A stretch of DNA of 64,000 nucleotides, from contig ONJF01000002.1 of NCBI GenBank assembly GCA_900318085.1, forward strand, positions 124,001 to 188,000. Direction: 5' to 3'. Position numbers and translations under genes: made by a program. Source of the stretch: an uncultured Bacteroidales bacterium. Its GTDB lineage: Bacteria; Bacteroidota; Bacteroidia; Bacteroidales; F082. Of this stretch, positions 1 through 64,000 are shown one piece after another. The notes beneath the pieces are model-generated. The model saw only the letters and a list, made by a program, of their open reading frames with translations. It ran no database searches and was not told the origin of the DNA. How positions within the stretch are numbered: position 1 is the first letter of the stretch; the number at the start of each line of letters is the position of its first letter.

Positions 1-51
1 CCGGTCACCAAGGCTTTCGACAGAATTGCCCAATCGATAATCAATGCATAA
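1..51 (+). CDS. C-terminal end of an upstream gene, possibly Mrp/NBP35 ATPase (partial)
   Basis: Frame 1 is open from the window edge to a TAA at 49-51 and encodes 16 residues ending FDRIAQSIINA. The short helical tail and the NifU-domain gene just downstream would suit the C-terminus of an Mrp/ApbC-type iron-sulfur carrier ATPase, which often sits beside such a gene. This identity is inferred from context; the visible fragment is too short to prove it. Confidence 0.45.
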   Translation, partial: PVTKAFDRIAQSIINA

Positions 52-56
52 ATCTT

Positions 57-84
57 GTAGAGACGCGATTAATCGCGTCTCTAC
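57..84. repeat. 28-bp perfect palindrome, interspersed repeat
   Basis: GTAGAGACGCGATT is followed directly by its exact reverse complement. It lies between the upstream stop codon and the NifU-domain gene, and has no T-run, so it is not a typical terminator. Its translation (core DAINRVST) is a string I recognise from translated Bacteroidota repeats. Confidence 0.8.
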
Positions 85-106
85 CAACGCAATAAATACA
101 TTTGGT

Positions 107-358
107 ATGGATAAAGAAACCATCCTCAGAAAAGTCAAAAACGTCCTCGAGCAAGTGCGTCCCTACCTCCAGCAGGATGGTGGCGACGTCAATTTCGTGG
201 AACTCACAGACGACAATGTCGTGATTGTGGAACTTACAGGAGCTTGTGGCAATTGCCCGCATAGCAAAATGACCCTCAAGAACGGCATCGAATCCGTGAT
301 GAAAAAAGTCATCCCCGAGATTAAATCGGTGGAACAAGTCGAAACATTGGATTTATAA
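107..358 (+). CDS. NifU-like C-terminal domain protein (Fe-S cluster scaffold/carrier)
   Basis: The 83-residue protein is a single NifU C-terminal (Nfu) domain. The CxxC motif in ACGNCPHSKMTLKNGIE binds a [4Fe-4S] cluster for transfer to apoproteins, and the upstream LQQDGGDV stretch is typical of the fold. An upstream in-frame ATG at 44 would add 21 residues, but these are translated from the 57-84 palindrome, so ATG 107 (MDKETILRK) is preferred. The length fits stand-alone Nfu proteins of Bacteroidales. Its cytosolic role in Fe-S delivery is family knowledge. Confidence 0.9.
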   Translation: MDKETILRKVKNVLEQVRPYLQQDGGDVNFVELTDDNVVIVELTGACGNCPHSKMTLKNGIESVMKKVIPEIKSVEQVETLDL

Positions 359-365
359 TCAAAGG

Positions 366-526
366 AACTACGAATTGAACAAATTGTGCGAATATGGTTT
401 GGAATTTTGCAGCCAAGGCTGCGAATGGGTACGAATGAACCAATCGAGATGCTCATTCGTATTCATTCGGGCGCATGCGCCCCAAATTCTTCTCATCAAT
501 TCGTTGCATTCGTGTAATTCGTAGTT
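366..526. repeat. Composite inverted-repeat element with nested hairpins
   Basis: The outer arms AACTACGAATT (366-376) and AATTCGTAGTT (516-526) enclose three further perfect hairpins: GCAGCC/GGCTGC (409-422), ACGAATGA/TCATTCGT (431-460), and the 14-bp palindrome GGGCGCATGCGCCC (469-482). No open reading frame is credible here. It fills most of the gap between the NifU-domain gene and the secreted-protein gene. Confidence 0.75.
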
Positions 527-575
527 ATATTAAACTGAAAATCAAACTAATTGTCTAACATAAAATTGAACGAAA

Positions 576-2231
576 ATGAAAAAAGTTTTATTCTCATTAG
601 TTGCCATGCTGCTCCTTTCGGTGAGCGGCATCGCACAAACGACCTACACAAAGGTCACCTCCGCCTCGGGTCTTGAGGCTGGAGCCAACTACCTCATTGT
701 GGCGCACTATGAAGATTTAGGCGTCCTCGCTATGGGTTACCAAAAGACGAACAACCGTCATGCTGTGGTTGTGAGCGAAAATGGCGATGCCATCTCCGTT
801 ACGCCTGGCACTGATCCCACGAGCGAAACCGATGTGTTTGAGTTCACTTTGGGTGGAAGCACTGGTGCTTGGACCTTCTTCGACGAGGCCAAAGGTGGTT
901 ATCTTTATGCCGCAAGTAGCAGCAGCAATAATTTGAAGACCCAAACCACCCTCGATGCCAACGGTCAATGGAGCATCACCTTCAACGGCGATGGTACGGT
1001 TGAGGTGGTAGCCCAAGGCGAAAACGAGCGCAACAACATGCGTTTCAACCCCAACACCTCAAACAACGCTCCTTTGTTCAGCTGCTATGCCGAAACGTCG
1101 AATATCGACACCCGCGTCAGCTTGTACAAGGCTGGTGGTAGTAGCAATCCCGATCCTGAACCGAGCAACTATCCCACTGAATTTGAGGCTTTGGTAGATG
1201 GCACTGATGTCTATCTCGTCTGGGAAGACGCCATCGGTGAACAACTGCCTTCCAAGTACTTGGTTCTGGCCTCCACGGGCAACATCACTGTTCCTACCGA
1301 CGGCACTCCCGTTCCCGATAGCGACATGGCCAAAAACGTGAATTACGGCACGCAAACCGTGACTTTCAGCGGCTTGCAAGGTGGTGGAATCTATCATTTC
1401 GCCATCTTCCCCTACACCAACAGCGGTGCTGCCATTGACTATAAGACCGATGGCACCTATCCTACGGAAACAGCTACTACGGAGGAAGTTTATGTTCTGC
1501 TCTATGAAGAATTCGATGAAGATCTTGGCGTGTTCTTTGCCTACGATGCCTACGGCGATCAAGGCTGGCACCAAGGTTCTCATCAGGGCACGACCTATGC
1601 CAATATGAATGGTTATGCTGAACAGGCAAGCCATCAGAATGAAGACTGGCTGATTGGTTATGTGGAAGTTCCGGATCTGACTTTCACCGATATTTTCATG
1701 GAGTTCCGTACGGCAATGAAGTTCGACGGCGACCCGCTGCGCGTGGCCATCTCCATGGATTATGATGGACAAAGTGACCCCAGCGACTTCGAGTGGGAGG
1801 ACATCACCGACGCTTTCGACTATTCAACGGGTGACTACGAATGGGTTGAATCGGGCGAATTGAATGTGATCGATTATGCTGAAAATGGAAGCTTCTATAT
1901 CGCGTTCATCTATACAAGTTCAGACGAAGCTGCTTCCTCATGGGAAATTGATTACGTGAAGGTGTGGGGTAAGTTCACGGCTGCCGTCAACGATAATGAG
2001 ATGGCTTGTGTCAGCCTTTATCCCAATCCTGCCCGTGAGCAGGTGTCGTTCACTTTGGACAGCGATGCCCAGATCAACATCTTCGATGTGACGGGCCGTA
2101 TGGTGCGCGAGATGAATGTCGCAGCCGGCAACGCACAACTCAATGTGAGCGAGCTTGAAAACGGCGTGTATTTCGTCAACTTCCGCTATGCCAACGGCAC
2201 GACGGCTGTTGCGAAGTTCGTGAAGTTCTAA
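576..2231 (+). CDS. T9SS-secreted protein with fibronectin-like domain and C-terminal sorting domain
   Basis: The 551-residue protein starts with a signal peptide (MKKVLFSLVAMLLLSVSGIAQ). Residues ~25-190 form a beta-rich region, ~195-305 look like a fibronectin type III domain, and ~310-465 resemble the choice-of-anchor J (cleaved adhesin) fold with aromatic/acidic stretches such as WHQGSH and NEDWLIGY. The last ~75 residues are a type A T9SS sorting domain: YPNPA, INIFDVTGRMV and ENGVYFVNF. It should cross the outer membrane by the type IX system and be surface-attached or released. The cargo function is unknown; adhesion or substrate binding is a guess. No -7 box was seen, and a repeat block lies just upstream. 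Confidence 0.88.
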   Translation: MKKVLFSLVAMLLLSVSGIAQTTYTKVTSASGLEAGANYLIVAHYEDLGVLAMGYQKTNNRHAVVVSENGDAISVTPGTDPTSETDVFEFTLGGSTGAWTFFDEAKGGYLYAASSSSNNLKTQTTLDANGQWSITFNGDGTVEVVAQGENERNNMRFNPNTSNNAPLFSCYAETSNIDTRVSLYKAGGSSNPDPEPSNYPTEFEALVDGTDVYLVWEDAIGEQLPSKYLVLASTGNITVPTDGTPVPDSDMAKNVNYGTQTVTFSGLQGGGIYHFAIFPYTNSGAAIDYKTDGTYPTETATTEEVYVLLYEEFDEDLGVFFAYDAYGDQGWHQGSHQGTTYANMNGYAEQASHQNEDWLIGYVEVPDLTFTDIFMEFRTAMKFDGDPLRVAISMDYDGQSDPSDFEWEDITDAFDYSTGDYEWVESGELNVIDYAENGSFYIAFIYTSSDEAASSWEIDYVKVWGKFTAAVNDNEMACVSLYPNPAREQVSFTLDSDAQINIFDVTGRMVREMNVAAGNAQLNVSELENGVYFVNFRYANGTTAVAKFVKF

Positions 2232-2244
2232 TACAGACGCAACA

Positions 2245-2324
2245 GCGTCATTGCGAGGAACGAAGCAATCCAGAGAACCAGCTTATCCCCTGGATTGCTT
2301 CGTCATTCCTCCTCGCGATGACGC
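2245..2324. repeat. 80-bp palindromic interspersed element, family A (intergenic copy)
   Basis: The arm GCGTCATTGCGAGGAACGAA and its continuation to 2273 are inverted at 2290-2324, separated by a short unpaired centre. A second copy with nearly identical arms lies at 42335-42414, inside hemW. This copy sits between two secreted-protein genes and ends 14 bases before the next start codon. Confidence 0.88.
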
Positions 2325-2338
2325 AAAGTGACAACAAG

Positions 2339-3898
2339 ATGAAAAAGCTCTTCCTCATAGTATCCCTGTTCCTTGCCAGTTGGGCCTCTGCCCAGCAGGT
2401 GGAGCCTGTGCGCTATGAGGTGAGTCGTTGGAACAAGGAACAAGATTGCCATTTTCAGGCCATTGGGCAATCTGATGGCATTATGACCTACGAAACCGAC
2501 AAGACCGACAAGGACAAACATCGCTTGTGGAGTTTCGCTTGTCTCGACAGTACCCTCTATGAGACCCGTAACGACTTGATACCCCTGCCCGACAAGGTTA
2601 AGTTCTCGACTTCGGGTAGCGACGGTCGTTTTGCGGCCTTCCTCTTTGTCAACGACGGCAACAAAAAAGCCGCCGACACACTTGATTTCATCGTGGTCTC
2701 GTTCGACAAGGAGAATGGCAGTTATCAGACCTTCTGGAACAAATGGGCTGAAAAGTCAGTGCCGCTGTCAGTAGAGGTTGTTAATGGCACGATGATGATG
2801 GCTGTGAACAACAAAGCAGGCAATGGTGTGTTGTATTTCTACAACCTGGCGAACAACCAATACCGCATGGTGACTCCTGCTTCAGCGAATAGCAATGTGT
2901 TGTTTCAAACTGATGCTTTCCAGAAAGAACGCTGTTTTGTGGTGGCTGCCAAGGAATATGAGAACAAGCGTTTCGTGTCGACTTCATTCATACTTTATTC
3001 TTCAACTGGGGATTTGCAAGGCAACTATCGCTACGAGAACATTCCCAGCGCTTCCTTGGGCCGTATGGGCTTCCGTTTCGATGAGAGCCGTCATCTTGTC
3101 GTTATCGGCACATTGGAACGCGAGATGGGCCGTAAGGTCAATCTTGAAGGCGTGACGGAGAACTTCGACAAAGAGAGCCTCGGTGTGGTATGGTTGCGCT
3201 TCATGTCTTCATCCCCCGAGAGCCATATCTACCTCTTTAAGGACATGCCCGAGATAGAACATGCCTTGACCGCCTCCGATCGGGTGCGTTTGCGTGAGGA
3301 GCGTTTAAAGAAGCAGAAAAAAGAGAATACCACCTTGTCGGAGATTGCTTTCCAGTTTCTGACGCCCCGTTTGACTGATTTTGGCGATTTGACTGTCTTC
3401 GCCCTGGAAGCGTTCATGCCCTATTACCACACCGAGACACGCATGAACTATGGCTATTACGGTTATTATGGCGGCTATCCTTACACCTACACCATCTTCG
3501 ATGGCTACGATTTCTTCAGCGAAGTGCTGCTGGCCTTCGACTCCAATGGACAATTGCAGTGGCAGCAGTCGGTGAAGTTCGACAATGAACTGACATACGA
3601 TCTCTTTCCCCATGCGGGAGAAGGGGTTTGTTTTGACGAACTGGTGGTGGCTTCGCCCTATTACAACCGTTTAAGATACACTGCTTTTGATGCTCAAGGT
3701 CAGGTTTTGATGAACCTGCAGGAGGCGAAACTGGCTCCCATCTATGGTGCCGATTATGTGGAAGACGAGTATTTCGCCCAACTCACTCCTTGGTACGACA
3801 ACCGTTTTCTTATCTACGGTTCGCAAATCATCCAAAACAGTACGCAACCCAAGCCGAGACGAACGGTGTATTACTTGCAAAAGGTTCAATATGATTAA
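2339..3898 (+). CDS. Secreted protein of unknown function
   Basis: The 519-residue protein has a clear signal peptide (MKKLFLIVSLFLASWASAQ). An earlier in-frame ATG at 2318 falls inside the palindromic element and would put charged residues before the signal peptide, so 2339 is chosen. The rest looks like a beta-rich exported protein, perhaps a propeller (recurring short strand-like segments, FACLDSTLYETRND and similar). Around residues 375-385 is a Tyr/Gly-rich stretch (YGYYGYYGGYPYTYT). There is no lipobox and no T9SS tail. I do not recognise the family. It is followed 3 bases later by a methyltransferase-like gene, so the two may be co-transcribed. Confidence 0.75.
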   Translation: MKKLFLIVSLFLASWASAQQVEPVRYEVSRWNKEQDCHFQAIGQSDGIMTYETDKTDKDKHRLWSFACLDSTLYETRNDLIPLPDKVKFSTSGSDGRFAAFLFVNDGNKKAADTLDFIVVSFDKENGSYQTFWNKWAEKSVPLSVEVVNGTMMMAVNNKAGNGVLYFYNLANNQYRMVTPASANSNVLFQTDAFQKERCFVVAAKEYENKRFVSTSFILYSSTGDLQGNYRYENIPSASLGRMGFRFDESRHLVVIGTLEREMGRKVNLEGVTENFDKESLGVVWLRFMSSSPESHIYLFKDMPEIEHALTASDRVRLREERLKKQKKENTTLSEIAFQFLTPRLTDFGDLTVFALEAFMPYYHTETRMNYGYYGYYGGYPYTYTIFDGYDFFSEVLLAFDSNGQLQWQQSVKFDNELTYDLFPHAGEGVCFDELVVASPYYNRLRYTAFDAQGQVLMNLQEAKLAPIYGADYVEDEYFAQLTPWYDNRFLIYGSQIIQNSTQPKPRRTVYYLQKVQYD

Positions 3899-3901
3899 GT
3901 T

Positions 3902-4570
3902 ATGATTGGCAGTTGGCTAAAATATCTGGTGCATCGCAAGAGTGAGTACGGCATTCATTCGCCTTTCGTCTACGATTTCATGTGCAAGGTGCTCAACGAC
4001 AGCGGCTCCAACCGCGACTACGACCTCATGTTGAGAATCAGCCGTTTGGTGGATGGGAAACGGTTTGCGACGCGTTCCCGACGCAAGCAAGGGCGGTTCC
4101 TATATCGGTTGGTGCGTTATTTGGAGCCCGAGACGGTGCTCAGTTTCGGCTGTGTCTCGGCATTGAACACCAGTGCGTTGGCTTTAGGCAACCTGCAAAC
4201 CAAGGTCTATCTGGAACAGACACCCGAATTTCAGGAGACCCTGTCGGCGATGGGTGTCGTCAATGTGAATCTCATCTCTCGCAATGCCGATGAGGAAGAA
4301 CAGCTGGAGCGCTACAACACGGGCTTCGTGCTTTATGGCATCGAGGACTTCGGCGAAGACACGTGGGACAACCTTGAGGACGGAATGGCGCAGGCCGACG
4401 AGGACACAGTGCTCGTCTTTGAGGGCATCCACCACTCGCGCCGCCACGAAGCTGCTTGGGAGGCCATCAAGGCGGATGAGGGCGTCACACTTACGATGGA
4501 CTTGTACAGCATGGGACTGGTCTTCTTCCGTGAAGGCATCGAGAAACAAGACTTTGTGCTGAAGTACTAA
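3902..4570 (+). CDS. Class I SAM-dependent methyltransferase-like protein
   Basis: The 222-residue protein opens with WLKYLVHRKSEYGIHSPFVY, the N-terminus of a Bacteroidota family usually annotated as SAM-dependent methyltransferase. In the middle, the expected glycine-rich motif I is replaced by VLSFGCVSALNTSALAL, which is a poor match to the canonical GxGxG. A late VFEGIHHSRRHEAAW resembles motif IV/V of O-methyltransferases in this family. Cofactor binding is therefore uncertain. It starts 3 bases after the preceding secreted-protein gene. Confidence 0.65.
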   Translation: MIGSWLKYLVHRKSEYGIHSPFVYDFMCKVLNDSGSNRDYDLMLRISRLVDGKRFATRSRRKQGRFLYRLVRYLEPETVLSFGCVSALNTSALALGNLQTKVYLEQTPEFQETLSAMGVVNVNLISRNADEEEQLERYNTGFVLYGIEDFGEDTWDNLEDGMAQADEDTVLVFEGIHHSRRHEAAWEAIKADEGVTLTMDLYSMGLVFFREGIEKQDFVLKY

Positions 4571-4590
4571 TGCGGAATGCAGATTTTTGG

Positions 4591-4663
4591 AATCTTGAAA
4601 TGCGAAGCATTGATTACATCGAATCTTCGATTTCAACGAAGTTAAATTAGAAATCTTGAAATG
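4591..4663 (+). repeat. Direct repeat AATCTTGAAATG, second copy contains a start codon
   Basis: The 12-mer occurs at 4591-4602 and again at 4652-4663, where its ATG (4661) is the start of the adenosyltransferase gene. Between them is the small hairpin ATCGAA/TTCGAT (4618-4631). Confidence 0.6.
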
Positions 4664-5221
4664 AAAAATATAACATATACCCGTACAGGCGACGAAGGCA
4701 AGACTTCACTGATAGGGGGCCTGCGTGTCGCGAAATATGACGATAGAGTAGAGGCCTATGGCACCGTCGACGAGTTAAGTGCTTTCATCGGTGTACTTTA
4801 TGACCAAGAAGGCGTTACTGCCGAGATGAAGACCGTGTTGGACACTGTACAAAACAAGTTGTTCACCATCGAGTCGCACTTTGCCTTGGACGAAAACTCC
4901 GAGGTGAAGAAAATGATTCCAGTGTTGACAACCGATGATGTGGCCTATTTGGAGCATGAAATCGATGTCATGAACGAACAACTGCCCGAGTTGAAGAGTT
5001 TTGTCATCCCGGGTGGCAACCTTAAGGCAAGTCACGCCCATGTGTGCCGCACGGTGTGTCGCAGGGCGGAGCGTCAAGGGTGGCGTTTGGCTGCGCAGCA
5101 TCCCGTCGATTCTCTCGATTTGAAATACCTCAACCGACTATCAGATTACTTCTTTGTTTTGTCAAGATTTTTTGGCTTTTTAGAAAATATTGATGAAAAT
5201 AGTTGGAAATCAAATCAATAG
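4661..5221 (+). CDS. pduO: PduO-type ATP:cob(I)alamin adenosyltransferase
   Basis: The 186-residue protein matches the PduO-type family over its full length. The N-terminal YTRTGDEGKTSLIGG is the ATP-binding signature, followed by VEAYGTVDELSAFIG. RTVCRRAERQGW and LKYLNRLSDYFFVLSRF are the C-terminal helices bearing the conserved Arg/Asp residues. It transfers the 5'-deoxyadenosyl group of ATP to cob(I)alamin, giving adenosylcobalamin for enzymes such as methylmalonyl-CoA mutase. No other cobalamin gene is in the window. The symbol reflects the family type, not a pdu operon. Confidence 0.93.
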   Translation: MKNITYTRTGDEGKTSLIGGLRVAKYDDRVEAYGTVDELSAFIGVLYDQEGVTAEMKTVLDTVQNKLFTIESHFALDENSEVKKMIPVLTTDDVAYLEHEIDVMNEQLPELKSFVIPGGNLKASHAHVCRTVCRRAERQGWRLAAQHPVDSLDLKYLNRLSDYFFVLSRFFGFLENIDENSWKSNQ

Positions 5222-5249
5222 AATAAGCATAATTTAGAATAAAAACCCC

Positions 5250-5279
5250 TTGTGGGTTAAAAAAATACTTGTACTTTTG
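5250..5279 (+). promoter_or_regulatory. Bacteroidota-type promoter for the DUF2795 gene
   Basis: TTG at 5250-5252 and TACTTTTG at 5272-5279 are separated by 19 bases, matching the -33/-7 layout of Bacteroidota housekeeping promoters. The start codon follows at 5307. Confidence 0.75.
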
Positions 5280-5306
5280 CGCGCTCTAAACAAAAGGAAA
5301 TAGACT

Positions 5307-5528
5307 ATGTATTGGACACTAGAATTAGCCTCAAAATTGGAAGACGCTCCGTGGCCTGCCACTCGTGACGAACTGTTGGATTGGGCCTTGCGTACGGGCG
5401 CGCAGGAAGAGATTATTGAGAACCTTCAGGAGATGGAAGACGAGGGTGAGATATACGAACGCATCGAAGACCTTTGGCCTGATTATCCTTCGAAGGATGA
5501 TTTCTTTTTCAACGAAGATGAGTATTAA
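5307..5528 (+). CDS. DUF2795 family small acidic protein
   Basis: This 73-residue acidic protein (MYWTLELASKLEDAPWPATR at the start, YPSKDDFFFNEDEY at the end) is a near-invariant family in Bacteroidales, known as DUF2795. It has no signal peptide or membrane segment, so it is cytoplasmic. Function is unknown. It has its own strong promoter and a terminator just downstream, so it is probably monocistronic and well expressed. Confidence 0.9.
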   Translation: MYWTLELASKLEDAPWPATRDELLDWALRTGAQEEIIENLQEMEDEGEIYERIEDLWPDYPSKDDFFFNEDEY

Positions 5529-5573
5529 GCGGTTTTCCGCCTTATTCCCTAACAATTAGGCTGTTATAAACTT

Positions 5574-5606
5574 GGGCATCAGAAGTAACTGATGCCCATT
5601 TTATTT
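5574..5606 (+). terminator. Rho-independent terminator after the DUF2795 gene
   Basis: A 9-bp perfect stem GGGCATCAG/CTGATGCCC (5574-5597) with loop AAGTAA is followed by ATTTTATTT. Confidence 0.85.
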
Positions 5607-5649
5607 AAAAATAGTATTGAAAATTGTAATAAACTTGGCTAAAACTTGG

Positions 5650-5657
5650 TACTTTTG
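5650..5657 (+). promoter_or_regulatory. -7 box (TACTTTTG) before the HExxH protein gene
   Basis: TACTTTTG is a consensus Bacteroidota -7 element. No TTG at the ideal distance is visible. The start codon at 5663 follows after only 5 bases, so the transcript would be nearly leaderless if this start is right. Confidence 0.55.
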
Positions 5658-5662
5658 CACCC

Positions 5663-6217
5663 ATGTCTATCACTATTTCACATCGTCTCAAAACTGCAGT
5701 CCAACTTACCCGAGGTCTCTTCTTGACTGACCACAATCGGTCGCCATGGGGCCGTGTTTGGCAACTGCTCTCTAGGCTCACTTGGGAGCTGCCGCAGACC
5801 CTTGTGGGGTGGCTGTATTCAGTGGTGCGGGCTCTCGCAGGCCAGGTTGATCGTGTCGATACCTTTAGCGGTATTACCTTCGCAACGAAGAAGGATTGGC
5901 CTTATGGCATGGGCGTGTCGCTGGGTACTTTCGTCGGCCTGTGGGCCGCGCCATGGATGCAAGGCGAAGGGGAGAAGTATATCCTTGGCAATCAGTTGTG
6001 TCAGCACGAATTCGGACACACTGCCGATAGCCAACGCTTTGGGTGGTTGTATCTCCCTGTCATCGGATTGCCCAGTCTCCTGAACGCCATGGGCAAGGGC
6101 AATCATAATGTGTTTTGGACTGAGATTCGTGCCAACAACCACGCCAAACGCTATTTCACCAAGCATTATGGCATAGCTTGGAACGAAAGTGGCTATCCGA
6201 CAAATAATATGGCTTAA
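5663..6217 (+). CDS. Membrane-associated protein with an HExxH motif (HEFGH)
   Basis: The 184-residue protein contains HEFGH at about residue 115, inside CQHEFGHTADSQRFGWLYL. This matches the zinc-metallopeptidase HExxH pattern and is followed by a hydrophobic segment VIGLPSLL. Earlier hydrophobic segments (around 40-60 and 80-95) suggest membrane contact. Similar stretches occur at the C-termini of some RHS-type proteins as I recall. Proteolytic activity is not demonstrated, because a third zinc ligand is not obvious. The gene ends 4 bases into the convergent pseudouridine synthase gene. Confidence 0.6.
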   Translation: MSITISHRLKTAVQLTRGLFLTDHNRSPWGRVWQLLSRLTWELPQTLVGWLYSVVRALAGQVDRVDTFSGITFATKKDWPYGMGVSLGTFVGLWAAPWMQGEGEKYILGNQLCQHEFGHTADSQRFGWLYLPVIGLPSLLNAMGKGNHNVFWTEIRANNHAKRYFTKHYGIAWNESGYPTNNMA

Positions 6218-6759
6218 ATCACTTTTTCGTTGACTATCCTCCATTCTCCTGGCTGCAATTCATCCAAGGCAATGTTACCGATCTTGACGCGGATAAGACG
6301 CAAAGTGGGGAACCCTACAGCGGCGGTCATGTGGCGTACCTGACGGTTCTTGCCTTCTATGAGGGTGAGACGCACCCAGCTGGTCGGAATGTTGGCGCGA
6401 TAGCGGATAGGCGGCACCCTTTCCCAAAGGTTCTCTGGTGCCTCAACGATTTCTGCTTGGCAGGGTTTGGTGCGATAGCCTTTGATGGTCACTCCTTTTT
6501 TTAATAGGTCAACAGCCTCTTGTGTGATTTGTCCATCCACTTGGGCCAGATAGGTACGCGGATGTTCGAATTTTGGGTCGAGCAGTTTCTTGATGAGTTT
6601 CCCTTCATCGGTGAGGAGAAGCGCGCCTTCGCTGTCGTGGTCGAGGCGACCGGCGGCATATACACCCGCGGGGAATCCAAATTCATCGAGAGCGCGATGA
6701 CCTGCCTCTGGGGTGAACTGGCTGAGTACGCCAAATGGCTTGTTGAAAAGAATAACCAT
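6214..6759 (-). CDS. rluE: RluE/RsuA-family rRNA pseudouridine synthase
   Basis: The 181-residue protein begins MVILFNKPFGVLSQFT, the typical RluE start. It contains the catalytic loop YAAGRLDHDSEGALLLTDEG with the nucleophilic Asp, and EGKNRQVRHMTAAVGFPTLR, the C-terminal RNA-binding segment of the family. It lacks an S4 domain, as RluE does. It isomerises a uridine in 23S rRNA; the exact position is inferred from similarity to RluE. The frame stays open up to 6978, but the upstream 73 codons overlap the divergent promoter region and lack family similarity. Confidence 0.88.
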   Translation of the reverse strand: MVILFNKPFGVLSQFTPEAGHRALDEFGFPAGVYAAGRLDHDSEGALLLTDEGKLIKKLLDPKFEHPRTYLAQVDGQITQEAVDLLKKGVTIKGYRTKPCQAEIVEAPENLWERVPPIRYRANIPTSWVRLTLIEGKNRQVRHMTAAVGFPTLRLIRVKIGNIALDELQPGEWRIVNEKVI

Positions 6760-6770
6760 GGATATTGATA

Positions 6771-6778
6771 CAAAAGTA
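6771..6778 (-). promoter_or_regulatory. -7 box for the pseudouridine synthase gene
   Basis: On the minus strand 6778-6771 reads TACTTTTG, 11 bases before the chosen ATG. It supports the start at 6759. Confidence 0.55.
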
Positions 6779-6846
6779 AGTAGTGGCAAAAATACATTTT
6801 TCTGTGATGGCATCCAATGTGGATTAATAGTTTTTGCCATTAAAAA

Positions 6847-6877
6847 TTGGTTTGATTTATAAAATACCTTATTTTTG
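6847..6877 (+). promoter_or_regulatory. Promoter for the fused acyltransferase gene
   Basis: TTG at 6847-6849, a 20-base spacer, then TATTTTTG at 6870-6877. This is a full Bacteroidota-type promoter and excludes translation starts upstream of about 6885. Confidence 0.75.
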
Positions 6878-6913
6878 CCGTTTGAAACTGATGGTTCGAA
6901 AGGCTCAATCACC

Positions 6914-8701
6914 ATGCGAAAAGTAGTAACCAACTCGGATTTGAAAAAGGCCTTCGGCATGAAAGGCTTCTTCGGCACTTGTGTTGCTGGGCTTGCCTAT
7001 GGAGCGCTGGAGCTTGGAAAAATCAACCGTTTGTTTGATGGAGCTGCTGATTATCAGGGGCGTGAGTTCGCCGACCATCTGTTGGAGAACATGAACATCA
7101 CCATCGATGTCAGTGCGGATCAGTTGGAGAACATCCCAAAAGAAGGTGGCTTTGTCGTGGTCAGCAACCATCCATTCGGTGGCATTGAGGGTGTGATGCT
7201 CTTGAGTGCCATCGCCAAGGTGAGGCCCGACTTCAAAATCATGGCCAACTTCATCCTTTCGCATATCCCTAATCTCAAGGAGTGTTTCTTTGCCGTCAAC
7301 CCGTTCGAGAACAATCCCGAATGGAAGAGCAGTGTGAGCGGCATCAAAGGTGCCATTCAGCATATCGCTGCTGGCAATGGATTGGGCGTGTTCCCCGCTG
7401 GCGAGGTGTCGCGCTATCATGGCCATGACTTCCCGGAGGACCTGCCTTGGAGTACCTCCATCGCTCGTATCATCAAGAATGCAGGCGTTCCCGTAATCCC
7501 AGTTTTTTGGGAAGGACAAAACTCGAAGCTCTTTTATGCTCTCGACAAAATCCACACCATGCTTGGCACAGCCCGCTTGACACGAGAGCTTGCCAACAAG
7601 CATGACACCTGCTTCAACCTGCAAATTGGCAAGCCTATCATGCCGGCTGAAGTAGCACTCTATGAGAATCCCAAGGAGTTGGCGGCCTATCTGCGCTGCC
7701 GCTCCTATGCGCTTGAAGCGAACATTCCAACTCAAGCGGTTGAGAAGAAAGTGGCGGATTTGGAAGATATTGATGCTCCAACCGACTTGTCGCTCATGTT
7801 GAATGAGTTGGAAGCCATACGCGAGAAGGCGTTCTTGTATTCCACTTCCGACTATGACTGCTATCTGGCTGATTACGAGGATATACCTAACCTTATGCAC
7901 GAGATTGCCCGCCTGCGTGAGGAGACCTTCCGAGCTATAGGCGAGGGCACGGGCAAGAGCCTTGACCAAGATGAGTTTGACCGCCATTTCAAACAGATGA
8001 TTCTTTGGGACAAGGTGAAACAGAAGATAGCGGGTTGTTATCGTCTTGGCATCGGCAGCGAGATTATCCCAAAATATGGCATCAAAGGCTTTTATGTCAG
8101 CACTTTGGTGAATTTCGACGAGGCATTTGCGGAACACCTGTCGAACACCATAGAGTTGGGTAGGTCGTTTGTCACTTTGGAATACCAGAAGGAGGTGTTG
8201 CCTCTGATGCTGCTGCTGCGAGGTCTTTCCGATGTGGTGGTGCGTTATCCCGAGGCCAAGCATTTCATTGGGCCGGTGAGTATCAGCTCTTGGTACCCCA
8301 AGTTCTATATGAGCATGATCGTGAAATATGTCACGGAGAAGCATCCCGTGAGTGAGGAGCTCGCCCACATGGCCACGCCGATGACACCATTCCATGAAGA
8401 TTTCCTTAAGGTGGATGCAGATGTGTTGATGCAAGGCAATATGGATGGTATCGAGAAGTTTGACAAGTTCATGTTCCGATTGAGCAACGGCCAATACCGC
8501 CTGCCCACCTTGTTCAAGAAATATCTGAAACTTAACGCCAAGTTCCTCTGTTTCAATGTTGACCCCGATTTCAACGACACTTTGGACAGCCTGCTTTTCC
8601 TCACCTTCACCGACTTTCCCGAGGACGAAGTGATGCCGCTCTTCCGCGACAGCAGTGATGAAGAGAAGGAAATTGTCAGGAAACGATTCGGGTATATTTG
8701 A
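6914..8701 (+). CDS. Fused PlsC-like O-acyltransferase / OlsB-like N-acyltransferase (amino-lipid synthase type)
   Basis: The 595-residue protein has two halves. Residues ~70-270 are a PlsC-like acyltransferase with the active-site signature SNHPFGGIEG and the block FPAGEVSR. Residues ~310-560 resemble the GNAT-like N-acyltransferase of OlsB/hemolysin type (FRAIGEGTGKSLDQDEFD, then WDKVKQKIAGCYRLG). This order is that of OlsF, a bifunctional enzyme that makes ornithine lipid. In Bacteroides the two activities are encoded separately by glsB and glsA for glycine lipids. The product is probably an N,O-diacylated amino-acid lipid; the amino acid cannot be told from sequence. The start follows the promoter by 36 bases. 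Confidence 0.82.
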   Translation: MRKVVTNSDLKKAFGMKGFFGTCVAGLAYGALELGKINRLFDGAADYQGREFADHLLENMNITIDVSADQLENIPKEGGFVVVSNHPFGGIEGVMLLSAIAKVRPDFKIMANFILSHIPNLKECFFAVNPFENNPEWKSSVSGIKGAIQHIAAGNGLGVFPAGEVSRYHGHDFPEDLPWSTSIARIIKNAGVPVIPVFWEGQNSKLFYALDKIHTMLGTARLTRELANKHDTCFNLQIGKPIMPAEVALYENPKELAAYLRCRSYALEANIPTQAVEKKVADLEDIDAPTDLSLMLNELEAIREKAFLYSTSDYDCYLADYEDIPNLMHEIARLREETFRAIGEGTGKSLDQDEFDRHFKQMILWDKVKQKIAGCYRLGIGSEIIPKYGIKGFYVSTLVNFDEAFAEHLSNTIELGRSFVTLEYQKEVLPLMLLLRGLSDVVVRYPEAKHFIGPVSISSWYPKFYMSMIVKYVTEKHPVSEELAHMATPMTPFHEDFLKVDADVLMQGNMDGIEKFDKFMFRLSNGQYRLPTLFKKYLKLNAKFLCFNVDPDFNDTLDSLLFLTFTDFPEDEVMPLFRDSSDEEKEIVRKRFGYI

Positions 8702-8705
8702 TTTT

Positions 8706-8792
8706 CACGCAGAATACGCAGAATGCGCTGAACCTACCGGACGCAAACTTTGCGTCGCTTCGCGTTTCCCATAGTTCTGCGATTTCTGCGTG
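8706..8792. repeat. Palindromic interspersed element with internal hairpin, family B
   Basis: Arms CACGCAGAATACGCAGAA (8706-8723) and TTCTGCGATTTCTGCGTG (8775-8792) are inverted repeats with two mismatches. Inside is the perfect hairpin GACGCAAA/TTTGCGTC (8740-8756). It fills the gap between two convergent genes, without a T-run. Confidence 0.75.
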
Positions 8793-8801
8793 CTAAAAAT
8801 A

Positions 8802-9359
8802 TTATTCCTCTGATTCTTCTTCGATAGTCTGCGCAAAGAAAGTGAAGTTTACTTTGCCGTAGTGACGTTGTTCCATGAAGTGAGGATGCTCTTCAAAGTT
8901 TTGGCTCTTGTCGTGTTCCAATACGAACATTCCGCCTTCGCGTAAAAGGTTGCGTTCAAAAATGAGTTGTATTAACGTTTCGTAATGTTCGCAGTCGTAA
9001 GGCGGGTCGGCAAAGACGAGGTCATATTGCATCTGGTGCTTGTCAAGGAAACGGAACACATCGGAACGGACCACAAGCAACTCCTTCATGTTGAGTTTGT
9101 TGGCGGTCTCTCGAATGAATTTCACGCAGCCGAAGTCCTGGTCGACAGACACTACCTTGGGACAGCCTCTTGAGACCAGTTCGTAAGAGATGTTGCCTGT
9201 GCCAGCAAACAAGTCCAAGGCTTCGGTCTCCTCGAAGTCGAAGTGGTTCTCAATGATGTTAAACAGGCTCTCCTTGGCCATGTCGGTGGTGGGGCGTACA
9301 GGCAAGTTGTTGGGTGCGGTGATTTGCCGCCGTTGATATCTTCCTCTGATGATTCTCAT
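8802..9359 (-). CDS. rsmD: 16S rRNA (guanine(966)-N(2))-methyltransferase RsmD
   Basis: The 185-residue protein starts MRIIRGRYQRRQI with the RPTTDMAKESLFNII block of RsmD. It has the SAM motif ALDLFAGTGNISYE and the catalytic DPPY motif (VFADPPYD) for base N-methylation. It methylates G966 of 16S rRNA during 30S assembly. It overlaps the upstream DUF3822 gene by 4 bases, indicating translational coupling. Confidence 0.95.
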   Translation of the reverse strand: MRIIRGRYQRRQITAPNNLPVRPTTDMAKESLFNIIENHFDFEETEALDLFAGTGNISYELVSRGCPKVVSVDQDFGCVKFIRETANKLNMKELLVVRSDVFRFLDKHQMQYDLVFADPPYDCEHYETLIQLIFERNLLREGGMFVLEHDKSQNFEEHPHFMEQRHYGKVNFTFFAQTIEEESEE

Positions 9360-10207
9360 CTTAATGCTTGGTAAAGAAGGTGATAGTATGGGAAAGGCAC
9401 CTCGTCAAGCGACTTGCTAACTAGAAGTGCGTGTGGGTCTGTCACAAAGCTGATGTCTTTGATATAGCGTCCGCAGAGGTCTATGATCTCGGATGCCGGA
9501 CGGATGAGGCCAGAGAAGCAAACGGGGATGTCATGGCCTGCCATACCGTTTTGTTCCATCGCAAACAAAAGGAAATAAGCGAAGTCTTCTTTGGTGACGA
9601 ACTTAAAGTTGTTGAAGAACAACAGATTCCCCTCTTTTTTGATCATCATGTCGAAGTCGCGGTTGTTGACATGCACGAACACACTAGTCTCGTTGCCGTT
9701 TTTCATTGCACTGTCGATGAACAGGGTAGTGGAATGGATGCATTTGGCGTCTTTCCATTTATTCAACACCATGTCGCGCAGGCTTTTTTGCCAAGCAAAG
9801 ACATTGTAGCAAGCAACGGTCTCCAGTCGTTCTGATGTGACGGTAGATCCTTCTGGGATTTGGAAGGTAAAGTCGAGGTGCTTGGCTTGCTCGGATTCAT
9901 CGAACAAGGGTTCGGGGACCAAGGTGCACAAGCGGTTGGCAACGAGACAAGTCACAGACAGAAATGCCTTGTTGTTCAGGCCTTTCGATTCGAGTGCGCG
10001 TTCCAAGGTGTGGAAAAGGTCGCCGCTATCGTTCAGGAGGTCCGACTGGTAGCATTCCAAGGCGATGAGGGTGTGGCTCTCATTGTCGAGAAGGGCAAAA
10101 GAAAGACCACCCAATGAGAATTGGATGGCCATTCTGTATTGCGATGACTTCTCGGCATCAAACTCCTCGCCGAATTGGGAGATGTAAGGGTTCAATGATG
10201 CCGCCAT
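9356..10207 (-). CDS. DUF3822 family protein
   Basis: The 283-residue protein matches the Bacteroidota DUF3822 family, which recurs upstream of rsmD. It has an actin/ASKHA-like pattern of short beta strands (MAIQFSLGGLSFALLDN; ETSVFVHVNNRDFDMMI) but no clear catalytic motif. It is cytoplasmic, with no signal peptide. Its position between a membrane-anchored protein gene and rsmD suggests one operon; function is unknown. Confidence 0.85.
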   Translation of the reverse strand: MAASLNPYISQFGEEFDAEKSSQYRMAIQFSLGGLSFALLDNESHTLIALECYQSDLLNDSGDLFHTLERALESKGLNNKAFLSVTCLVANRLCTLVPEPLFDESEQAKHLDFTFQIPEGSTVTSERLETVACYNVFAWQKSLRDMVLNKWKDAKCIHSTTLFIDSAMKNGNETSVFVHVNNRDFDMMIKKEGNLLFFNNFKFVTKEDFAYFLLFAMEQNGMAGHDIPVCFSGLIRPASEIIDLCGRYIKDISFVTDPHALLVSKSLDEVPFPYYHLLYQALR

Positions 10208-10220
10208 TCATCTTGTCGGT

Positions 10221-10874
10221 TTAGAGTTCAACCTCCTTCTCCCAGTTGCCGTCTGTGGAGGCTTCATCCATTGATCCAACTTTTAGACCGGCATAACGGT
10301 TGATGTTTTCCTTCTCGGCCTTGGCGTTGTCACGACGTTGGTTCCATTCTTTCTCGCTGAAACCTGCTCCTGGAGTAGCCAGATAGACCTCGTAGGGCAC
10401 TCTTGCTTCGAATACCGGAATCTTGATGACTTCGTTGCGGATGATGGTGCCCGCTTCAAGTTCAAACATTTCGTTGTTGGGAGCGAAAGGCACGTACTTG
10501 ATGTCGGCGATGTTGAAGTCTTGTCTGGCGCCCTTGAGGGAGTCCATGACCTTAGAAAAGCCTATGGTGTCGTTGATGGTGCGCGTGAAGGTGGTGTCGG
10601 TCGGGTCGGGAACGATTTTCACGATCGGGATTTCTGCGGTTTGGCAGAATTGGATCAACGAGTCGAAGTCAGCCGTGTACTTATTGTTGGCGTTCTTGTA
10701 GAGCACTTCGGCATTGCGGATGTCGACGAGGCGCTCGACGACTTGTTTCTCACGCATCGTTTGCTCGTTTTTGAACTTGATGGGAGCTTGGATGCTCTTG
10801 ACAACTTGCCATGCTAAAAGCACGATGATGGCAAACAGAATGATGTTGATGATGATGGATAATCCTTTTTTCAT
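10221..10874 (-). CDS. Single-pass membrane protein, function unknown
   Basis: The 217-residue protein has one N-terminal transmembrane helix (residues ~5-25, IIINIILFAIIVLLAWQVV) and a periplasmic region. The segment EKQVVERLVDIRNAEVLYKN followed by TADFDSLIQF is characteristic of a conserved Bacteroidota family without known function. It is first of a three-gene minus-strand operon with DUF3822 and rsmD. Confidence 0.8.
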   Translation of the reverse strand: MKKGLSIIINIILFAIIVLLAWQVVKSIQAPIKFKNEQTMREKQVVERLVDIRNAEVLYKNANNKYTADFDSLIQFCQTAEIPIVKIVPDPTDTTFTRTINDTIGFSKVMDSLKGARQDFNIADIKYVPFAPNNEMFELEAGTIIRNEVIKIPVFEARVPYEVYLATPGAGFSEKEWNQRRDNAKAEKENINRYAGLKVGSMDEASTDGNWEKEVEL

Positions 10875-10916
10875 TGTAGTATGATTTTCTAATTATTTAC
10901 TTCTTCTGATTGGCCG

Positions 10917-10924
10917 CAAAGTTA
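10917..10924 (-). promoter_or_regulatory. -7 box (TAACTTTG) for the 10.9-8.8 kb operon
   Basis: The minus strand reads TAACTTTG at 10924-10917. A TTTG lies 22 bases upstream (10950-10947), slightly beyond the usual spacing. Confidence 0.5.
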
Positions 10925-10966
10925 GGATTTTTTCTTTTATGTAGGCCAAAAAAAATCGTTTTGAAA

Positions 10967-11368
10967 TCAAAAATGGATTTTATGGAAGTTTAAATATTTG
11001 TCATCCAAATACTTGCGAATCTTATCGGCGAGGACAATGAAAACCTGTAGCTCGTTTTTTTCTAGCCAATCAGTGGCATCGTCGTCGCGATTGATGGCTT
11101 TTGCGAAGGCTAGGTTGACCGTAAAATGGTTTTTGACGAGCCATTCTTCAGCTTTTGCCTCCTTGTCGATGACGCTGTCGATGGCAGCCAGATGGGGGAA
11201 TCCGTGTTCCATGAGCCAGTCTTTGGCCTCATGGTCGCCTTGAATGGTGTTGCTCAAGGCACCCAGTTCGGGATAGCCGTTGCGCATCAGCCACTCGAAG
11301 AACTCTTCTCCGCCAGGTTCGAAGGTACAGCCGAAAGCCATCAGTATTTTTACGGGGTATCGGGTCAT
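10967..11368 (-). CDS. Small cytoplasmic protein of unknown function
   Basis: From ATG 11368 the product is 133 residues (MTRYPVKILMAFGCTFEPGG). Three short related segments follow (LGALSNTIQGDHEAKDWLM; LAAIDSVIDKEAKAEEWLV; LAFAKAINRDDDATDWLEK), so the protein is built from ~28-residue helical repeats. An alternative start is ATG 11341. No known family was recognised. The upstream -7 box at 11403-11396 supports the shorter start over the 204-residue open frame. Confidence 0.7.
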   Translation of the reverse strand: MTRYPVKILMAFGCTFEPGGEEFFEWLMRNGYPELGALSNTIQGDHEAKDWLMEHGFPHLAAIDSVIDKEAKAEEWLVKNHFTVNLAFAKAINRDDDATDWLEKNELQVFIVLADKIRKYLDDKYLNFHKIHF

Positions 11369-11395
11369 TGGTATTCGTCCAAACCGTTTTCGCCG

Positions 11396-11433
11396 CAAAG
11401 ATACGCACAATTCAAATAGATTTTTTATTTTTG
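11396..11433. promoter_or_regulatory. Divergent promoter pair
   Basis: On the minus strand TATCTTTG (11403-11396) serves the helical-repeat gene. On the plus strand TATTTTTG (11426-11433) serves the AMP nucleosidase gene. The two -7 boxes are only 22 bases apart, so the promoters must overlap. Confidence 0.65.
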
Positions 11434-11452
11434 CACAAATATTTGAAAGCAA

Positions 11453-12223
11453 ATGAAAACCAAGCAAGAAATAGTTGAAAACTGGCTGCCGCGCTATACG
11501 GGTCTGCCCTTGGATCAGTTTGGTAAATATATCCTGTTGACCAATTTCCAGAATTATGTGGATCGTTTTGCCGAATGGCAAGGTGTGGAAGTCATTGGCC
11601 GCGACCGTTCGATGCCATGCGCTACCGACGGAGAAATCACCATCATTAATTTCAGCATGGGTAGCGCCAACGCCGCCACCATTATGGATCTGCTGACTGC
11701 CATTCAGCCGAAAGCGGTGTTGTTTTTGGGAAAATGTGGTGGTGTGAAGAAAATCAACAAGGTAGGCGATCTCATTCTTCCCATTGCAGCCATCCGAGGC
11801 GAAGGTACTTCAAACGACTATTTCCCTCCAGAGGTGCCTGCGCTTCCGGCATTTAGTCTCGAAAAAGCCATCTCTACTACTATCCGCGACTATGGCCGTG
11901 ACTACTGGACGGGCACGGTCTATACCACCAACCGCCGTGTGTGGGAACATGACGACGAGTTCAAGGACTATCTGCGCAAAATCCGTTGTATGGCCGTGGA
12001 TATGGAAACTGCGACTATTTTCTCGGTCGGCTTCCATAATGAAATCCCAACGGGAGCACTGCTTTTAGTGTCTGACAACCCTATGGTGCCCGAAGGTGTC
12101 AAGACCGAGGAGAGCGACAAAGTGGTCAGCAAGAACTTTGTCGGTGAGCACCTGCGCATCGGTATTGACTCTCTTCGACAACTTATCAATAATGGTATCA
12201 CCGTCAAGCACCTGAAGTTCTGA
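11453..12223 (+). CDS. amn: AMP nucleosidase (short Bacteroidota type)
   Basis: The 256-residue protein belongs to the purine nucleoside phosphorylase/nucleosidase superfamily (FLGKCGGVKKINKVGDLILP, then CMAVDMETATIFSVGF with the nucleobase/ribose-binding Glu-rich strand, and LLLVSDNPMVPEGVK). Bacteroidota proteins of this length and sequence are annotated as AMP nucleosidase, which hydrolyses AMP to adenine and ribose 5-phosphate. It is shorter than the E. coli enzyme, which has an extra N-terminal domain. Its stop codon overlaps the holA start by one base. Confidence 0.88.
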   Translation: MKTKQEIVENWLPRYTGLPLDQFGKYILLTNFQNYVDRFAEWQGVEVIGRDRSMPCATDGEITIINFSMGSANAATIMDLLTAIQPKAVLFLGKCGGVKKINKVGDLILPIAAIRGEGTSNDYFPPEVPALPAFSLEKAISTTIRDYGRDYWTGTVYTTNRRVWEHDDEFKDYLRKIRCMAVDMETATIFSVGFHNEIPTGALLLVSDNPMVPEGVKTEESDKVVSKNFVGEHLRIGIDSLRQLINNGITVKHLKF

Positions 12224-13221
12224 TGAATTACGACCAGATCCTTTCCGACATTCACAAAAAGAATTTCGCGCCTGTCTATTTCCTTACAGGTGACGAACCC
12301 TATTTCATTGACATGATCTCGGACACCATCGAGAACGAAGCATTGGACGAGGCCGATCGTGCCTTCAACCAAATTGTGCTCTATGGCCGCGATGTCGATG
12401 TGGAGACTATTGCCAACCATGCCCGTAGTTTCCCGATGATGGGTGAGCGTATGGTGGTCATCGTCAAAGAGGCACAAGATGTGAAAAACTTGGAAGAGTT
12501 TGAGAAATATCTTGACACTATCCCGGAAACCACCCTTCTTGTCTTCGCCTATAAATACAAGAAGTTCGACAAGCGCAAGACCTTGGCCAAGAAGATTGAC
12601 AAGAAAGGTGTTTGGTTTGAGTCGAAGAAACTGTACGACAGCAATATTCCGGGATGGATTCAGAATTACCTGAAGGGTGAAGGCTATTCCATCACGCCCA
12701 AGGCCAACCAGATGCTGGCCGATTATCTCGGCACCGACCTCCATAAAATTGCCAACGAGTTGAAGAAACTCATCATCGCCTTGCCCAAAAAGAAAAGCAT
12801 CGATGATGCAGATGTGGAACGCAACATTGGCATTTCAAAGGATTATAATGGCTTCGAGCTGCAAAACGCCATCGGCAGTCGCGATGTGCTGAAAGCCAAC
12901 CGCATCGTCAACTATTTTGGCGATAACGGGAAAGATAATCCGTTGTTGGTTACGGTGATAACATTGTATGGTTATTTCACGAAGCTCATCAAACTGCACA
13001 CCACGCAAGACAAATCGCAGGGTAATCTGGCCAGCGTGTTGGGGGTGAATCCTTTTTTTGTCAAGGATTATCTTGCTGCTGCGCGCAACTATCCGCCTGC
13101 AACCTGCATCCGATGCATCTCCATCCTCCGCGAGTTCGACCTGAAGTCGAAAGGCTATGAGAGCGGGGATGTGAGTGAGAAGGATTTGTACAGGGAAATG
13201 ATATTCAAATTAATGCATTGA
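12223..13221 (+). CDS. holA: DNA polymerase III subunit delta
   Basis: The 332-residue protein shows the HolA pattern. The N-terminal FAPVYFLTGDEPYFIDMISD is the degenerate nucleotide-binding region of the clamp-loader delta subunit, which opens the sliding clamp. The central LGTDLHKIANELKKLIIA and the C-terminal NPFFVKDYLAAARNYPP are conserved collar-domain blocks. It is translated from an ATG overlapping the amn stop. Confidence 0.92.
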   Translation: MNYDQILSDIHKKNFAPVYFLTGDEPYFIDMISDTIENEALDEADRAFNQIVLYGRDVDVETIANHARSFPMMGERMVVIVKEAQDVKNLEEFEKYLDTIPETTLLVFAYKYKKFDKRKTLAKKIDKKGVWFESKKLYDSNIPGWIQNYLKGEGYSITPKANQMLADYLGTDLHKIANELKKLIIALPKKKSIDDADVERNIGISKDYNGFELQNAIGSRDVLKANRIVNYFGDNGKDNPLLVTVITLYGYFTKLIKLHTTQDKSQGNLASVLGVNPFFVKDYLAAARNYPPATCIRCISILREFDLKSKGYESGDVSEKDLYREMIFKLMH

Positions 13222-13308
13222 CTACGAGACGCGAGACTACGGGACTGCGAGTCCTTTGACAAGTTCATGAACTCGCCCCGTAGTCTCGTGTCTCGCAGTC
13301 CCGTAGTC
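13220..13308. repeat. Imperfect inverted repeat built from GACTACGGGACTGCGAG modules, family C
   Basis: The block starts on the holA stop codon. Its two ends read GACTACG...GCGAGACTACGGGACTG and the inverse (13276-13308), around the centre TTCATGAA (13264-13271). It ends 8 bases before the dtd start, so it forms the whole intergenic region. Confidence 0.75.
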
Positions 13309-13316
13309 AAAAGAAT

Positions 13317-13769
13317 ATGAGAATAGTAGCACAACGAGTAACTCATGCTTCCGTCACGATTGACGGTAAAGTGAAATCGGAAATCGGCCTTGGAATGCTG
13401 GTTTTGCTTGGCATTGAAGAAGCCGACAACGAAGAGGATGTGGAATGGTTGTGTCAAAAACTGACCAAACTCCGCATTTTCGACGACGGCAACGACTCGA
13501 TGAACTTCGACATCAACCAAGTCGGCGGTTCGTTCCTCGTGGTGAGCCAGTTCACCCTTCACGCCCTGACCAAGAAAGGCAACCGACCGAGTTTCATCCG
13601 TGCCGCCCGTCCCGAGCAGGCCATCCCGCTTTATGAACTGTTTTTGAAGCGCTTGGCTGAAATTTCTGGCCGCGAAGTGCAAAGCGGCGAATTCGGTGCC
13701 ATGATGGAGGTCGAGTTGCTGAATGATGGTCCTGTGACGATCATCATGGACTCGAAAAGACGCGAATAG
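13317..13769 (+). CDS. dtd: D-aminoacyl-tRNA deacylase
   Basis: The 150-residue protein is full-length DTD. It opens MRIVAQRVTHASVTI and carries the two active-site motifs: SQFTL (FLVVSQFTLHA) and the C-terminal Gly-Pro motif NDGPVTIIMDSK. It hydrolyses D-amino acids and Gly-tRNA(Ala) mischarges from tRNA. It may be read through from holA across the repeat. Confidence 0.95.
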   Translation: MRIVAQRVTHASVTIDGKVKSEIGLGMLVLLGIEEADNEEDVEWLCQKLTKLRIFDDGNDSMNFDINQVGGSFLVVSQFTLHALTKKGNRPSFIRAARPEQAIPLYELFLKRLAEISGREVQSGEFGAMMEVELLNDGPVTIIMDSKRRE

Positions 13770-13786
13770 TTTTCTCGCACGAAAAC

Positions 13787-15859
13787 CTATTCCACCACAA
13801 TCTTCCGCGTTTCGTTTCCCATTTTCACGAAATACAACCCCTGCGGCAATTCCACTTTTGTTTTGCCCTCGATTTTCTTGGTTAAAACAGTTTGTCCCAA
13901 AGTATTGGTGATGACGAGCATCCCCTGGCCTTCAATTGTCACGCTGCTGTTGGAAGGGTTGGGAAATACCTTGAAGATGCTTTGACGATTCTCGTTAATC
14001 TGGTCTGGCATTGTGCTAAACACTGCTGCTGGACTTGAAGGCGAAGCGTAATGCGACCGTGTCTCCTTCTTGCGTTGTGTGAAGGTGTAGGAGGTGCTCT
14101 GCGTCAGGCCTTCAAATATAGGTGAGGACTGCCAGTCTCCACCGTCGATATTGTATTCTCCGTCTTCAATGGCGACAAGCGTGATGCTCGTATCGGTGTT
14201 GCTCTCCATTTGAGGTGCATCGGGCATGGCCTGTTCTGCCTTTTTGATAGGACCGAAATAGGGCGAAGTTAGTGTCCCTGTGCAGTTTGCGGCAGTGACT
14301 TGCACACAAATCCTTTCGAAAATATCGTCTTCAGTCAAGGTGTAGGTTGAGTCAACGGCGCCTTCGATGGGTGTCGTGCCTCTCCACCATTGGTAGTCCA
14401 GCGTGCCAAGGTCAGGAATGGATGGTGTGGAATTCAGATTCGTTTCTGTGGTCAAAGTCTCTCCGAAGAAAGGTTCGCCTATAATAATGACTTCTCCGAT
14501 TAATTCAGGCACGATACTATCGTTTAAAGCGCTTTCTATAGCTCCATAGGCGTTCAATCTCCTTCCCGAGGCTACCAATCCATCGAGCGAAAGCAGATGG
14601 TCGGCTCCGTTAAGCAGGTGATATTTCATGATAAGACTGAAATGAGCAGGGTCGTCTTTGCAGTCTTGCATCATTTCTTCGGGTAAGGCCGCATACATCA
14701 ACGCGATGGTGCCAGCGACTTGTGGGGTGGCCATCGAGGTTCCAGTCATATTGCCGTAATTGTTGTTAGGAAGTGTAGAATAGATGGATGTGCCGGGTGC
14801 ACCAATGTCAATGTTGTTGACACCATATCCAGCACTTCCATATTTTTCGTCGGAAGAAGTGGTGTTGGTGATGCCTATGAGATAATTTCCAGGACAGGCG
14901 GATGGGACATCACCCACCACATCAACATTCACATTCATGTTGGGACCAGCCCCACAACTCAATATGCCGACATCGCCCATCTCATCATACATCGCGCACC
15001 AAATGGGATAGTCGTTAGGGTCGCCGTAGTCAACTCCAAAAGACGAGTTGGTGGCTACGATGAAGGCGCCTTCTTCGCCCTGGGTCTCATTGTAACGAGC
15101 CCTCATCTCCAATGCGTATGCATAAGCTTCCACAACAATGGACTCGTCGCCCGAGCTGCCTGCGATGGGCATGACTTTCACATTCCAATTCACACCGCAC
15201 ACGCCTTTCTCGTTGTTTCCGACAGCGCCAACGATACCCGAAACATGGGTGCCATGGTTGTTGCTGCTGACATAGCCGTTGTGGTTGTAAGCATTCCAAC
15301 CGTGGAAGTCATCAATATAGCCGTTACCATCGTCATCGATGCCGTTATATGGGATTTCGCGGGTGTTTATCCAGCAATTCAGGTCTTCATGGGTCCAATC
15401 AGCACCTCCGTCGATGACGGCCACCACGATGGTGTCGCCCGTTGCCGTGACACCGCCCGTGGTGAATTCCTCCCAGGCTTGTGGCAGGTTCATAATGGCA
15501 GGTGCCCATTGTTGGTAATAATAAGGATCGTCTGGAATCGCTTCGCGTAACGTGATATTGGTATGGTTGTTTTGGATGACACGGACATCTTTGTTGGCAG
15601 CCAATCGGTGCATTTTGTCTTCTCTGGGTCCTTTGTTGCCTGCGGTTTCAAAAAGCCAGATGTTCAGCCTTTCGGATAACAGTCTTTTCGGTTGGATGTC
15701 CATACCGGTATTGACGGCAAAGGTCGAAGCGTCAACACCTTGCTCCAACCAAATGATGAACTCATTTTCAACATGGTTGGCAGATTGTTGTGTTTGTGGC
15801 TCTTGTGCGTAGGACAACACGGACAAAAGCGCCAGTACTAAAAGGATTGTGCGTTTCAT
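13787..15859 (-). CDS. Subtilisin-like S8 peptidase exported by T9SS
   Basis: The 690-residue protein has a signal peptide (MKRTILLVLALLSVLSYAQ) and a propeptide-like segment to ~residue 110. The catalytic triad is visible: Asp150 (VAVIDGGAD), His202 (NNHGTHVSG) and Ser375 (MTGTSMATPQ), with the oxyanion Asn at ~271. An acidic DDDGNGYIDDF loop around 175-185 probably binds calcium. Residues ~460-540 look like an immunoglobulin-like domain, and the last ~75 residues are a T9SS sorting domain (VFPNPSNSSVTIEG, QGLYFVKM). It is a surface or secreted protease, perhaps for nutrient acquisition. It converges on dtd. Confidence 0.93.
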   Translation of the reverse strand: MKRTILLVLALLSVLSYAQEPQTQQSANHVENEFIIWLEQGVDASTFAVNTGMDIQPKRLLSERLNIWLFETAGNKGPREDKMHRLAANKDVRVIQNNHTNITLREAIPDDPYYYQQWAPAIMNLPQAWEEFTTGGVTATGDTIVVAVIDGGADWTHEDLNCWINTREIPYNGIDDDGNGYIDDFHGWNAYNHNGYVSSNNHGTHVSGIVGAVGNNEKGVCGVNWNVKVMPIAGSSGDESIVVEAYAYALEMRARYNETQGEEGAFIVATNSSFGVDYGDPNDYPIWCAMYDEMGDVGILSCGAGPNMNVNVDVVGDVPSACPGNYLIGITNTTSSDEKYGSAGYGVNNIDIGAPGTSIYSTLPNNNYGNMTGTSMATPQVAGTIALMYAALPEEMMQDCKDDPAHFSLIMKYHLLNGADHLLSLDGLVASGRRLNAYGAIESALNDSIVPELIGEVIIIGEPFFGETLTTETNLNSTPSIPDLGTLDYQWWRGTTPIEGAVDSTYTLTEDDIFERICVQVTAANCTGTLTSPYFGPIKKAEQAMPDAPQMESNTDTSITLVAIEDGEYNIDGGDWQSSPIFEGLTQSTSYTFTQRKKETRSHYASPSSPAAVFSTMPDQINENRQSIFKVFPNPSNSSVTIEGQGMLVITNTLGQTVLTKKIEGKTKVELPQGLYFVKMGNETRKIVVE

Positions 15860-15902
15860 GTTAGATTAAATTGGATGATAGTGATAGTTTGAATAGTGAC
15901 GG

Positions 15903-15959
15903 CAAAAGTATTCAAAAGAATTGAAATACGCAAGATGTCAAAAGAAATGTCTATTTTTG
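15903..15959. promoter_or_regulatory. Divergent promoter pair for the S8 peptidase and rbfA
   Basis: Minus strand TACTTTTG (15910-15903) points to the S8 peptidase start 44 bases away. Plus strand TATTTTTG (15952-15959) points to rbfA at 16003. Confidence 0.65.
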
Positions 15960-15969
15960 CAAATCCTTC

Positions 15970-15998
15970 AACTGAATAACTGAACAACTGATAACTGA
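15970..15998 (+). repeat. Four spaced AACTGA copies in the rbfA leader
   Basis: AACTGA occurs at 15970, 15978, 15986 and 15993, i.e. every 7-8 bases, and ends 4 bases before the ATG of rbfA. Confidence 0.6.
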
Positions 15999-16002
15999 TA
16001 CA

Positions 16003-16347
16003 ATGGATAACAAACGATTAGAGAAAGTCAATAAACTGATTCAAAAGGAGTTGAGCGACATTTTCCAAAAGGAATTGAAGCCTGCCGTCCCGATGCTGAT
16101 GATTACCGTGACGCATGTGAGGGTCACCTCTGACCTCGGATATGCCAATGTGTATTTGAGCGTCTTCGGTGTCGATGACAAGAAGAAGGTGGTGGAGGAG
16201 GTAGGTCAAAACGCCAAAGCGATCCGAGGTTTGTTGGGCAACCGGGTGCGCCATCAGATGCGTGTCATCCCCGAGTTGCGCTTCTTTGAGGACGATTCCC
16301 TGGATTATATCGAAAACATTGACAACCTGCTGCATCCCGACCAGTGA
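16003..16347 (+). CDS. rbfA: Ribosome-binding factor A
   Basis: The 114-residue protein is full-length RbfA: KVNKLIQKELSDIFQKE, then the KH-type core MLMITVTHVRVTSDLGYANV, and LGNRVRHQMRVIPELRFFED. It helps 16S rRNA 5'-end maturation during 30S assembly. It overlaps the next gene by 4 bases. Confidence 0.94.
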   Translation: MDNKRLEKVNKLIQKELSDIFQKELKPAVPMLMITVTHVRVTSDLGYANVYLSVFGVDDKKKVVEEVGQNAKAIRGLLGNRVRHQMRVIPELRFFEDDSLDYIENIDNLLHPDQ

Positions 16348-17591
16348 GACTGCCGCTGTTCATAGCAAACCGTTACCTGCTGGCCAAAAAGAGCCACAAC
16401 CTGATTAATATCATCACATGGATTTCCATCCTTGGTATTAGTGTAGGTTCTTTTGCGCTTATTGTGGTGTTGTCGGCCTTCAACGGCTTGGAGAAGGTTA
16501 TCTCTTCGATGAACAATCGCCTAACGCCTGATTTACAAATTGCTACCGTTAAAGGCAAAACCATCGACCTGACCACATTCCCATTGGGCCAACTTAAAGA
16601 TATTCAAGGTGTTGATTATGTGATTCCTACGATTACCGAAGACGCTCTTTTCCGTGCAAACGAGAAACAACATATCGGTCAAGTAAAGGGTGTGGGGTTG
16701 GAATACCAACAGATTGATCGTTTGAACGAGGTCGTTTTTGGTGATACCGATTTGGTGCTTTCCGACGAAGATGAACATTATTTTGCCGTGCCAGGAGCAG
16801 GCGTGGCGTGGTATCTTGGCATCAATGCCTATAACCCCTATGCCATGGTGCGCGTCTATGTGCCCAAGCGCGGCAATGCCTCTTTGATGAGTCTCGAAAA
16901 CAGTTTCAACTCTGATGTGCTGACTGTCCAAAGTGTCTTCTCCACCGAGCAGGAACAAGATGAGAAAATGGTACTCGTACCTTTTGACTGGCTTTCGGAA
17001 CTTCTTGAATACGAGGATAAAGCAAACAATGTAGAGCTTTTCCTCGCCCCTAATGCCGATATTAATAAGGTGAAGAAAGCTGTGGCATTCCTCATAGGTG
17101 ATGACTATGCGGTGAAAAACCAGCAGGAGCAGCAGGAAACCCTGTACAAAATCATGCGTTCCGAGAAGTGGGCAGTCTATGTCATTCTCACTTTCATCTT
17201 GATTTTGGCCACCTTCAATGTGGTAGGATCACTCTCCATGCTGATGATTGACAAGCGTAAAGATACGGAGATCTTAAAGGCCATGGGTGCCGACAACCGG
17301 CTGATTCAGCGAGTGTTCATGAATGAGGGCTTGCTCATCTCGGTGGCTGGAGGTCTCATCGGCTTGCTGTTGGGCGTCATCTTGGTGCTTTTGCAGCAAC
17401 AGTTCGGTTTCGTGAAATTCGGCACGGGAGGCAACTATGTGGTGGATACTTATCCTGTTTTGTTGAAATTGAAAGATGTGCTTTTGATTTTCGCCACGAT
17501 TTTGGTGGTGGGCTGCACTTCGGCTTTTCTTACCGTGCGCCATGCCATGCGGAAATCCGCCGATCAGAAATCAAGGTTAAACGATAGATAA
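16344..17591 (+). CDS. LolC/LolE-like lipoprotein-releasing ABC permease
   Basis: The 415-residue protein has the FtsX/LolCE architecture: one N-terminal transmembrane helix (WISILGISVGSFALIVVLSA), a ~220-residue periplasmic MacB-like domain, then three C-terminal helices (VILTFILILATFNVVGSL; ISVAGGLIGLLLGVILVLL; LLIFATILVVGCTSAFL). The conserved cytoplasmic motif DTEILKAMGADNRLI contacts the ATPase. It probably extracts lipoproteins from the inner membrane. Translation starts at GTG 16344 inside the rbfA stop region. It is followed by a convergent gene with 28 bases of overlap. The partner ATPase (LolD) is not in the window. Confidence 0.86.
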   Translation: MRLPLFIANRYLLAKKSHNLINIITWISILGISVGSFALIVVLSAFNGLEKVISSMNNRLTPDLQIATVKGKTIDLTTFPLGQLKDIQGVDYVIPTITEDALFRANEKQHIGQVKGVGLEYQQIDRLNEVVFGDTDLVLSDEDEHYFAVPGAGVAWYLGINAYNPYAMVRVYVPKRGNASLMSLENSFNSDVLTVQSVFSTEQEQDEKMVLVPFDWLSELLEYEDKANNVELFLAPNADINKVKKAVAFLIGDDYAVKNQQEQQETLYKIMRSEKWAVYVILTFILILATFNVVGSLSMLMIDKRKDTEILKAMGADNRLIQRVFMNEGLLISVAGGLIGLLLGVILVLLQQQFGFVKFGTGGNYVVDTYPVLLKLKDVLLIFATILVVGCTSAFLTVRHAMRKSADQKSRLNDR

Positions 17592-20500
17592 TATCTTGGT
17601 TTCTTGTTGATTTGCCCGTCTTGTATCCCCCAAGCCACATCACCTCTTACGAAATAACCGAAGATACAGGTGCGCAATCCCACTCCGATGCCGCCCACCA
17701 GAGGTTCTTTCATCTCGGTGACAACGATGTCCAAGTTGCCGTCGCTGATGTGTGTGTTGTAGAGTGAGTTGCTCGGGTCGTAAGGGTTCCAGCCTGTCCA
17801 AGCGGTGCCGAGGTCGCCGAAGGCAACGATTTGGAAGTCACGGATGAATTTCATGTTGATGGGTCGATTCATGAAATAGCTGAACACGGGGAATCGTAGT
17901 TCGCTGTTCAACACGACGAAGTTGTTGCCGTTGCGGATGTTCTGGCTGAAGCCGCGCATATTGGTGGCAAGGGTTTGATAGGCATAGTTTTGCGAGTAGT
18001 CGACAGGTGCCCCTTGGTCGAAGGAGGCCAATATCCAGTTGTCGACACCGCCCATGTAGTAGATGAGTTTTTGTTGTCCGAACGAACTGCTGCCCGCGAT
18101 GCGGTTGGCCCAGATGAAGTTGCGGCTGATGCGGGTGTAATGGCGGTAGTCGAAGCCAACGACGATCATGTTGTTGGTGTTGCGCGCAATGCGTTGGTAG
18201 TATTCGGCAAACACTTTGCCACGAGCTCCGACAAGCAGATTGGTCCCGATTTTCTTTGAGTTGTCGTAAACGAGTTCAGCTCTCACTCCGCCCCAGTTTT
18301 CATACCTGTCTTTGTCAGCTAGACTATAGTCATCAATGGCCAAATTGACTCTATGGTCAAGGCGGTAGATAGCTGTGCCACGAAGGCTTAAGATCTCGTT
18401 GAATGGATAGCTCAAGGTATAGAACGCCTCGTTGGTGAAGGTGCGGTAGTAGTAACTTGAGTAATCGTCGGTGACATAGCGGTGTAGGGTGATACTCTTG
18501 TCGAGGCGTTTGCTGTAGTCGCTGAAACGCAGCATGTATTCGTTGTTGGTGAGGCTGGTATTGAGCTTCACGCCGAGTTCTATCTTATAGTCTTCCATCA
18601 GGTCCTTCATCTTGGTGCCTAGGAAGATGTTGAAGCCCGAGTTGAGATAGATGGGGGAGAAGCCGCCGGTGAAGGGTTGGTAGCTGTAGTTCATGCTGGT
18701 GAAGTCGATTTGGCTCATCAGTTCGTCAGCAAAAAGCTCCACATAATAGTTGTTGGGGCGTTGTATGGTGTCTTTCTGCCTCGGTCTTGGTACTTCATCG
18801 ATGCCTTTCACAACTTGAGATGAGTCGTTTCCAAGAGGCCCGCCAATGGCATGTTTGCGACGTGCGAATCGGTAGCTCGATGAGAAACGGTGCTTGGAAA
18901 TGGGCTCCGCTATGGTGTCTTTCTCTTTCTGGATTCGTTCGTCGAGCATCCTCTTTTGGGCGTATGGATTCATCTGCCGGACGGTTTCTTCATGGCCGCG
19001 GAGGATAGGTGACATGAAGAACTTCTCGCCTTTTTGGTCGGCCATCAGTAGGGCGGCTTTGTGGTCGCGAGGCTGGTAGGCATAGTCGATGATGTTGGCA
19101 GAGTAGTCCGTAAGTTGTTCTTTCTTGCCGAAATAGCGGTAATGAACGATGGTGTCGATATGGCTGATGGCGCTATCGAATCGGATTTGGTAAAGGTTAT
19201 AATAGCCGCTGGTGTCGTTGAGATAGAGCAAACTGCCGTCTTTCAATGGCTCTGGCAGTGTGTTGTTGGAGTAACGCTGTTGGGTGAGGTTTTGGAGCAT
19301 GTCACCTTTATTAATATAGTTGTAGGCATAAAGGTCAAACTGCTTGTTTTGGAAGCCGATTTTGTCATCAATTTTCAAAGTGTCGTTGTCGCGGTTTGAA
19401 CTGAACACGATTTGGCGGTCGTCGTATGTGAAGACAGGGCTCAAGTCGGTGTGCCAGTCGTTGGTGATTTGCTCCACCGTGTTCGAAAACAGGTTATAGA
19501 CATAAATGTCGGGTTTGCCCATACGGGTGGCAGCAAGCACAATTTTACGGCTTTTGTGTGCATAAGAGAATGAACTTACCTTTTGAAAATCAAATAGATA
19601 AATATTTGCTTTTTTGCCCGAATTAATGTCCAAGTTATAAAGTTGGATTTTGCCTTCCTCTTCAAGGATGAACGAAAGAATCTCTCCGTTGGGGTGCCAG
19701 GCCAAGAGCGGGAACGATGTGTCGATGTTCTCGTCGGAGCGGTAGCCTGCCTTGAAGAGTTGTTGCCGCTTGCCTGTTTGAAGGTCTTCAAGCCAGAGCC
19801 GTATCTTGCCTTCGTCGTTGCTGACATAGGCGATGTATTTGCCGTTCGGGCTGATGGATGGTTGCGTAAAGGTGCGGTATTTCTTGTACTTCAAGCGCAT
19901 GATATCGGTGGGCTGGTTGACCAAAAGCGTCTCATAGCGTGCTTTGTAAAAGTCGTACCATTCTTCAACCAATGTCTTGTATTCTTTACCCGTGACATAC
20001 AATAGGGCTTTCTTGACATTTTGGGTGTTCTCGGCCAAGGTCATGATGTCGTTGAATGACTTGCTGCCGTATTGTTCGTCGATGAAATTCCAAAACGAGT
20101 AGCCTGCAATAAGTGCATCATCATCGCGCAGATGGTTGATTTTCTTGTAGTTGCCTGATATGATGCCGCGTTGCAATTGGGCTTCCTTATGGCTGTCCCA
20201 GTTGCCGGCGATATAAGTCACCAATCCATCTTGGAACCATTGCGGGATGTTGTAGCGGTAAGAGCTGCGGATTTGTGAGCCGATGCTAATGCCGTTCATC
20301 ACCTGGCTGAACAGCAACCTGGCTATGCCTTCACGGATTTGTGCCTCGAAGTGGGTATAGTCGCCATCAAAGTAAAGGATGACTTTCGACCCGATAATTT
20401 TGGTAATGCCGCCCGTGTTGCCGTTCTCCTCTTCTTCAAGGTTGATGTTGCTTTGCTTGAAGTCGCTCTTGCTGTTGAACACGATGAACTGGATTTTCTT

Positions 20501-20764
20501 TCCGAAACGGCTGCTCAATCGGGTCTCGAGACGCGGGATTTGGTCTTTGGCATATGCTTGAGCATAGCGGGCGAGGTCATCGCCACCTTGGTAGAAATAT
20601 ACGTCGAAATTGTCATTCTTGTAGTATGACCAATGGAAGTCACCCCACTGTACGCGGTTCTTCCCGAACGACATATTCATGCCGTTGTAGAACTGGGCAT
20701 GAGCTGGAAGCATCACCGCCATGAACAGCAACAAGAGAATCGCGTATTTCGTTTTCAATGACAT
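17564..20764 (-). CDS. TolB-like beta-propeller fused to an outer-membrane beta-barrel
   Basis: The 1066-residue protein has a signal peptide (ending LPAHAQ). Residues ~25-290 resemble a peptidase-like or lipoprotein domain (IPQWFQDGLVTYIAGNWD). A WD40/TolB-like propeller spans ~295-600 (FTQPSISPNGKYIAYVSNDE; SPVFTYDDRQIVFSSNRDND). The C-terminal ~370 residues alternate beta strands and end in YYLSFNLDF, typical of an Omp85-like barrel with terminal Phe. It is annotated as TolB-like translocation protein in Bacteroidota as I recall. Its role is unknown, probably in the outer membrane. Confidence 0.83.
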   Translation of the reverse strand: MSLKTKYAILLLLFMAVMLPAHAQFYNGMNMSFGKNRVQWGDFHWSYYKNDNFDVYFYQGGDDLARYAQAYAKDQIPRLETRLSSRFGKKIQFIVFNSKSDFKQSNINLEEEENGNTGGITKIIGSKVILYFDGDYTHFEAQIREGIARLLFSQVMNGISIGSQIRSSYRYNIPQWFQDGLVTYIAGNWDSHKEAQLQRGIISGNYKKINHLRDDDALIAGYSFWNFIDEQYGSKSFNDIMTLAENTQNVKKALLYVTGKEYKTLVEEWYDFYKARYETLLVNQPTDIMRLKYKKYRTFTQPSISPNGKYIAYVSNDEGKIRLWLEDLQTGKRQQLFKAGYRSDENIDTSFPLLAWHPNGEILSFILEEEGKIQLYNLDINSGKKANIYLFDFQKVSSFSYAHKSRKIVLAATRMGKPDIYVYNLFSNTVEQITNDWHTDLSPVFTYDDRQIVFSSNRDNDTLKIDDKIGFQNKQFDLYAYNYINKGDMLQNLTQQRYSNNTLPEPLKDGSLLYLNDTSGYYNLYQIRFDSAISHIDTIVHYRYFGKKEQLTDYSANIIDYAYQPRDHKAALLMADQKGEKFFMSPILRGHEETVRQMNPYAQKRMLDERIQKEKDTIAEPISKHRFSSSYRFARRKHAIGGPLGNDSSQVVKGIDEVPRPRQKDTIQRPNNYYVELFADELMSQIDFTSMNYSYQPFTGGFSPIYLNSGFNIFLGTKMKDLMEDYKIELGVKLNTSLTNNEYMLRFSDYSKRLDKSITLHRYVTDDYSSYYYRTFTNEAFYTLSYPFNEILSLRGTAIYRLDHRVNLAIDDYSLADKDRYENWGGVRAELVYDNSKKIGTNLLVGARGKVFAEYYQRIARNTNNMIVVGFDYRHYTRISRNFIWANRIAGSSSFGQQKLIYYMGGVDNWILASFDQGAPVDYSQNYAYQTLATNMRGFSQNIRNGNNFVVLNSELRFPVFSYFMNRPINMKFIRDFQIVAFGDLGTAWTGWNPYDPSNSLYNTHISDGNLDIVVTEMKEPLVGGIGVGLRTCIFGYFVRGDVAWGIQDGQINKKPRYYLSFNLDF

Positions 20765-20789
20765 TTATATTTAATACCGAATTAGCGGA

Positions 20790-20838
20790 CAAAGATAGGT
20801 AAATTCTTTAGAATACTGCGGAAAAATCCCTACCTTTG
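20790..20838. promoter_or_regulatory. Divergent promoter pair
   Basis: Minus strand TATCTTTG (20797-20790) is 25 bases from the propeller/barrel start. Plus strand TACCTTTG (20831-20838) serves the metallo-hydrolase gene. Confidence 0.65.
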
Positions 20839-20869
20839 CCCCGAAAAACACATGCTACAGTCCCAGAGC

Positions 20870-20897
20870 CCTGAGCCCACCGAAGGGTCGAAGGGCC
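20870..20897. repeat. CCTGAGC-type repeat, family D (leader copy)
   Basis: CCTGAGCCCACCGAAGG continued by GTCGAAGGGCC resembles the family D core CCTGAGCYTGTCGAAGGACC seen at 24698-24723 and 41964-41983. It lies in the leader of the metallo-hydrolase gene, in frame with it. Confidence 0.65.
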
Positions 20898-20914
20898 GCC
20901 TCAAAACAGTTATT

Positions 20915-21556
20915 ATGCTCCAATTCGAACAATTTGTCTTCAACCCTTTCGCGGAAAATACCTATGTCGTATACGATGACAACACTAAAGAGTGTGTCAT
21001 TATCGATCCAGGATGCTCTAATGCTTCTGAAGAAAACGAACTCTTCGGATTCATCGACAGCCATCGCCTCAAGCCGCTAATGGCCATCAATACACATGGC
21101 CATATCGACCATATTGTAGGCAATGCAGCAGTGAAAAAGCGTTACGGCATCGAGGTGGCGGCGCATCCCAATGTGAAAAGCGATTTCCAGCGGTCGCATC
21201 AGCAGGCACAGATGTTTGGGCTGCCTTTTGATGGCGAGAGTGAGTTGCCGGACCGCGACCTTGAAGATGGCGAAATCATCAAGATAGGGGAGAGCACCCT
21301 TGAGGTCATCAGCACGCCAGGCCATGCCATGGGCAGCATTAGTCTTTATGCTATGATGGAAGGCTGGGTCTTCACTGGCGATGCCCTCTTTTGCCGTAGC
21401 ATCGGCCGCACCGACTTCCCCGGTGGCAACTACGAGCAACTCCGTACGAACATCATCGAACGCCTATTCCATTTGCCCGACGACACAGAGGTTTATTCTG
21501 GTCACGGCGAAAGCACCACGATTTTTGACGAAAGAAGATACAATATGTTCCTCTGA
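20915..21556 (+). CDS. Metallo-beta-lactamase-fold hydrolase (glyoxalase II-like)
   Basis: The 213-residue protein has the metal-binding motif THGHIDH, plus PGHAMGS (second His), TGDALF (bridging Asp) and SGHGEST (last His). This is the full set of ligands of the hydroxyacylglutathione hydrolase-like branch. Substrate is not certain; many Bacteroidota members are called only MBL-fold hydrolase. An in-frame upstream ATG at 20852 would add 21 residues made of the family D repeat, so 20915 is preferred. The stop overlaps the next gene's ATG by one base. Confidence 0.9.
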   Translation: MLQFEQFVFNPFAENTYVVYDDNTKECVIIDPGCSNASEENELFGFIDSHRLKPLMAINTHGHIDHIVGNAAVKKRYGIEVAAHPNVKSDFQRSHQQAQMFGLPFDGESELPDRDLEDGEIIKIGESTLEVISTPGHAMGSISLYAMMEGWVFTGDALFCRSIGRTDFPGGNYEQLRTNIIERLFHLPDDTEVYSGHGESTTIFDERRYNMFL

Positions 21557-22980
21557 TGAAAAGGTTGTTGCTCATAGTAGCTTTTTCCCTTTTGTCAAGC
21601 TGGGCCGTTGCCCAAGAGGGTGTCCAAGTTGTGGATAGCCTTGAGAGCCTTTTGTCGAAGCAAAAGGGTAGGGAGCGTATAGAAACCATGCTGGCGCTGT
21701 CAGAAGCGTTTTATGAGTTGTCATTTGACGACTGCATAGCTTGGGGTGAAAAAGCCATAAATGAGGCAAAAAGACAGGGATGTCCCGATTTGGAAGCAGA
21801 TGCCAATTATGCGTTAGGTGAATACTATGGATATCACATTGATCTTGATTTGTCTTATGCATATTTAAAAACTGCTTATGATTTGCATGAGTCGATTGGA
21901 GATGGAGCGAAGGCTTTTGAAGACATTTGGAGGCAAGCATATTTTGAACATGTCTATGGAAATGTTGATACGGCTTTATGTGTGTATGAAAAAGCGCTGA
22001 TTTTGGCTGAACAGAGGAATGATACACTTGGAATAGCAAAAGTTAACTCCAATAAAGCCATCCTGCAATATCAAAAACAACAGTATCAAGAAGCTGAGAG
22101 AACCTTTATAGCAGCAAGAAAGGGTTACGATTTGCTTAATGATAGCATTGTGGTTGTTCATATTGATGCAAATTTGGCTTGTCTTTATATGGAATGGGGT
22201 AAGGCTGCCCAAGCGAAAAGCCTTTTTTTGGATGTCATCCCTAAGTTGGAAGCTGTCAGTGATTATGGTTGGTTGATTATGGTATATAAGAACTATGGGC
22301 AACTGTTTGTGAAAGATTATCACGATTTTGATTCGGCGAGTTATTATTATGGGAAAGCTTATTCCATACTTGAATTGCTGGAGTCAAATGGTATTGGGGT
22401 TGAGGCAAACAGTAAGGTTGATATATTGGTTGAAATGGGGAATGCGTTATATAATAACGACAATTATAAAAAGGCTGAAGGTTGGTATTTAAAAGCATTT
22501 GAATTGGCGGAATCATCATCGTATGCTTCTGGACAGATGATGGCATGCCTTGGATTGGGGATGGTGTATTCTTATCTTTCACAGCCTGTTAAGTCTCTCT
22601 ATTATTTGAATATGATTGATGATTTAGAGTCAAAATCTGGAATCACCATCGCTTATTCTACAATAAAACTACCACTGATTTTGAATTATGCTCGTCTTGG
22701 CAAGTTCGATGAAATGGGGAGTGAGCTTAAAGATTACAAGGAACAATATGATGGCCTCATACGCGAGAACAGTGATCTGTATGACCAAATCAGTTCGCTT
22801 CAAGATGAAACGCAATGGCTTCATTCCAAGTATGAAACCCAAAATACAATAATAGAAACCCTCCAATCCCAACGTGACAAGTATCGTTTGGCATTCTTCG
22901 GTTTGTTGGCTATGGCTATTTTTATCCTTGTCTTGGCGATTGCCTACAAAATTGTTCGGAAAAAACGAGCAAAAGTGTGA
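21556..22980 (+). CDS. Exported TPR protein with C-terminal membrane anchor, no output domain
   Basis: The 474-residue protein has a signal peptide (FSLLSSWAVAQ) and eight or so tetratricopeptide-like helical pairs (~residues 40-380). A coiled-coil segment (~395-445, EETQW/LQSQRDKY region) is followed by one transmembrane helix (LAFFGLLAMAIFILVLAIAY) and a short basic tail (KIVRKKRAKV). This matches the periplasmic half of Bacteroidota TPR-TM-regulator proteins, but no histidine kinase, LuxR or HTH domain follows the helix. It may be a truncated sensor or a scaffold. The DNA from ~21.8 to 22.9 kb is visibly more AT-rich than its neighbours. Confidence 0.8.
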   Translation: MKRLLLIVAFSLLSSWAVAQEGVQVVDSLESLLSKQKGRERIETMLALSEAFYELSFDDCIAWGEKAINEAKRQGCPDLEADANYALGEYYGYHIDLDLSYAYLKTAYDLHESIGDGAKAFEDIWRQAYFEHVYGNVDTALCVYEKALILAEQRNDTLGIAKVNSNKAILQYQKQQYQEAERTFIAARKGYDLLNDSIVVVHIDANLACLYMEWGKAAQAKSLFLDVIPKLEAVSDYGWLIMVYKNYGQLFVKDYHDFDSASYYYGKAYSILELLESNGIGVEANSKVDILVEMGNALYNNDNYKKAEGWYLKAFELAESSSYASGQMMACLGLGMVYSYLSQPVKSLYYLNMIDDLESKSGITIAYSTIKLPLILNYARLGKFDEMGSELKDYKEQYDGLIRENSDLYDQISSLQDETQWLHSKYETQNTIIETLQSQRDKYRLAFFGLLAMAIFILVLAIAYKIVRKKRAKV

Positions 22981-23018
22981 AGTCATGAAATAAAACCCTA
23001 AATTTGCACGAATTTTTG

Positions 23019-23039
23019 AATCTTAAATCTTAAATCTTA
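23019..23039 (+). repeat. Three tandem AATCTTA heptamers before rocD
   Basis: Exact units at 23019, 23026 and 23033, followed by a degenerate AATACTA at 23040. The array ends just before the rocD start at 23051. Confidence 0.75.
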
Positions 23040-23050
23040 AATACTAAATC

Positions 23051-24283
23051 ATGATCGAGAAAATCACATCATCACAACAAGCTATGGACCTGGAAGCCAA
23101 GTACGGTGCCCATAACTATCACCCGCTGCCGGTCGTCCTCGCCAAGGGTAAGGGCGCCAAGGTGTGGGACGTCGAAGGCAAAGAGTATTTCGACTTCCTG
23201 TCGGCTTATTCCGCAGTCAACCAAGGCCACTGCCACCCGAAAATCATCAAGGCTATGACCGACCAGGCTGAGCGCCTCACCCTCAGCAGCCGCGCCTTCT
23301 ATAACGACGCACTCGGCGTGTGGGAGAAATATGTGACCGAATACTTTGGCTATGACAAGGTGCTGCCTATGAACTCGGGCGCCGAAGCCGATGAGACAGG
23401 TCTGAAACTTGCCCGCCGTTGGGGTGTCGTCAAGAAGGGTATTCCTAATGACAAGGTGAAAATCGTTTGCTGCGAAGGCAACTTCCACGGCCGTACCATC
23501 ACCATCATCACGATGAGTAACGACCCCGAGTCATATGCCAACTATGGTCCTATGACTCCTGGTTTCATCCGCATCCCTTACAACGACCCCGATGCTCTGG
23601 AGCAAGTACTGGCCAAGGAAGGCAAGGAAATCGCTGGTTTCCTGCTGGAGCCCATCCAAGGTGAGGCTGGTGTCTATGTGCCGGACGATGGCTACCTGAA
23701 GAAGTGCTATGATATCTGCAAGAAGTACAATGTGCTGTTCATGGCCGACGAGGTGCAGTGCGGTATCGCACGTACGGGTAAGATGCTGGCTTGCGACCAC
23801 GAAGGCGTGCGCCCCGACATCCTCATCCTAGGCAAGGCCCTCGGTGGTGGTGTGGTGCCGGTCTCCTGCGTGTTGGCCGATGACGACATCATGCTGAACA
23901 TCAAGCCTGGTGAGCACGGCTCGACCTTCGGTGGTAACCCGATTGCTGCCCGCGTGTCCATCGCCGCCCTTGAGGTCATCAAGGAAGAGCACCTGATGGA
24001 AAACGCTGAGCGTCTTGGTAAGATCTTCCGTGAGGAAATCGGTAAGATCAAGAGCCCGATGATTGAGAAGGTGCGTGGTAAAGGTCTGTTGAACGCTGTC
24101 ATCATCAAGCCCAAAGACGGTAAGGAAGCTTGGGATGTGTGCTTGAAGATGCGTGACCTCGGCCTGCTGGCCAAGCCTACCCATCAGCACATCATCCGAT
24201 TCGCCCCGCCCTTGGTCATCACCGAAGCCGAGCTCCGCGAAGCCATCGAAATCATCAAGAAGGCCATCGCCTCGTTCGAATGA
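23051..24283 (+). CDS. rocD: Ornithine--oxo-acid aminotransferase
   Basis: The 410-residue protein is a class III PLP aminotransferase matching ornithine aminotransferase along its length: [20 protein letters not shown], the phosphate-binding NSGAEADE (usual form NSGAEAVE), [12 protein letters not shown], the cofactor Asp in [14 protein letters not shown], and the Schiff-base Lys in [14 protein letters not shown]. It converts ornithine plus 2-oxoglutarate to glutamate semialdehyde, linking arginine and proline metabolism. Its codon use is strongly biased to C/G-ending codons, suggesting high expression. It has its own downstream terminator. Confidence 0.94.
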
Positions 24284-24295
24284 TGAAACGAATGA

Positions 24296-24323
24296 AAAAG
24301 CCCACCGATCGGTGGGCTTTTTT
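24296..24323. terminator. Bidirectional terminator between rocD and dus
   Basis: AAAAAGCCCACC and GGTGGGCTTTTTT are perfectly inverted around GATC. The stem has A-run and T-run on opposite sides, so it can stop transcription from both directions. Its last bases overlap the dus stop codon. Confidence 0.88.
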
Positions 24324-25428
24324 ATTTGATTGGAATCTCTTTGAAGATGACCTCGACGGCATCCTCGTATTCCTTCAGTGCATTAAGCTTCTTTATCTTT
24401 CGCCAAACTACCTGCGGCTCTTCAAAGCTGTTCATCAGATACGACCACAGCTCCTTCATGCGCCCCAGCACCTTCGGGCTGCCACCGGCATGGTGCAGAC
24501 GGTCTTCATACAGGTCGAGGACGTAATTATGCAGACGTTCCGTTTTGTCGTGGTTGGGAGGGCACACGTTGTGTGTCCCAACGGGTTGCCCCTGTAGGGA
24601 CGCATTGCATGCGTCCGCTATGTTGTTTTTAATCTGTTCAGCCAAGAACGGATTTGCCAAAATGCCTCGTCCGAGCATGAACTGCTCAATAGTTTTGCAG
24701 GCTCCTGAGCCTGTCGAAGGACCGTCATTCAGAATACCATTAATCCTTATAAAGCTTTCCACCGAAACAATATCCCCATTATATACCAAAGGTGCATTAA
24801 TAGAAGGAATTAAAGCCTTAAAGCGTTCCACATCAGATTCTCCTTTGTAAAGCTGCTTGCCGATGCGAGGATGGATGATTAATTCGCTTATAGGATATTT
24901 GTTGAAGATTGGAATTATGGCATCAATCTCCTCCGGGCTGAAATACCCCAAGCGGCATTTCACACTGAACTTGATGTCGATTTCTTCGAAAATGCGCTCC
25001 AGCATGGCATCCACCTTGTCGGGGTAGGGCAGGAGGCCACTGCCACGTTTTTTATTGGCCACCCTCGGGAAGGGACAGCCCATGTTGAGGTTGATTTCCT
25101 TGTAACCAAGTTGTTGACATTGTTTGGCGAAGCGCAGGATTTCTTCTGCATCTGTACTAAGAATCTGCGGGGTCAGTGTCTCAACGTCATTACAGTGTGG
25201 GTCAATTTCTTCGCCTTGCAGGTTTTTGGCGTGTTCCTCCTTGTGGATACCTGTAAAGAAAGGAGTATAGTATTTGTCGATGCCACCGAAATGCCGCTTG
25301 AACACATTGCGGAAGGGCGCGTCAGTGATACCTTGGAAGGGACCTAACGACAACTGTATGGGGCGTTCCCTGCATGTCATACCGAGCGAGGTATGAGCGA
25401 GTGTATCTGTGCAGGTCTTTTCGCTCAT
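24322..25428 (-). CDS. tRNA-dihydrouridine synthase with three in-frame palindromic insertions
   Basis: The 368-residue flavoprotein has the Dus signature INLNMGCPFPRVANKK with catalytic Cys118, the FMN-binding ITDAPFR start region, ELIIHPRIGKQLYKG and PLVYNGDI. It reduces uridines in tRNA. Three segments look foreign to the family: residues 5-20 (hairpin DNA 25369-25415), ~236-244 (24698-24723, family D) and ~271-292 (24554-24616, two hairpins). All keep the reading frame. The ATG overlaps the lnt stop by 4 bases, so translation from the first element is likely. Which Dus subtype it is cannot be told. Confidence 0.88.
   Translation of the reverse strand: MSEKTCTDTLAHTSLGMTCRERPIQLSLGPFQGITDAPFRNVFKRHFGGIDKYYTPFFTGIHKEEHAKNLQGEEIDPHCNDVETLTPQILSTDAEEILRFAKQCQQLGYKEINLNMGCPFPRVANKKRGSGLLPYPDKVDAMLERIFEEIDIKFSVKCRLGYFSPEEIDAIIPIFNKYPISELIIHPRIGKQLYKGESDVERFKALIPSINAPLVYNGDIVSVESFIRINGILNDGPSTGSGACKTIEQFMLGRGILANPFLAEQIKNNIADACNASLQGQPVGTHNVCPPNHDKTERLHNYVLDLYEDRLHHAGGSPKVLGRMKELWSYLMNSFEEPQVVWRKIKKLNALKEYEDAVEVIFKEIPIK
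24554..24616. repeat. Double-hairpin element inside dus, family E
   Basis: Hairpin one: TTGGGA..CACAC / GTGTG.TCCCAA (24554-24581). Hairpin two: GGACGCA ttgca TGCGTCC (24598-24616). It is translated as about residues 271-292 of the dus product (QPVGTHNVCPP). Confidence 0.75.
24698..24723. repeat. CCTGAGC-type repeat inside dus, family D
   Basis: CAGGCTC CT GAGCCTG is a 7-bp hairpin (24698-24713) followed by TCGAAGGACC. It is translated as GPSTGSGA in dus. Related copies are at 20870-20897 and 41964-41983. Confidence 0.75.
25369..25415. repeat. Nested hairpin element at the 5' end of dus, family F
   Basis: The outer stem CCTGCA/TGCAGG (25369-25374, 25410-25415) encloses CATACC gagcga GGTATG (25378-25395). 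It is translated as residues 5-20 of dus (TDTLAHTSLGMTCR), a string I recognise from other translated Bacteroidota repeats. Confidence 0.75.
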
Positions 25429-27086
25429 TTTTTCTTGGCTGTTTTGGCCGTTTTCTTATTCTTGCCAAGATCAATGAATGTCTTGGCAATTAATGTAATG
25501 AGCATGACAAAAGTGAGGTAAACCGCAATGCGGCTGAGATAATCACCGTGTTTCGCATAGAAAGTAACGCTGGTGTTGGCTTTCAAAGTGGCGCGTATGG
25601 CATCAGGCACCCAGTAATGGGTCTGCTGCAATACGTCGCCGCGTTGGTTGATGAAACCGGAGCGTCCCGTGTTGGCAGAACGAGCGATGCAACGGCGACT
25701 TTCGATGGCGCGTAACTTTGAGAACTCAAAGTGTTGGCGATAGCCGGGCGTGTGGCCCCACCAGCCATCATTGGTGATGACGAAAAGCAGGTCGGCGCCT
25801 TTCTTGGTGAAAGAGCTGACATATTCACCAAAGGCCGACTCGTAGCAGATGGCAGCCCCAATCTTATGGTCGCCGAATGTCATCACTTTCGATTCTGGAT
25901 CTCCTTTCAGTGTGCCACGTGCGATGCCCATGGTGAGGCTGAAGTTGCGCAAGAATCCCATCCACTCGGGGATGGCTTCCACCGCGGGCGTAAGGTGCGA
26001 CTTGTTGCGGTGCTGCAAGCCGACGCTGTCGATGAGTAAGGCTGAGTTGTGGCAATAGTAGTATTTGTCGGTTTCACCCACCTGCCGCGCCGGGAAATCG
26101 TCTTCCATGCCTTTGGGCACCCATTCATAGGTGGTGCCTCCAATGACGAAAGCCAACTGCGGGAAACGACTGACATACCCATGCAATGTTTTGAGGGCCT
26201 TGGATTTATCAAGTTCATGAAGCCAGATGCCTTCTTGGATGGCCGATTCTGAACTGACGATAAACCGCGTGTTTGGGGTCACCAGAGGCAGCGAGAGATT
26301 AATGTTGTTTTGAATCACTTGGTCATAGAAATTGCTGTCGAACTGCTCGTTCCATGGGTCGCAGTTTTGCTGCACGACGATGACCTCGGTGTCCTCGCCT
26401 TGTTCCTCGTAGTGCTTATACATCGACTTGCTGATGACGATAGGCACGATGATGATGATGGCCTCAAGACCAATGCTGATTAAGATAGGTTTAGCTTCTT
26501 TTGAACTAAAGAATTGAAGAATGTTGGCAATCAAGATATTGACTAACAAAACCCAAAGAGTTCCCCCAGCCAAGCCCGTGTATTCGTACCATTGCACCCA
26601 GCTGACTTGGCTTGAAAAAACACCACCCAAGTTGAGCCAAGGCCATTTGACAGCCCAAATGTAGGTGAGCATCTCAAAGGCCATCCAATATGGAATAAGG
26701 AAGAAGTTACCCCATGGGTTGTTGCACACTTTCTTTTTTGTGAGATGGAACAGCCAAAATACAGTGGCCATGAAGATGGCATTGAGAGCCCAAGCCATGA
26801 TGGCGGCTGGTGTGGCATTCCATACCCACCACGTTGTGGCTGTGTTCCAAATCAAGAAGGCAAAGAAACCGAGCCAAAATACCTTGCCACCGTCGCCTTT
26901 TGCTGCACGGTCTTCGATAAGCAGCAGCGGTACGAATCCAATGAATATCAGTGGCACAACGCCCCATGTGGGCCATGCCGCTGTCAGCAAGCCGCCACTT
27001 AAGACAGCCAATAAAATATTGCGAGTTCGTAGTTTTGGAGCAGGACCTTGCGTCCTTTTCTCCTTCTTCGCTTTCTTCTTGTCCAT
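25425..27086 (-). CDS. lnt: Apolipoprotein N-acyltransferase
   Basis: The protein of ~553 residues has about six N-terminal transmembrane helices (LLAVLSGGLLTAAWP; VFWLGFFAFLIWNTATTWWV) and a periplasmic nitrilase-like domain. The catalytic triad is visible: Glu in VSSESAIQ, Lys in RNKSHLTPAVE, Cys in GAAICYESAFGE. A last helix precedes a very basic tail (GKNKKTAKTAKKK). It adds the third acyl chain to lipoproteins in the inner membrane. The start is set at ATG 27086 (MDKKKAKKEK), since a -7 box at 27114-27107 lies before it and the longer frame would begin upstream of that promoter. Confidence 0.93.
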   Translation of the reverse strand: MDKKKAKKEKRTQGPAPKLRTRNILLAVLSGGLLTAAWPTWGVVPLIFIGFVPLLLIEDRAAKGDGGKVFWLGFFAFLIWNTATTWWVWNATPAAIMAWALNAIFMATVFWLFHLTKKKVCNNPWGNFFLIPYWMAFEMLTYIWAVKWPWLNLGGVFSSQVSWVQWYEYTGLAGGTLWVLLVNILIANILQFFSSKEAKPILISIGLEAIIIIVPIVISKSMYKHYEEQGEDTEVIVVQQNCDPWNEQFDSNFYDQVIQNNINLSLPLVTPNTRFIVSSESAIQEGIWLHELDKSKALKTLHGYVSRFPQLAFVIGGTTYEWVPKGMEDDFPARQVGETDKYYYCHNSALLIDSVGLQHRNKSHLTPAVEAIPEWMGFLRNFSLTMGIARGTLKGDPESKVMTFGDHKIGAAICYESAFGEYVSSFTKKGADLLFVITNDGWWGHTPGYRQHFEFSKLRAIESRRCIARSANTGRSGFINQRGDVLQQTHYWVPDAIRATLKANTSVTFYAKHGDYLSRIAVYLTFVMLITLIAKTFIDLGKNKKTAKTAKKK

Positions 27087-27106
27087 TCCTTTTCTAAAAT
27101 TTCGGG

Positions 27107-27195
27107 CAAAGGTACGATTTTTTGTTGGCAACAGAATGGATACACCCGTTTTTCAACGAATCGTCCATTCGTATCACGAAAAAACCGTATCTTTG
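27107..27195. promoter_or_regulatory. Divergent promoters for lnt-dus and the kinase/PqqD cassette
   Basis: Minus strand TACCTTTG at 27114-27107 serves lnt. Plus strand TATCTTTG at 27188-27195 serves the HPr-kinase-like gene starting at 27212. Confidence 0.65.
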
Positions 27196-27211
27196 CAGAA
27201 AATTATGTCTG

Positions 27212-28081
27212 ATGAAGAGAACCTATCAAGTCGCGGGCCAGAAGTTTAGCTTGGAAATGCCCGATGGCAACTCCTATTGGAAGAGTATGCAGTCTTATGA
27301 GCCCTTTCTTGTGGAAGATGATGGGGAGTGCCTCTTCACTGTCAGCCTGCTTCAGAATCTTCCGGGCATTAGTGGCAAACAGTTCGTGAGGACCGATGAG
27401 GGCGAGTCGGATGGCTTGTATTTTGAGTTATCGGAGCTTAACGGCGAATGGCTTTTTGTCATGCTCAAACATGGCGAAGACCTGCCTTTGGTGTATCTCT
27501 TCACCGACAAGGCCTTCAAGCAAGGACGGATATATCTCGAGAGCGATGCCGTTTTTTTGATGCACACTATGCTGTTGCTGCTTTTTTCTCTTGCTACTGC
27601 CGGCCGTGGCGCTTTGATGATGCATGCCTCTGTGACTATGTGTGACGGCAAAGGCTACCTGTTTTTGGGTCGTAGCGGAACAGGTAAGAGTACCCATAGC
27701 CAGCTATGGATAGACAATATTCCTGGCTGTGAGTTGCTCAACGATGACAACCCAGTGCTTTACATTGATTCAGAAGGCATTATTCGCGTCAGCGGTACGC
27801 CATGGAGCGGTAAGACGCCTTGTTATCGCAATATTACCGTCCCAGTGGGCGCCATTGTCCGTATCCGACAAGCCAAGGAAAACAAGATACAAAGGTTGTC
27901 GTTTCCGGAGGCTTATGCAATTCTGTTCGCTTCCTATTCTGGATATCATGCCCTGCGTCAACTGGCGGATGGCTACCATGCCACTTCCGAAAAGGTTGTC
28001 ACTTCAGTGCCTTTCTATGTACTTGATTGTCTGCCTGATGCTGATGCCGCCTTCTTATGTCATAATACTGTTGCCCACTGA
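27212..28081 (+). CDS. HPr-kinase-like protein (RiPP-associated P-loop kinase)
   Basis: The 289-residue protein has the HPr kinase C-terminal fold: a P-loop GRSGTGKST at residues 153-161 preceded by ALMMHASVTMCDGKGYLFL, then LLNDDNPVL with conserved acidic residues, and SGTPWSGKTPCYRN. It lacks the N-terminal regulatory domain of true HprK. Stand-alone proteins of this type occur in lasso and other RiPP clusters, where some phosphorylate the peptide. The start is placed after the -7 box; 30 further upstream codons lack family similarity. The stop overlaps the next ATG. Confidence 0.85.
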   Translation: MKRTYQVAGQKFSLEMPDGNSYWKSMQSYEPFLVEDDGECLFTVSLLQNLPGISGKQFVRTDEGESDGLYFELSELNGEWLFVMLKHGEDLPLVYLFTDKAFKQGRIYLESDAVFLMHTMLLLLFSLATAGRGALMMHASVTMCDGKGYLFLGRSGTGKSTHSQLWIDNIPGCELLNDDNPVLYIDSEGIIRVSGTPWSGKTPCYRNITVPVGAIVRIRQAKENKIQRLSFPEAYAILFASYSGYHALRQLADGYHATSEKVVTSVPFYVLDCLPDADAAFLCHNTVAH

Positions 28082-28506
28082 TGGAAAAAACAGATAATAG
28101 TGCGAGGATGGAGCAATTGCTTGCAGAGGGCAAACAAGTCCAACTGACCCCTGTAGGAAGTAGCATGTTGCCTTTCATTCGTGGCGAAGTCGACAGCGTG
28201 GTGCTCCGTAAGCCCGAGTCACTTCGCGTGGGCGACATCGCCTTGGCACCCTATCAAGGAAGGTATGTGTTGCATCGTGTTATCCGAATCGAAGGCGATA
28301 CGGTGGTGATGATGGGCGATGGCATCGTGAAGGGGACGGAGAAGGTCGGCAAATCGGCAGTGTTGGCAATAGTAACAGAGATAGTCAAAGCGAATGGCCG
28401 ACATCGCAAACCCACTCGTGGGCGCTTGTGGAGACTCTTGCTGCCTGTCAGGCGCTATCTTTTGAAAGGCATGCGAAAATGGAATCAACTATTTGGAAAA
28501 CAATAA
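28081..28506 (+). CDS. S24/S26 (signal-peptidase-like) family protein
   Basis: The 141-residue protein has the S26/S24 motif VGSSMLPFIRGEVDSVVL with the nucleophilic Ser, then VGDIALAPYQGRYVLHRVI, where the usual Lys base of type I signal peptidase is not obvious (HRV takes this position, as in SipW-like and many RiPP-associated members). There is no clear N-terminal membrane anchor; the C-terminus is basic. It could process the peptide encoded at 30012, which is inference. It overlaps the kinase gene by one base. Confidence 0.82.
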   Translation: MEKTDNSARMEQLLAEGKQVQLTPVGSSMLPFIRGEVDSVVLRKPESLRVGDIALAPYQGRYVLHRVIRIEGDTVVMMGDGIVKGTEKVGKSAVLAIVTEIVKANGRHRKPTRGRLWRLLLPVRRYLLKGMRKWNQLFGKQ

Positions 28507-28519
28507 ATACACAATTAAT

Positions 28520-28789
28520 ATGAGAACGAAAAAAGGCTTGATAATGCGCACCTTGGGCAATGAGTTTATTCTTGTCGACGAGGGCTCCAATCTGACCGAT
28601 TTCAATCGCATGATCTCGCTCAATGCGTCGGCTGCGCTTCTCTGGGAAGCCGTACAGGACAATGAATTTGATGCTGCTGCATTAGTCGACATTTTGCTGG
28701 ACCATTATGACATCACTCGCGAGGTGGCCGAACACGACATCGACGCTTTGATTCTGAACTGGCGCGAAGCAGGGATTTTGGAAGAATGA
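28520..28789 (+). CDS. PqqD-like RiPP recognition element protein
   Basis: The 89-residue protein matches PqqD: NEFILVDEGSNLTDFNRMIS forms the beta region, NASAALLWEAVQ and ALVDILLDHYDI the helices, and AEHDIDALILNWREAGIL the C-terminal helix. PqqD-fold proteins bind leader peptides of ribosomally made peptides and present them to enzymes. ATG 28520 is used because the frame upstream only offers a TTG within the previous gene's end. It overlaps the nucleotidyltransferase gene by 4 bases. Confidence 0.87.
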   Translation: MRTKKGLIMRTLGNEFILVDEGSNLTDFNRMISLNASAALLWEAVQDNEFDAAALVDILLDHYDITREVAEHDIDALILNWREAGILEE

Positions 28790-29892
28790 ACATGACAACC
28801 TCGGAAGCGCATTACTTTTCATTAATGCAGGCGGCTTTATGGGGCACGCCAGTGAATCTTAATGGAGACGTTGATTGGCATGAGATTATGGGTATTGCCC
28901 GGTTCCATGCCACTACCACGCTCGTTGCCGATGTGGCTTTGCGTTTGCCCGAAGGCGATCGTCCTTCCGATGATAGGCAAGCCAAGTTAAAGGGTGCCCT
29001 GCGGTCGAACCTTTTCAGCCAAATCGAATCGAAGCAAATACTGACCAAGGTGGTGACCACACTGCGCGAGAATGGCATTGAGCCGGTGCTACTCAAGGGC
29101 TTCGGCCTTGCGCAACTCTATCCTAACCCCGCCTTGCGACAGTTTGGCGATAACGACTTGTTTGTGGGCTTGTCCTGTTTTCATGAGGCCTGCGCTTTGG
29201 TACGTTCGCTTCCTGGCGCATACACATGGTGCATGGAAGTGGATGCTGGACGCCACTATAATGTGGAGTTTGGTAAAGTAGTGTTTGAAATACACCGTGT
29301 CAGTGCCGAAATGACCGACTCGAAGGAGAATGCCTTGTATGCCGCCATCGAACATGATGGTTTGGTAGCGCATCTCCAGCAGATTGATCTTGATGGTTTT
29401 CCTATAAACATACCGTCTAAAGAGTTTATGGTGTTTTTCACCTTTTTCCATGCATGGCATCACTTCACCACTACTGGTGTGGGCTGGCGTCAGGTGAGTG
29501 ACGTGGCCATGGCCCTACATGTCTATCACGGGCAGATTGATCTCGACAAACTGCGCCAATGGTTGGAAACTATGTGTTTGATGCAGCCATGGCAGGCTTT
29601 TGGTTATCTCATCGTGAACTGTTTGGGTCTTCCTGAGAACGAGATGCCTTTCTTTAATGCATCGTGCCGGCGCAGGGCACAGAAGGTGTACCATCGTGTG
29701 ATGGCAGAAGGTAATTTCAGACGCCCCAACCGTTTCAAGAACCAAAAACCGAAAAACAAATTACTTCACAAACTACACGCTTTCATACTTGTCTTTATCG
29801 ATTTCTTTCACTTGGCAAGCGTGTTCCCACGATACGCTTTTAAGGAGTTGCGAAACTCCTTGAAACATGGGTTTAGAAAAAATCTTTTTTAA
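28786..29892 (+). CDS. Nucleotidyltransferase family protein (NTP_transf_5 type)
   Basis: The 368-residue protein has the nucleotidyltransferase core IEPVLLKGFGLAQLYPNP followed by RQFGDNDLFV, where the acidic pair in DND would bind metal. This is the uncharacterised NTP_transf_5 family, often found with HPr-kinase-like and PqqD genes in RiPP clusters. The C-terminal ~150 residues are helical and basic (RRPNRFKNQKPKNKLLHKLH). It may nucleotidylate a peptide or an enzyme; the substrate is unknown. It is the last gene of the four-gene overlapping operon. Confidence 0.83.
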   Translation: MNMTTSEAHYFSLMQAALWGTPVNLNGDVDWHEIMGIARFHATTTLVADVALRLPEGDRPSDDRQAKLKGALRSNLFSQIESKQILTKVVTTLRENGIEPVLLKGFGLAQLYPNPALRQFGDNDLFVGLSCFHEACALVRSLPGAYTWCMEVDAGRHYNVEFGKVVFEIHRVSAEMTDSKENALYAAIEHDGLVAHLQQIDLDGFPINIPSKEFMVFFTFFHAWHHFTTTGVGWRQVSDVAMALHVYHGQIDLDKLRQWLETMCLMQPWQAFGYLIVNCLGLPENEMPFFNASCRRRAQKVYHRVMAEGNFRRPNRFKNQKPKNKLLHKLHAFILVFIDFFHLASVFPRYAFKELRNSLKHGFRKNLF

Positions 29893-29929
29893 AAAATGAC
29901 TTTTTTCCACTGCGTATGAATTAATTTAC

Positions 29930-29937
29930 TACTTTTG
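29930..29937 (+). promoter_or_regulatory. -7 box (TACTTTTG) for the peptide gene
   Basis: TACTTTTG at 29930-29937 is a perfect Bacteroidota -7 element. A leader of roughly 70 bases precedes the peptide ATG at 30012. It shows the peptide is transcribed apart from the upstream operon. Confidence 0.65.
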
Positions 29938-30011
29938 CAGCCGATTTATAAGCACTTATTGGCTAAATATTTAATTAACAAACATAAGTAAAACCTTAAA
30001 AACTAACAAAA

Positions 30012-30125
30012 ATGAAAAAGATGAACAACTATGAAGCCCCTAAGGCTGAAACAATTGAAATGCTTAACAACGTGGTGGTTGTGATGTCCACTATCGGTGG
30101 TGGCGAGGGTGAGACAGAAGAATAA
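30012..30125 (+). CDS. 37-residue peptide, candidate RiPP precursor
   Basis: The short frame starts MKKMNNYEAPKAETIEM and ends STIGGGEGETEE. Its first half is amphipathic and leader-like (YEAPKAE is a recurrent start in small Bacteroidota peptides as I recall). A hydrophobic VVVV run leads to a Gly/Glu-rich tail that could be the core, with Ser and Thr as possible modification sites. It has its own promoter and is followed 50 bases later by a lipoprotein gene. Adjacent kinase, peptidase, PqqD and nucleotidyltransferase genes make a precursor role plausible. No double-Gly protease or maturase is adjacent, so this is inference. Confidence 0.65.
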   Translation: MKKMNNYEAPKAETIEMLNNVVVVMSTIGGGEGETEE

Positions 30126-30175
30126 GTCTAAAACTGCAAATTAAAACCATTAAAAACCAACAAAGAAGTTACGAG

Positions 30176-31147
30176 ATGAAAAAAATGAACAGATTATTTG
30201 TGGCATTGTTTGTTGCCGGTTCTTTTGCCATGCTGCTTGGCTCGTGTAAGAAAAACGATACTGCATCAACCATGACCATCGGATTGCCTCAATTTGAGGA
30301 GGAAATGGAAGGCAGAGCCTATATCGACATTACCAACAATAATTCCTTCAAGTGGAATGCTAATGACCAAGTGATGGCTTACAACATTGATGCCGCCGAT
30401 GGCACACAGACTGTCAAGGCCATTTGGAGCACCAATGCCAGCGCCGAAGGTAAAGCAACCGCCTCTTTCACGGGTCCCGACCTCGGCAGCAAAAAAGATC
30501 ATTACTTTGTTTTCTATCCTTGCGACAAGGTGGCTAGCGGTGAAGAACCTTTGGATGCGAACAACTTCGAGACCTTTACGGTGGCCGATCAACAAGACTA
30601 CACCCTTGTTAATGGCAAACCTACGATTGATCATGTCGGTATGGCTATGGCTTGCGAGACTTCAGACTTTAAGTCTTTCACGCTGAAGCACATCTTTGGT
30701 ACATTGAAGCTGAGACTGACTGGTTCGGGCAAAGTTACCAAAATCATTGTGGAAGACAAGAGATTCAATCTGAGCGGCAATGCGAGCATGAAGCTTCATG
30801 CAGTTAAAATGGGAAAATTTACCGCCCTGCAAACCCTTTTCGTAGGGTCAGATGATCCCTATACCAATACTACTTTCGTGAGTGATTGGAATTCTATCAA
30901 GAGTGACTTGAGCTACTCGACCCAAGGTGGTGGAAAGACCATGACCCTCAACTGCCCCAGCGTTCAGCTGAGCAGCACCGAGACCTTGTTCTTCATCGGT
31001 CTCCGTCCGGGCGCTCTGAAGTATGGCTACAAGATTTATGTGTACACCGAAGGTGCTAACGAACCTCAAGTGTTCGAAAATGCTGCTGATTGGCATTACG
31101 GCATCAAGGCTGGTGTTATTAAGAACCTTGCCCTTAGCCTGAACTGA
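30176..31147 (+). CDS. Lipoprotein, fimbrillin-like
   Basis: The 323-residue protein has a lipoprotein signal (FAMLLGSC, cleavage before Cys at ~24). The body is beta-rich with a weak FimA/Mfa-like pattern: FKWNANDQVMAYNI, HYFVFYPCDKVASG, KHIFGTLKLRLTGSG (the fimbrillin domain junction) and LRPGALKYGYKIYVYT. The exact family is uncertain. It shares the transcript of the 37-residue peptide; the link may be functional (presentation or immunity) or accidental. It ends at a strong terminator. Confidence 0.7.
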   Translation: MKKMNRLFVALFVAGSFAMLLGSCKKNDTASTMTIGLPQFEEEMEGRAYIDITNNNSFKWNANDQVMAYNIDAADGTQTVKAIWSTNASAEGKATASFTGPDLGSKKDHYFVFYPCDKVASGEEPLDANNFETFTVADQQDYTLVNGKPTIDHVGMAMACETSDFKSFTLKHIFGTLKLRLTGSGKVTKIIVEDKRFNLSGNASMKLHAVKMGKFTALQTLFVGSDDPYTNTTFVSDWNSIKSDLSYSTQGGGKTMTLNCPSVQLSSTETLFFIGLRPGALKYGYKIYVYTEGANEPQVFENAADWHYGIKAGVIKNLALSLN

Positions 31148-31166
31148 TTGTAAGAGTTACGAAAAC

Positions 31167-31198
31167 AAAAAAGCACCTCCTCGGGGGTGCTTTTTTTT
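31167..31198 (+). terminator. Rho-independent terminator after the lipoprotein gene
   Basis: GCACCTCC/GGGGGTGC stem with one wobble pair, A-run before and T8 after. Confidence 0.87.
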
Positions 31199-31223
31199 AT
31201 GCCCTATACACACAGAATGACAA

Positions 31224-31250
31224 CAAAAAAAGAGACGCCAAGCGTCTCTT
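31224..31250 (-). terminator. Terminator downstream of tRNA-Phe
   Basis: AGAGACG CCAAG CGTCTCT (31231-31249) followed on the minus strand by a T-run (31230-31225). Confidence 0.8.
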
Positions 31251-31255
31251 CTTTG

Positions 31256-31331
<76 letters not shown>

Positions 31332-31477
31332 TCCGTATTGCGGCTGCAAAAATACGACTTTTTTCTTTCTTGACAAGAAAAAATCTCCAAAAAGAACATT
31401 TTTTTTGTTTTTTAAATTCTTTCGCATTGAATATCAAAAAGATAACAAAATGAGCTGATAAAATAGGCAATAAATAT

Positions 31478-31508
31478 TTGCTCAACGAGTTAAAAAATCG
31501 GATATTTG
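31478..31508 (+). promoter_or_regulatory. Promoter for the outer membrane protein gene
   Basis: TTG at 31478-31480, a 20-base spacer, then GATATTTG (31501-31508), one base off the TAnnTTTG consensus. The start codon follows at 31546. Confidence 0.55.
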
Positions 31509-31545
31509 CACGCTCAATTGGGTGTGCAACGCAATTGTATTGAAT

Positions 31546-32847
31546 ATGAAAACATCATTGTTGAAAAGCATTTTGGTCGTTTCGATGCTGGCTTGCTTTG
31601 GCTTTAACGCTTTTGCCCAGGCCGATGTGGATTCGCCCTATTCCTTGTTCGGTATCGGGCAGGTGAGAGAAAAGTCGATGAACGGCAGGTTGCAAGGCAT
31701 GGGAAGCGTGGCTAACGCCATGTTTGGCAAGGGAATGATTAATGTTGAGAATCCGGCCTCGTATGCCAAGATTGACTCTTTGGCTTTCCTCTTTGACGCT
31801 GGCTTCTATTTCAAATCATCGACTTTCAGCACCTCCAGCCTCTCGGAGCAATCGAGCAACGCCTCGTTCGACTATGTCGCTATGGCCTTTGGCCTTACGC
31901 CTTGGTGGAAGCTTTCGCTCGGCGTGCAACCCTATAGCACCTCGGGTTACACCATGCTTGTCAACAAAACCTTGCCTGACATCGGCAAAACTACCACGCG
32001 TTTCAGAGGTAAGGGTGGCCTCAACCAGGCTTTCATAGGCACTGCTTTCAAGATTGGCGACCATTTCTCTTTGGGAGCCAATGGCTATTATGTCTTTGGT
32101 GACAGCCAAGCGGAGACCACGCTATATTTCCCCGATTCGTCCTACTACATCGGTTCGCGCCGTAGTGTCGATGTGATGGTGAAGTCATTCATGGTTGACT
32201 ATGGCTTGCTTTTCGATACCGGCCTCGGTAACGACATGAGCCTCAGTGTCGGCCTCACCTATCAACAAAGCCTGAATCTGAAGGGCAGTCAAACCTTGTT
32301 TATCCGTTCCATCGAAGAAGACATGGACACCGAGGTGGAATATGTCATTGATACCGTCGCCTATGGGACCTCCAATGCTAAACTGACCATGCCTCAAGGC
32401 ATCGGCTTCGGAGTGGCTTTGCAGAAGAACGAGCGGTGGACCATTGGTGCCGACTTCAACTGGACGCAATGGTCGAAGTTTGCCCGTCAGGGGCATACCG
32501 AAGGCCTCACCGATTCGTGGAATGTGTCGGCAGGTGCTGAATTCACGCCGCGCCATACTTCCATCAGTGGCTATTTCTCGCGTGTCACCTACCGCTTTGG
32601 CGGCTTCTATGAGAAAGGCTTTGTGCGCCTTTCTGGCAATGATGGCAATGCGTATAATATTAATAAGGTAGGTGTCACGGCAGGAATGTCATTGCCGTTG
32701 CCTCGCACGCTCTCCAAGGTCAACCTTGCCGTGGAATTGGGTCAATACGGCACCCACCAAGGCGGCTTGATTCAGGAACGCTATGTCAGGATGAATGTGG
32801 GTATTTCGGTGTTTGAGCATTGGTTCATGAAACGGAAATACAAATAA
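31546..32847 (+). CDS. Outer membrane beta-barrel protein
   Basis: The 433-residue protein has a signal peptide (ACFGFNAFAQ) and a barrel of FadL/PorV-like type: SPYSLFGIGQVREKSMNGR at the N-terminus, NVENPASYAKID, and repeated amphipathic strands to the end. The family is conserved in Bacteroidota directly upstream of a TPR protein and lptC, which is the order here. Transported substrate is unknown. Start 31546 places the signal peptide at the N-terminus; a TTG-type extension at 31522 is not needed. Confidence 0.83.
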   Translation: MKTSLLKSILVVSMLACFGFNAFAQADVDSPYSLFGIGQVREKSMNGRLQGMGSVANAMFGKGMINVENPASYAKIDSLAFLFDAGFYFKSSTFSTSSLSEQSSNASFDYVAMAFGLTPWWKLSLGVQPYSTSGYTMLVNKTLPDIGKTTTRFRGKGGLNQAFIGTAFKIGDHFSLGANGYYVFGDSQAETTLYFPDSSYYIGSRRSVDVMVKSFMVDYGLLFDTGLGNDMSLSVGLTYQQSLNLKGSQTLFIRSIEEDMDTEVEYVIDTVAYGTSNAKLTMPQGIGFGVALQKNERWTIGADFNWTQWSKFARQGHTEGLTDSWNVSAGAEFTPRHTSISGYFSRVTYRFGGFYEKGFVRLSGNDGNAYNINKVGVTAGMSLPLPRTLSKVNLAVELGQYGTHQGGLIQERYVRMNVGISVFEHWFMKRKYK

Positions 32848-32922
32848 GGAATCTGTCCAAATCATTTTGGAACGATATTTGAAAGAAGAAAATAACAAGT
32901 CAAACAATTAAAATACGAAGCG

Positions 32923-34374
32923 ATGAAAACGAAGAAATTTTTGATGATTGCCGTTGCGATTGGAATGGCAATGAGCGTAACCGCCCAAGAGGCTGCAGAG
33001 TCGAAGTATGGCGCCGACAGTGTGGCCTGCGTGACCAACCTCTCCATCTACGGTGAGGCCTACAAGCAGTGGGAAGCTGCCAAGTTTGCTCCCGAGTCCA
33101 TTAGCATGGAAATGGTAAACGCTTGGCGCGAGGTGTTCCTCAACTGCCCGCGCTCCAGTCAGCTCATCTACACAAGAGGTGAGAAGATCATGGACTACTT
33201 CATCCGCACCAACCCGAAGGAAAAGGATGCTTACATCGACACCATCTGCTTGATGATGGACAACCGTGCGAAGTATTTCCCGACCGACCCCAAGACGGGC
33301 GCATCGCAAGTGGCCAACATCATGGGTCGTAAAGGCTTCCTCATGTACACTTACAACAAGAATCGTTACGAAGAGGCCTATAACGTGCTGAAGGATGCCG
33401 TCGACATGGATGCCTCGCAGATGCAGGCCGCCTACATCGATGCCTACTTCAGAGCTGCCATCGATATGGTAAACAACGACAAGGCTGAGAAGATGACGGT
33501 CATCAATGTCTATCAGGAACTTTCGGAAGTCGTCGACAACAATATCTCGGCTTTGGCTGATACGGAAGCCGAACTGGTTGCCGCCAAGGAAGAAGCGGAA
33601 GCTGGTGGTGACGCCGATGCCGTTGCCAGTTTCGACAAACAACTCGAGAAGAACGAGAAGTCGATCAACAACAACAAGGGAACGAAGAGCAACCTCGACA
33701 ACCTGTTCCAGCCCTTCGCTTCTTGTGAAGACCTGATCAAGGTGTTCAGCGCCAAGATGAAGGAGACGCCTGATGACGTGACCCTGCTCAAGCGTATCAC
33801 CACCATCCTTGATAAGAAGGACTGCGCCGACTCGAAACTCTTCTTGGATGCTGCTGTCCGCCTCAATGAGTTGGAGCCCAGCCCCGAGGCTTCCTACAGC
33901 TTGGGTATCAAGTTCTTCAAGGATAGAAAATGGAGCGATGCCGCCACCTTCTTTGAGCAAGCCACCAAGACCGACAATAACGACCGTAGGTATCGTGCCT
34001 ATCGTAACTTGGGCATGTGCTACGAGAACATGGGTAGCTTGGGCCGCGCACGCGACATCTACAGAAGAGCCGCCCAGGTCGACCCGACCAACGGCGAGCC
34101 TTACCTCCTCATCGCAATGCTCTATGCCGGAAGTGCCAAACAGTATAACGGTGACATCGAGAGAGGAGCTGTCTACTGGGCTGCCGTCGACAAGTGCCAA
34201 AAGGCTAAGTCACTTGACCCCTCTTGCTCCGACAAAGCCAATAGCCTGATTCGCGCCTACACCGCTGCCTTCCCGTCGATGGAAACCATCTTCTTCAACG
34301 ACTACAACGAAGGACAAAGCTTTAACGTAGGCGGATGGATTGGCGAAACGACCACCATCAGAGCAAAGAAATAA
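32923..34374 (+). CDS. Exported TPR-repeat protein
   Basis: The 483-residue protein has a signal peptide (MAMSVTAQ). The middle contains a charged helical insertion (DTEAELVAAKEEAEAGGDAD, ~residues 208-245). TPR pairs are clearest between 320 and 420 (ASYSLGIKFFKDRKWSDAAT; YRNLGMCYENMGSLGRARD). It is probably a periplasmic scaffold. It follows the outer membrane protein by 75 bases, and lptC begins right at its stop codon. Confidence 0.85.
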   Translation: MKTKKFLMIAVAIGMAMSVTAQEAAESKYGADSVACVTNLSIYGEAYKQWEAAKFAPESISMEMVNAWREVFLNCPRSSQLIYTRGEKIMDYFIRTNPKEKDAYIDTICLMMDNRAKYFPTDPKTGASQVANIMGRKGFLMYTYNKNRYEEAYNVLKDAVDMDASQMQAAYIDAYFRAAIDMVNNDKAEKMTVINVYQELSEVVDNNISALADTEAELVAAKEEAEAGGDADAVASFDKQLEKNEKSINNNKGTKSNLDNLFQPFASCEDLIKVFSAKMKETPDDVTLLKRITTILDKKDCADSKLFLDAAVRLNELEPSPEASYSLGIKFFKDRKWSDAATFFEQATKTDNNDRRYRAYRNLGMCYENMGSLGRARDIYRRAAQVDPTNGEPYLLIAMLYAGSAKQYNGDIERGAVYWAAVDKCQKAKSLDPSCSDKANSLIRAYTAAFPSMETIFFNDYNEGQSFNVGGWIGETTTIRAKK

Positions 34375-34935
34375 TTGATACGCCTACTCAAGATAGGATT
34401 CACTCTCAACATCACAGCCCTTGTGGCTGTGATGTTGTTTTCGTGTTCAAACCCCGATGCCATTATTCAAGCCATGGGATCGGACGACACGCTGTCGGGC
34501 ATTATTGCCGACAGCGTGGTTTTCTATCGCAGCGACTCGGGCATCGTCAACCTCGAACTGCATACCCCACGCATGGTGCGCATGGAGACTGATGAGGACA
34601 TCATGGAGTTCCCTTTGGGATTTGATGTCTATATGTACGACAACCAAAAGAAGACCACTGAACTTCATGCCGACTATGGCAAGAGCTATGGCTCATTAGG
34701 TCTACTCGAAGCTCGTGGCAATGTGGTGGTTCAAAACTTTGGCAGTGATGAGACGATGTATTCCGACAAAATGTTCTGGTATCAGAACCTAAAGATGATT
34801 TACACGCGTTCTCATGTCAAGATTGTCACGCCCGACAAGCAGATTGAGGCGGATAGCCTTGTGGCTCGTGAGGATTTCTCGGAGTATACCATGTATTCGG
34901 GTAGCGCCCTTTTAGATGTCGATGAGGAGGAATAA
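34375..34935 (+). CDS. lptC: LPS export periplasmic protein LptC
   Basis: The 186-residue protein has a lipobox-like signal (AVMLFSCSN) and the LptC beta-jellyroll pattern: IADSVVFYRSDSG, ADYGKSYGSLGLLEARGNVV, SDKMFWYQNLKMIYTRSHV. It passes LPS from the inner membrane LptBFG to LptA. The frame starts at TTG 34375 immediately after the TPR stop; the next ATG would remove the signal segment, so the TTG is favoured. Unlike E. coli LptC, it appears to be a lipoprotein, as in other Bacteroidota. Confidence 0.85.
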   Translation: MIRLLKIGFTLNITALVAVMLFSCSNPDAIIQAMGSDDTLSGIIADSVVFYRSDSGIVNLELHTPRMVRMETDEDIMEFPLGFDVYMYDNQKKTTELHADYGKSYGSLGLLEARGNVVVQNFGSDETMYSDKMFWYQNLKMIYTRSHVKIVTPDKQIEADSLVAREDFSEYTMYSGSALLDVDEEE

Positions 34936-34938
34936 GCC

Positions 34939-36222
34939 ATGAACCACTGGATTATTGTTGTCGTCACGCTAGTTTTTTCAGCCCTTTGCTCGGGCCTAGA
35001 GATTGCTTTCAACAGTATCAATAGGCTTCAGTTGGAAGTGGAGTTGACCAAGAATAGCTTCTCGGCCAAGCTTATCCGATTGTTTTTCAAGAACCAGTCG
35101 CGTTTTATCACTTCACTGCTGTTGGGCAACAATATTGCACTTATCGTTTATGGTATGAGTATGTCGCAACTGTTGCTGCCTGTGGCACAATGGATGTTGC
35201 CCGCTTCCCTCGAAAACGATTTCATGATTCTGTTGGTGCAGACCGTTCTAGCCACTTTACTCGTGCTTTTGGTGGGCGAGTTTTTACCCAAGATGTTGTT
35301 CCGCATCAACCCCAATGCCATCCTGTCGTTCTTTGCCTTGCCCACCTTTGTTTGCTATTGCCTTCTATATCCGCTGATTTTGATCTATACGGGTGTCTCG
35401 GAATTCATCATCCGTTATGTGTTGCGCTTGAAGGTCGACAGACAAGAGTACAAGTTCAGCACGGTGGATTTGAACGACTACATTGCGGAATATGCCGACC
35501 CGGAGGAGGCGGATGAAGACATGCAGCAGGAAATCCAACTTTTCCAAAATGTGATGGAGTTTCGTTCGGTGAAGCTCCGCGAGTGCATGGGGCCGCGTAA
35601 CGAGATTGAATCTGTGAAACTGACCGATAGTATTGATGTGGTGAAAGCCCGTTTCGAAGAAACCAAGCACTCCAAGCTCATCGTGATAGGGGAGAGCATC
35701 GACGACATCGTGGGCTATATCCATCTCAACGACGTGGTGCGTGTCATCGCCGAGCATCGAGAGGCGACATTGAACGACTTGGTACGCACCATCGACTTCT
35801 TCCCAGAGACTTATACCGCCGATCGCCTTTTGAAGCACTTCATCCAGAAACGGCAAGGGGTGGCCGCTGTTGTCGACGAGTTTGGTGGAACAGCAGGCAT
35901 TGTCACTATGGAAGATGTGGTGGAAGAGATCTTTGGAGAGATTGACGATGAGTATGATGTGGAGGACGAGGTGGAGAAAACCGTTGATGACAACACATTT
36001 GTCTTTTCTGCCCGTCTCGAAATAGATTATCTCAACGATAATTACAAGCTCGACCTTCCTGTCAGCGACGACTATGAGACACTCGCGGGCATGATTCTCC
36101 ATTATTGTGAGAGCATTCCTGAGGTCGGCGAGGTGCTTGAAATCGGCAATTATAAGGTCAAAATCCTCAAGGCATCCCACATGAAATTGGATGAAGTTGA
36201 ACTGAAAATCAAGTCTAAATAA
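34939..36222 (+). CDS. CNNM/CorC-type membrane protein with CBS domains
   Basis: The 427-residue protein has a DUF21/CNNM membrane part with about four helices (first VVVTLVFSALCSGLEIAFNS; LLGNNIALIVYG; VLATLLVLLVGEFLPKML), two CBS domains (~residues 210-330: MGPRNEIESVKLTDSIDVVK; VVDEFGGTAGIVTMEDVVEE) and a C-terminal CorC_HlyC domain (~345-425). Family members are linked to magnesium/cobalt transport; the old hemolysin name is unproven. It starts 3 bases after lptC, likely in the same operon. Confidence 0.9.
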   Translation: MNHWIIVVVTLVFSALCSGLEIAFNSINRLQLEVELTKNSFSAKLIRLFFKNQSRFITSLLLGNNIALIVYGMSMSQLLLPVAQWMLPASLENDFMILLVQTVLATLLVLLVGEFLPKMLFRINPNAILSFFALPTFVCYCLLYPLILIYTGVSEFIIRYVLRLKVDRQEYKFSTVDLNDYIAEYADPEEADEDMQQEIQLFQNVMEFRSVKLRECMGPRNEIESVKLTDSIDVVKARFEETKHSKLIVIGESIDDIVGYIHLNDVVRVIAEHREATLNDLVRTIDFFPETYTADRLLKHFIQKRQGVAAVVDEFGGTAGIVTMEDVVEEIFGEIDDEYDVEDEVEKTVDDNTFVFSARLEIDYLNDNYKLDLPVSDDYETLAGMILHYCESIPEVGEVLEIGNYKVKILKASHMKLDEVELKIKSK

Positions 36223-36317
36223 TTGATTTTCATGTTAATGAGGTGCGGCAAAATGCGTCTCCTTGTGGGCTGAAAAATAAAAATGAAACATTTGTCCTTT
36301 TGAGTTGAAATCTTTAC

Positions 36318-36325
36318 TAAATTTG
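36318..36325 (+). promoter_or_regulatory. -7 box (TAAATTTG) for ppiD
   Basis: TAAATTTG fits TAnnTTTG. TTTG motifs upstream (36291-36294 and around 36299) do not have ideal spacing. The start codon is at 36370. Confidence 0.5.
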
Positions 36326-36369
36326 CACGCTCAAATTTGAAGTTTAATAATCAATAGAAAAATAGAATT

Positions 36370-38490
36370 ATGGCAGCAATTGAAAAAATCAGAAGACACT
36401 CCGGATTGCTTATTGCAATTATCGGTATCGCATTGTTAGCGTTCGTCTTGCAAGACCTTTTCTCAAGTCAAGGAAGAAATTCGAGCGGCCCCAAGATTGC
36501 GGTCGTCGATGGTGATGAAATCTTGGTGAGAGACTTTGAGCAACTAAAGGATAAGAGTCTTGAGCAAAGACGGTCTTCGTCGAGCACGGGCAATCTCTCT
36601 TCCGCTGAGACCTATAGCATCTACAACAACACCTTGGAAGAGATGATCAAGAACAACCTCATGACTAAAGAATATGAAGCAGCGGGTATCGGCATTACCG
36701 ACGAGGAGCTTCTCGACCAGATGACGGGTGACCATCCGCACGAGTGGGTGGTGCAGAGCTTCGGAGGCGAAAACTTCGACAAGGCCCAAGTCACCCAATA
36801 TCTCCAGAATCTCAAGGATCTTCCTGCTGAATACTATGACCGTTGGCTCGATTTCGAAAATGCAGTGAAAGACAACCGCTTGGAGACCAAGTTCAACAAC
36901 TTGGTGAAGGCTTCTTATTTCCTTCCCACCGCTTTGGCCCAGAAGTATTATGAGAACAAGAACATGAAAGCCTCTGCCGATGTCATCGCTTTGCGCTATA
37001 CTACCATCCCTGATTCGACTGTGGTTGTGACCGATGCCGACAATAAGGCTTTCTATGAGGAAAACAAATCTCGCTATGAAACCGATGAGCGTCGCGACAT
37101 CGAGTATGTGGTTTTTGAAATCAAACCTTCTCTGGAAGACCGTCAAGAAGCACTGAAATATATCACAGACATTAAGCCTGACTTCACTGCTGCTGAAAAT
37201 GTGGCCAGTTTCGTCAATGCCAATTCCGACAAGCGTTATGACAGCACTTGGTATGGTCGTAAGGATGTGTCAGAGTTGGTCGAGCAAGCTGTATTCGATG
37301 GTGGCAATGGCATAGGTTATGTGTATGGACCATATGAGGATGGAGAAGCCTTCAACTTGGTGCGTATCGTTGATTTGCAGAGCCGTCCTGACTCGCTGAA
37401 GGCCAGCCATATCCTGATTGGTTACAAGGATGCTTATGGCAGCCAAGACACAATCAGCAAGGAAGCAGCCGAAGCCAAGGCCAACGAGTTGCTGGCTCAA
37501 CTGAAGGCCGCCAAGAACAATGACGAGTTGTTCGCCGAAATGGCTTCTCAATACAACACCGATGCTACCAAGGATAAAGGTGGTGACCTTGATTGGTTTA
37601 CCGATGGCGCTATGGTTCCCGAGTTCAATCAATTTGTGGTTGAGAACCCTGTCGGCACATTGGGCGTCGTTGAAACCATTTTTGGCTATCATGTCGTGAA
37701 GGTCACGGGCAAGACCCAACCCCAGCCCAAGGCTCGTTTGGCCTACTTGACCCATGAGATTACTGCGAGCACGAAGACTTATCAGAATACCTTTGCAGAG
37801 GCCAACAAGTTTGTGTCGCAGAACAGAACCTACGAACAATTCAACCAAGCCATCGAGGATCAAGGCCTGACCAAGCGTACCATGCCGAGAATGAACAAGG
37901 CTACCTATCAAATCACCGGTATCGATAATCCACGTGAAATCGTCCGTTGGGCTTTCGATGGCAAAACCAAGAAGGGTGATGTATCAGATAAGGTCTTTGA
38001 GCTTGACAACATGTTCGTTGTGGCTGCCTTGACGGGTATTGTCAACGAAGGTTATGCTCCTTTGGATGTTGTTGCCGAACAGTCAAAATATCAGATCCTC
38101 AACAAGAAAAAAGGTGAGATGGCTGTCGATAAGATGAAGGCTTGCGGCAATGATGTGAACAGAATGGTCAATGAGTTGGGCGCCGAGTCGACTTCGGTAA
38201 GCGACATTACCATTGATTCGCGTGTGTTGGGCAACTTCGGTGTTGAAGCCGACATCGTTGGTACCCTCCTTGGCATGAAGGAAGGCGAAGAAGTGGGTCC
38301 CATCGCGGGCAACAGCAGCGCTTTCATCATCAAAAACGTGAAGTTCACGCAGCCTGCCACTACCAATGATTTTAGTGACATCATCAGGGAAAAGACTAGC
38401 CAGTTCACGAATAAAGTGCTCAACAATGGTGTGTACAATGCCTTGAGAAACAACGCCAAGATCAAGGACAACAGAACCGAAGTTTATTAA
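36370..38490 (+). CDS. ppiD: PpiD-like periplasmic peptidyl-prolyl isomerase
   Basis: The 706-residue protein has an N-terminal membrane anchor (GLLIAIIGIALLAFVLQDLF), then a SurA_N-like domain (VVDGDEILVRDFEQLKDKSL; EEMIKNNLMTKEYEAAGIG). A parvulin domain lies at ~345-450 (KASHILIGYKDA; GGDLDWFTDGAMVPEFNQFV; IFGYHVVKVTGK). The C-terminal ~250 residues form a second degenerate isomerase-like region. It is a chaperone for outer membrane and secreted proteins. Bacteroidota place it after lptC and the CBS gene, as here. Confidence 0.92.
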   Translation: MAAIEKIRRHSGLLIAIIGIALLAFVLQDLFSSQGRNSSGPKIAVVDGDEILVRDFEQLKDKSLEQRRSSSSTGNLSSAETYSIYNNTLEEMIKNNLMTKEYEAAGIGITDEELLDQMTGDHPHEWVVQSFGGENFDKAQVTQYLQNLKDLPAEYYDRWLDFENAVKDNRLETKFNNLVKASYFLPTALAQKYYENKNMKASADVIALRYTTIPDSTVVVTDADNKAFYEENKSRYETDERRDIEYVVFEIKPSLEDRQEALKYITDIKPDFTAAENVASFVNANSDKRYDSTWYGRKDVSELVEQAVFDGGNGIGYVYGPYEDGEAFNLVRIVDLQSRPDSLKASHILIGYKDAYGSQDTISKEAAEAKANELLAQLKAAKNNDELFAEMASQYNTDATKDKGGDLDWFTDGAMVPEFNQFVVENPVGTLGVVETIFGYHVVKVTGKTQPQPKARLAYLTHEITASTKTYQNTFAEANKFVSQNRTYEQFNQAIEDQGLTKRTMPRMNKATYQITGIDNPREIVRWAFDGKTKKGDVSDKVFELDNMFVVAALTGIVNEGYAPLDVVAEQSKYQILNKKKGEMAVDKMKACGNDVNRMVNELGAESTSVSDITIDSRVLGNFGVEADIVGTLLGMKEGEEVGPIAGNSSAFIIKNVKFTQPATTNDFSDIIREKTSQFTNKVLNNGVYNALRNNAKIKDNRTEVY

Positions 38491-38524
38491 TGGAATAATA
38501 AGTATAATTGTTTTCATGGTAGGA

Positions 38525-38562
38525 AAAGGGTGTGTCACTTCCTGTGGCCACCCTTTTTTATA
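38525..38562 (+). terminator. Likely terminator after ppiD
   Basis: AAAGGGTG and CACCCTTTTTT pair across a 17-base loop, ending in a T-run. Confidence 0.65.
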
Positions 38563-38635
38563 ATAAACCATAATAACCGCGACTTTTTTCCGTTCTTTTT
38601 AAACATTGAAGTAAAACCAAAATCATTTGTCTGAT

Positions 38636-40285
38636 ATGAAAAAACTAAAATGCTTGATGTTTGTTGCAGTCGTAGCTTTGTCGCTCGTTGGCTGCCAAAA
38701 GGCCGTTGAAGTATCGTTCGATGGCACTGTGCCAGAAATAGAAGCCCAGGGAGGCTCGGTGGAGGTCGCGCTGAAGTCGAATGGCGATTGGACCGTAAGC
38801 TCGAGTGCCGAATGGCTGGCTGTGACGCCTACTTCGGGCAATGGTAATGCTACATTGACCCTTACTGCAGACGCCAATACTATGGAACCAAGGTCGGCCC
38901 AAATAACGGCTTCCACCAAGGACAATACCGCTGTTTTGACTGTAACACAGCAGGCTCCACGGTACTATATTAATGTCACACCAAAAGAAATCAGATGTGA
39001 CGCTGAAGGAGGTGAGTATGCCATTCAGGTGTCATCGAATATTAATTGGACTGTCTCTGTACCTCAATGGATTACCAGCTCGGTCAGTGAAGGTTCCAAT
39101 GATGCCACGGTGACTTTGACGATTTCGCGAATTGAGGGAGATTTTAGCGAGTCTCGTGATGTTGAGGTCTTTATTGGTAATTTGATCACTTTCGACAAAG
39201 TGCATGTTGTGCAAGCCTTAGACCCTGTATTAGGCATTGAAATATCTCCTTCGGTGCTTGAATTTGTTTGCACAGGCGAGACGAAGACGGTAGCCATCAC
39301 CACCGAAGATGCTTGGACGGCTTCTGCTACGGCTGAATGGATTGGTTTGGACCAGTCGGAAGGCCAGGGTGATGCCACAGTCAGCGTGACACTGGGCGAA
39401 AACCCCGAGTTTGTCCAACGCCAAGCCACCGTTGCCTTCGTTACAGCAGGCGGTGTTCAGACCACCTTGATCGTGAGACAAGAGGCTTCACCTGACCCGC
39501 ACTTCTTGGAGGTCTCTCCGCTCTCGTTCCAGTTTGGCAAGGATGGCGGAGAAGCGGAAATCAACATAGGATGCGATACCGATTGGATCATTGGCTTGGC
39601 TTGCGACTGGTTGTCTGTTTCACAATATGAAGGAACAGGCAATGCCACTGTCAGCTTAATCGCTGAACCTAATGCATTAATGGAGCCAAGGACGTTTGCC
39701 TTTCCTGTCAAGTCGGGTGATTTATGCTTTGATGTCAGCGTGACTCAAGAGGCTGGTGACGAACAGATCTATGCCGAGTTCTCGGCGGACACCTTGTTTG
39801 TGGCCTTTAATGGTGGACTGCAACACTTGGAGTTGACATCCAACACTTCGTGGACGCTTCAAGGAAGCAATTGGATTTCTTTAATTACCTCTTATGGCGA
39901 AGGCGATGCCTCATTTGACATTGCGGTTAACAGCAACCCGGACCTGGAAGAGCGTATAGGCTTTGTCAATGTCATTCATGGCGGTCAATTGCTTGATGTC
40001 CTGGTTGTTGTTCAGGAAGGGAAGCAGGAAATCCTAGAGGTTGATGTTGCCGAGATTGACGCACGTCCTGAAGGTGGAGAATACACAGTGCATATCACTT
40101 CAAATTTGTCGTGGACAGCAAGCGTTGATGTCGATTGGCTGCATTGCGAACCGACGAGTGGATTTGGTCCCAAGGACTTGACTGTTACGGTGGATGCGAT
40201 GTCAGGCTTGCGGCCACGCACGGGTCGCATTAAGATTGGTGGTTCAAATGGTGCGGAAGTAAGTATCATCGTGAACCAACACTAA
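38636..40285 (+). CDS. Lipoprotein with six tandem BACON domains
   Basis: The 549-residue protein has a lipobox (LSLVGC) and six ~85-90-residue repeats. Each has the BACON pattern: a GG(E/S) turn, W-T near NxxWT (DWTVSSSAEWLAVTP; NWTVSVPQWITSS; AWTASATAEWIGLD; DWIIGLACDWLSVS; SWTLQGSNWISLI; SWTASVDVDWLHCEP), an xGxxDATVxL strand, and a closing VxQ. BACON domains usually accompany carbohydrate enzymes or mucin binding; here there is no catalytic domain, so it is probably a surface binding or spacer lipoprotein. Confidence 0.92.
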   Translation: MKKLKCLMFVAVVALSLVGCQKAVEVSFDGTVPEIEAQGGSVEVALKSNGDWTVSSSAEWLAVTPTSGNGNATLTLTADANTMEPRSAQITASTKDNTAVLTVTQQAPRYYINVTPKEIRCDAEGGEYAIQVSSNINWTVSVPQWITSSVSEGSNDATVTLTISRIEGDFSESRDVEVFIGNLITFDKVHVVQALDPVLGIEISPSVLEFVCTGETKTVAITTEDAWTASATAEWIGLDQSEGQGDATVSVTLGENPEFVQRQATVAFVTAGGVQTTLIVRQEASPDPHFLEVSPLSFQFGKDGGEAEINIGCDTDWIIGLACDWLSVSQYEGTGNATVSLIAEPNALMEPRTFAFPVKSGDLCFDVSVTQEAGDEQIYAEFSADTLFVAFNGGLQHLELTSNTSWTLQGSNWISLITSYGEGDASFDIAVNSNPDLEERIGFVNVIHGGQLLDVLVVVQEGKQEILEVDVAEIDARPEGGEYTVHITSNLSWTASVDVDWLHCEPTSGFGPKDLTVTVDAMSGLRPRTGRIKIGGSNGAEVSIIVNQH

Positions 40286-40289
40286 ACGA

Positions 40290-40320
40290 AAAAGGAGAGC
40301 CTAAGCTCTCCTTTTCTTTT
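40290..40320. terminator. Terminator between convergent BACON and dipeptidase genes
   Basis: AGGAGAGC CTAA GCTCTCCT (40293-40312), with A-run before and TTTTCTTTT after. It could work on both strands. Confidence 0.85.
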
Positions 40321-40335
40321 GTGATTTTATAGGGA

Positions 40336-41937
40336 TTAGAACCCCATCCCGAACCAATACCAGAACTTGTTTTCCATTTCCTTCCAGGCTTGGCGCGTTG
40401 AGGCGGCGAAGTCGGAAGTGTATTGGTTGAGGAGCTCGGTGGCTTCCTTTTTCTTGCCTTCGGAGATTAAGGCTTTGGCTCTGCCTTCAACAGCGGGAAT
40501 CTCGTCGAATGCCTTTTGCTCGAAACGGTTGGCTGTGCCAAGCAGGGTTTCTTTGGTGCGGCCCCATTGCACGGTAGCCAGCTTGTTGGCCTTGCGATAG
40601 TGCCAAATCCAAGCCTCGTCGCGGTAACGCAGCTGACCACATTTGTCGAATCCTTCAGGCAGGGTAGTGGAGCCGGAGAAGATGGGGATGCGCGGGCTTT
40701 GTCCAGGGTTGTCGCAGGCCATCCAGCAGATGGCACCGATTTCATCTGGCATCCAACTGCGGCATTGGATGATGTGGTGGTAGCTGCTCCATGCCACGGC
40801 CACAGTGCGTTGGAAGTTGATGGTGCCAGGAGCGAGGTAATTAATGGTGTTCATCATCGCACTGCCCACCCATGGGTTGGCAATGGGGCTGATGATGGTG
40901 TCATCAACCACACCGTCGTCGGTGCGTTTCTTCGCGACCATCTTCACATTGCGTGTCATATCCATGTCGGTGCCCTCGTAGGTGCTGCGGAAGAGTTCCA
41001 TCACCTTGCGCACGTCGACGTTTTCATCGGGTTTCACGGAGAAAGGTAGCTCGGGCATCTCGCGGTTGAGGTTCAGCGAAGGTGCCAGCTGACTGAGAAT
41101 GAAAAACTCGCGATCGCTGTAGTTTTTACCGCCGCCATATTCGGCGCGGAAGGCCTTCCAGAAGACAAAGTCGCCCTTGCCGTCCCAAAGGCCATATTTC
41201 TTTGCTACGGCCTCGCAGTTGTCGGAGCAATAAAAGTCCTTGCTCTTGCGCTCCAGCTTGCCTATGCGGGCGATATTGGCCGAAACGCCCACTTCGTCGT
41301 CTGGGATGCGTTTGGCTGCCCAAACGCCACCGATTTTTTCGGGACCTTCGCCGAGGATTTCCATCTGCCACACTTCGTTCTTGTCGGCAATGGTGATGCA
41401 TTCGCCGCCGTCGCCATAGCCGTATTCCTTCACCAGTTTACCAATGAGTTGGATGGCATCACGGGCGTTGTCGCAGCGCATGAGGGCAACACGCTCCAGT
41501 TCCTCGATCATGAACATGCCTTTGTTGTTCACCAAAGTGTCGGGACCCGAGAAAGTGGTCTCGCCGATGGCTAATTGTTTTTCATTAAGGCAGGGATAGG
41601 CAGTGTTGAGATAGGCATAGGTGTGTTCCACTTGGGGTATCTCGCCAGCGAGTTCTACTTTGCGGTTGTCGAAGGGGTCTTCAGTGTGCATGGTGCCTTT
41701 GAAGACCTTGTGCATTTCGCCTTTTTCGTGGTCGGCAGCGGCTTCCCAGCGCATCCATGTGCGGTAGCGGCCATCGCAGGTATGGGAGGTGATGACGGAG
41801 CCGTCGGTGGAGGCTTTCTTGCCCACCATGATGCTGGTGCAGTTGGCGCCGACGCGTTGTTCGTTTTCGTCTTGTGCCATCGTGTTCAGGCCGATGAGCA
41901 GAAGGGCGGATAGGATTAATGATTTGAATTTAAGCAT
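40336..41937 (-). CDS. C69/U34-family dipeptidase (secreted, N-terminal nucleophile)
   Basis: The 533-residue protein has a signal peptide (LLLIGLNTMAQ) and the propeptide junction RVGANCTSIMVGKKASTDGS; Cys33 would become the N-terminal nucleophile after processing. HTCDGRYRTW, then NNKGMFMIEELERVALMRC and TIADKNEVWQMEILGEGPEK are family blocks. It cleaves dipeptides, probably in the periplasm. ATG 41937 is preferred over a 13-residue longer frame that would precede the signal peptide. Confidence 0.92.
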   Translation of the reverse strand: MLKFKSLILSALLLIGLNTMAQDENEQRVGANCTSIMVGKKASTDGSVITSHTCDGRYRTWMRWEAAADHEKGEMHKVFKGTMHTEDPFDNRKVELAGEIPQVEHTYAYLNTAYPCLNEKQLAIGETTFSGPDTLVNNKGMFMIEELERVALMRCDNARDAIQLIGKLVKEYGYGDGGECITIADKNEVWQMEILGEGPEKIGGVWAAKRIPDDEVGVSANIARIGKLERKSKDFYCSDNCEAVAKKYGLWDGKGDFVFWKAFRAEYGGGKNYSDREFFILSQLAPSLNLNREMPELPFSVKPDENVDVRKVMELFRSTYEGTDMDMTRNVKMVAKKRTDDGVVDDTIISPIANPWVGSAMMNTINYLAPGTINFQRTVAVAWSSYHHIIQCRSWMPDEIGAICWMACDNPGQSPRIPIFSGSTTLPEGFDKCGQLRYRDEAWIWHYRKANKLATVQWGRTKETLLGTANRFEQKAFDEIPAVEGRAKALISEGKKKEATELLNQYTSDFAASTRQAWKEMENKFWYWFGMGF

Positions 41938-41963
41938 GATAAAGCAGAATTGATAATTGAATT

Positions 41964-41983
41964 GGTCCTTCGACAAGCTCAGG
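41964..41983. repeat. CCTGAGC-type repeat, family D (intergenic copy)
   Basis: The minus strand reads CCTGAGCTTGTCGAAGGACC. The same core is inside dus (24698-24723). It lies between the dipeptidase start and hemW. Confidence 0.75.
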
Positions 41984-42060
41984 GAGCTTAACTTTTGTTT
42001 TGAAAGTCCAAAAATAGGAAAGAAAATGGTAGGTTGAGAGGTTTGGAAGCAAAAATCTAC

Positions 42061-43341
42061 TTATTCCCAAAACAATTCTTCTGCCACGCCGTCGGCGAAG
42101 AGCATCTGTTCGTCGGTGAGGTAGAGGAATTCGCGTGTTTGTGAGAGCCTGCCTTGGGCAATCAAGGGCTGGGCATGTTGCTTGCAATAGGTGGAGACAT
42201 GTTCGCCCATTTCGCGTTTCAGCCACTTCAGGTCGATGCCCCAATGCGTGCGCAAGCGGAGCATGACGTATTCGTCGTATTGCTGCTCTAGGGTTAATTG
42301 TTCGACTTCCAACACCGAATCCTGGACGCGCTTTGCGTCATTGCGAGGAACGAAGCAATCCAGATACTGAAGCTCTTTGTCTGGATTGCTTCGTCGTTCC
42401 TCCTCGCAATGACGTGATGCAGTAGAGAAAACCTCACAATAGCGTTCAACGCTGGATACATTCCATTGTCGTGAGGTCCCATCATAGGAATGCGCTGAAG
42501 GTCCGAAGCCAATGTATGGTGTTCCGAACCAATAGCTGGCGTTGTGCTTCGAATGCATCTCACGACGGCAGAAATTGGAGATCTCATAATGCAGATAACC
42601 GTTTTCCTTGGCGCGTTGGCAGAGGATGTCATAATCACGTAAGGCATCCTCTTCGTTGACAGGCTGCACCTTTCCTAGTTCGATTTGTTTGGTCAAAATG
42701 GCATTGGGCTCTAGGGTGAGTGCATAGGCCGAGAGGTGGGGGATGTTCAATGCAAAAAAGAGGTCAAGATTGCGGTTCCATTGCTCGGCGTTTGAGGTAG
42801 GCAGACCATAAATCAAATCAATGCTGATATTGCTGAAGCCCGCTTGTTTGGCCCAATCGATGCATTGTCGGGCGTGATGTGAGTCATGGCGACGGCTTAG
42901 ATACTTCAAGTCATTGTCGAAAAAGCTTTGGATGCCGATGCTGAGCCTGTTGACCCCAAGTTGCAGTAAGCCTTCGAGGTATTCCAACGACAGTGTGTCA
43001 GGGTTGGTCTCGAGGGTGATTTCAGCGTTTTCGGCGATGGGGTACGTCTCCTTAATAAGATGCAGCAGCTCGCTGATTTCCTTTATGGATAGTAAGGAAG
43101 GCGTGCCGCCGCCGAAATAGATGGTGTTGATGGTGGGCGTGTTGTGATTACCCTTCAGCGCAGGGGATTGCGGGTCAAGCCCGCAATGAGGTCCACGCTG
43201 AAGGTAATCCTTTCTTTCCACAATCTCCGCTTTCAAAGCCTCCAAGAAGCGATCTTTCAGCTTCAAGGAAGGCAGCGAATAGAACCCGCAATAGGCGCAT
43301 TTCGAGTTGCAGAAAGGAATATGGATGTATACACCAGCCAT
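42061..43341 (-). CDS. hemW: Radical SAM heme chaperone HemW with two in-frame palindromic insertions
   Basis: The 426-residue protein has the radical SAM Cys motif CNSKCAYCGF with HIPF before it, TIYFGGGTPSLLS and ISIDLIYGLPTSNAEQWNRN, all diagnostic of HemW (formerly called oxygen-independent coproporphyrinogen oxidase-like). It inserts heme into target proteins. Two segments are not family sequence: residues ~45-66 (RGPHCGLDPQSPAL) and ~310-336 (HCEEERRSNP...DCFVPRND), each made of translated palindromic repeat DNA (43146-43209 and 42335-42414). Neither disrupts the frame or the Cys motif. It starts 1 base after the upstream T9SS gene ends. Confidence 0.93.
   Translation of the reverse strand: MAGVYIHIPFCNSKCAYCGFYSLPSLKLKDRFLEALKAEIVERKDYLQRGPHCGLDPQSPALKGNHNTPTINTIYFGGGTPSLLSIKEISELLHLIKETYPIAENAEITLETNPDTLSLEYLEGLLQLGVNRLSIGIQSFFDNDLKYLSRRHDSHHARQCIDWAKQAGFSNISIDLIYGLPTSNAEQWNRNLDLFFALNIPHLSAYALTLEPNAILTKQIELGKVQPVNEEDALRDYDILCQRAKENGYLHYEISNFCRREMHSKHNASYWFGTPYIGFGPSAHSYDGTSRQWNVSSVERYCEVFSTASRHCEEERRSNPDKELQYLDCFVPRNDAKRVQDSVLEVEQLTLEQQYDEYVMLRLRTHWGIDLKWLKREMGEHVSTYCKQHAQPLIAQGRLSQTREFLYLTDEQMLFADGVAEELFWE
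42335..42414. repeat. 80-bp palindromic element, family A (copy inside hemW)
   Basis: Arms GCGTCATTGCGAGGAACGAA..CAATCCAG (42335-42363) and the inverse (42381-42414) match those of 2245-2324 almost base for base, while the centres differ. It is translated on the minus strand within HemW. Confidence 0.92.
43146..43209. repeat. 64-bp palindromic element inside hemW, family G
   Basis: The outer arms GATTACCC.TTCAGCG and CGCTGAAGGTAATC enclose an inner hairpin ATTGCGGG TCAAG CCCGCAAT. It is translated as HCGLDPQSPAL in HemW, a phrase I recall from other translated bacterial repeats. Confidence 0.85.
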
Positions 43342-43342
43342 C

Positions 43343-45310
43343 TTACTTCTCGATAACCAGTTTCACGGTCTTTTCTCCGTCATTGGTTTTGAGACGCACG
43401 AAATAGATGCCGTTTTGCAGATGGCTGATGTCGACTGTCTCAATATTTTCATTGATGTTCAGCATACTTTGGCCCATGATGTTGAACATTTCTACTTCGG
43501 CGAGGCCAGTACCTTCGAAGTGAAGCATGTTCTGGGCAGGGTTCGGATAGACCTTGGCTTCCTTGCTGTATTCTGGGACGGCATCAGGAATTAACTCTAT
43601 CGAAAGTGGGGCGCAGGCCGATTCACAGTTGTCGTCGAACACGGCGATGACGACGTATTCGTAGGTTTGGAAGAACTCAACTTCGAAATCCACATATTCG
43701 GGCATTTCCAGGAATTCTTGCAGAAGCTCGCCATTTTTCTGGATGAGGTAGCCTAACAAGTTGCCCGTTGAGCCAGGTTCGGGTTCGGTCCAGTGCAGAT
43801 ACACTTGTGATACGTCACCGCCGGTTTCTGCCTCCAAGTCACGGACGGGATTGCAACTGACGACTATCTCTTCTTCACGAATCCAGCCCATGCGGTCGTT
43901 GCTGCCTTTGTAAGTGCCGAAAACAAGGTTTTTATCGGGCTGATTCAGTGCGTAGGCAGTGACATACACAGGGTCGTCAGGCGAGAAGTTCTGGACATAG
44001 GTCAAGGTGACGATTTCTAAGTTGCCGTCGCCATCGATGTCACCGAAATTGGCACCGTTCATATAGGATAGGCCTTGCGGACGGAGCGGAAAGCCTTCGG
44101 TCACCTCGGTGCCGTCCATCTCCCAAGCGCGGATGTAGCCTTGCTCGCTGTCCATCAGGTTGAAGTCGGTGATGATTTCGTTTGCGCCGTCGCCATCGAT
44201 GTCGGCTACGGAAATGAAACCTTCGATTCCAGAAGTCAAGTTGAGCGGGAATCCAGATGCCACATTTCCGTTCATGTCATATTGGTAGAACACATTGCCT
44301 TCGCCAGAGACGCCCATAAAGATGGCATATTCGTCACCGTTTTTGACCACTGTCGGAGCGGAGTAGGTCCAATAGGAGACGGGTTTAGGCCATCCCGTTC
44401 TGTACTCTCCCGTGTGGGCATCGCGCACATAATGGTTTGGATTGTCGCCATGACAGGCACCAACGATGCTCCAATTGCCATCGCCTTCGAAGTCAACCAC
44501 GAGCGGCGATTGATAGGAGTATTTGTAGGCTTCTTCGCTGTCCACCCTATACATCTCTTCTCCGGTATGGCTGACGCAATACAAAGCTGTGGTTGTGGAA
44601 ACGAACATCTCAAGGAAGCCGTCACCGTCGATGTCGGCCAAGGTAGGTGTAAAGGCGGGAGTTGAGGGTAGCTCGAAGGGGAAGCCTTCGATTTCTTCGC
44701 CTTGTAGGTTCCAAGCATGGATGCCGGCTGAAATGCTGGCCGAGGCCTTCCCTCGACCGCAAAAGATGATCTCCAAATTACTGTCGTTGTTGAGGTCGGC
44801 CAAAACGGGAGCACAGATGAGAGGGTTGTTGTTGGTGACTGTTGCCATCAAGACGTTGCCCGAAGCATCAAAGACGTTGATGCCGCCACGAGCGTTGCCA
44901 TAGGCGGTAAGGGATACGATTTCAAGTATTCCGTCTTTGTTGATATCGCCGACAGCAGCAGGATACTGGGCCATGCCTCCCATCAAAGGTTGTGTCCAAA
45001 GTACGTTGCCTTGCCCGTCGATGACGTTGATTTCCTCGTTGTGGCAGAGGATGATCTCATCGGCACCGTCATTGTTGAGGTCGGCAAGGGCAAGGCCGCG
45101 CATGGGTTTATAGGTGGTGTTGGAACTGAAGCTCAGCGGGAAACCAGGCATGGGTGTCAAGCCGTCGCGGCTTGCTGGCGGCAGTTGGGTAAGTACGCTT
45201 TCAGTTTTGATGATACCGTCTTCGTCGATGAAAGCCCGTGTGATGGGTTGCTGAGCAACTAGTACAAACGAGAGGGAGAAGAGGGCAAGCAATAGTAGTG
45301 TCTTTTTCAT
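43343..45310 (-). CDS. T9SS-secreted FG-GAP/VCBS repeat protein
   Basis: The 655-residue protein has a signal peptide (FSLSFVLVAQ). Residues ~70-480 hold about seven FG-GAP/VCBS blades, each with a calcium-type loop (LADLNNDGADEII; GDINKDGILEIV; ADIDGDGFLEMF; ADIDGDGANEII; GDIDGDGNLEIV), so it is likely an integrin-alpha-like propeller. A fibronectin-like domain follows (~500-570). A T9SS sorting domain closes it (VYPNPAQNMLHFEG, MFNIMGQSM, QNGIYFVRLK). It is likely surface-bound. ATG 45310 is used because it gives the MKK signal start; 45316 is possible. Confidence 0.92.
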   Translation of the reverse strand: MKKTLLLLALFSLSFVLVAQQPITRAFIDEDGIIKTESVLTQLPPASRDGLTPMPGFPLSFSSNTTYKPMRGLALADLNNDGADEIILCHNEEINVIDGQGNVLWTQPLMGGMAQYPAAVGDINKDGILEIVSLTAYGNARGGINVFDASGNVLMATVTNNNPLICAPVLADLNNDSNLEIIFCGRGKASASISAGIHAWNLQGEEIEGFPFELPSTPAFTPTLADIDGDGFLEMFVSTTTALYCVSHTGEEMYRVDSEEAYKYSYQSPLVVDFEGDGNWSIVGACHGDNPNHYVRDAHTGEYRTGWPKPVSYWTYSAPTVVKNGDEYAIFMGVSGEGNVFYQYDMNGNVASGFPLNLTSGIEGFISVADIDGDGANEIITDFNLMDSEQGYIRAWEMDGTEVTEGFPLRPQGLSYMNGANFGDIDGDGNLEIVTLTYVQNFSPDDPVYVTAYALNQPDKNLVFGTYKGSNDRMGWIREEEIVVSCNPVRDLEAETGGDVSQVYLHWTEPEPGSTGNLLGYLIQKNGELLQEFLEMPEYVDFEVEFFQTYEYVVIAVFDDNCESACAPLSIELIPDAVPEYSKEAKVYPNPAQNMLHFEGTGLAEVEMFNIMGQSMLNINENIETVDISHLQNGIYFVRLKTNDGEKTVKLVIEK

Positions 45311-45335
45311 AGTCAATGGTTTTGAAATAACGGAA

Positions 45336-45377
45336 AGGCCGTCTCATTGCCGGTATCACCAGCAAATGAAACGGCCT
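45336..45377 (-). terminator. Hairpin between aqpZ and the FG-GAP gene, possible terminator
   Basis: AGGCCGTCTCATT (45336-45348) pairs with AATGAAACGGCCT (45365-45377). On the minus strand only a short TTTCC follows, so termination strength is uncertain. Confidence 0.55.
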
Positions 45378-45402
45378 GAAATCCTTTAATTAATGATAGG
45401 GA

Positions 45403-46125
45403 TTATTTCTCTTTTTTGCAGCAGCCGCAGATGCACTTGTAGCAAAGACCAGCGAGGCAGGCACCCACAAGCGGAGCCACGATGAAGAGCCACACTTGAC
45501 CCATGGCGCTCCAGCCATCGCATTTCGAGAACAAGGCGACGCCAAGCGAACGGGCGGGGTTGACCGAGGTGTTGGTCAGCGGGATGCTGATGAGGTGGAT
45601 GAGCACCAGGGTGAGACCGATGGCCAGACCGCCAAACTTGCCGTTGGCATGGCAGCTGTCGGTGACGCCGAGGATGACCATCAGGAACACGAAGGTCAGC
45701 AGGGCCTCAACGAGGAAGGCACCCCACAACGAGATGGCTTGGTAATCGGCGTTGCCGGTGGCAGCGGCGAATTCCTGACCAAAGCCGTTGGAAGCAAACA
45801 CGCCAGTGGCACCGCCACCGATGGCATTCCAAATGGCTAACAGCAAAGCGCCGGCGATGATACCGCCAATGAACTGGGCAGCCCAATAGACGAGCATTTC
45901 CTTAAAGCTCATGCGGCCGTTGACAAACACGCCAAAGCTGACGGCAGGGTTGAGGTGGGCACCCGAGATATGACCAATGCCATAGGCCATGGCCACCACG
46001 GTAAGACCAAAGGCGATGGCTACGCCAAGGAAGCCAACATGGCCAAACAAAGCGGTACCGCAACCGCCAAACACCAAAACGAACGTGCCGAACAATTCGG
46101 CGAAGAATTTGTTACTTGTCTTCAT
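45403..46125 (-). CDS. aqpZ: Aquaporin Z-type water channel
   Basis: The 240-residue protein is a full MIP channel with six helices and two NPA boxes: SGAHLNPAVSFG and NTSVNPARSLG. The aromatic/Arg filter looks AqpZ-like (His in LIHLIS, Arg after the second NPA, Phe early), which favours water over glycerol. The C-terminus is unusual: CYKCICGCCKKEK holds four cysteines, so metal or redox binding is possible. It is transcribed alone from the promoter at 46241-46212. Confidence 0.93.
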   Translation of the reverse strand: MKTSNKFFAELFGTFVLVFGGCGTALFGHVGFLGVAIAFGLTVVAMAYGIGHISGAHLNPAVSFGVFVNGRMSFKEMLVYWAAQFIGGIIAGALLLAIWNAIGGGATGVFASNGFGQEFAAATGNADYQAISLWGAFLVEALLTFVFLMVILGVTDSCHANGKFGGLAIGLTLVLIHLISIPLTNTSVNPARSLGVALFSKCDGWSAMGQVWLFIVAPLVGACLAGLCYKCICGCCKKEK

Positions 46126-46211
46126 AACTGTTTAAGTTTTAGTTAGTTATAAGTTAATTGGTTTTCTTTTTGTCAACAAAACTATATACGACCAAATTCT
46201 TTTGGATACCG

Positions 46212-46280
46212 CAAAAATACAAAAAACTTGAAAGAATACAATTTTTTCATTTTTTTCGTAACCCATTTTTTCTATTTTTG
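46212..46280. promoter_or_regulatory. Divergent promoters for aqpZ and the tolC operon
   Basis: Minus strand: TTG at 46241-46239, 19-base spacer, TATTTTTG at 46219-46212. Plus strand: TATTTTTG at 46273-46280, 20 bases before ATG 46301. Confidence 0.7.
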
Positions 46281-46300
46281 CAGTGCATTATTATTGAATT

Positions 46301-47605
46301 ATGAGGATGAAAAAGAGCATAATAGCATTGCTGATTATTTTTGGGTCGGGCTTTTCAGGTTGGGCCCAAGAGCATCATGCCTATCGTTTCTCGTTGGAGG
46401 ACTGCATACGTTATGCATACGCCAACAGTTATGAACGCAAGTCAATGGAACTCACGGGACAATCACTGGAAACAACCTATGAGCAGTCGAAACAACAACG
46501 TTTACCCAACGTGAGTGCTTCGGTGGGACAGAACTTCTCGAACAATGAAAACGGTTGGTCGACATCGGGCAATGTGGGTGTAGGCTCGTCGGTGACCATC
46601 TACCAAGGTGGCAACATCAACAATACCATCGAGCAAAACCGCCTAAACATGGAACGCAACGCGGTGCAGCTGGAGCGTTATGATAACCAACTGACAGCGC
46701 AGATTCTGCAAAGTTTCGTCACCGTCCTTGGCAACCAAGATTTGCTGAACTATCAACTTGAGGTTCTCAATACGAGTCGCGCGCAGTTGAACCAAGGCCG
46801 AGTGCGCCATAAGTTGGGAGCTATCCTTGAGAGCGACTTCCTGCTGTTGGAGGCACAGTATTATAGCGATTCCAACAATGTGGTCGATACGCGCATCAAC
46901 ATAGAGAACAACCTGATGGACCTGAAGGTGTTGCTTTCAATGAATCCAACCGATGATTTGGAGATTATAGCGCCCAATACAGAAGACCTCGACGACCTGA
47001 AAGCGTCGTTGCCAACAGAGGAAGAAGCCATCAATCTGGCGATGGATTATATGCCTGATTTGCGTATAGGTGACTACGACATCCGATTGGCTGAAAAGAG
47101 CGTCGACATGGCACGAGGCAACTATTTCCCTTCCATCACTGCGAATGCCAATGTCGGCATGGGCGTACTTTCGTTTGATGAAGACGGCAACAAGAAATGG
47201 TATGGGACGCCTACGGAGTCGGCAGGCGTTTCGATGAGCATCCCCATCTACAGTCGAGGTCAAACCAAAGCCAATGTGAAGAAGAGCCGCATCGCCTTGG
47301 AACAAGCTCAACTTGACTACGAACAGTCGCGGCTGAATGTGCGTCAGACCGTTGTGCAAGCCTATCGCAATGTGTTGTCAGCCTATAATGCCTATAAGGT
47401 GTCGCAGGTAAAAGAAAACGCATATAGCAAGAGCTTCAATGCATACAACATCCAATATCAATACGGCACCATTACCACGGTGGAATTGCTGCAGCAGCAG
47501 AACAACTACCTGAATGCCCTCAATTCATACATTCAGAACAAGTATTCTTTGGTGATGCAGCGCAAGATTTTGGACATTTACATGGGCAAAAAGATAGAGT
47601 TATAA
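46301..47605 (+). CDS. TolC-family outer membrane efflux protein
   Basis: The 434-residue protein has a signal peptide (FGSGFSGWAQ) and two OEP repeats: first at ~25-225 (FSLEDCIRYAYANSYERKSM, a classic start), second at ~235-430 (AINLAMDYMPDLRIGDYDI; FPSITANANVGMGV; LNVRQTVVQAYRNVLSAYNAY). It forms the trimeric channel for the MacAB-like pump encoded just downstream. The start of 46301 follows the -7 box by 20 bases. Confidence 0.93.
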   Translation: MRMKKSIIALLIIFGSGFSGWAQEHHAYRFSLEDCIRYAYANSYERKSMELTGQSLETTYEQSKQQRLPNVSASVGQNFSNNENGWSTSGNVGVGSSVTIYQGGNINNTIEQNRLNMERNAVQLERYDNQLTAQILQSFVTVLGNQDLLNYQLEVLNTSRAQLNQGRVRHKLGAILESDFLLLEAQYYSDSNNVVDTRINIENNLMDLKVLLSMNPTDDLEIIAPNTEDLDDLKASLPTEEEAINLAMDYMPDLRIGDYDIRLAEKSVDMARGNYFPSITANANVGMGVLSFDEDGNKKWYGTPTESAGVSMSIPIYSRGQTKANVKKSRIALEQAQLDYEQSRLNVRQTVVQAYRNVLSAYNAYKVSQVKENAYSKSFNAYNIQYQYGTITTVELLQQQNNYLNALNSYIQNKYSLVMQRKILDIYMGKKIEL

Positions 47606-47630
47606 GTTTAGAGTTGAGAGTTTAGAGTTG
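47606..47630 (+). repeat. Two GTTTAGAGTTG copies between tolC and macA genes
   Basis: Copies at 47606-47616 and 47620-47630, offset by 14 bases, followed by a small hairpin CGCGGC/GCCGCG near 47645-47657. Confidence 0.6.
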
Positions 47631-47686
47631 TAGGGCTGTCACATCGCGGCAGCCGCGAGAAAAACGAAAATCGAAAAATACGATAT

Positions 47687-48940
47687 ATGAAGAAAAAAGG
47701 GAAAATATGGTTGATTGTCCTTGGCATCGTCATCGCTGCCGTGGCTGCGATTCTGATTGTCAAAGCCACTAAATCAGCCAATAAGGAATTAGTAGTCCGC
47801 ACCCATGTGGTGGAGGAATACACCATTGAGAACACCGTCACCGCCACGGGCACCATCGAGCCAGTGGAGACCGTTGAGGTCGGTACCCAAGTTTCGGGTA
47901 AGGTGGAGAAGATCTACGTCGATTTCAACGATGTGGTGAAAAAAGGCCAGTTGATGGCCGAGTTGGACAAGCAGACGCTCAACCAGAGTTTGAGCCGTGC
48001 CAAGGCCAGTCTCACTTCGGCCGAGAGCCAACTCAACTACGCCAAACTCACTTACGAACGTACCAAGCAACTCTACGAGGCGAATGCCGCTACTTTGGCA
48101 GCCTACCAGGAGGCTCAAAACAGCTACACGCAAGCACAGATGAGCAAGCGCAACGCGCAAGCCTCTTATGACCAGGCTCGGGTTGACTTGGCCTATGCCG
48201 AAATCTATTCGCCCATCGATGGCATCGTGCTCGATCGTGCGGTGGAGGTGGGTCAGACGGTGGCCGCCTCATTCAGTACGCCTACGCTGTTCACTTTGGC
48301 CAATGACCTGACCAAGATGCAGGTGGAGGCTGATGTTGACGAGGCCGACATCGGGCAAGTGAAAACAGGGCAGCGTGTGACTTTCACCGTCGACGCCTAC
48401 ATGAACGATGTGTTTGAAGGTACTGTGAATCAAATTCGTATGAAGCCAACCACGACAAGCAATGTGGTGACCTATACTGTCATCATCGAGGCACCCAACC
48501 CCGACCAGAAGCTCTTCCCAGGCATGACCGCCAGCGTGACTATCGTCACCGAAGAGCAAACGGGTTTGGCTGTCCCGGCCGAGGCCTTCACCTTTACGCC
48601 CGACGAGGCGGTGTTGAAAGCCATCCGCAAAGCTGAAAAGCCCGAGGGTCAACGTCGCGAGCCTCCACAGGGCGAACGCCCGGAGATGGATGAAGCATCG
48701 GCGTCCGGTCACACTGTGGTTTGGCTAAAGAAAGGCAATGATATCATGCCACGTCCTGTCAAGGCAGGCATGAGCGACGGGGCTTACAGAATCGTCGAAC
48801 AAGGTGTGCAGGCTGGTGATTCAGTCGTGCTGTCGGCACAATTTGTTGCCAAGGAAAAGGCCGTGAAGAAGGGTGAGAACCCCTTCATGCCTGGTCCTCC
48901 TGGAAGAAACAGGAACAACAACCAGCAACAGAAAAAATGA
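47687..48940 (+). CDS. macA: MacA-like periplasmic adaptor (HlyD family)
   Basis: The 417-residue membrane-fusion protein has a membrane anchor (IWLIVLGIVIAAVAAILIV), a barrel-sandwich half (GTIEPVETVEVGTQVSGKVE; DFNDVVKKGQLMAELD), a coiled-coil hairpin (~90-165), the second lipoyl half (DLAYAEIYSPIDGIVLDRAV) and a beta-barrel (VEADVDEADIGQVKTGQRV). A Pro/Arg-rich insertion lies at ~310-335 and a basic C-terminus (PGRNRNNNQQQKK). It connects the MacB permease with TolC. Confidence 0.93.
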   Translation: MKKKGKIWLIVLGIVIAAVAAILIVKATKSANKELVVRTHVVEEYTIENTVTATGTIEPVETVEVGTQVSGKVEKIYVDFNDVVKKGQLMAELDKQTLNQSLSRAKASLTSAESQLNYAKLTYERTKQLYEANAATLAAYQEAQNSYTQAQMSKRNAQASYDQARVDLAYAEIYSPIDGIVLDRAVEVGQTVAASFSTPTLFTLANDLTKMQVEADVDEADIGQVKTGQRVTFTVDAYMNDVFEGTVNQIRMKPTTTSNVVTYTVIIEAPNPDQKLFPGMTASVTIVTEEQTGLAVPAEAFTFTPDEAVLKAIRKAEKPEGQRREPPQGERPEMDEASASGHTVVWLKKGNDIMPRPVKAGMSDGAYRIVEQGVQAGDSVVLSAQFVAKEKAVKKGENPFMPGPPGRNRNNNQQQKK

Positions 48941-49701
48941 CGTCTGACGTTATGAATGAGAAGCAATCCATCATCAAGGTTGAGAACCTCAAACGTACGT
49001 TTGTCGTTGGCAGTGAGGAGGTGCATGCCCTCAAGGGTGTGTCGTTCGATATATGCCAAGGTGAGTTCGTGAGCATCATGGGTTCGTCGGGAAGCGGCAA
49101 ATCGACCTTGCTCAACATTCTCGGTTGTCTCGACCAACCTACTGCCGGCGAGTATTACATTGACGGCATCTCGGTGAGGACGAAGTCCAAAAACGAGTTG
49201 TCGGAGATTCGCAACCGCAAGATTGGCTTCGTGTTCCAGTCCTACAACCTCTTGCCACGTACTTCTGCTTTGGAGAATGTAGAGTTGCCTTTGGTGTATA
49301 ATCCCGATGTGTCGCACCGCGAGCGTCATGAAAGGGCACAGCATGCCTTGGAACTTGTGGGTTTGAAAGACCGCATGGGTCACATGCCCAACCAACTCTC
49401 GGGAGGTCAGCAGCAGCGCGTGGCCATCGCCCGTGCCTTGGTCAACGACCCGGTCATCGTGTTGGCTGATGAAGCCACAGGTAACCTTGATACCCGCACT
49501 TCTTACGAAATCATGAGTCTCTTCCAGAGTTTGCACGAACAGGGCAAGACCATTGCGTTTGTAACGCATGAGTCTGACATTGCGGTATTTACGAGTAGAA
49601 CCATCTTTCTTCGTGACGGCCACATCCTCCGTGATGAGTCCGTGACGACCAAATCAGCGGCAGCGGCGTTGGCAGCTTTGCCCGTAGAAAACGATTATTG
49701 A
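48937..49701 (+). CDS. MacB-type ABC transporter ATPase subunit
   Basis: The 254-residue protein has Walker A (GSSGSGKST), Q-loop (GFVFQSYNLLPR), signature LSGGQQQRVAIARAL, Walker B (VIVLADEATGNLD) and the switch His in FVTHES. It is the LolD/MacB branch. ATG 48937 overlaps the macA stop by 4 bases; ATG 48952 is an alternative. In this locus the ATPase and permease parts of MacB are separate genes. Confidence 0.93.
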   Translation: MTSDVMNEKQSIIKVENLKRTFVVGSEEVHALKGVSFDICQGEFVSIMGSSGSGKSTLLNILGCLDQPTAGEYYIDGISVRTKSKNELSEIRNRKIGFVFQSYNLLPRTSALENVELPLVYNPDVSHRERHERAQHALELVGLKDRMGHMPNQLSGGQQQRVAIARALVNDPVIVLADEATGNLDTRTSYEIMSLFQSLHEQGKTIAFVTHESDIAVFTSRTIFLRDGHILRDESVTTKSAAAALAALPVENDY

Positions 49702-49703
49702 CC

Positions 49704-50924
49704 ATGGATATCCTGAACCTCATAAGAATTTCGGCGAAAGCCTTGATGCGCAACAAGACGCGCTCGGCCCTTTCCATGCTTGGCATCGTCATCGGTATTG
49801 CTGCCGTCATCGCTGTGGTCAATTTGGGTGAGGGCTTGAAACAAAGTACGGCGAATCAGCTCTCCGATATGGGTACCAACCTCATCATGGTGATGCGTGC
49901 CAACCAACGGCGTGGTGGCGTCAGCATGGGCTCCAGCAATGTGCAATCGCTCAAGGTAAGAGACTGTGAACTGATTGCCAAGAACGCCAAAAATGTCACC
50001 ATGGTCAGTCCTGTGGTCAACAGTGGTGGCCAATTGGTGAATGGATCCAAGAACTGGTCGGGAACGGTGTATGGTGGCTCGCCTGACTATTTGGAGATTA
50101 GGAAATACGAGATTGCAACAGGCGTCAACTTCACCGATGAAGATGTGAAGAAATATGCCAAAGTCGGATTGGTAGGACAAACCATCGTCAAAGAGTTGTT
50201 TGACGAGGATGAAGATCCTATCGGCAAGACCATCCGCATTGGAAATATGCCTTTCAAGGTCATTGGTACGTTGAAGGAGAAAGGCCAAAACGGAATGGGC
50301 ATGGACCAAGATGACCTTGTGGTGATGCCTTATTCAACCGTGCAGAAGCGTATGTTGGGTGTCGACTATATCCAGCAAATCGTGTGCTCGGCCGCTTCCG
50401 AGGATGTGGCAGAGGCCGCTGTGGAGGAAGTTGAGAGCATTTTGCGTGTTTCACACAAGATTCCAGACGGTGGTGCAGACGATTTCGAGGTGCGCACCCA
50501 ACAGGAGATGTTGGAGATGATGACATCGATGACGGGCATGATCACCACGGTGCTGGTTGCCATTGCTCTGATATCCTTGCTGGTGGGTTGTATCGGCATC
50601 ATGAACATCATGTACGTCACCGTCACCGAGCGCACTAAGGAAATCGGTCTGCGTATGTCGATCGGTGCCAAGAACTCGGCGATCTTATTGCAGTTCCTCA
50701 CCGAAAGTATCATTTTGAGCCTTATCGGAGGTGTCGTTGGTATGTTGCTTGGATTGTTACTCTCCTATGTGGCCTCGATGGCCATGTCGTTGCCTTTTGT
50801 CGTGAATGTGTTGTGGATGGTCATCGCCTTTGTTTCGTGTGCCATCCTCGGCCTCATTTCGGGATTCTTCCCCGCCTTGAAGGCATCGCGCACCGATCCG
50901 ATAAATGCCTTGAGATACGAATAA
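49704..50924 (+). CDS. macB: MacB-type ABC transporter permease
   Basis: The 406-residue protein has a first helix (SALSMLGIVIGIAAVIAVVN), a periplasmic MacB_PCD domain (~45-245, QSTANQLSDMGTNLIMVMR; YSTVQKRMLGVDYIQQIV), and three C-terminal FtsX helices (MITTVLVAIALISLLVGCIG; IILSLIGGVVGMLLGLLLSY; WMVIAFVSCAILGLISGF). The conserved coupling motif ERTKEIGLRMSIGAKNS is present. The export substrate is unknown; MacAB systems handle macrolides, peptides or lipids. A TTG three codons upstream lies inside the ATPase gene; ATG 49704 is preferred. Confidence 0.93.
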   Translation: MDILNLIRISAKALMRNKTRSALSMLGIVIGIAAVIAVVNLGEGLKQSTANQLSDMGTNLIMVMRANQRRGGVSMGSSNVQSLKVRDCELIAKNAKNVTMVSPVVNSGGQLVNGSKNWSGTVYGGSPDYLEIRKYEIATGVNFTDEDVKKYAKVGLVGQTIVKELFDEDEDPIGKTIRIGNMPFKVIGTLKEKGQNGMGMDQDDLVVMPYSTVQKRMLGVDYIQQIVCSAASEDVAEAAVEEVESILRVSHKIPDGGADDFEVRTQQEMLEMMTSMTGMITTVLVAIALISLLVGCIGIMNIMYVTVTERTKEIGLRMSIGAKNSAILLQFLTESIILSLIGGVVGMLLGLLLSYVASMAMSLPFVVNVLWMVIAFVSCAILGLISGFFPALKASRTDPINALRYE

Positions 50925-50937
50925 AGATAGCGTTGCC

Positions 50938-52134
50938 ATGAAAAACATGAACTTGAACGAAGTCGACAACTACCTTTCGCTAAAGCGGATTGTCATGATG
51001 ACACTCGCCATAACGATAGGCTATTATTCCTTGTTTGCGTTGAGTCATTATTTTGGCAGGCCTTCTTTTGCCGATGCCAACGAGCAGGAAGAGTTTGAAC
51101 GCGAGAAAGAGCATGTGGTGGGCGCCAACGAATATGTCTTTGGGACATTTCAAAGAAAATTTCCAGCGTTGTTTCAAGCAGATAGGTTCCAGCCTGGCCA
51201 CAAGTTCGACAAGCCCAGGTTCTCCCATATTTTGCTGTTTAATGTGCCGTTTACCTTCCTGATGATTTTGTCGGTATTTCTATACAACAGAAAGGTGATG
51301 AGCCGGCACTATGCGTTGCGCCGTAACGAATTGATGATTAATATTGTGGGAACCTTATTGATTGCTGGATTCTTAAGTTCGTTGTGTACGATTATCCAAT
51401 TGTATATCTGGCCTTATGGCCCCGTTCCCCGGTCTTTGATAGGATATATCAGTAGAGGCATGTTGGGTGATTTCACCTTGGTCTCCATTGCTTTTGTATT
51501 CAGTTATTTGCAGCGCTCGCTTTATCAGCAAAGACGAATAGCGGTGGAGAACGAGACGCTTCGTGCCGAGAACCTTAACTCGCGCTATGAGACCCTGAAG
51601 ACCCAGATGGACCCGCATTTTCTTTTCAACTCGCTGAACACCTTGAAGGCATTGATTGACGTTGATGCCGACAAGGCTGGCGATTTTGTCCACCAGTTGT
51701 CGACGGTGATGCGCTACACCCTTAAGAACGAGGAGGTGGTGACTTTGTCACAGGAACTTGATTGCGTACGTTCCTACTGCAGGATGATGAAGATGCGTTA
51801 TGGCGACAATCTCATTTTCGACCATCATATCGACCATGAAAAATATGACAACTATTATGTCTTGCCCCTCTCCATCCAGGGCTTGATAGAAAACGCCATC
51901 AAGCACAATGTCATCTCATCGAAACAACCTCTCACCATCAATATCTTGACTGATGATGAAAACCATTTGGTAATCAGCAATAAGATCCAACCCAAGATTG
52001 GAAAAGAAGATGGAACAGGCATTGGCTTGGCCAATCTTTCGGAGCGATATCGTATCAAATGGAACGAAAATGTTGATATTTTTGATGATGGAAAGATTTT
52101 TAGTGTAACTTTGCCCCTTAAACAAATCGAATGA
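50938..52134 (+). CDS. LytS-family sensor histidine kinase
   Basis: The 398-residue protein has four membrane helices (~17-37, 97-117, 132-155, 172-192) with a ~60-residue loop between the first two. The His_kinase domain has the phosphoacceptor His227 in QMDPHFLFNSLN and the ATP-binding boxes GLIENAIKHN and GTGIGLANL. It would phosphorylate the LytTR regulator gene starting 3 bases later. It directly follows the MacB permease gene, so it may sense the pump's substrate or membrane stress. Confidence 0.92.
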   Translation: MKNMNLNEVDNYLSLKRIVMMTLAITIGYYSLFALSHYFGRPSFADANEQEEFEREKEHVVGANEYVFGTFQRKFPALFQADRFQPGHKFDKPRFSHILLFNVPFTFLMILSVFLYNRKVMSRHYALRRNELMINIVGTLLIAGFLSSLCTIIQLYIWPYGPVPRSLIGYISRGMLGDFTLVSIAFVFSYLQRSLYQQRRIAVENETLRAENLNSRYETLKTQMDPHFLFNSLNTLKALIDVDADKAGDFVHQLSTVMRYTLKNEEVVTLSQELDCVRSYCRMMKMRYGDNLIFDHHIDHEKYDNYYVLPLSIQGLIENAIKHNVISSKQPLTINILTDDENHLVISNKIQPKIGKEDGTGIGLANLSERYRIKWNENVDIFDDGKIFSVTLPLKQIE

Positions 52135-52137
52135 ACC

Positions 52138-52890
52138 ATGAAAGCTCTAATTATTGAAGACGAATTGATGGCTGCGAAGACGCTCAAGAAGCTTCTTGGA
52201 GAAGTCAGCCCAGATACCGAAATCGTTGGCGTGCTTGAGTCGATTGAGGACAGTGTCGATTGGATCAGTCAACATCCCATGCCTGATCTCATTTTCATGG
52301 ACATTCATTTGGCTGACGGGTCGTCGTTTACCATCTTTGACCGCGTCACGGTCACCTGCCCGGTCATTTTCACCACTGCCTATGACGAATATGCCTTGAA
52401 GGCCTTCGAGGTGAACAGCATCGACTATCTGCTGAAGCCCATCAGCAAGGAGGCGTTGGAGCGTGCCGTCGCAAAATACCATAACTTGGGCAGGGGTCTC
52501 GAGCAGCAGCAGCTGGAAGCCTTGCTGAAGCATTTGGGTGCCAAGCCGAAATTCAAGAGCTGCTTCCTGCTTCCCGAGCGCGACAAGTTGGTGCCGCTTC
52601 CCACCAGCGACATTGCCTATGCCTACATTGACACCAAGACGGTGAAGTTGGTCACCTTTGACGACAAGACTTTTTACATGAACCAGACTTTGGACGACAT
52701 TTTGGCGCAGCTCGATCCTCAGATGTTTTTCCGCGCCAATCGCCAGTTCCTGATATCGCGTAATGCGGTGAAGGACGTCTCCGTTTGGTTTGGCAATAAA
52801 CTGGCCATCAACCTCACTGTTGAGACACCCGAGAAGGTCATCGTCAGCAAGGCTCGTGTGGCCGAGTTCAAGGCTTGGTTTGTGTCGTAA
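52138..52890 (+). CDS. LytTR-family response regulator
   Basis: The 250-residue protein has a receiver domain (phosphoacceptor Asp55 in IFMDIHL, Lys100 in YLLKPI) and a LytTR DNA-binding domain (~145-245, YIDTKTVKLVTFDDKTFYMN; FFRANRQFLISRNAV). It probably controls the tolC-mac operon of which it is the last gene. It converges on the LTA-synthase-like gene with 3 bases between stop codons. Confidence 0.93.
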   Translation: MKALIIEDELMAAKTLKKLLGEVSPDTEIVGVLESIEDSVDWISQHPMPDLIFMDIHLADGSSFTIFDRVTVTCPVIFTTAYDEYALKAFEVNSIDYLLKPISKEALERAVAKYHNLGRGLEQQQLEALLKHLGAKPKFKSCFLLPERDKLVPLPTSDIAYAYIDTKTVKLVTFDDKTFYMNQTLDDILAQLDPQMFFRANRQFLISRNAVKDVSVWFGNKLAINLTVETPEKVIVSKARVAEFKAWFVS

Positions 52891-52893
52891 GCC

Positions 52894-54816
52894 TTATTCT
52901 TGTGTTGTGTATTTCTTGTTAGCAAGACTTTCGGCGTAGCTTTGTAGCACGGCTTTCAGAAAGTCCTCATCACTTTTTTGCGGATTCCCTTCTTTAATCT
53001 CCACCACTTTTTCGGTGTTGAAATAGAACGTCGTCGAGTCGGTGATGCATTGGTACATTTGGTTGATGCAATTGAAGGCAACGGGTTTCCGTTGCGGTTC
53101 GTTGAACACATCACGGCCGAAGGCGAAGTAAGGCTCTTTGTTGCCAAGAAGTCCAAGGACGGTAGGCATGAGGTCGAGTTGCTGGACGGTGGTGCTGTCG
53201 ATGCCTTGCAGAGTGCCGTCGGGAGTATAGAGGAATTGGATGATGGAAGAGCGTCCTTTCATGGTGCTACGTGTCTGTGGGTCGTAGGCAAGGGGTGCCA
53301 CATGGTCGGCCACGAAGACGAAGATTGTGTTGCAGAACCACGGTTCATTTTTGACGCGTTCGAAGAAGGCGCGGAAAGACATGTCGGTGTATGCCACCAC
53401 GCGTTGTTCGGGGTTGTGGCCGTGGGGTACGATGTCGGCATAGTCGGGCGGCACGCGGTAGGGATGGTGCGAAGTGAGGTTGAAGACCGAAGCGAAGAAG
53501 GGCTCCTGCATCTTGTCGATTTCATCAGCCATAAAAAGGAAATAGGGCATGTCGTAGACACCCCAGAAAGGCTCTACGGTGCTGTCGTTCACAGGATAGT
53601 CATTCTCGTATTCTTCTCGGCAATAGCATTTTTCGACGCCAAACCTTTGCGCCATTTCCTCAAAGCCCATGGAATTGTGTTCGCTGCCGCTGAAGAAGGC
53701 CGTTTCGTAGCCTTGTTTGGCCAATATTTCGGGCATGGCTTCGAACTCGCCGAAAGTCTCGGGCATGGTGGCAAACGAGGTCTTGAATGAGGGGATAGAT
53801 GCAAAGATGGCGGGCATGGCCTCAATCGACTTCATGCCGTTGGCGTAGGCGTGGGTAAAAGTATAGCCTTCCTGCATCAGCGAGTCGAGGAAGGGGGTGC
53901 AGCCTGTTTCGTTGCGATACAGTTCGGGGCAGAGGTATTTTGAGTGTTCCTTGCTGAAACTCTCCATGATAAACACCACAACGTTGCGCTGACCCAGGTC
54001 GATGCAACAACTGTCGAGATCATGCTCGGGACTATAGATGCGATTACATTCCTCGTCGCTGAAATAACTTACACGGTCGTATTCAGTTTCTTTGTCGAGC
54101 GATCGGAAGAAACAATAAGGGTTGCTGAGCGTGAGCCAGGTCTTCTCGGGTGAATACTCCGCTGCCTCGCTCATCTTGGTCCAAGGTTTGGTGGGGTTGA
54201 CGGTGCCGCGTATTCCGCAAATTGTCAGAACGACGACTATCATGGCGGCGATGGAGTTGACGAGGTAGTAGCGTCGCTTGTTTTCGATGCGCGTAGGACG
54301 ATATATGATGTAATGCCAACTGTAGATGAGCAATCCGATGAGTGCGAGTGCAATGATGATGACAGGCAGGTTATGTGTGATGAAGTCAAGGATGATGGGT
54401 AAGTTGTTGCTATTGCTGGTGAAATGGGTGTCCTCAAAGGTGACGCGCTTCATGGTGTGGGTGAAGTAGATGATGTCGGCGCTGTTTAGGATGATAACGG
54501 CGGAGTTGGTGATCAGGTAAATAGCATACAAGATACCTTGGTACCAACGCCGTTCGCGGAAGTGGAAGGGCAGGATGGAGAGGAGGATGAACGGAGTGTT
54601 GGCCAGAAGCACCGACATGAGGTTGAAGCGTAGTGCGCCTTTCGCGATGCTTAAGGTCTCGCTGAAGTCAGAGATATGCCCTAAATAAGGTTTGTCAATC
54701 ATATAAAAAGCCACTTGCAGGATGGCCATGATGACATAAACCGCCAAAAGACGCAGCAGAAGCGTGGTGAAGTCGTTTTGCCAGAGCGGGTTACTGTCCT
54801 TATCTTTTCTCTTCAT
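52894..54816 (-). CDS. LTA synthase-like membrane phosphoglycerol transferase/sulfatase family protein
   Basis: The 640-residue protein has five N-terminal membrane helices (residues ~18-205) and a periplasmic alkaline-phosphatase-fold domain. Metal-binding motifs are visible: VVVFIMESFSKEH (Glu), the nucleophile region AYANGMKSIEAMPAIFASI (Ser where LtaS has Thr), FFSGSEHNSMGF, and FVADHVAP (Asp-His). It likely transfers a phosphoglycerol or phosphoethanolamine group onto an envelope glycan or lipid; Bacteroidota do not make lipoteichoic acid, so the acceptor is unknown. Confidence 0.88.
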   Translation of the reverse strand: MKRKDKDSNPLWQNDFTTLLLRLLAVYVIMAILQVAFYMIDKPYLGHISDFSETLSIAKGALRFNLMSVLLANTPFILLSILPFHFRERRWYQGILYAIYLITNSAVIILNSADIIYFTHTMKRVTFEDTHFTSNSNNLPIILDFITHNLPVIIIALALIGLLIYSWHYIIYRPTRIENKRRYYLVNSIAAMIVVVLTICGIRGTVNPTKPWTKMSEAAEYSPEKTWLTLSNPYCFFRSLDKETEYDRVSYFSDEECNRIYSPEHDLDSCCIDLGQRNVVVFIMESFSKEHSKYLCPELYRNETGCTPFLDSLMQEGYTFTHAYANGMKSIEAMPAIFASIPSFKTSFATMPETFGEFEAMPEILAKQGYETAFFSGSEHNSMGFEEMAQRFGVEKCYCREEYENDYPVNDSTVEPFWGVYDMPYFLFMADEIDKMQEPFFASVFNLTSHHPYRVPPDYADIVPHGHNPEQRVVAYTDMSFRAFFERVKNEPWFCNTIFVFVADHVAPLAYDPQTRSTMKGRSSIIQFLYTPDGTLQGIDSTTVQQLDLMPTVLGLLGNKEPYFAFGRDVFNEPQRKPVAFNCINQMYQCITDSTTFYFNTEKVVEIKEGNPQKSDEDFLKAVLQSYAESLANKKYTTQE

Positions 54817-54841
54817 GGTTTTCGGTCTTTTTTTGAGTCGG

Positions 54842-54849
54842 CAAAAATA
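54842..54849 (-). promoter_or_regulatory. -7 box (TATTTTTG) for the LTA-synthase-like gene
   Basis: Minus strand TATTTTTG at 54849-54842, 25 bases before the ATG at 54816. Confidence 0.6.
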
Positions 54850-54969
54850 CTATAATTTTGTACAGGTTGGTCGGTTTTTGTGGCGCAAAAATTAAGTTTT
54901 GATGGTATTTTGGTGTTTTTATAAATATCTGTTTTACAATGAATTGATATACTTATGAAAAAAAAGTTG

Positions 54970-55009
54970 TTGAAAAAGGTTCATTGTATTGAAAAAGGTT
55001 GTACTTTTG
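54970..55009 (+). promoter_or_regulatory. tRNA-Lys promoter region with duplicated 12-mer
   Basis: TTGAAAAAGGTT occurs at 54970-54981 and 54989-55000. The second copy abuts the -7 box TACTTTTG (55002-55009), 14 bases before the tRNA. Confidence 0.6.
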
Positions 55010-55023
55010 CACCCACAAACGAT

Positions 55024-55096
55024 GCTTCCGTAGCTCAGTTGGTAGAGCACCTGACTCTTAATCAGGGTGTCCAGGGTTCGACCCCCTGCGGGAGTA
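55024..55096 (+). tRNA. tRNA-Lys (CTT)
   Basis: The 73-nt cloverleaf has D arm GCTCAGTTGGTAGAGC, anticodon stem-loop CTGACTCTTAATCAG (anticodon CTT), and T arm CAGGGTTCGACCCCCTG. The acceptor GCTTCCG/CGGGAGT has two G-U type pairs (positions 1-72 and 4-69). CCA is not encoded, unlike in tRNA-Phe of this window. Confidence 0.94.
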
Positions 55097-55104
55097 CAAG
55101 AATA

Positions 55105-55133
55105 AAGCACTGATTTTCAGTGCTTTTTTTTTT
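55105..55133 (+). terminator. Terminator after tRNA-Lys
   Basis: AAGCACTGA TTT TCAGTGCTT perfect stem, then a long T-run. Confidence 0.9.
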
Positions 55134-55207
55134 GTTTTGCAACACTTGCGCAAAAGCAGCTTGACTACATGATGGCTGCTTTTACCTCTGAATGAGTATT
55201 ATTTGCC

Positions 55208-55480
55208 TTATAGTTTAAACCCACATTCGCAGCAGAATGTCGGATTTCCAATGATGGCATTGCCGCATTGTGGGCAGACAGGCCCATCTGAAGGAACTTT
55301 GTCTTTTGTTTCCTCGGCCTCGGGCGCTGGGGTGTCTGTTTGATTTGCTTCTCCATATTCTTGGGGCAATACGAAGGCGCTTTTAGGGTTTTGTCTGTTG
55401 CTTAACACGTAAACATCAGGCCCATATAAATACACTCCAGAGGATTCTTCGATTTTGTTTTCTTCTTTATCTTTATCCAT
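55208..55480 (-). CDS. Small double-CxxC zinc-ribbon protein
   Basis: The 90-residue protein is mostly charged and disordered (EEETKDKVPSDG-like) with a C-terminal zinc ribbon VCPQCGNAIIGNPTFCCECG. The N-terminal part contains VYLYGPDVYVLSNRQNP. It has no signal peptide. Function is unknown. It lies 8 bases after apbE on the same strand. Confidence 0.75.
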   Translation of the reverse strand: MDKDKEENKIEESSGVYLYGPDVYVLSNRQNPKSAFVLPQEYGEANQTDTPAPEAEETKDKVPSDGPVCPQCGNAIIGNPTFCCECGFKL

Positions 55481-55488
55481 ATCGTTGA

Positions 55489-56475
55489 TTACTTTATTAC
55501 GCTAAACCCTTCTGTGGCAAAGGTCTCCAATTCGTTTTTTTCGTTGACATAGATGTAATACGCTTCCACGTCGTCCATGCTCTCGATGAGCGGCAACGAC
55601 TTCTCCATACCCATCACCATGCAGATGGAGGCCAAGGCGTCGGCCCAAACGGAACTGTTGGCCATTATCGTTACACTGAGCACCTGATGTTCGACGGGAT
55701 AGCCTGTGTTGGGGTCGATGCAGTGGGAATAGCGTTTGCCGTTGCGTTCCACATATTTTCTGGTGCTGCCCGAGGTGACCAAGCCCTTGTCGCACAAAGC
55801 GATGCGGGTGTGGACCACCTGCTCCGAGTCCCAGTTGTCGGCGGGCTTCTCGATGCCCACAATCCAAGGCTGCCCGTTAGGTTTGGCGCCACGCGCCATA
55901 ATCTCGCCACCCGTGTCGACCAAGTAGTTTTTGATGCCCCGACTGTCCAAAAATGAAGCGATCAGATCGGAAGTGTAGCCCTGTGCTATGGCATTGAAAT
56001 CTAAAGTCATGGCAGGATTCTCCTTGACGACCATTCCGTTTTCAATACGCACTTTGCGATAGTCGACCAATTGCTTTAGGCTGTCAATGAGTTGAGGCGT
56101 GATGCTGTCGCCATGCTTGTAACTGAAGCCCCAGGCAGCCACGATGGGCGAGATGGTGGGGTCGAAATAACCGCCTGACAAGGCAGCAGCCTCTTGCGCG
56201 ATACGGAAGTTGTCGACGAAGATGCTGTCAAGCGTGACATCTTCGTTGCGGTTGACTTTCGAGATGACCGAAGTGTCGACCCACAAGTTGACCGACACAT
56301 CCACAGCATGGAAAATGGAGTCGATCTCATGTTGGAAATTGCGCTCCTGCTCATCGTAATAGGTGATGGCATAATAGGAACCTTGTGCCTCGCCTTGTAG
56401 CATGATTTTCTTTGGCTGTTGGTTGCATGACGCAAGCAAAGCGATGAATCCGAATAGTATGGCAAGTCTTTTCAT
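55489..56475 (-). CDS. apbE: FAD:protein FMN transferase (ApbE), lipoprotein
   Basis: The 328-residue protein has a lipobox (FIALLASCNQ). The ApbE motifs are present: LSGGYFDPTISPIV, TLDFNAIAQGYTSDLI, NYLVDTGGEIMARG (metal/FAD site) and YSHCIDPNTGYPVEH. It covalently attaches FMN to Thr of proteins such as NqrB/C and RnfG. ATG 56475 is chosen for the signal peptide (MKRLAILFG); the longer frame runs into the end of the DUF5686 gene. Confidence 0.94.
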   Translation of the reverse strand: MKRLAILFGFIALLASCNQQPKKIMLQGEAQGSYYAITYYDEQERNFQHEIDSIFHAVDVSVNLWVDTSVISKVNRNEDVTLDSIFVDNFRIAQEAAALSGGYFDPTISPIVAAWGFSYKHGDSITPQLIDSLKQLVDYRKVRIENGMVVKENPAMTLDFNAIAQGYTSDLIASFLDSRGIKNYLVDTGGEIMARGAKPNGQPWIVGIEKPADNWDSEQVVHTRIALCDKGLVTSGSTRKYVERNGKRYSHCIDPNTGYPVEHQVLSVTIMANSSVWADALASICMVMGMEKSLPLIESMDDVEAYYIYVNEKNELETFATEGFSVIK

Positions 56476-56480
56476 GGTGG

Positions 56481-58931
56481 TTAGAATTCTATTATGGCAC
56501 TCCATTTCCAGGCGAAGTTGTCCCAGACCCTGGGTAAAGTGTAGGCACCATAGCGGTAAAACACACCCGCTCCGACTTTGGCGAAAGGAGAGGATAGTAT
56601 CCCGTCAATGACGAAGCCGCTCTCGAAATAGCCTCTCTCCATCGTCTTGAAGTTTTTGTCGGGAAAAGCGGCAGCGCGGCGCATGTCGCCCCAACCGATG
56701 TTTGTGGCTATGGTGAGTTCAGGTCTGAACCACTGCGAGTTTGTCTTCCAGAGCATTCCATTGAAGTTGTGGCTCAGATAAAGTGCAACGAAACGGTCGC
56801 AGAAAAACTCGTCCAAACGCATGGTGCTGAAACTACCTGGTGAATAAAGCCCAAATCGTTCGTAGGTGCCTAGGATATTGAAGGTCTCCACCACCGGACA
56901 CGATTCGGTGGCATATCCCATTTGCAATAATACTTTGGAGACGCCTAGGTAGTGGGTGTAGAAATTCTTGGAGACTTCGAGCTTGAAGCGGTCGTACTCG
57001 AATTGTCCTCCAAAAAGGTTGGGGAAGGCATGTTGGTAGGAAAACCACACGATAGGAGCCGTCGTGCCCAACGAGCGCAGCCCTTGTGGCGTGCTGAGAA
57101 ACTTCTCATTATAGGCAAACCTCAGCTTGACCTCGGCCACTGTGAAGCGGCCTTCCGTCAGCGAGTCGGTGGGGATGTGAAAGTAATTGGTGTTATACCA
57201 TTTATGGCTAGTACTGAAGTTAAGGTAAGCCTTGAAGTGCCGGGCAAAGCGGGTCGAGTAGGTGACATCGAAACGGTTGCGTCGCGAGTGTATGTTTTCG
57301 TAGAATGTGTACTTGTAGCTCGATGTGGAGAGGAAAGAACCGCTCTCTTTCTCAAGCATTCCGCCGAACTCTCCGATGGGTTCCGACCTGTGGGAGTATT
57401 GGAAATCGAGTTCCATTTGTCGTTGGCGGTTGAGTTTCAGTTTTAGGCCACCGCTATAGTCCAGACTTTTGATTTTGGTCCAATAACCAAAGGACCCCCT
57501 GATGCTGAACCAGCGAAAGAGTCGGTCGTTGGTGCTGGCACCGAGCCCGAAATATAAGCCTCGCGTGCTCGAGATGTTGAAGATGTTGCCAAGGTCGAGG
57601 TTAATGGGACCAACGGGAATGGCGGATTCGTTCAGTAACTTGTCGGTAAATCCGAGCACGCGGTCGAAGATGTCGGTGCCTTCAGTGAGTGAGTCGACGA
57701 GGATGTAGGTCGACTTGATGCGTTCGGTGAGCGAGTCGATGCGGTGGGCGTCCCAGAAGGTCTCGTCGCGGTAGCCGGCATCGGGATCTACCTTGATTTC
57801 GATGTCGGAAAACTGTCGCTTGTTGAGTTCGGGGTTGATTTCGATGTCGGTGAGATAGCTCTTCCCTATGGCTACCATCGACAATGCGGTGCCTTCCACA
57901 TCAGCAACGATACTTGGAAATTTCAAGTTGGTGTTGAGTTGCTTCGGGAACCATTGGCCTTCTACTTTCTGGTAGAGTTGTTGGATGTCGGCGACAAATA
58001 CCCCGCCTTGTTCGTTGGGCGAGGCTTTGACACTCTGTAAAGCCCAGCCGTCGCTGTTGACGGTCATGGTGCCGCGAAGGCCGTTGAAGTTGCTGCCACG
58101 CATGGGGTGGAATGAAATCACATAAAGTGAGTCATTCTGCCCAATGGGATGGACCGCCTCTAAAGTAAAGAAATAGTGCGTCTTGCTGCCGCGGCTGATA
58201 GGGTTCACATAGTCGGTGCCGGTGATATTGACGGTTTCGTCGTAGAAGCTGACGCTCTGCATGCTATTGACCAAATAAACGAAAGTGGGGTTCTTCATGC
58301 CGGCGATTCGGGTGCCGAGCACGTTTTGTAACTTGCGGTCAGGCGCCTTGAAAAGCACCTCCGAAGCGGTCTCCATCACCATCAAGTCGCTCTTTTTCAG
58401 GATGCTGTCGAACATCTGTAAGGCACCGCCTTCTTGCTGTTGGGTCAAGGCATTGCCCAACTCGGAGCTGTCGACGGTGAAGACCATTTGGTCATAGATT
58501 TTGTAGCTGTACGACTCCAATGAATTGGGGTTGTTGGCATGTCGATGAGCCATCAGGCTGTCGATGATGCGATGGGCGGGATTCTCGCCGGCTTCCACGG
58601 TCACTTCGTTGAGTTCAAATGTTTTGGGTGTCAAAGCGACATTACATTTCTTTTGTTGGGCCTGGAGCTCAATTTCCTTGGGCTCATAACCTATTGACGA
58701 GAATTTGACCTTGTGGATAGGCTCGTTAGCATGGATTTCGTATTTTCCGTCGATATCGGTGATGACGCCTTGCAACCCCTCGTTGACGACCACATTGACG
58801 AAAGCCAGCGGCTGGCGGTTGCGCTCATCGGTGACTTTGCCGCTTAAGGAGTGTTGCGAAAAAAGAGGGTGAACCGAAAAGAGAGAGAAGATGAGGAGCA
58901 GAAAAGCCTTTATGCCGAAAGAGGTTCTCAT
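56481..58931 (-). CDS. DUF5686/carboxypeptidase-regulatory-like outer membrane protein
   Basis: The 816-residue protein has a signal peptide (FSVHPLFSQ), a CarboxypepD_reg-like domain (~28-110: SGKVTDERNRQPLAFVNVVV; GVITDIDGKYEI) and the DUF5686 body ending in a large beta barrel (last residues WKWSAIIEF). The same plug-like domain occurs on SusC-type transporters, but no TonB box is evident. Function is unknown. It overlaps the FtsB/DivIC gene by 4 bases and is followed by apbE. Confidence 0.88.
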   Translation of the reverse strand: MRTSFGIKAFLLLIFSLFSVHPLFSQHSLSGKVTDERNRQPLAFVNVVVNEGLQGVITDIDGKYEIHANEPIHKVKFSSIGYEPKEIELQAQQKKCNVALTPKTFELNEVTVEAGENPAHRIIDSLMAHRHANNPNSLESYSYKIYDQMVFTVDSSELGNALTQQQEGGALQMFDSILKKSDLMVMETASEVLFKAPDRKLQNVLGTRIAGMKNPTFVYLVNSMQSVSFYDETVNITGTDYVNPISRGSKTHYFFTLEAVHPIGQNDSLYVISFHPMRGSNFNGLRGTMTVNSDGWALQSVKASPNEQGGVFVADIQQLYQKVEGQWFPKQLNTNLKFPSIVADVEGTALSMVAIGKSYLTDIEINPELNKRQFSDIEIKVDPDAGYRDETFWDAHRIDSLTERIKSTYILVDSLTEGTDIFDRVLGFTDKLLNESAIPVGPINLDLGNIFNISSTRGLYFGLGASTNDRLFRWFSIRGSFGYWTKIKSLDYSGGLKLKLNRQRQMELDFQYSHRSEPIGEFGGMLEKESGSFLSTSSYKYTFYENIHSRRNRFDVTYSTRFARHFKAYLNFSTSHKWYNTNYFHIPTDSLTEGRFTVAEVKLRFAYNEKFLSTPQGLRSLGTTAPIVWFSYQHAFPNLFGGQFEYDRFKLEVSKNFYTHYLGVSKVLLQMGYATESCPVVETFNILGTYERFGLYSPGSFSTMRLDEFFCDRFVALYLSHNFNGMLWKTNSQWFRPELTIATNIGWGDMRRAAAFPDKNFKTMERGYFESGFVIDGILSSPFAKVGAGVFYRYGAYTLPRVWDNFAWKWSAIIEF

Positions 58932-59227
58932 TCTTGCGTCTCGATTAGGTAGATGACCTCGTTGTCGCGCTTCATCAAGTATTGTTCGCGAGCCACTTTT
59001 TCCATGGTAGCCGTGTCGTTTTGCAAGGCGTTGAGGTATTCCTTGCTCTCCGAGATTTCCTTCTCGTAATACTCAATTTGCTGCTTTTGGTCGTTCAGCG
59101 ACTTCTTGAGTCTGCGTTGCTCGAAGAGGTTGAACTGGTCGATGACGAGGATGACCAAGAGGAAGAGTATGGTGGCGTATACGTAGCGGTTGTTGAGCTT
59201 GCGTAGGATATTCTTGAATGTCGACAT
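58928..59227 (-). CDS. FtsB/DivIC-family septum formation initiator
   Basis: The 99-residue protein has a short cytoplasmic head, one membrane helix (YATILFLLVILVIDQFNLF), a leucine/charged coiled coil (LKKSLNDQKQQIEYYEKEI) and the family end VAREQYLMKRDNEVIYLI. It is a divisome protein that bridges FtsL and FtsQ. It is first of a minus-strand operon with DUF5686, apbE and the zinc-ribbon gene. Confidence 0.88.
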   Translation of the reverse strand: MSTFKNILRKLNNRYVYATILFLLVILVIDQFNLFEQRRLKKSLNDQKQQIEYYEKEISESKEYLNALQNDTATMEKVAREQYLMKRDNEVIYLIETQE

Positions 59228-59247
59228 GGCTTTGCGCTTTTTTCAGT

Positions 59248-59276
59248 TTGCAAAAGTAACATTTTTCTTATTTTTG
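59248..59276. promoter_or_regulatory. Divergent promoters for ftsB-like and ridA
   Basis: Plus strand: TTG at 59248-59250, 18-base spacer, TATTTTTG at 59269-59276 (ridA). Minus strand: TACTTTTG at 59258-59251 (ftsB-like). The two overlap by sharing sequence. Confidence 0.7.
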
Positions 59277-59328
59277 CACCTTATAAAACCATTAAAATTA
59301 TCAACAATAATTCGATAAACTCATTGAC

Positions 59329-59703
59329 ATGAAAAAAGTGATTGCAACAACGAAGGCTCCGGGCGCTATCGGACCTTACAGTCAGGCCATTGAGGCCAAC
59401 GGAATGGTGTTCATTTCGGGTCAACTACCCATCAATCCTGCCACGGGTGAGATGCCCGAGGGCGTCGCTGCCCAGACCGAGCAGAGCATGAAAAACCTTG
59501 AGGCCATCCTCAACGAGGCCGGCTGCACCTTCGACAATGTGGTGAAGTCGGTGTGCTATCTCGCCGACATGAGCTATTTTGGCGAGATGAATGCCGTGTA
59601 TGGCAAATATTTCAAGGGTGACTATCCTGCTCGTGCCGCTTTCGCAGTGAAGGAACTGCCCAAGAAAGCATTGGTCGAAATCGAAATGATCGCTGCAAAA
59701 TGA
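59329..59703 (+). CDS. ridA: RidA family 2-iminobutanoate/2-iminopropanoate deaminase
   Basis: The 124-residue protein is a canonical RidA: APGAIGPYSQAIEANGMVFI, SGQLPINPATGEMP, and YPARAAFAVKELP with the catalytic Arg, then VEIEMIA. It hydrolyses reactive enamine/imine products of PLP enzymes. It overlaps the dehydrogenase gene by 4 bases. Confidence 0.95.
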   Translation: MKKVIATTKAPGAIGPYSQAIEANGMVFISGQLPINPATGEMPEGVAAQTEQSMKNLEAILNEAGCTFDNVVKSVCYLADMSYFGEMNAVYGKYFKGDYPARAAFAVKELPKKALVEIEMIAAK

Positions 59704-60620
59704 AAATCGTCTTTTTGGAGCCTTTGGGCTTGAAAGTCCAACAGGTTGAAGCCGCCTGTGAAGGTCTGAAAAAGGCCGGGCACGAGGTGGTTGTCTATCC
59801 TGACCGCAACGAAAATCCGGATGAGCTGAAGCGTCGTGCCGAAGGTGCCGAGGTTATCATCGAGAGCAACATCCCGCTGCGCAAGGATTTCCTTGATGCC
59901 TGTCCCAACCTGAAGATGCTCTCCATCGCCTTCACAGGCTTGGACCACATCGACATGGAGGAATGCCAAAGGCGTGGCATCCTCGTGAAGAACGCGGCGG
60001 GTTATAGCACCGAGGCTGTGGCCGAACTCGCCATCGCCATGATGATTGATGTGTACAGAAAAGTGCTTGAAAACGATGCGATTACGCGCCAATGCCAGCG
60101 CAAAGGCATCATGCCTGGACGCGAGATTGGCGGCAAGACCATAGGCATCATCGGCATGGGCAACATCGGTCAGCGTGTGGCCCAATTGGCGAATGCCTTT
60201 GGCTGTAAGGTGTTGGCCTGGAACCGAACGCCGAAGCAAGTCGAGGGCGTGACCTTTGTGGACAAGTGGACCTTGCTGAAGGAATCCGACATTGTCACGC
60301 TTCATGTCGCCTTGAATGCCGACACGCGTGATTTCATCACCGAGAAGGACTTTGCTTTGATGAAACCCAGTGCCATTATAATCAATACGGCTCGTGGACC
60401 TGTTGTGAACGAGTTGGCCTTAGCCAACGCCTTGAAGGCAGGGAAGATAGCGGGTGCGGCCACTGATGTCTATGGCACAGAGCCGCCTCTAAAAGAGGAC
60501 AATCCCTTGTTTGATACGCCTAATCTTATCATGCTGCCGCACATCGGCTTCGCCACCGAAGAAGCTTTTGTCCTTCGGTTGGGGATTGTGGTGCGAAACG
60601 TTGAAGATTATTTGCATTAA
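59700..60620 (+). CDS. D-isomer-specific 2-hydroxyacid dehydrogenase
   Basis: The 306-residue protein has the NAD-binding motif GIIGMGNIGQRVAQ and the catalytic set: Arg in INTARGPVVNE, Glu in DVYGTEPPL, His in LPHIGFAT. The early FTGLDHIDMEECQRRGILVK block fits the SerA/GyaR superfamily. The acid substrate cannot be determined. It is translated with ridA. Confidence 0.9.
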   Translation: MKIVFLEPLGLKVQQVEAACEGLKKAGHEVVVYPDRNENPDELKRRAEGAEVIIESNIPLRKDFLDACPNLKMLSIAFTGLDHIDMEECQRRGILVKNAAGYSTEAVAELAIAMMIDVYRKVLENDAITRQCQRKGIMPGREIGGKTIGIIGMGNIGQRVAQLANAFGCKVLAWNRTPKQVEGVTFVDKWTLLKESDIVTLHVALNADTRDFITEKDFALMKPSAIIINTARGPVVNELALANALKAGKIAGAATDVYGTEPPLKEDNPLFDTPNLIMLPHIGFATEEAFVLRLGIVVRNVEDYLH

Positions 60621-60668
60621 GAATGTGGAATGTGGGATGAAACAAACGCCATTCCTCATTCCTCATTC
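60621..60668. repeat. GGAATG-rich inverted repeat
   Basis: GAATGTGGAATGTGGGATG (60621-60639) is inverted at 60650-60668 with three mismatches. Each arm is itself a tandem GGAATG-like repeat. The last codons of the SPOR gene lie in it. Confidence 0.65.
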
Positions 60669-61075
60669 TTTGAGTTGAATTTAGGTCTGAAGATTCTGTC
60701 CGCCGTGACGAACGCCTCCTTGAAACGTGGCTTGATGCGGCGCAAGCATTTCTCGGCCTCCACGCGGTTGCGGAAGTCACCGGCACGCAGGCGGAAATAA
60801 GGTTCGGAATAGGTCAGGTAGATGGGTATGTCAGGGAAGGCACGCTCAAATTGGGCCTTCACGGACTTGGCATGGTCCAAAGCCTCATTGCCGATTTCCA
60901 TGAAGATATGGATGCGGTAGCCGTTAAACGAGCTGTCCATCTTGTAAAGTGACCGTTGCTTCGCGATGAGACTTTCGATGCGGCTGTCTTGGTCAACATG
61001 CACAGAGCCATGGCTTTGCGCAAAGGCTATCGTGGCCATTGCAATGAATATGGAGAGGCATAGGATGCGTTTCAT
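60656..61075 (-). CDS. Exported SPOR-domain protein
   Basis: The 139-residue protein has a signal peptide (IAMATIAFAQ) and a C-terminal SPOR domain (~50-130, GYRIHIFMEIGNEALDHAKS; IYLTYSEPYFRLRAGDFRNR), which binds glycan strands of peptidoglycan lacking stem peptides, often at septa. Its final six codons and stop come from the GGAATG inverted repeat. Confidence 0.88.
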   Translation of the reverse strand: MKRILCLSIFIAMATIAFAQSHGSVHVDQDSRIESLIAKQRSLYKMDSSFNGYRIHIFMEIGNEALDHAKSVKAQFERAFPDIPIYLTYSEPYFRLRAGDFRNRVEAEKCLRRIKPRFKEAFVTADRIFRPKFNSKNEE

Positions 61076-61095
61076 GATGAAATGGTTTTAGGCTG

Positions 61096-61149
61096 CAAAG
61101 ATACATTTTTTTGAGAATATCCCAATTTCCGCCGAAAGTTGTATCTTTG
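61096..61149. promoter_or_regulatory. Divergent promoters for the SPOR gene and ruvB
   Basis: Minus strand TATCTTTG at 61103-61096; plus strand TATCTTTG at 61142-61149, 17 bases before ruvB. Confidence 0.65.
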
Positions 61150-61166
61150 CGACCTAAAACAAACCT

Positions 61167-62198
61167 ATGAACAGTAACCTTGATGCCAACGCTTCCCACC
61201 TGTCGAAGGCCGAGAAAGACCTCGAAAACGCCTTGCGTCCCGACATGTTTGAAAGTTTTGCGGGACAGAAGCAAGTGGTCGACAACCTGCGCGTTTTCGT
61301 GAAGGCCGCCGCCCAGCGTGGCGAAGCCCTCGACCATACCTTGCTGCATGGCCCTCCGGGACTGGGCAAGACCACCTTGTCGCATATCATTGCACATGAA
61401 CTTGGCGTTGGCATGAAGATGACGTCTGGTCCCGTTTTGGACAAACCAGGTAATCTGGCGGGGTTGCTCACCAGCCTCGAGCCTAACGATGTGCTGTTCA
61501 TCGACGAGATCCATCGTTTGAGTCCTGTGGTGGAGGAGTATCTTTACTCTGCCATGGAGGACTTCCGCATCGACATTATGTTAGAGACGGGTCCCAGCGC
61601 CCGTAGCATCCAAATCACGCTGAATCCCTTCACCTTGATTGGTGCCACCACCCGTAGTGGTCTCTTGACGGCTCCTCTGCGCTCGCGTTTTGGCATCAAT
61701 TTGCGTTTGGAGTATTACGATGCAAAGACTTTGTCCAAGATTGTGAAACGCTCGGCAGGTATCCTGCGTGTGCCCATCGATGACACGGCGGCCTTTGAGA
61801 TTGCCCGTCGCAGCCGTGGTACGCCGCGTATCGCCAACCTCTTGCTGCGCCGTGTCCGCGACTTCGCCCAAATCCAAGGCGACGGCACCATCACTTTGGA
61901 TATTGCTAAAATTGGCCTAAAAGCCCTCAATGTGGACGAGCATGGTCTCGATGACATGGACAACAAGATCCTTTCGACCATCATCGACAAGTTCAAAGGT
62001 GGTCCTGTGGGTGTCAACACCATCGCCACGGCAGTGGGCGAGGACCCCGGCACTATCGAAGAGGTCTGCGAACCATTCCTTATCCAAGAAGGCTTCATCA
62101 TGCGCACGCCCCGTGGCCGCGAATGTACCGATTTGGCGTATAAACATTTGGGAAAGACGCGGATTAAACCTACAGGGGAGATGAGCTTGTTTGATTAA
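61167..62198 (+). CDS. ruvB: Holliday junction branch migration DNA helicase RuvB
   Basis: The 343-residue protein is a full Ruv[21 protein letters not shown], Walker A in [13 protein letters not shown], Walker B in [12 protein letters not shown], sensor 1 [12 protein letters not shown], sensor 2 [16 protein letters not shown], and the C-terminal winged helix ([20 protein letters not shown]). It drives branch migration with RuvA. An ORF6N gene on the opposite strand overlaps its last 282 bases. Confidence 0.96.
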
Positions 62199-62774
62199 TA
62201 TTTTCTTCTTCAGTATTGCAATTTCCAGGTTGGTCTGTTCCTGCTGCTCATTGATGTCATTTTGGTCATGCAGGATTTCCTCGATATAGGCGTTCAACTG
62301 ATCGACTTTATGGGAAAGTTGCTCCATTTTTAGGTCGACTGAAAGCATTGTTGCAATTGCCTTTCGCATTGCAATAAAAGCCCTTGTCACCATCACGCTC
62401 ATTTGTATGGCACAAGGGCTATGTAATACAGAGGCAAGCATCACAGCACCATGTTCGGTGAAAACATAAGGAGGTGCTGACTTGGGGCGTTTTTGTGGCG
62501 ATGTCATCACATTTTGTGACGACAGATTGCTAATCCTCTCAATTTCAATCCATTCCTCTTTTGATAATTTAAACATGAAATCCTCAGGGAATCGGTCTGC
62601 ATTACGTTTGACTGCTTGGTTGAGAGCTCGTGTCTCTACTCCGTAAATACTGGCGAGATCGCGATCAAGCATTACCTTTTGCCCTCGAATTTCATAGATT
62701 ACATTCTTGATGTTGTCGATGTTCGCTTTTTGCATATCAAATTGAATGCTTTTGATTGGTTTGGTTGTTTCCAT
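61917..62774 (-). CDS. ORF6N-domain protein, reading through into ruvB antisense
   Basis: The 285-residue frame starts with an ORF6N DNA-binding domain ([56 protein letters not shown]), common in phage and mobile-element proteins, then a coiled coil (~145-190). Members usually end soon after the coil with a basic peptide; here KKKILIK occurs at ~189-196, then residues 193-285 are antisense to ruvB. The tail is therefore likely an accidental extension after loss of the original stop or deletion at the 62198 boundary. Confidence 0.75.
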
Positions 62775-62840
62775 ACTAATACTTTTGTGATTTTACGCTG
62801 CAAAATAACGTTGCTTGGCAAGAATGAGCCGTTGATAAAA

Positions 62841-62880
62841 CGTTTGTAGTCGATTACAGTCGTTTGTAGTCGTTTGCTGT
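62841..62880 (+). repeat. Four tandem 10-mers related to CGTTTGTAGT
   Basis: CGTTTGTAGT, CGATTACAGT, CGTTTGTAGT and CGTTTGCTGT follow each other with an exact 10-base period, upstream of the ORF6N gene on the opposite side. Confidence 0.8.
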
Positions 62881-62999
62881 CGGATAAATCATTGGTTTTT
62901 AGTTGTTTGATTACGATACCTCAATTGTATTAAACGCAACAGTTTTATTGAAAAGTTGAAAAAATACTATAGTTAGCATAAGTATTCAGGTATTTTCCT

Positions 63000-63007
63000 T
63001 ATTTTTG
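63000..63007 (+). promoter_or_regulatory. -7 box (TATTTTTG) for the structured RNA
   Basis: TATTTTTG at 63000-63007. Transcription would begin near 63014. Confidence 0.6.
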
Positions 63008-63013
63008 CCATTG

Positions 63014-63211
63014 GATTTGGTTCGCCAAGTCTGTTTTACAGAAGCGTTATGCTTGTCTTGTAGGTGAAAACGTAGGAACTTTTCATTGAGAATACAAGAG
63101 ATGGCATGATGGTTCCGCGCTTATAGCGTGGGCTGTTATACATGCTCGTATTCTCGGGTTTCCTACGACCTTCATCTGCAGCGTGGCATAGTCAGTTCCA
63201 CGCTTCTTTTG
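63014..63211 (+). ncRNA. Structured non-coding RNA, ~195 nt, possibly Bacteroidales-1/6S-like
   Basis: Perfect nested helices are seen: CGTAGGAA/TTCCTACG (63071-63078, 63160-63167), GAGAATAC/GTATTCTC (63088-63095, 63148-63155), GCATG/CATGC (63104-63108, 63141-63145) and CCGCGC/GCGTGG (63115-63131). Upstream a smaller hairpin (AAGC gttat GCTT) precedes. The 3' end is a terminator hairpin GCGTGG/CCACGC (63181-63203) followed by TTCTTTTG. A -7 box lies upstream. Both frames through it are poor coding sequence. Length, promoter and terminator fit the Bacteroidales-1 class (suggested to resemble 6S), but I cannot confirm family membership. Ends are approximate. Confidence 0.68.
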
Positions 63212-63278
63212 TATCAACAAATCTGGGGAATAAAGGATTCTCCTATGCTTTGGGGACTGAGAGCTGTAATAAAACAAG

Positions 63279-63833
63279 ATGAAAAGATTACTACTAATGC
63301 TATTGTTAGTTGCTTCAACTACTGTTTTCGCGCAAAAAGAGGTTACGAAGTTTCTCGGTATTCCTGTTGATGGTTATAAGTCAGAAATGATACAAAAATT
63401 GAAGGCAAAAGGTTACAAGTACAATAGTACGACAGATTACTTGGAAGGAGAATTTAATGGTCGAGATGTTGAAATTGCTGTTGTGACAAATAACAACAAG
63501 GTGTATCGTATTTTTGTGGCAGATAAATATTCAGTGGATGAAAGTCAAATAAAGATTAGGTATAACAATTTATGCCAACAATTCAGCAATAATGCTAAGT
63601 ATCTAACACTTAAGAATAATAGTATACCAGAGAGTGAAGATATTTCGTATGAAATGTTGGTAAATAAAAAGCCATATCAAGCTGCATTCTATCAGGTGCT
63701 TTCAGATGAAGATACAGATGAGGATATTTTAAATAGGCAAGTTTGGTTTGATATATTTGAACAATATGGAAAATACAAGATATTGATGTTTTATGACAAT
63801 GTATACAATCAGGCGAATGGAGATGATTTATAG
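63279..63833 (+). CDS. Small secreted protein, conserved in gut Bacteroidales, function unknown
   Basis: The 184-residue protein has a signal peptide (LLLVASTTVFAQ) followed by KFLGIPVDGYKSEMIQKLKA and YLEGEFNGRDVEIAVVTNNN, a pattern I recall from many gut Bacteroidales hypothetical proteins. It has no catalytic motif, lipobox or T9SS tail. The DNA is visibly AT-rich compared with the rest of the window, in line with the whole 62.8-64 kb tail, so transfer is possible. Confidence 0.8.
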   Translation: MKRLLLMLLLVASTTVFAQKEVTKFLGIPVDGYKSEMIQKLKAKGYKYNSTTDYLEGEFNGRDVEIAVVTNNNKVYRIFVADKYSVDESQIKIRYNNLCQQFSNNAKYLTLKNNSIPESEDISYEMLVNKKPYQAAFYQVLSDEDTDEDILNRQVWFDIFEQYGKYKILMFYDNVYNQANGDDL

Positions 63834-63926
63834 TCCTATATTCAGCTCTTTTATCAAAAACCAATTAATATTAGCAAGGCTGTGCTTTTTTTGCTTTTAA
63901 TACCTCTGGGAATCAAAAATAATACC

Positions 63927-63934
63927 TATTTTTG
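63927..63934 (+). promoter_or_regulatory. -7 box (TATTTTTG) for the DUF4160 gene
   Basis: TATTTTTG at 63927-63934, 23 bases before the ATG at 63958. Confidence 0.6.
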
Positions 63935-63957
63935 CGGTATGATTAAACAAACTGATT

Positions 63958-64000
63958 ATGCCAGAATTATTTAGACAGTATGGTTTTATTTTTATGTTCT
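63958..64000 (+). CDS. DUF4160 family protein, N-terminal fragment (partial)
   Basis: The window ends after MPELFRQYGFIFMF, which matches the start of DUF4160 proteins (small, toxin-antitoxin-associated in some contexts). In many genomes they sit next to a DUF2442 gene, which would lie beyond the window. The call rests on 14 residues and the good -7 box. Confidence 0.6.
   Translation, partial: MPELFRQYGFIFMF

Follow-up and report, generated by a model that had tools for sequence, protein, structure and literature searches.

The closest described systems to the locus reported here are the Linear Polyphosphorylated Peptides (LPPs), known from the lpp cluster of Paenibacillus alginolyticus and limited by their authors to Bacillota (Nat Commun 2026, PMC13381572). 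As set out there, an LPP set comprises a YxxP leader, an RRE with Asn/Asp contacts, a Ser-His-Asp peptidase, a kinase and an NTP transferase, with no lasso B2 protein. LppB contacts YxxP through N33 and D70, the HprK-like LppK polyphosphorylates a single serine of a linear product (S3 of LppA, at Y+18), and a SipW-like peptidase cleaves off the leader; an MsbA-like transporter lies within the cluster, and deletion of lppN brought no change in the products seen. This precedent is backed by mass spectrometry, mutants and crystal structures (PMC13381572). In pseudomycoidin the nucleotidyltransferase puts one or two hexoses onto the phosphate (PMC8498205).

Here we describe a locus from a 64,000-nucleotide stretch of DNA of an uncultured Bacteroidales bacterium (the window, meaning the whole stretch that was analysed). 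Sequence comparisons suggest, with a probability of roughly three in four, that it encodes an LPP-like peptide maturation pathway in Bacteroidales, with a small peptide as its substrate. Gene content, synteny, joint absence, co-occurrence, invariant residues, a variable tail and the adjacency of peptide and lipoprotein genes were established computationally. The features are as follows.

27212..28081, + strand: HprK/PEPCK-like kinase (LppK-like), ATG start; from alignments, a structure model and Foldseek.
28081..28506, + strand: S24/S26 (SEC11/SipW-type) peptidase with Ser28-His65-Asp80, LppS-like; from residue invariance and a SEC11A profile match.
28520..28789, + strand: PqqD-family discrete RRE (LppB/B1-like); from Pfam PqqD, a TfuB1 match and invariant contacts.
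28786..29892, + strand: NTP_transf_5 nucleotidyltransferase (LppN-like); from Pfam and alignment.
29930..29937, + strand: TACTTTTG, the TAnnTTTG box conserved in the peptide-lipoprotein unit.
30012..30125, + strand: 37-aa candidate precursor, leader approximately residues 1-25; from alignments and profile matches.
30030..30041, + strand: YEAP, the predicted YxxP RRE-binding motif of the leader; Y and P invariant, role from PMC13381572.
30087..30089, + strand: Ser26 (Y+19), predicted phosphorylation site; from Ser spacing among family peptides and LPP S3 at Y+18.
30090..30122, + strand: hypervariable Gly/Glu-rich tail (core); from comparison of loci.
30176..31147, + strand: putative fimbrillin/type V pilin-like lipoprotein, adjoining the peptide gene; from synteny, a structure model and Foldseek.
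31167..31196, strand unassigned: intrinsic-terminator-like hairpin 3' of the lipoprotein gene; listed on the - strand by the scan, with a + reading by eye too.

These placements agree with those of the earlier note for all six genes. Its description of four overlapping enzyme genes holds for their positions; the S24/S26 and PqqD genes, however, do not overlap, since the PqqD start, set by comparison with relatives, is the ATG at 28520, 13 nt past the S24/S26 gene. A promoter belonging to the peptide gene itself, also proposed there, fits a TAnnTTTGC box 5' of the peptide ATG in 19/19 aligned rows, which represent 17 distinct loci. We take this box to be the Bacteroidales -7 element. A generic sigma-70 scan was uninformative (5 promoters found vs 5.8 expected).

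The HprK-like protein is matched weakly, under cut-off, by Pfam PEPCK (E 0.0014) and NCBIfam ScmC (E 5.6e-7). Its structure model (pLDDT 91.7) has a PEPCK/HPr kinase fold (Foldseek E 4e-7 to PEPCK and 8e-5 to HPr kinase), and the P-loop SGTGKST and the motifs NDDNP and PWSGKTPCY are invariant or nearly so in alignments. An HprK-rel-A system was considered and set aside, as TIGR04352 matched at 16 bits only and a literature search gave no paper. The S24/S26 peptidase also lies under its Pfam cut-off (S24, E 0.0029); its profile matches SEC11A (E 1.2e-4), and residues S28, H65 and D80 are invariant in 18/18 sequences. Because the SipW-like peptidase of LPPs cuts off the leader, this protein is, by analogy, likely to be the leader peptidase. 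The PqqD protein scores 56.9 bits against a Pfam cut-off of 23.4 and matches TfuB1 (6jx3, E 6.6e-6). Its Asn35 (28622-28624) and Asp73 (28736-28738), which are N34 and D72 in alignment A10, where the Met is absent, match LppB N33 and D70 by spacing; YxxP-binding lasso RREs share both residues. In two overlapping sets of RREs, Asn occupies the LppB-N33 position in 24/24 and 70/72, and Asp the LppB-D70 position in 24/24 and 71/72. The NTP_transf_5 protein is well above its cut-off (117.5 vs 31.2 bits), with D122 and D124 invariant in 16/16 aligned sequences; its profile found no match among PDB sequences at E<=0.01. Elsewhere, S24 is fused to an ABC exporter (L041) and HprK to S24 (L201), and one ABC family is present somewhere in 52/80 HprK loci of relatives. 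At E<=1e-40 the L035 exporter has no homologue in the genome of the window, and the window locus has no cassette-type exporter. A role in anti-phage defence was rejected (PADLOC, 0 matches at E<=0.01 for five proteins).

The earlier note called this locus an orphan that lacked lasso maturation enzymes. Since LPPs are defined by this very set of enzymes (PMC13381572), it is better seen as neither an orphan nor an unfinished lasso locus. The missing lasso B2 transglutaminase-like protease is indeed missing: PF13471 (E<=0.01) had matches in 0/24 genomes, its own included, of which 18 are cassette-positive. One could still imagine a lasso peptide, or a cyclic RiPP of another kind, matured by a cyclase and a protease that are encoded elsewhere in the genome, as YxxP and a B1-like PqqD protein are lasso features and HprK and NTP_transf_5 proteins are lasso tailoring enzymes (PMC7533575, PMC8498205 and PMC13381572). 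This is very unlikely. A lasso peptide with its maturase elsewhere was rejected on the absence of B2 from all 24 genomes, and the cassette already has a Ser-His-Asp peptidase. No cyclase, radical SAM or Asn_synthase-like gene was found near the cassette among the best 25 of 129 neighbour families, singletons aside, in a scan of distant loci that covered 126 ORFs (206 on the same strand, 140 after a size cut, 126 after removal of L149-L154). A radical SAM-like gene beside the L038 cassette appears, by eye, to be a housekeeping rlmN. By analogy with LPPs, phosphorylation without cyclisation is the likely chemistry, much as first proposed.

The order cassette-peptide-lipoprotein is kept in 12 further genomes of the same genus and 4 further named loci, each with the peptide, which is present in 17/17 distinct window-like loci. 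These exclude L150 and L152, repeats of G018 and G012 that are both among the 19 aligned rows, and also G014 (rearranged cassette) and G025 (weak). Peptide matches at E<=0.01 occur in 13/13 same-genus genomes with a syntenic cassette and 0/23 others, a co-occurrence that is mostly that of one cluster of close relatives; under a broader peptide model G014 matches as well, and G025 does so weakly, the cassette being a variant one in each. Among the 16 closest genomes by Lnt identity, three lack the cassette and all three also lack the peptide, while two of the three retain a homologous lipoprotein at the site.

Across 247 genomes drawn from Bacteroidales, the kinase family is found in 29: 14 of the 18 peptide-positive genomes after the matches were read, vs 15 of the 229 others (p=7e-12). 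This final count leaves out G205, whose match has no YxxP, and takes in G280, which has a real YxxP leader in a long frame; the raw count before reading was 15/19 vs 14/228 (p=6e-13). With seed genomes G000, G047 and G054 removed it is 11/15 (p=2e-9). Every peptide seed was taken from a genome or locus that has the cassette; those of A3 and A6 were hand-picked among profile matches, and named seed loci are possibly among the order-set genomes. At a kinase cut-off of E<=2.5e-30, a strict list that includes G086 (2.5e-30), the count is 9/15 vs 5/229 (p=1e-9). Fifteen kinase genomes have no peptide match, and four genomes (G073, G120, G201, G274) have real YxxP peptides with no HprK match at E<=1e-15.

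The check suggested by the earlier note, that the peptide stands beside the cassette in relatives, has a divided outcome: it does so in all the window-like loci, but not in G014, which has six peptides elsewhere in its genome, nor in most distant loci. Peptide genomes across the order are mostly kinase genomes, though among the 74 distant named loci (L155-L228) only 6 have an A3 profile peptide within 8 kb. A YxxP regex over small intergenic ORFs of these loci shows no enrichment (32/803, with controls F..P 26 and Y..A 35); the family profile, unlike the regex, separates peptide members. Two loci of other families read peptide-lipoprotein-HprK-S24-PqqD-NTP5 (L278) and PqqD-peptide-HprK-S24 (L279). 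The 17/17 loci, the joint absence and the order-wide tracking of the kinase support the view, already put forward, of a RiPP-like locus with the peptide as its likely precursor.

The tyrosine and proline of YxxP are invariant in 34/34 and 29/29 aligned peptides (two alignments). A serine lies at Y+18..+20 in 56 of the 65 distinct peptides, which are all family peptides at E<=0.05 with YxxP, and in 12/12 fetched later; it is missing from 9/65, including 6/17 syntenic ones. An earlier, hand-picked set gave 53 with Ser among 60 peptides; among those it omitted were L199, L222, L284 and one of the L108 peptides. Past YxxP, the LPP leader motif HQxIxFET is not present in the aligned peptides, and solely YxxP and the Ser at Y+18..+20 are retained from the full motif YxxPxVLxHQxIxFETxxS. 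A different chemistry from the same cassette is conceivable, in which kinase and NTP transferase would glycosylate or nucleotidylate the tail instead of (poly)phosphorylating it. The hexoses of pseudomycoidin and the peptides with no Ser at the usual position would fit; however, lppN deletion gave no detectable change in the LPP test system (PMC13381572), and we give this version hardly any credence.

Ten leader codons compared over the 17 loci indicate conservation at the amino-acid level (pS 0.63, pN 0.15). Between two near-identical loci the leader has 3 synonymous and 0 nonsynonymous changes, and the tail has 12.5 nonsynonymous changes over 23.5 sites, with 7 of the last 10 residues different. 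The gap of 38-76 nt between peptide and lipoprotein genes, seen in 15/17 distinct syntenic loci, might suggest an upstream ORF with a regulatory role over the lipoprotein gene and no product of its own. That is extremely improbable given the amino-acid-level conservation, the tie of the peptide to kinase and cassette in both presence and absence, and a frame that is kept while the tail changes.

The lipoprotein gene, which the earlier note listed without interpretation, is the next gene after the peptide in 17/17 syntenic loci; elsewhere, too, the peptide usually has a lipoprotein gene beside it. Its product carries a lipobox, and its model (pLDDT 78.2) matches the Bacteroides fimbrillin-like cell-adhesion proteins 3t2l, 3ufi and 4k4k by Foldseek (E 1.9e-8 to 3.5e-7, prob 1.0, moderate TM-score 0.41-0.53). 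It has no Pfam match, and 25 lipoproteins share no Pfam family; the modelled fold, at moderate similarity, suggests a fimbrillin/type V pilin-like protein. Peptide paralogues lie mostly 5' of lipoprotein genes and distant from the cassette, and peptide distances are correlated with lipoprotein distances even after the cassette is accounted for (partial Mantel 0.51, p 0.0002; 0.48, p 0.0006, without L025). In G280 a YxxP leader, a lipobox and a lipoprotein-like body follow one another in a single 369-aa frame. All this, with the separate promoter box and the four peptide genomes that have no kinase match, would suit a peptide that belongs to the lipoprotein, as a small protein of the envelope or a helper in secretion, and merely sits beside the enzymes. 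We think this unlikely, as two relatives keep the homologous lipoprotein with peptide and cassette both gone, order-wide the peptides follow the kinase, the L279 peptide sits between PqqD and HprK, and YxxP is invariant.

We thus prefer an LPP-like pathway in which the PqqD-type RRE would grip YxxP of the precursor, as motif and contact residues suggest. By analogy with LppA S3, the HprK-like kinase would phosphorylate the Ser about 19 residues past the Tyr (Ser26 here), and the S24/S26 peptidase would cut the leader next to that Ser. The NTP_transf_5 protein may perhaps decorate the phosphate. The expected product is a phosphopeptide that would be short, linear and variable, with no ring. In paralogue-bearing genomes several scattered peptide genes probably share a single cassette; because most of these genes lie directly 5' of a lipoprotein gene, the mature peptide is likely to work at the envelope together with that lipoprotein. 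One may speculate further, and rather doubtfully, about a genome-wide surface-peptide system, in which many YxxP micro-precursors, every one made next to a lipoprotein of its own, would be matured in trans by one cassette. The phosphopeptide might then be the dedicated ligand, cap or donor strand of a pilin-like lipoprotein, with tail and lipoprotein co-diversifying as a surface-variation or recognition device.

If the LPP-like reading is right, a class that is months old and called Bacillota-restricted would extend to Bacteroidales, for which we found no published LPP-like system in the open-licence literature (most subscription journals lie outside it). It would also name probable precursors for an enzyme set that otherwise resembles a broken lasso cluster, and predict the modified Ser. 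Peptide genes mostly 5' of lipoprotein genes, pilin-like in the window, and a tail that varies between near-identical loci offer a lead on LPP function.

Among known systems, lasso peptides of the paeninodin/pseudomycoidin type with K and N have in common with our locus an HprK-like kinase, an NTP transferase and a PqqD-type B1 (PMC8498205, PMC7533575); their cysteine-protease B2 was not found here (PF13471). Paeninodin leaders have WxxP, and its RRE PbaB1 has G42/Q79 where LppB has Asn/Asp (PMC13381572). Another is Butyrivibrio fibrisolvens pNP243 (L289), which within 9 kb has an NTP transferase, ABC genes, an HprK-like gene, a 57-aa YxxP peptide, PqqD and S24/S26, its enzymes matched by window-family profiles at E 4e-20 to 9e-36. 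It differs in belonging to Bacillota, in two intervening opposite-strand genes, a Cys/Pro-rich tail and glycosyltransferase genes, and in having no adjacent lipoprotein annotated. With LPPs, as judged from sequence, our locus shares a discrete RRE, an HprK-like kinase, a SipW-type Ser-His-Asp peptidase, an NTP transferase, a YxxP leader, a variable C terminus and a Ser whose spacing from the Tyr is almost equal (+18 in LPPs, mostly +19 here). LPPs are from Bacillota and ours from Bacteroidales; HQxIxFET is present in their leader and not in ours; and their cluster has a transporter, whereas the window genome has no exporter of the cassette type at E<=1e-40. Unlike those of LPPs, the precursors here are scattered, mostly 5' of lipoprotein genes.

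The locus is best explained, judging from sequence, as a phosphopeptide pathway resembling that of the Linear Polyphosphorylated Peptides (LPPs), with precursors paired to lipoproteins. The earlier note had read it as an orphan RiPP-like locus; its coordinates and gene anatomy hold, except for the start of the PqqD-family gene, which homology places at 28520. The features are as follows.

25425-27131, minus strand: Lnt-like (apolipoprotein N-acyltransferase-like) gene, presumably Lnt and so named here, divergent from the cassette
27212-28081: HprK-like kinase, first gene of the cassette run
28081-28506: S24/S26 peptidase, after the kinase
28520-28789: PqqD-family protein, start set by homology
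28786-29892: NTP_transf_5, last cassette enzyme
30012-30125: 37-codon peptide gene, 3' of NTP_transf_5
30176-31147: lipoprotein gene, 3' of the peptide gene, followed by a terminator-like hairpin
31256-31331: tRNA-Phe, just 3' of the lipoprotein terminator

A search with the window PqqD found matches in 18 of 60 relatives, 15 of these among the 36 genomes of the same genus. The order Lnt, HprK, S24, PqqD, NTP_transf_5, peptide, lipoprotein recurs in 13 genus genomes, the window's own included, and in all 13 the peptide starts MKKMN and carries a YxAP motif. In the species collection, the kinase profile matched at least 589 relatives at E<=1e-3; among the best 80 of these loci, counted with those at contig ends, S24 is a neighbour in 71, PqqD in 70 and both in 66, and four (L149, L151, L153, L154) have a window-like order. 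The proposal that the peptide accompanies the cassette in relatives is borne out in all 17 distinct syntenic loci but does not extend to L155-L228, the remaining 74 of the best 80 of at least 589 kinase relatives, where a peptide matching our broader profile lies within 8 kb in only 6. An ABC transporter family gene is present in 52 of those best 80 loci (read by eye, partly with Pfam); a search of the window's genome for the cassette exporter found no homologue at E<=1e-40. Gene order also varies: a locus from another family (L278) reads peptide, lipoprotein, HprK, S24, PqqD, NTP_transf_5, and in locus L279 the peptide lies between PqqD and HprK, with S24 following.

The peptide is one of a family. 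A1, a profile built from the 13 syntenic genus peptides, was searched in 60 relatives at E<=0.01; it matches exactly those 13 that have the syntenic cassette, and the other 23 genus genomes give no match. A3, the broader profile built from 34 peptides, brings in at E<=0.1 one more relative, G014, with a rearranged cassette and six peptides, and weak matches in three others (G025, G047, G054), all cassette-positive; its sole match in a cassette-negative genome (G015) lies inside a 198-aa frame. Tyr and Pro of YxxP are invariant in 34/34 peptides and in 29/29 of the wide set (A6), both sets having been chosen from profile matches. Paralogues lie elsewhere in 8 of the 13 A1-positive genomes, including two on contig 52 of the window's genome. 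Across the genus there are 21 away from the locus, some near-duplicates of each other and two at a contig end; by eye, the gene next to the other 19 has a clear lipobox in 15 and a probable one in one, two have a lipobox gene one gene further, and one is ambiguous. A different arrangement is seen in G146 (L285:3421-3585 and 8927-9082), with near-identical YxxP peptides directly 3' of large secreted-looking proteins, not 5' of lipoproteins. Two genomes with a full cassette elsewhere, G012 and G019, also carry NTP_transf_5 with an ABC exporter and no PqqD, HprK or S24 seen alongside (L108:6268-13540 on G012:C43; L116 on G019:C48). The former is flanked by two peptide-lipoprotein pairs, one with a differing leader (YVEPTVRLVELE), and the latter has a similar pair.

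In a sample of 247 genomes spread evenly over the order, 19 match the wide peptide profile, 29 the kinase profile and 15 both (Fisher p=6e-13). One match from each peptide-positive genome was read, and that of G205, without YxxP, was rejected as a family peptide and dropped; the kinase is then present in 14 of 18 peptide genomes versus 15 of 229 others (p=7e-12). With three seed genomes removed it is present in 11 of 15 (p=2e-9), in a sample to which the genomes of some named peptide seed loci could belong, and at a kinase cut-off of E<=2.5e-30 in 9 of 15 versus 5 of 229 (p=1e-9). Four genomes with peptides and no kinase match (G073, G120, G201, G274), and 15 with the kinase and no peptide match, count against the link. 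In G120, which gives no kinase match at E<=1e-15, the YxxP peptides (L283, L284) have a tail rich in Lys, Glu and Arg that ends in SPFE; they may depend on another RRE system.

Three of the 16 closest genus genomes by Lnt identity (at least 74%) have neither a window-type PqqD nor a peptide match: G003 (71% complete), G030 (85%) and G022 (98%). G003 has no cassette, peptide or lipoprotein between Lnt and tRNA-Phe. In G030 and G022 a homologue of the syntenic lipoproteins adjoins Lnt (E 3e-26 and 6e-34 to that of the window), with no cassette or peptide between them; the G022 contig ends soon after. Because cassette and peptide are both missing there while the lipoprotein is kept, the peptide's presence follows that of the enzymes and not that of the lipoprotein. 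The remaining genus-level co-occurrence largely reflects one group of relatives, not many events.

The lipoprotein is next after the peptide in 17/17 syntenic loci. With the cassette controlled for, peptide distances correlate with lipoprotein distances (partial Mantel 0.51, p 0.0002; 0.48, p 0.0006 without L025, the locus of closest relative G002), a correlation that adjacent-gene linkage can cause. The lipoproteins form two groups, whose peptides have Ser at Y+18 to +20 (counted from the YxxP Tyr) in 9/9 and 2/8 cases (Fisher p 0.002). A model of the window lipoprotein (pLDDT 78) is similar in fold to cell-adhesion/fimbrillin proteins of Bacteroides (E 1.9e-8; the best three have TM 0.41-0.53). 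In G280 (L303:1448-2557), a single 369-aa frame runs from YxxP leader and usual Ser through a lipobox to a lipoprotein-like body; this one case reflects either fusion of peptide and lipoprotein or a misassembly. Against L025, the window is 90-100% identical per 60-nt bin from kinase through leader, apart from one 88% bin at the NTP_transf_5 end, and 73-100% in the lipoprotein; the bin of tail and 3' UTR falls to 47%. The leader has 3 synonymous and 0 nonsynonymous changes, the tail 12.5 nonsynonymous changes over 23.5 sites, with 7 of 10 residues differing.

Values of pN/pS are 0.05-0.10 for HprK, S24 and NTP_transf_5 and 0.30 for the lipoprotein. In Foldseek, the HprK model (pLDDT 91.7) is similar to PEPCK (E 4e-7) and to HPr kinases (E 8e-5). 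The S24/S26 peptidase keeps S28, H65 and D80 in 18/18, and the profile built on it picks up SEC11A (E 1.2e-4), a signal peptidase of the Ser-His type. For PqqD, the profile match is to TfuB1, a lasso B1 protein (E 6.6e-6). NTP_transf_5 keeps an Asp pair (D122, D124) in 16/16; sequence search found no solved relative. Two fusions join cassette functions: a 441-aa frame of HprK-like kinase and S24/S26 peptidase (L201:7980-9305), and, in G047, a 746-aa protein (L041:1716-3956) fusing an S24-type domain (Pfam S24 25.5 bits, cut-off 23.3) to an ABC exporter, a serine-peptidase counterpart of C39-type peptidase exporters.

LPPs, described in Bacillota in May 2026, have no macrolactam synthase; the account lists a discrete RRE (LppB), a kinase (LppK), an NTP transferase (LppN), a transporter (LppD) and an SpI-like peptidase (LppS; S29, H68, D93) (PMC13381572). 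The leader reads YxxPxVLxHQxIxFETxxS; LppB binds its Tyr through D70 and fixes its Pro through N33, LppK adds several phosphates to S3, 18 residues after the Tyr in the consensus, and LppS cuts after T-1, aided by LppB (PMC13381572). Its authors restrict LPPs to Bacillota; most, not all, of their peptidase matches come from there, and the available text holds no word beginning "Bacteroid" (PMC13381572). On the Butyrivibrio fibrisolvens plasmid pNP243 (L289:6581-8604), an LPP-like set includes a YxxP peptide of 57 aa that is rich in Cys and Pro and has glycosyltransferase genes beside it.

The enzyme set of the window cassette is that of the LPPs without the transporter, and its RRE carries an Asn and an Asp spaced as in LppB. 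RREs in our sets have the Asn at the LppB-matching spacing in 24/24 and 70/72, and the Asp in 24/24 and 71/72. Of 65 distinct peptides, 56 carry a Ser at Y+18 to +20, and 6 of the 9 that do not are syntenic ones from the window's genus or its kin. Such a Ser is also present in 12/12 further peptides taken from other genomes, 11 of them having it at +19 and one solely at +20; that count is not blind, the profile spanning the Ser stretch. The false match in G205 and the small number of peptides close to distant cassettes count against an LPP-like pathway with lipoprotein-paired precursors; the 12/12 Ser count and the G280 frame weigh for it, and on balance the likelihood of this reading stays as it was. 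Since neither the full LPP leader motif nor an LPP-type transporter was found in the window system, it is not classed here as an LPP, but it likely works like one. What is new relative to LPPs is the phylum, the lipoprotein partner and the scattering of the precursors.
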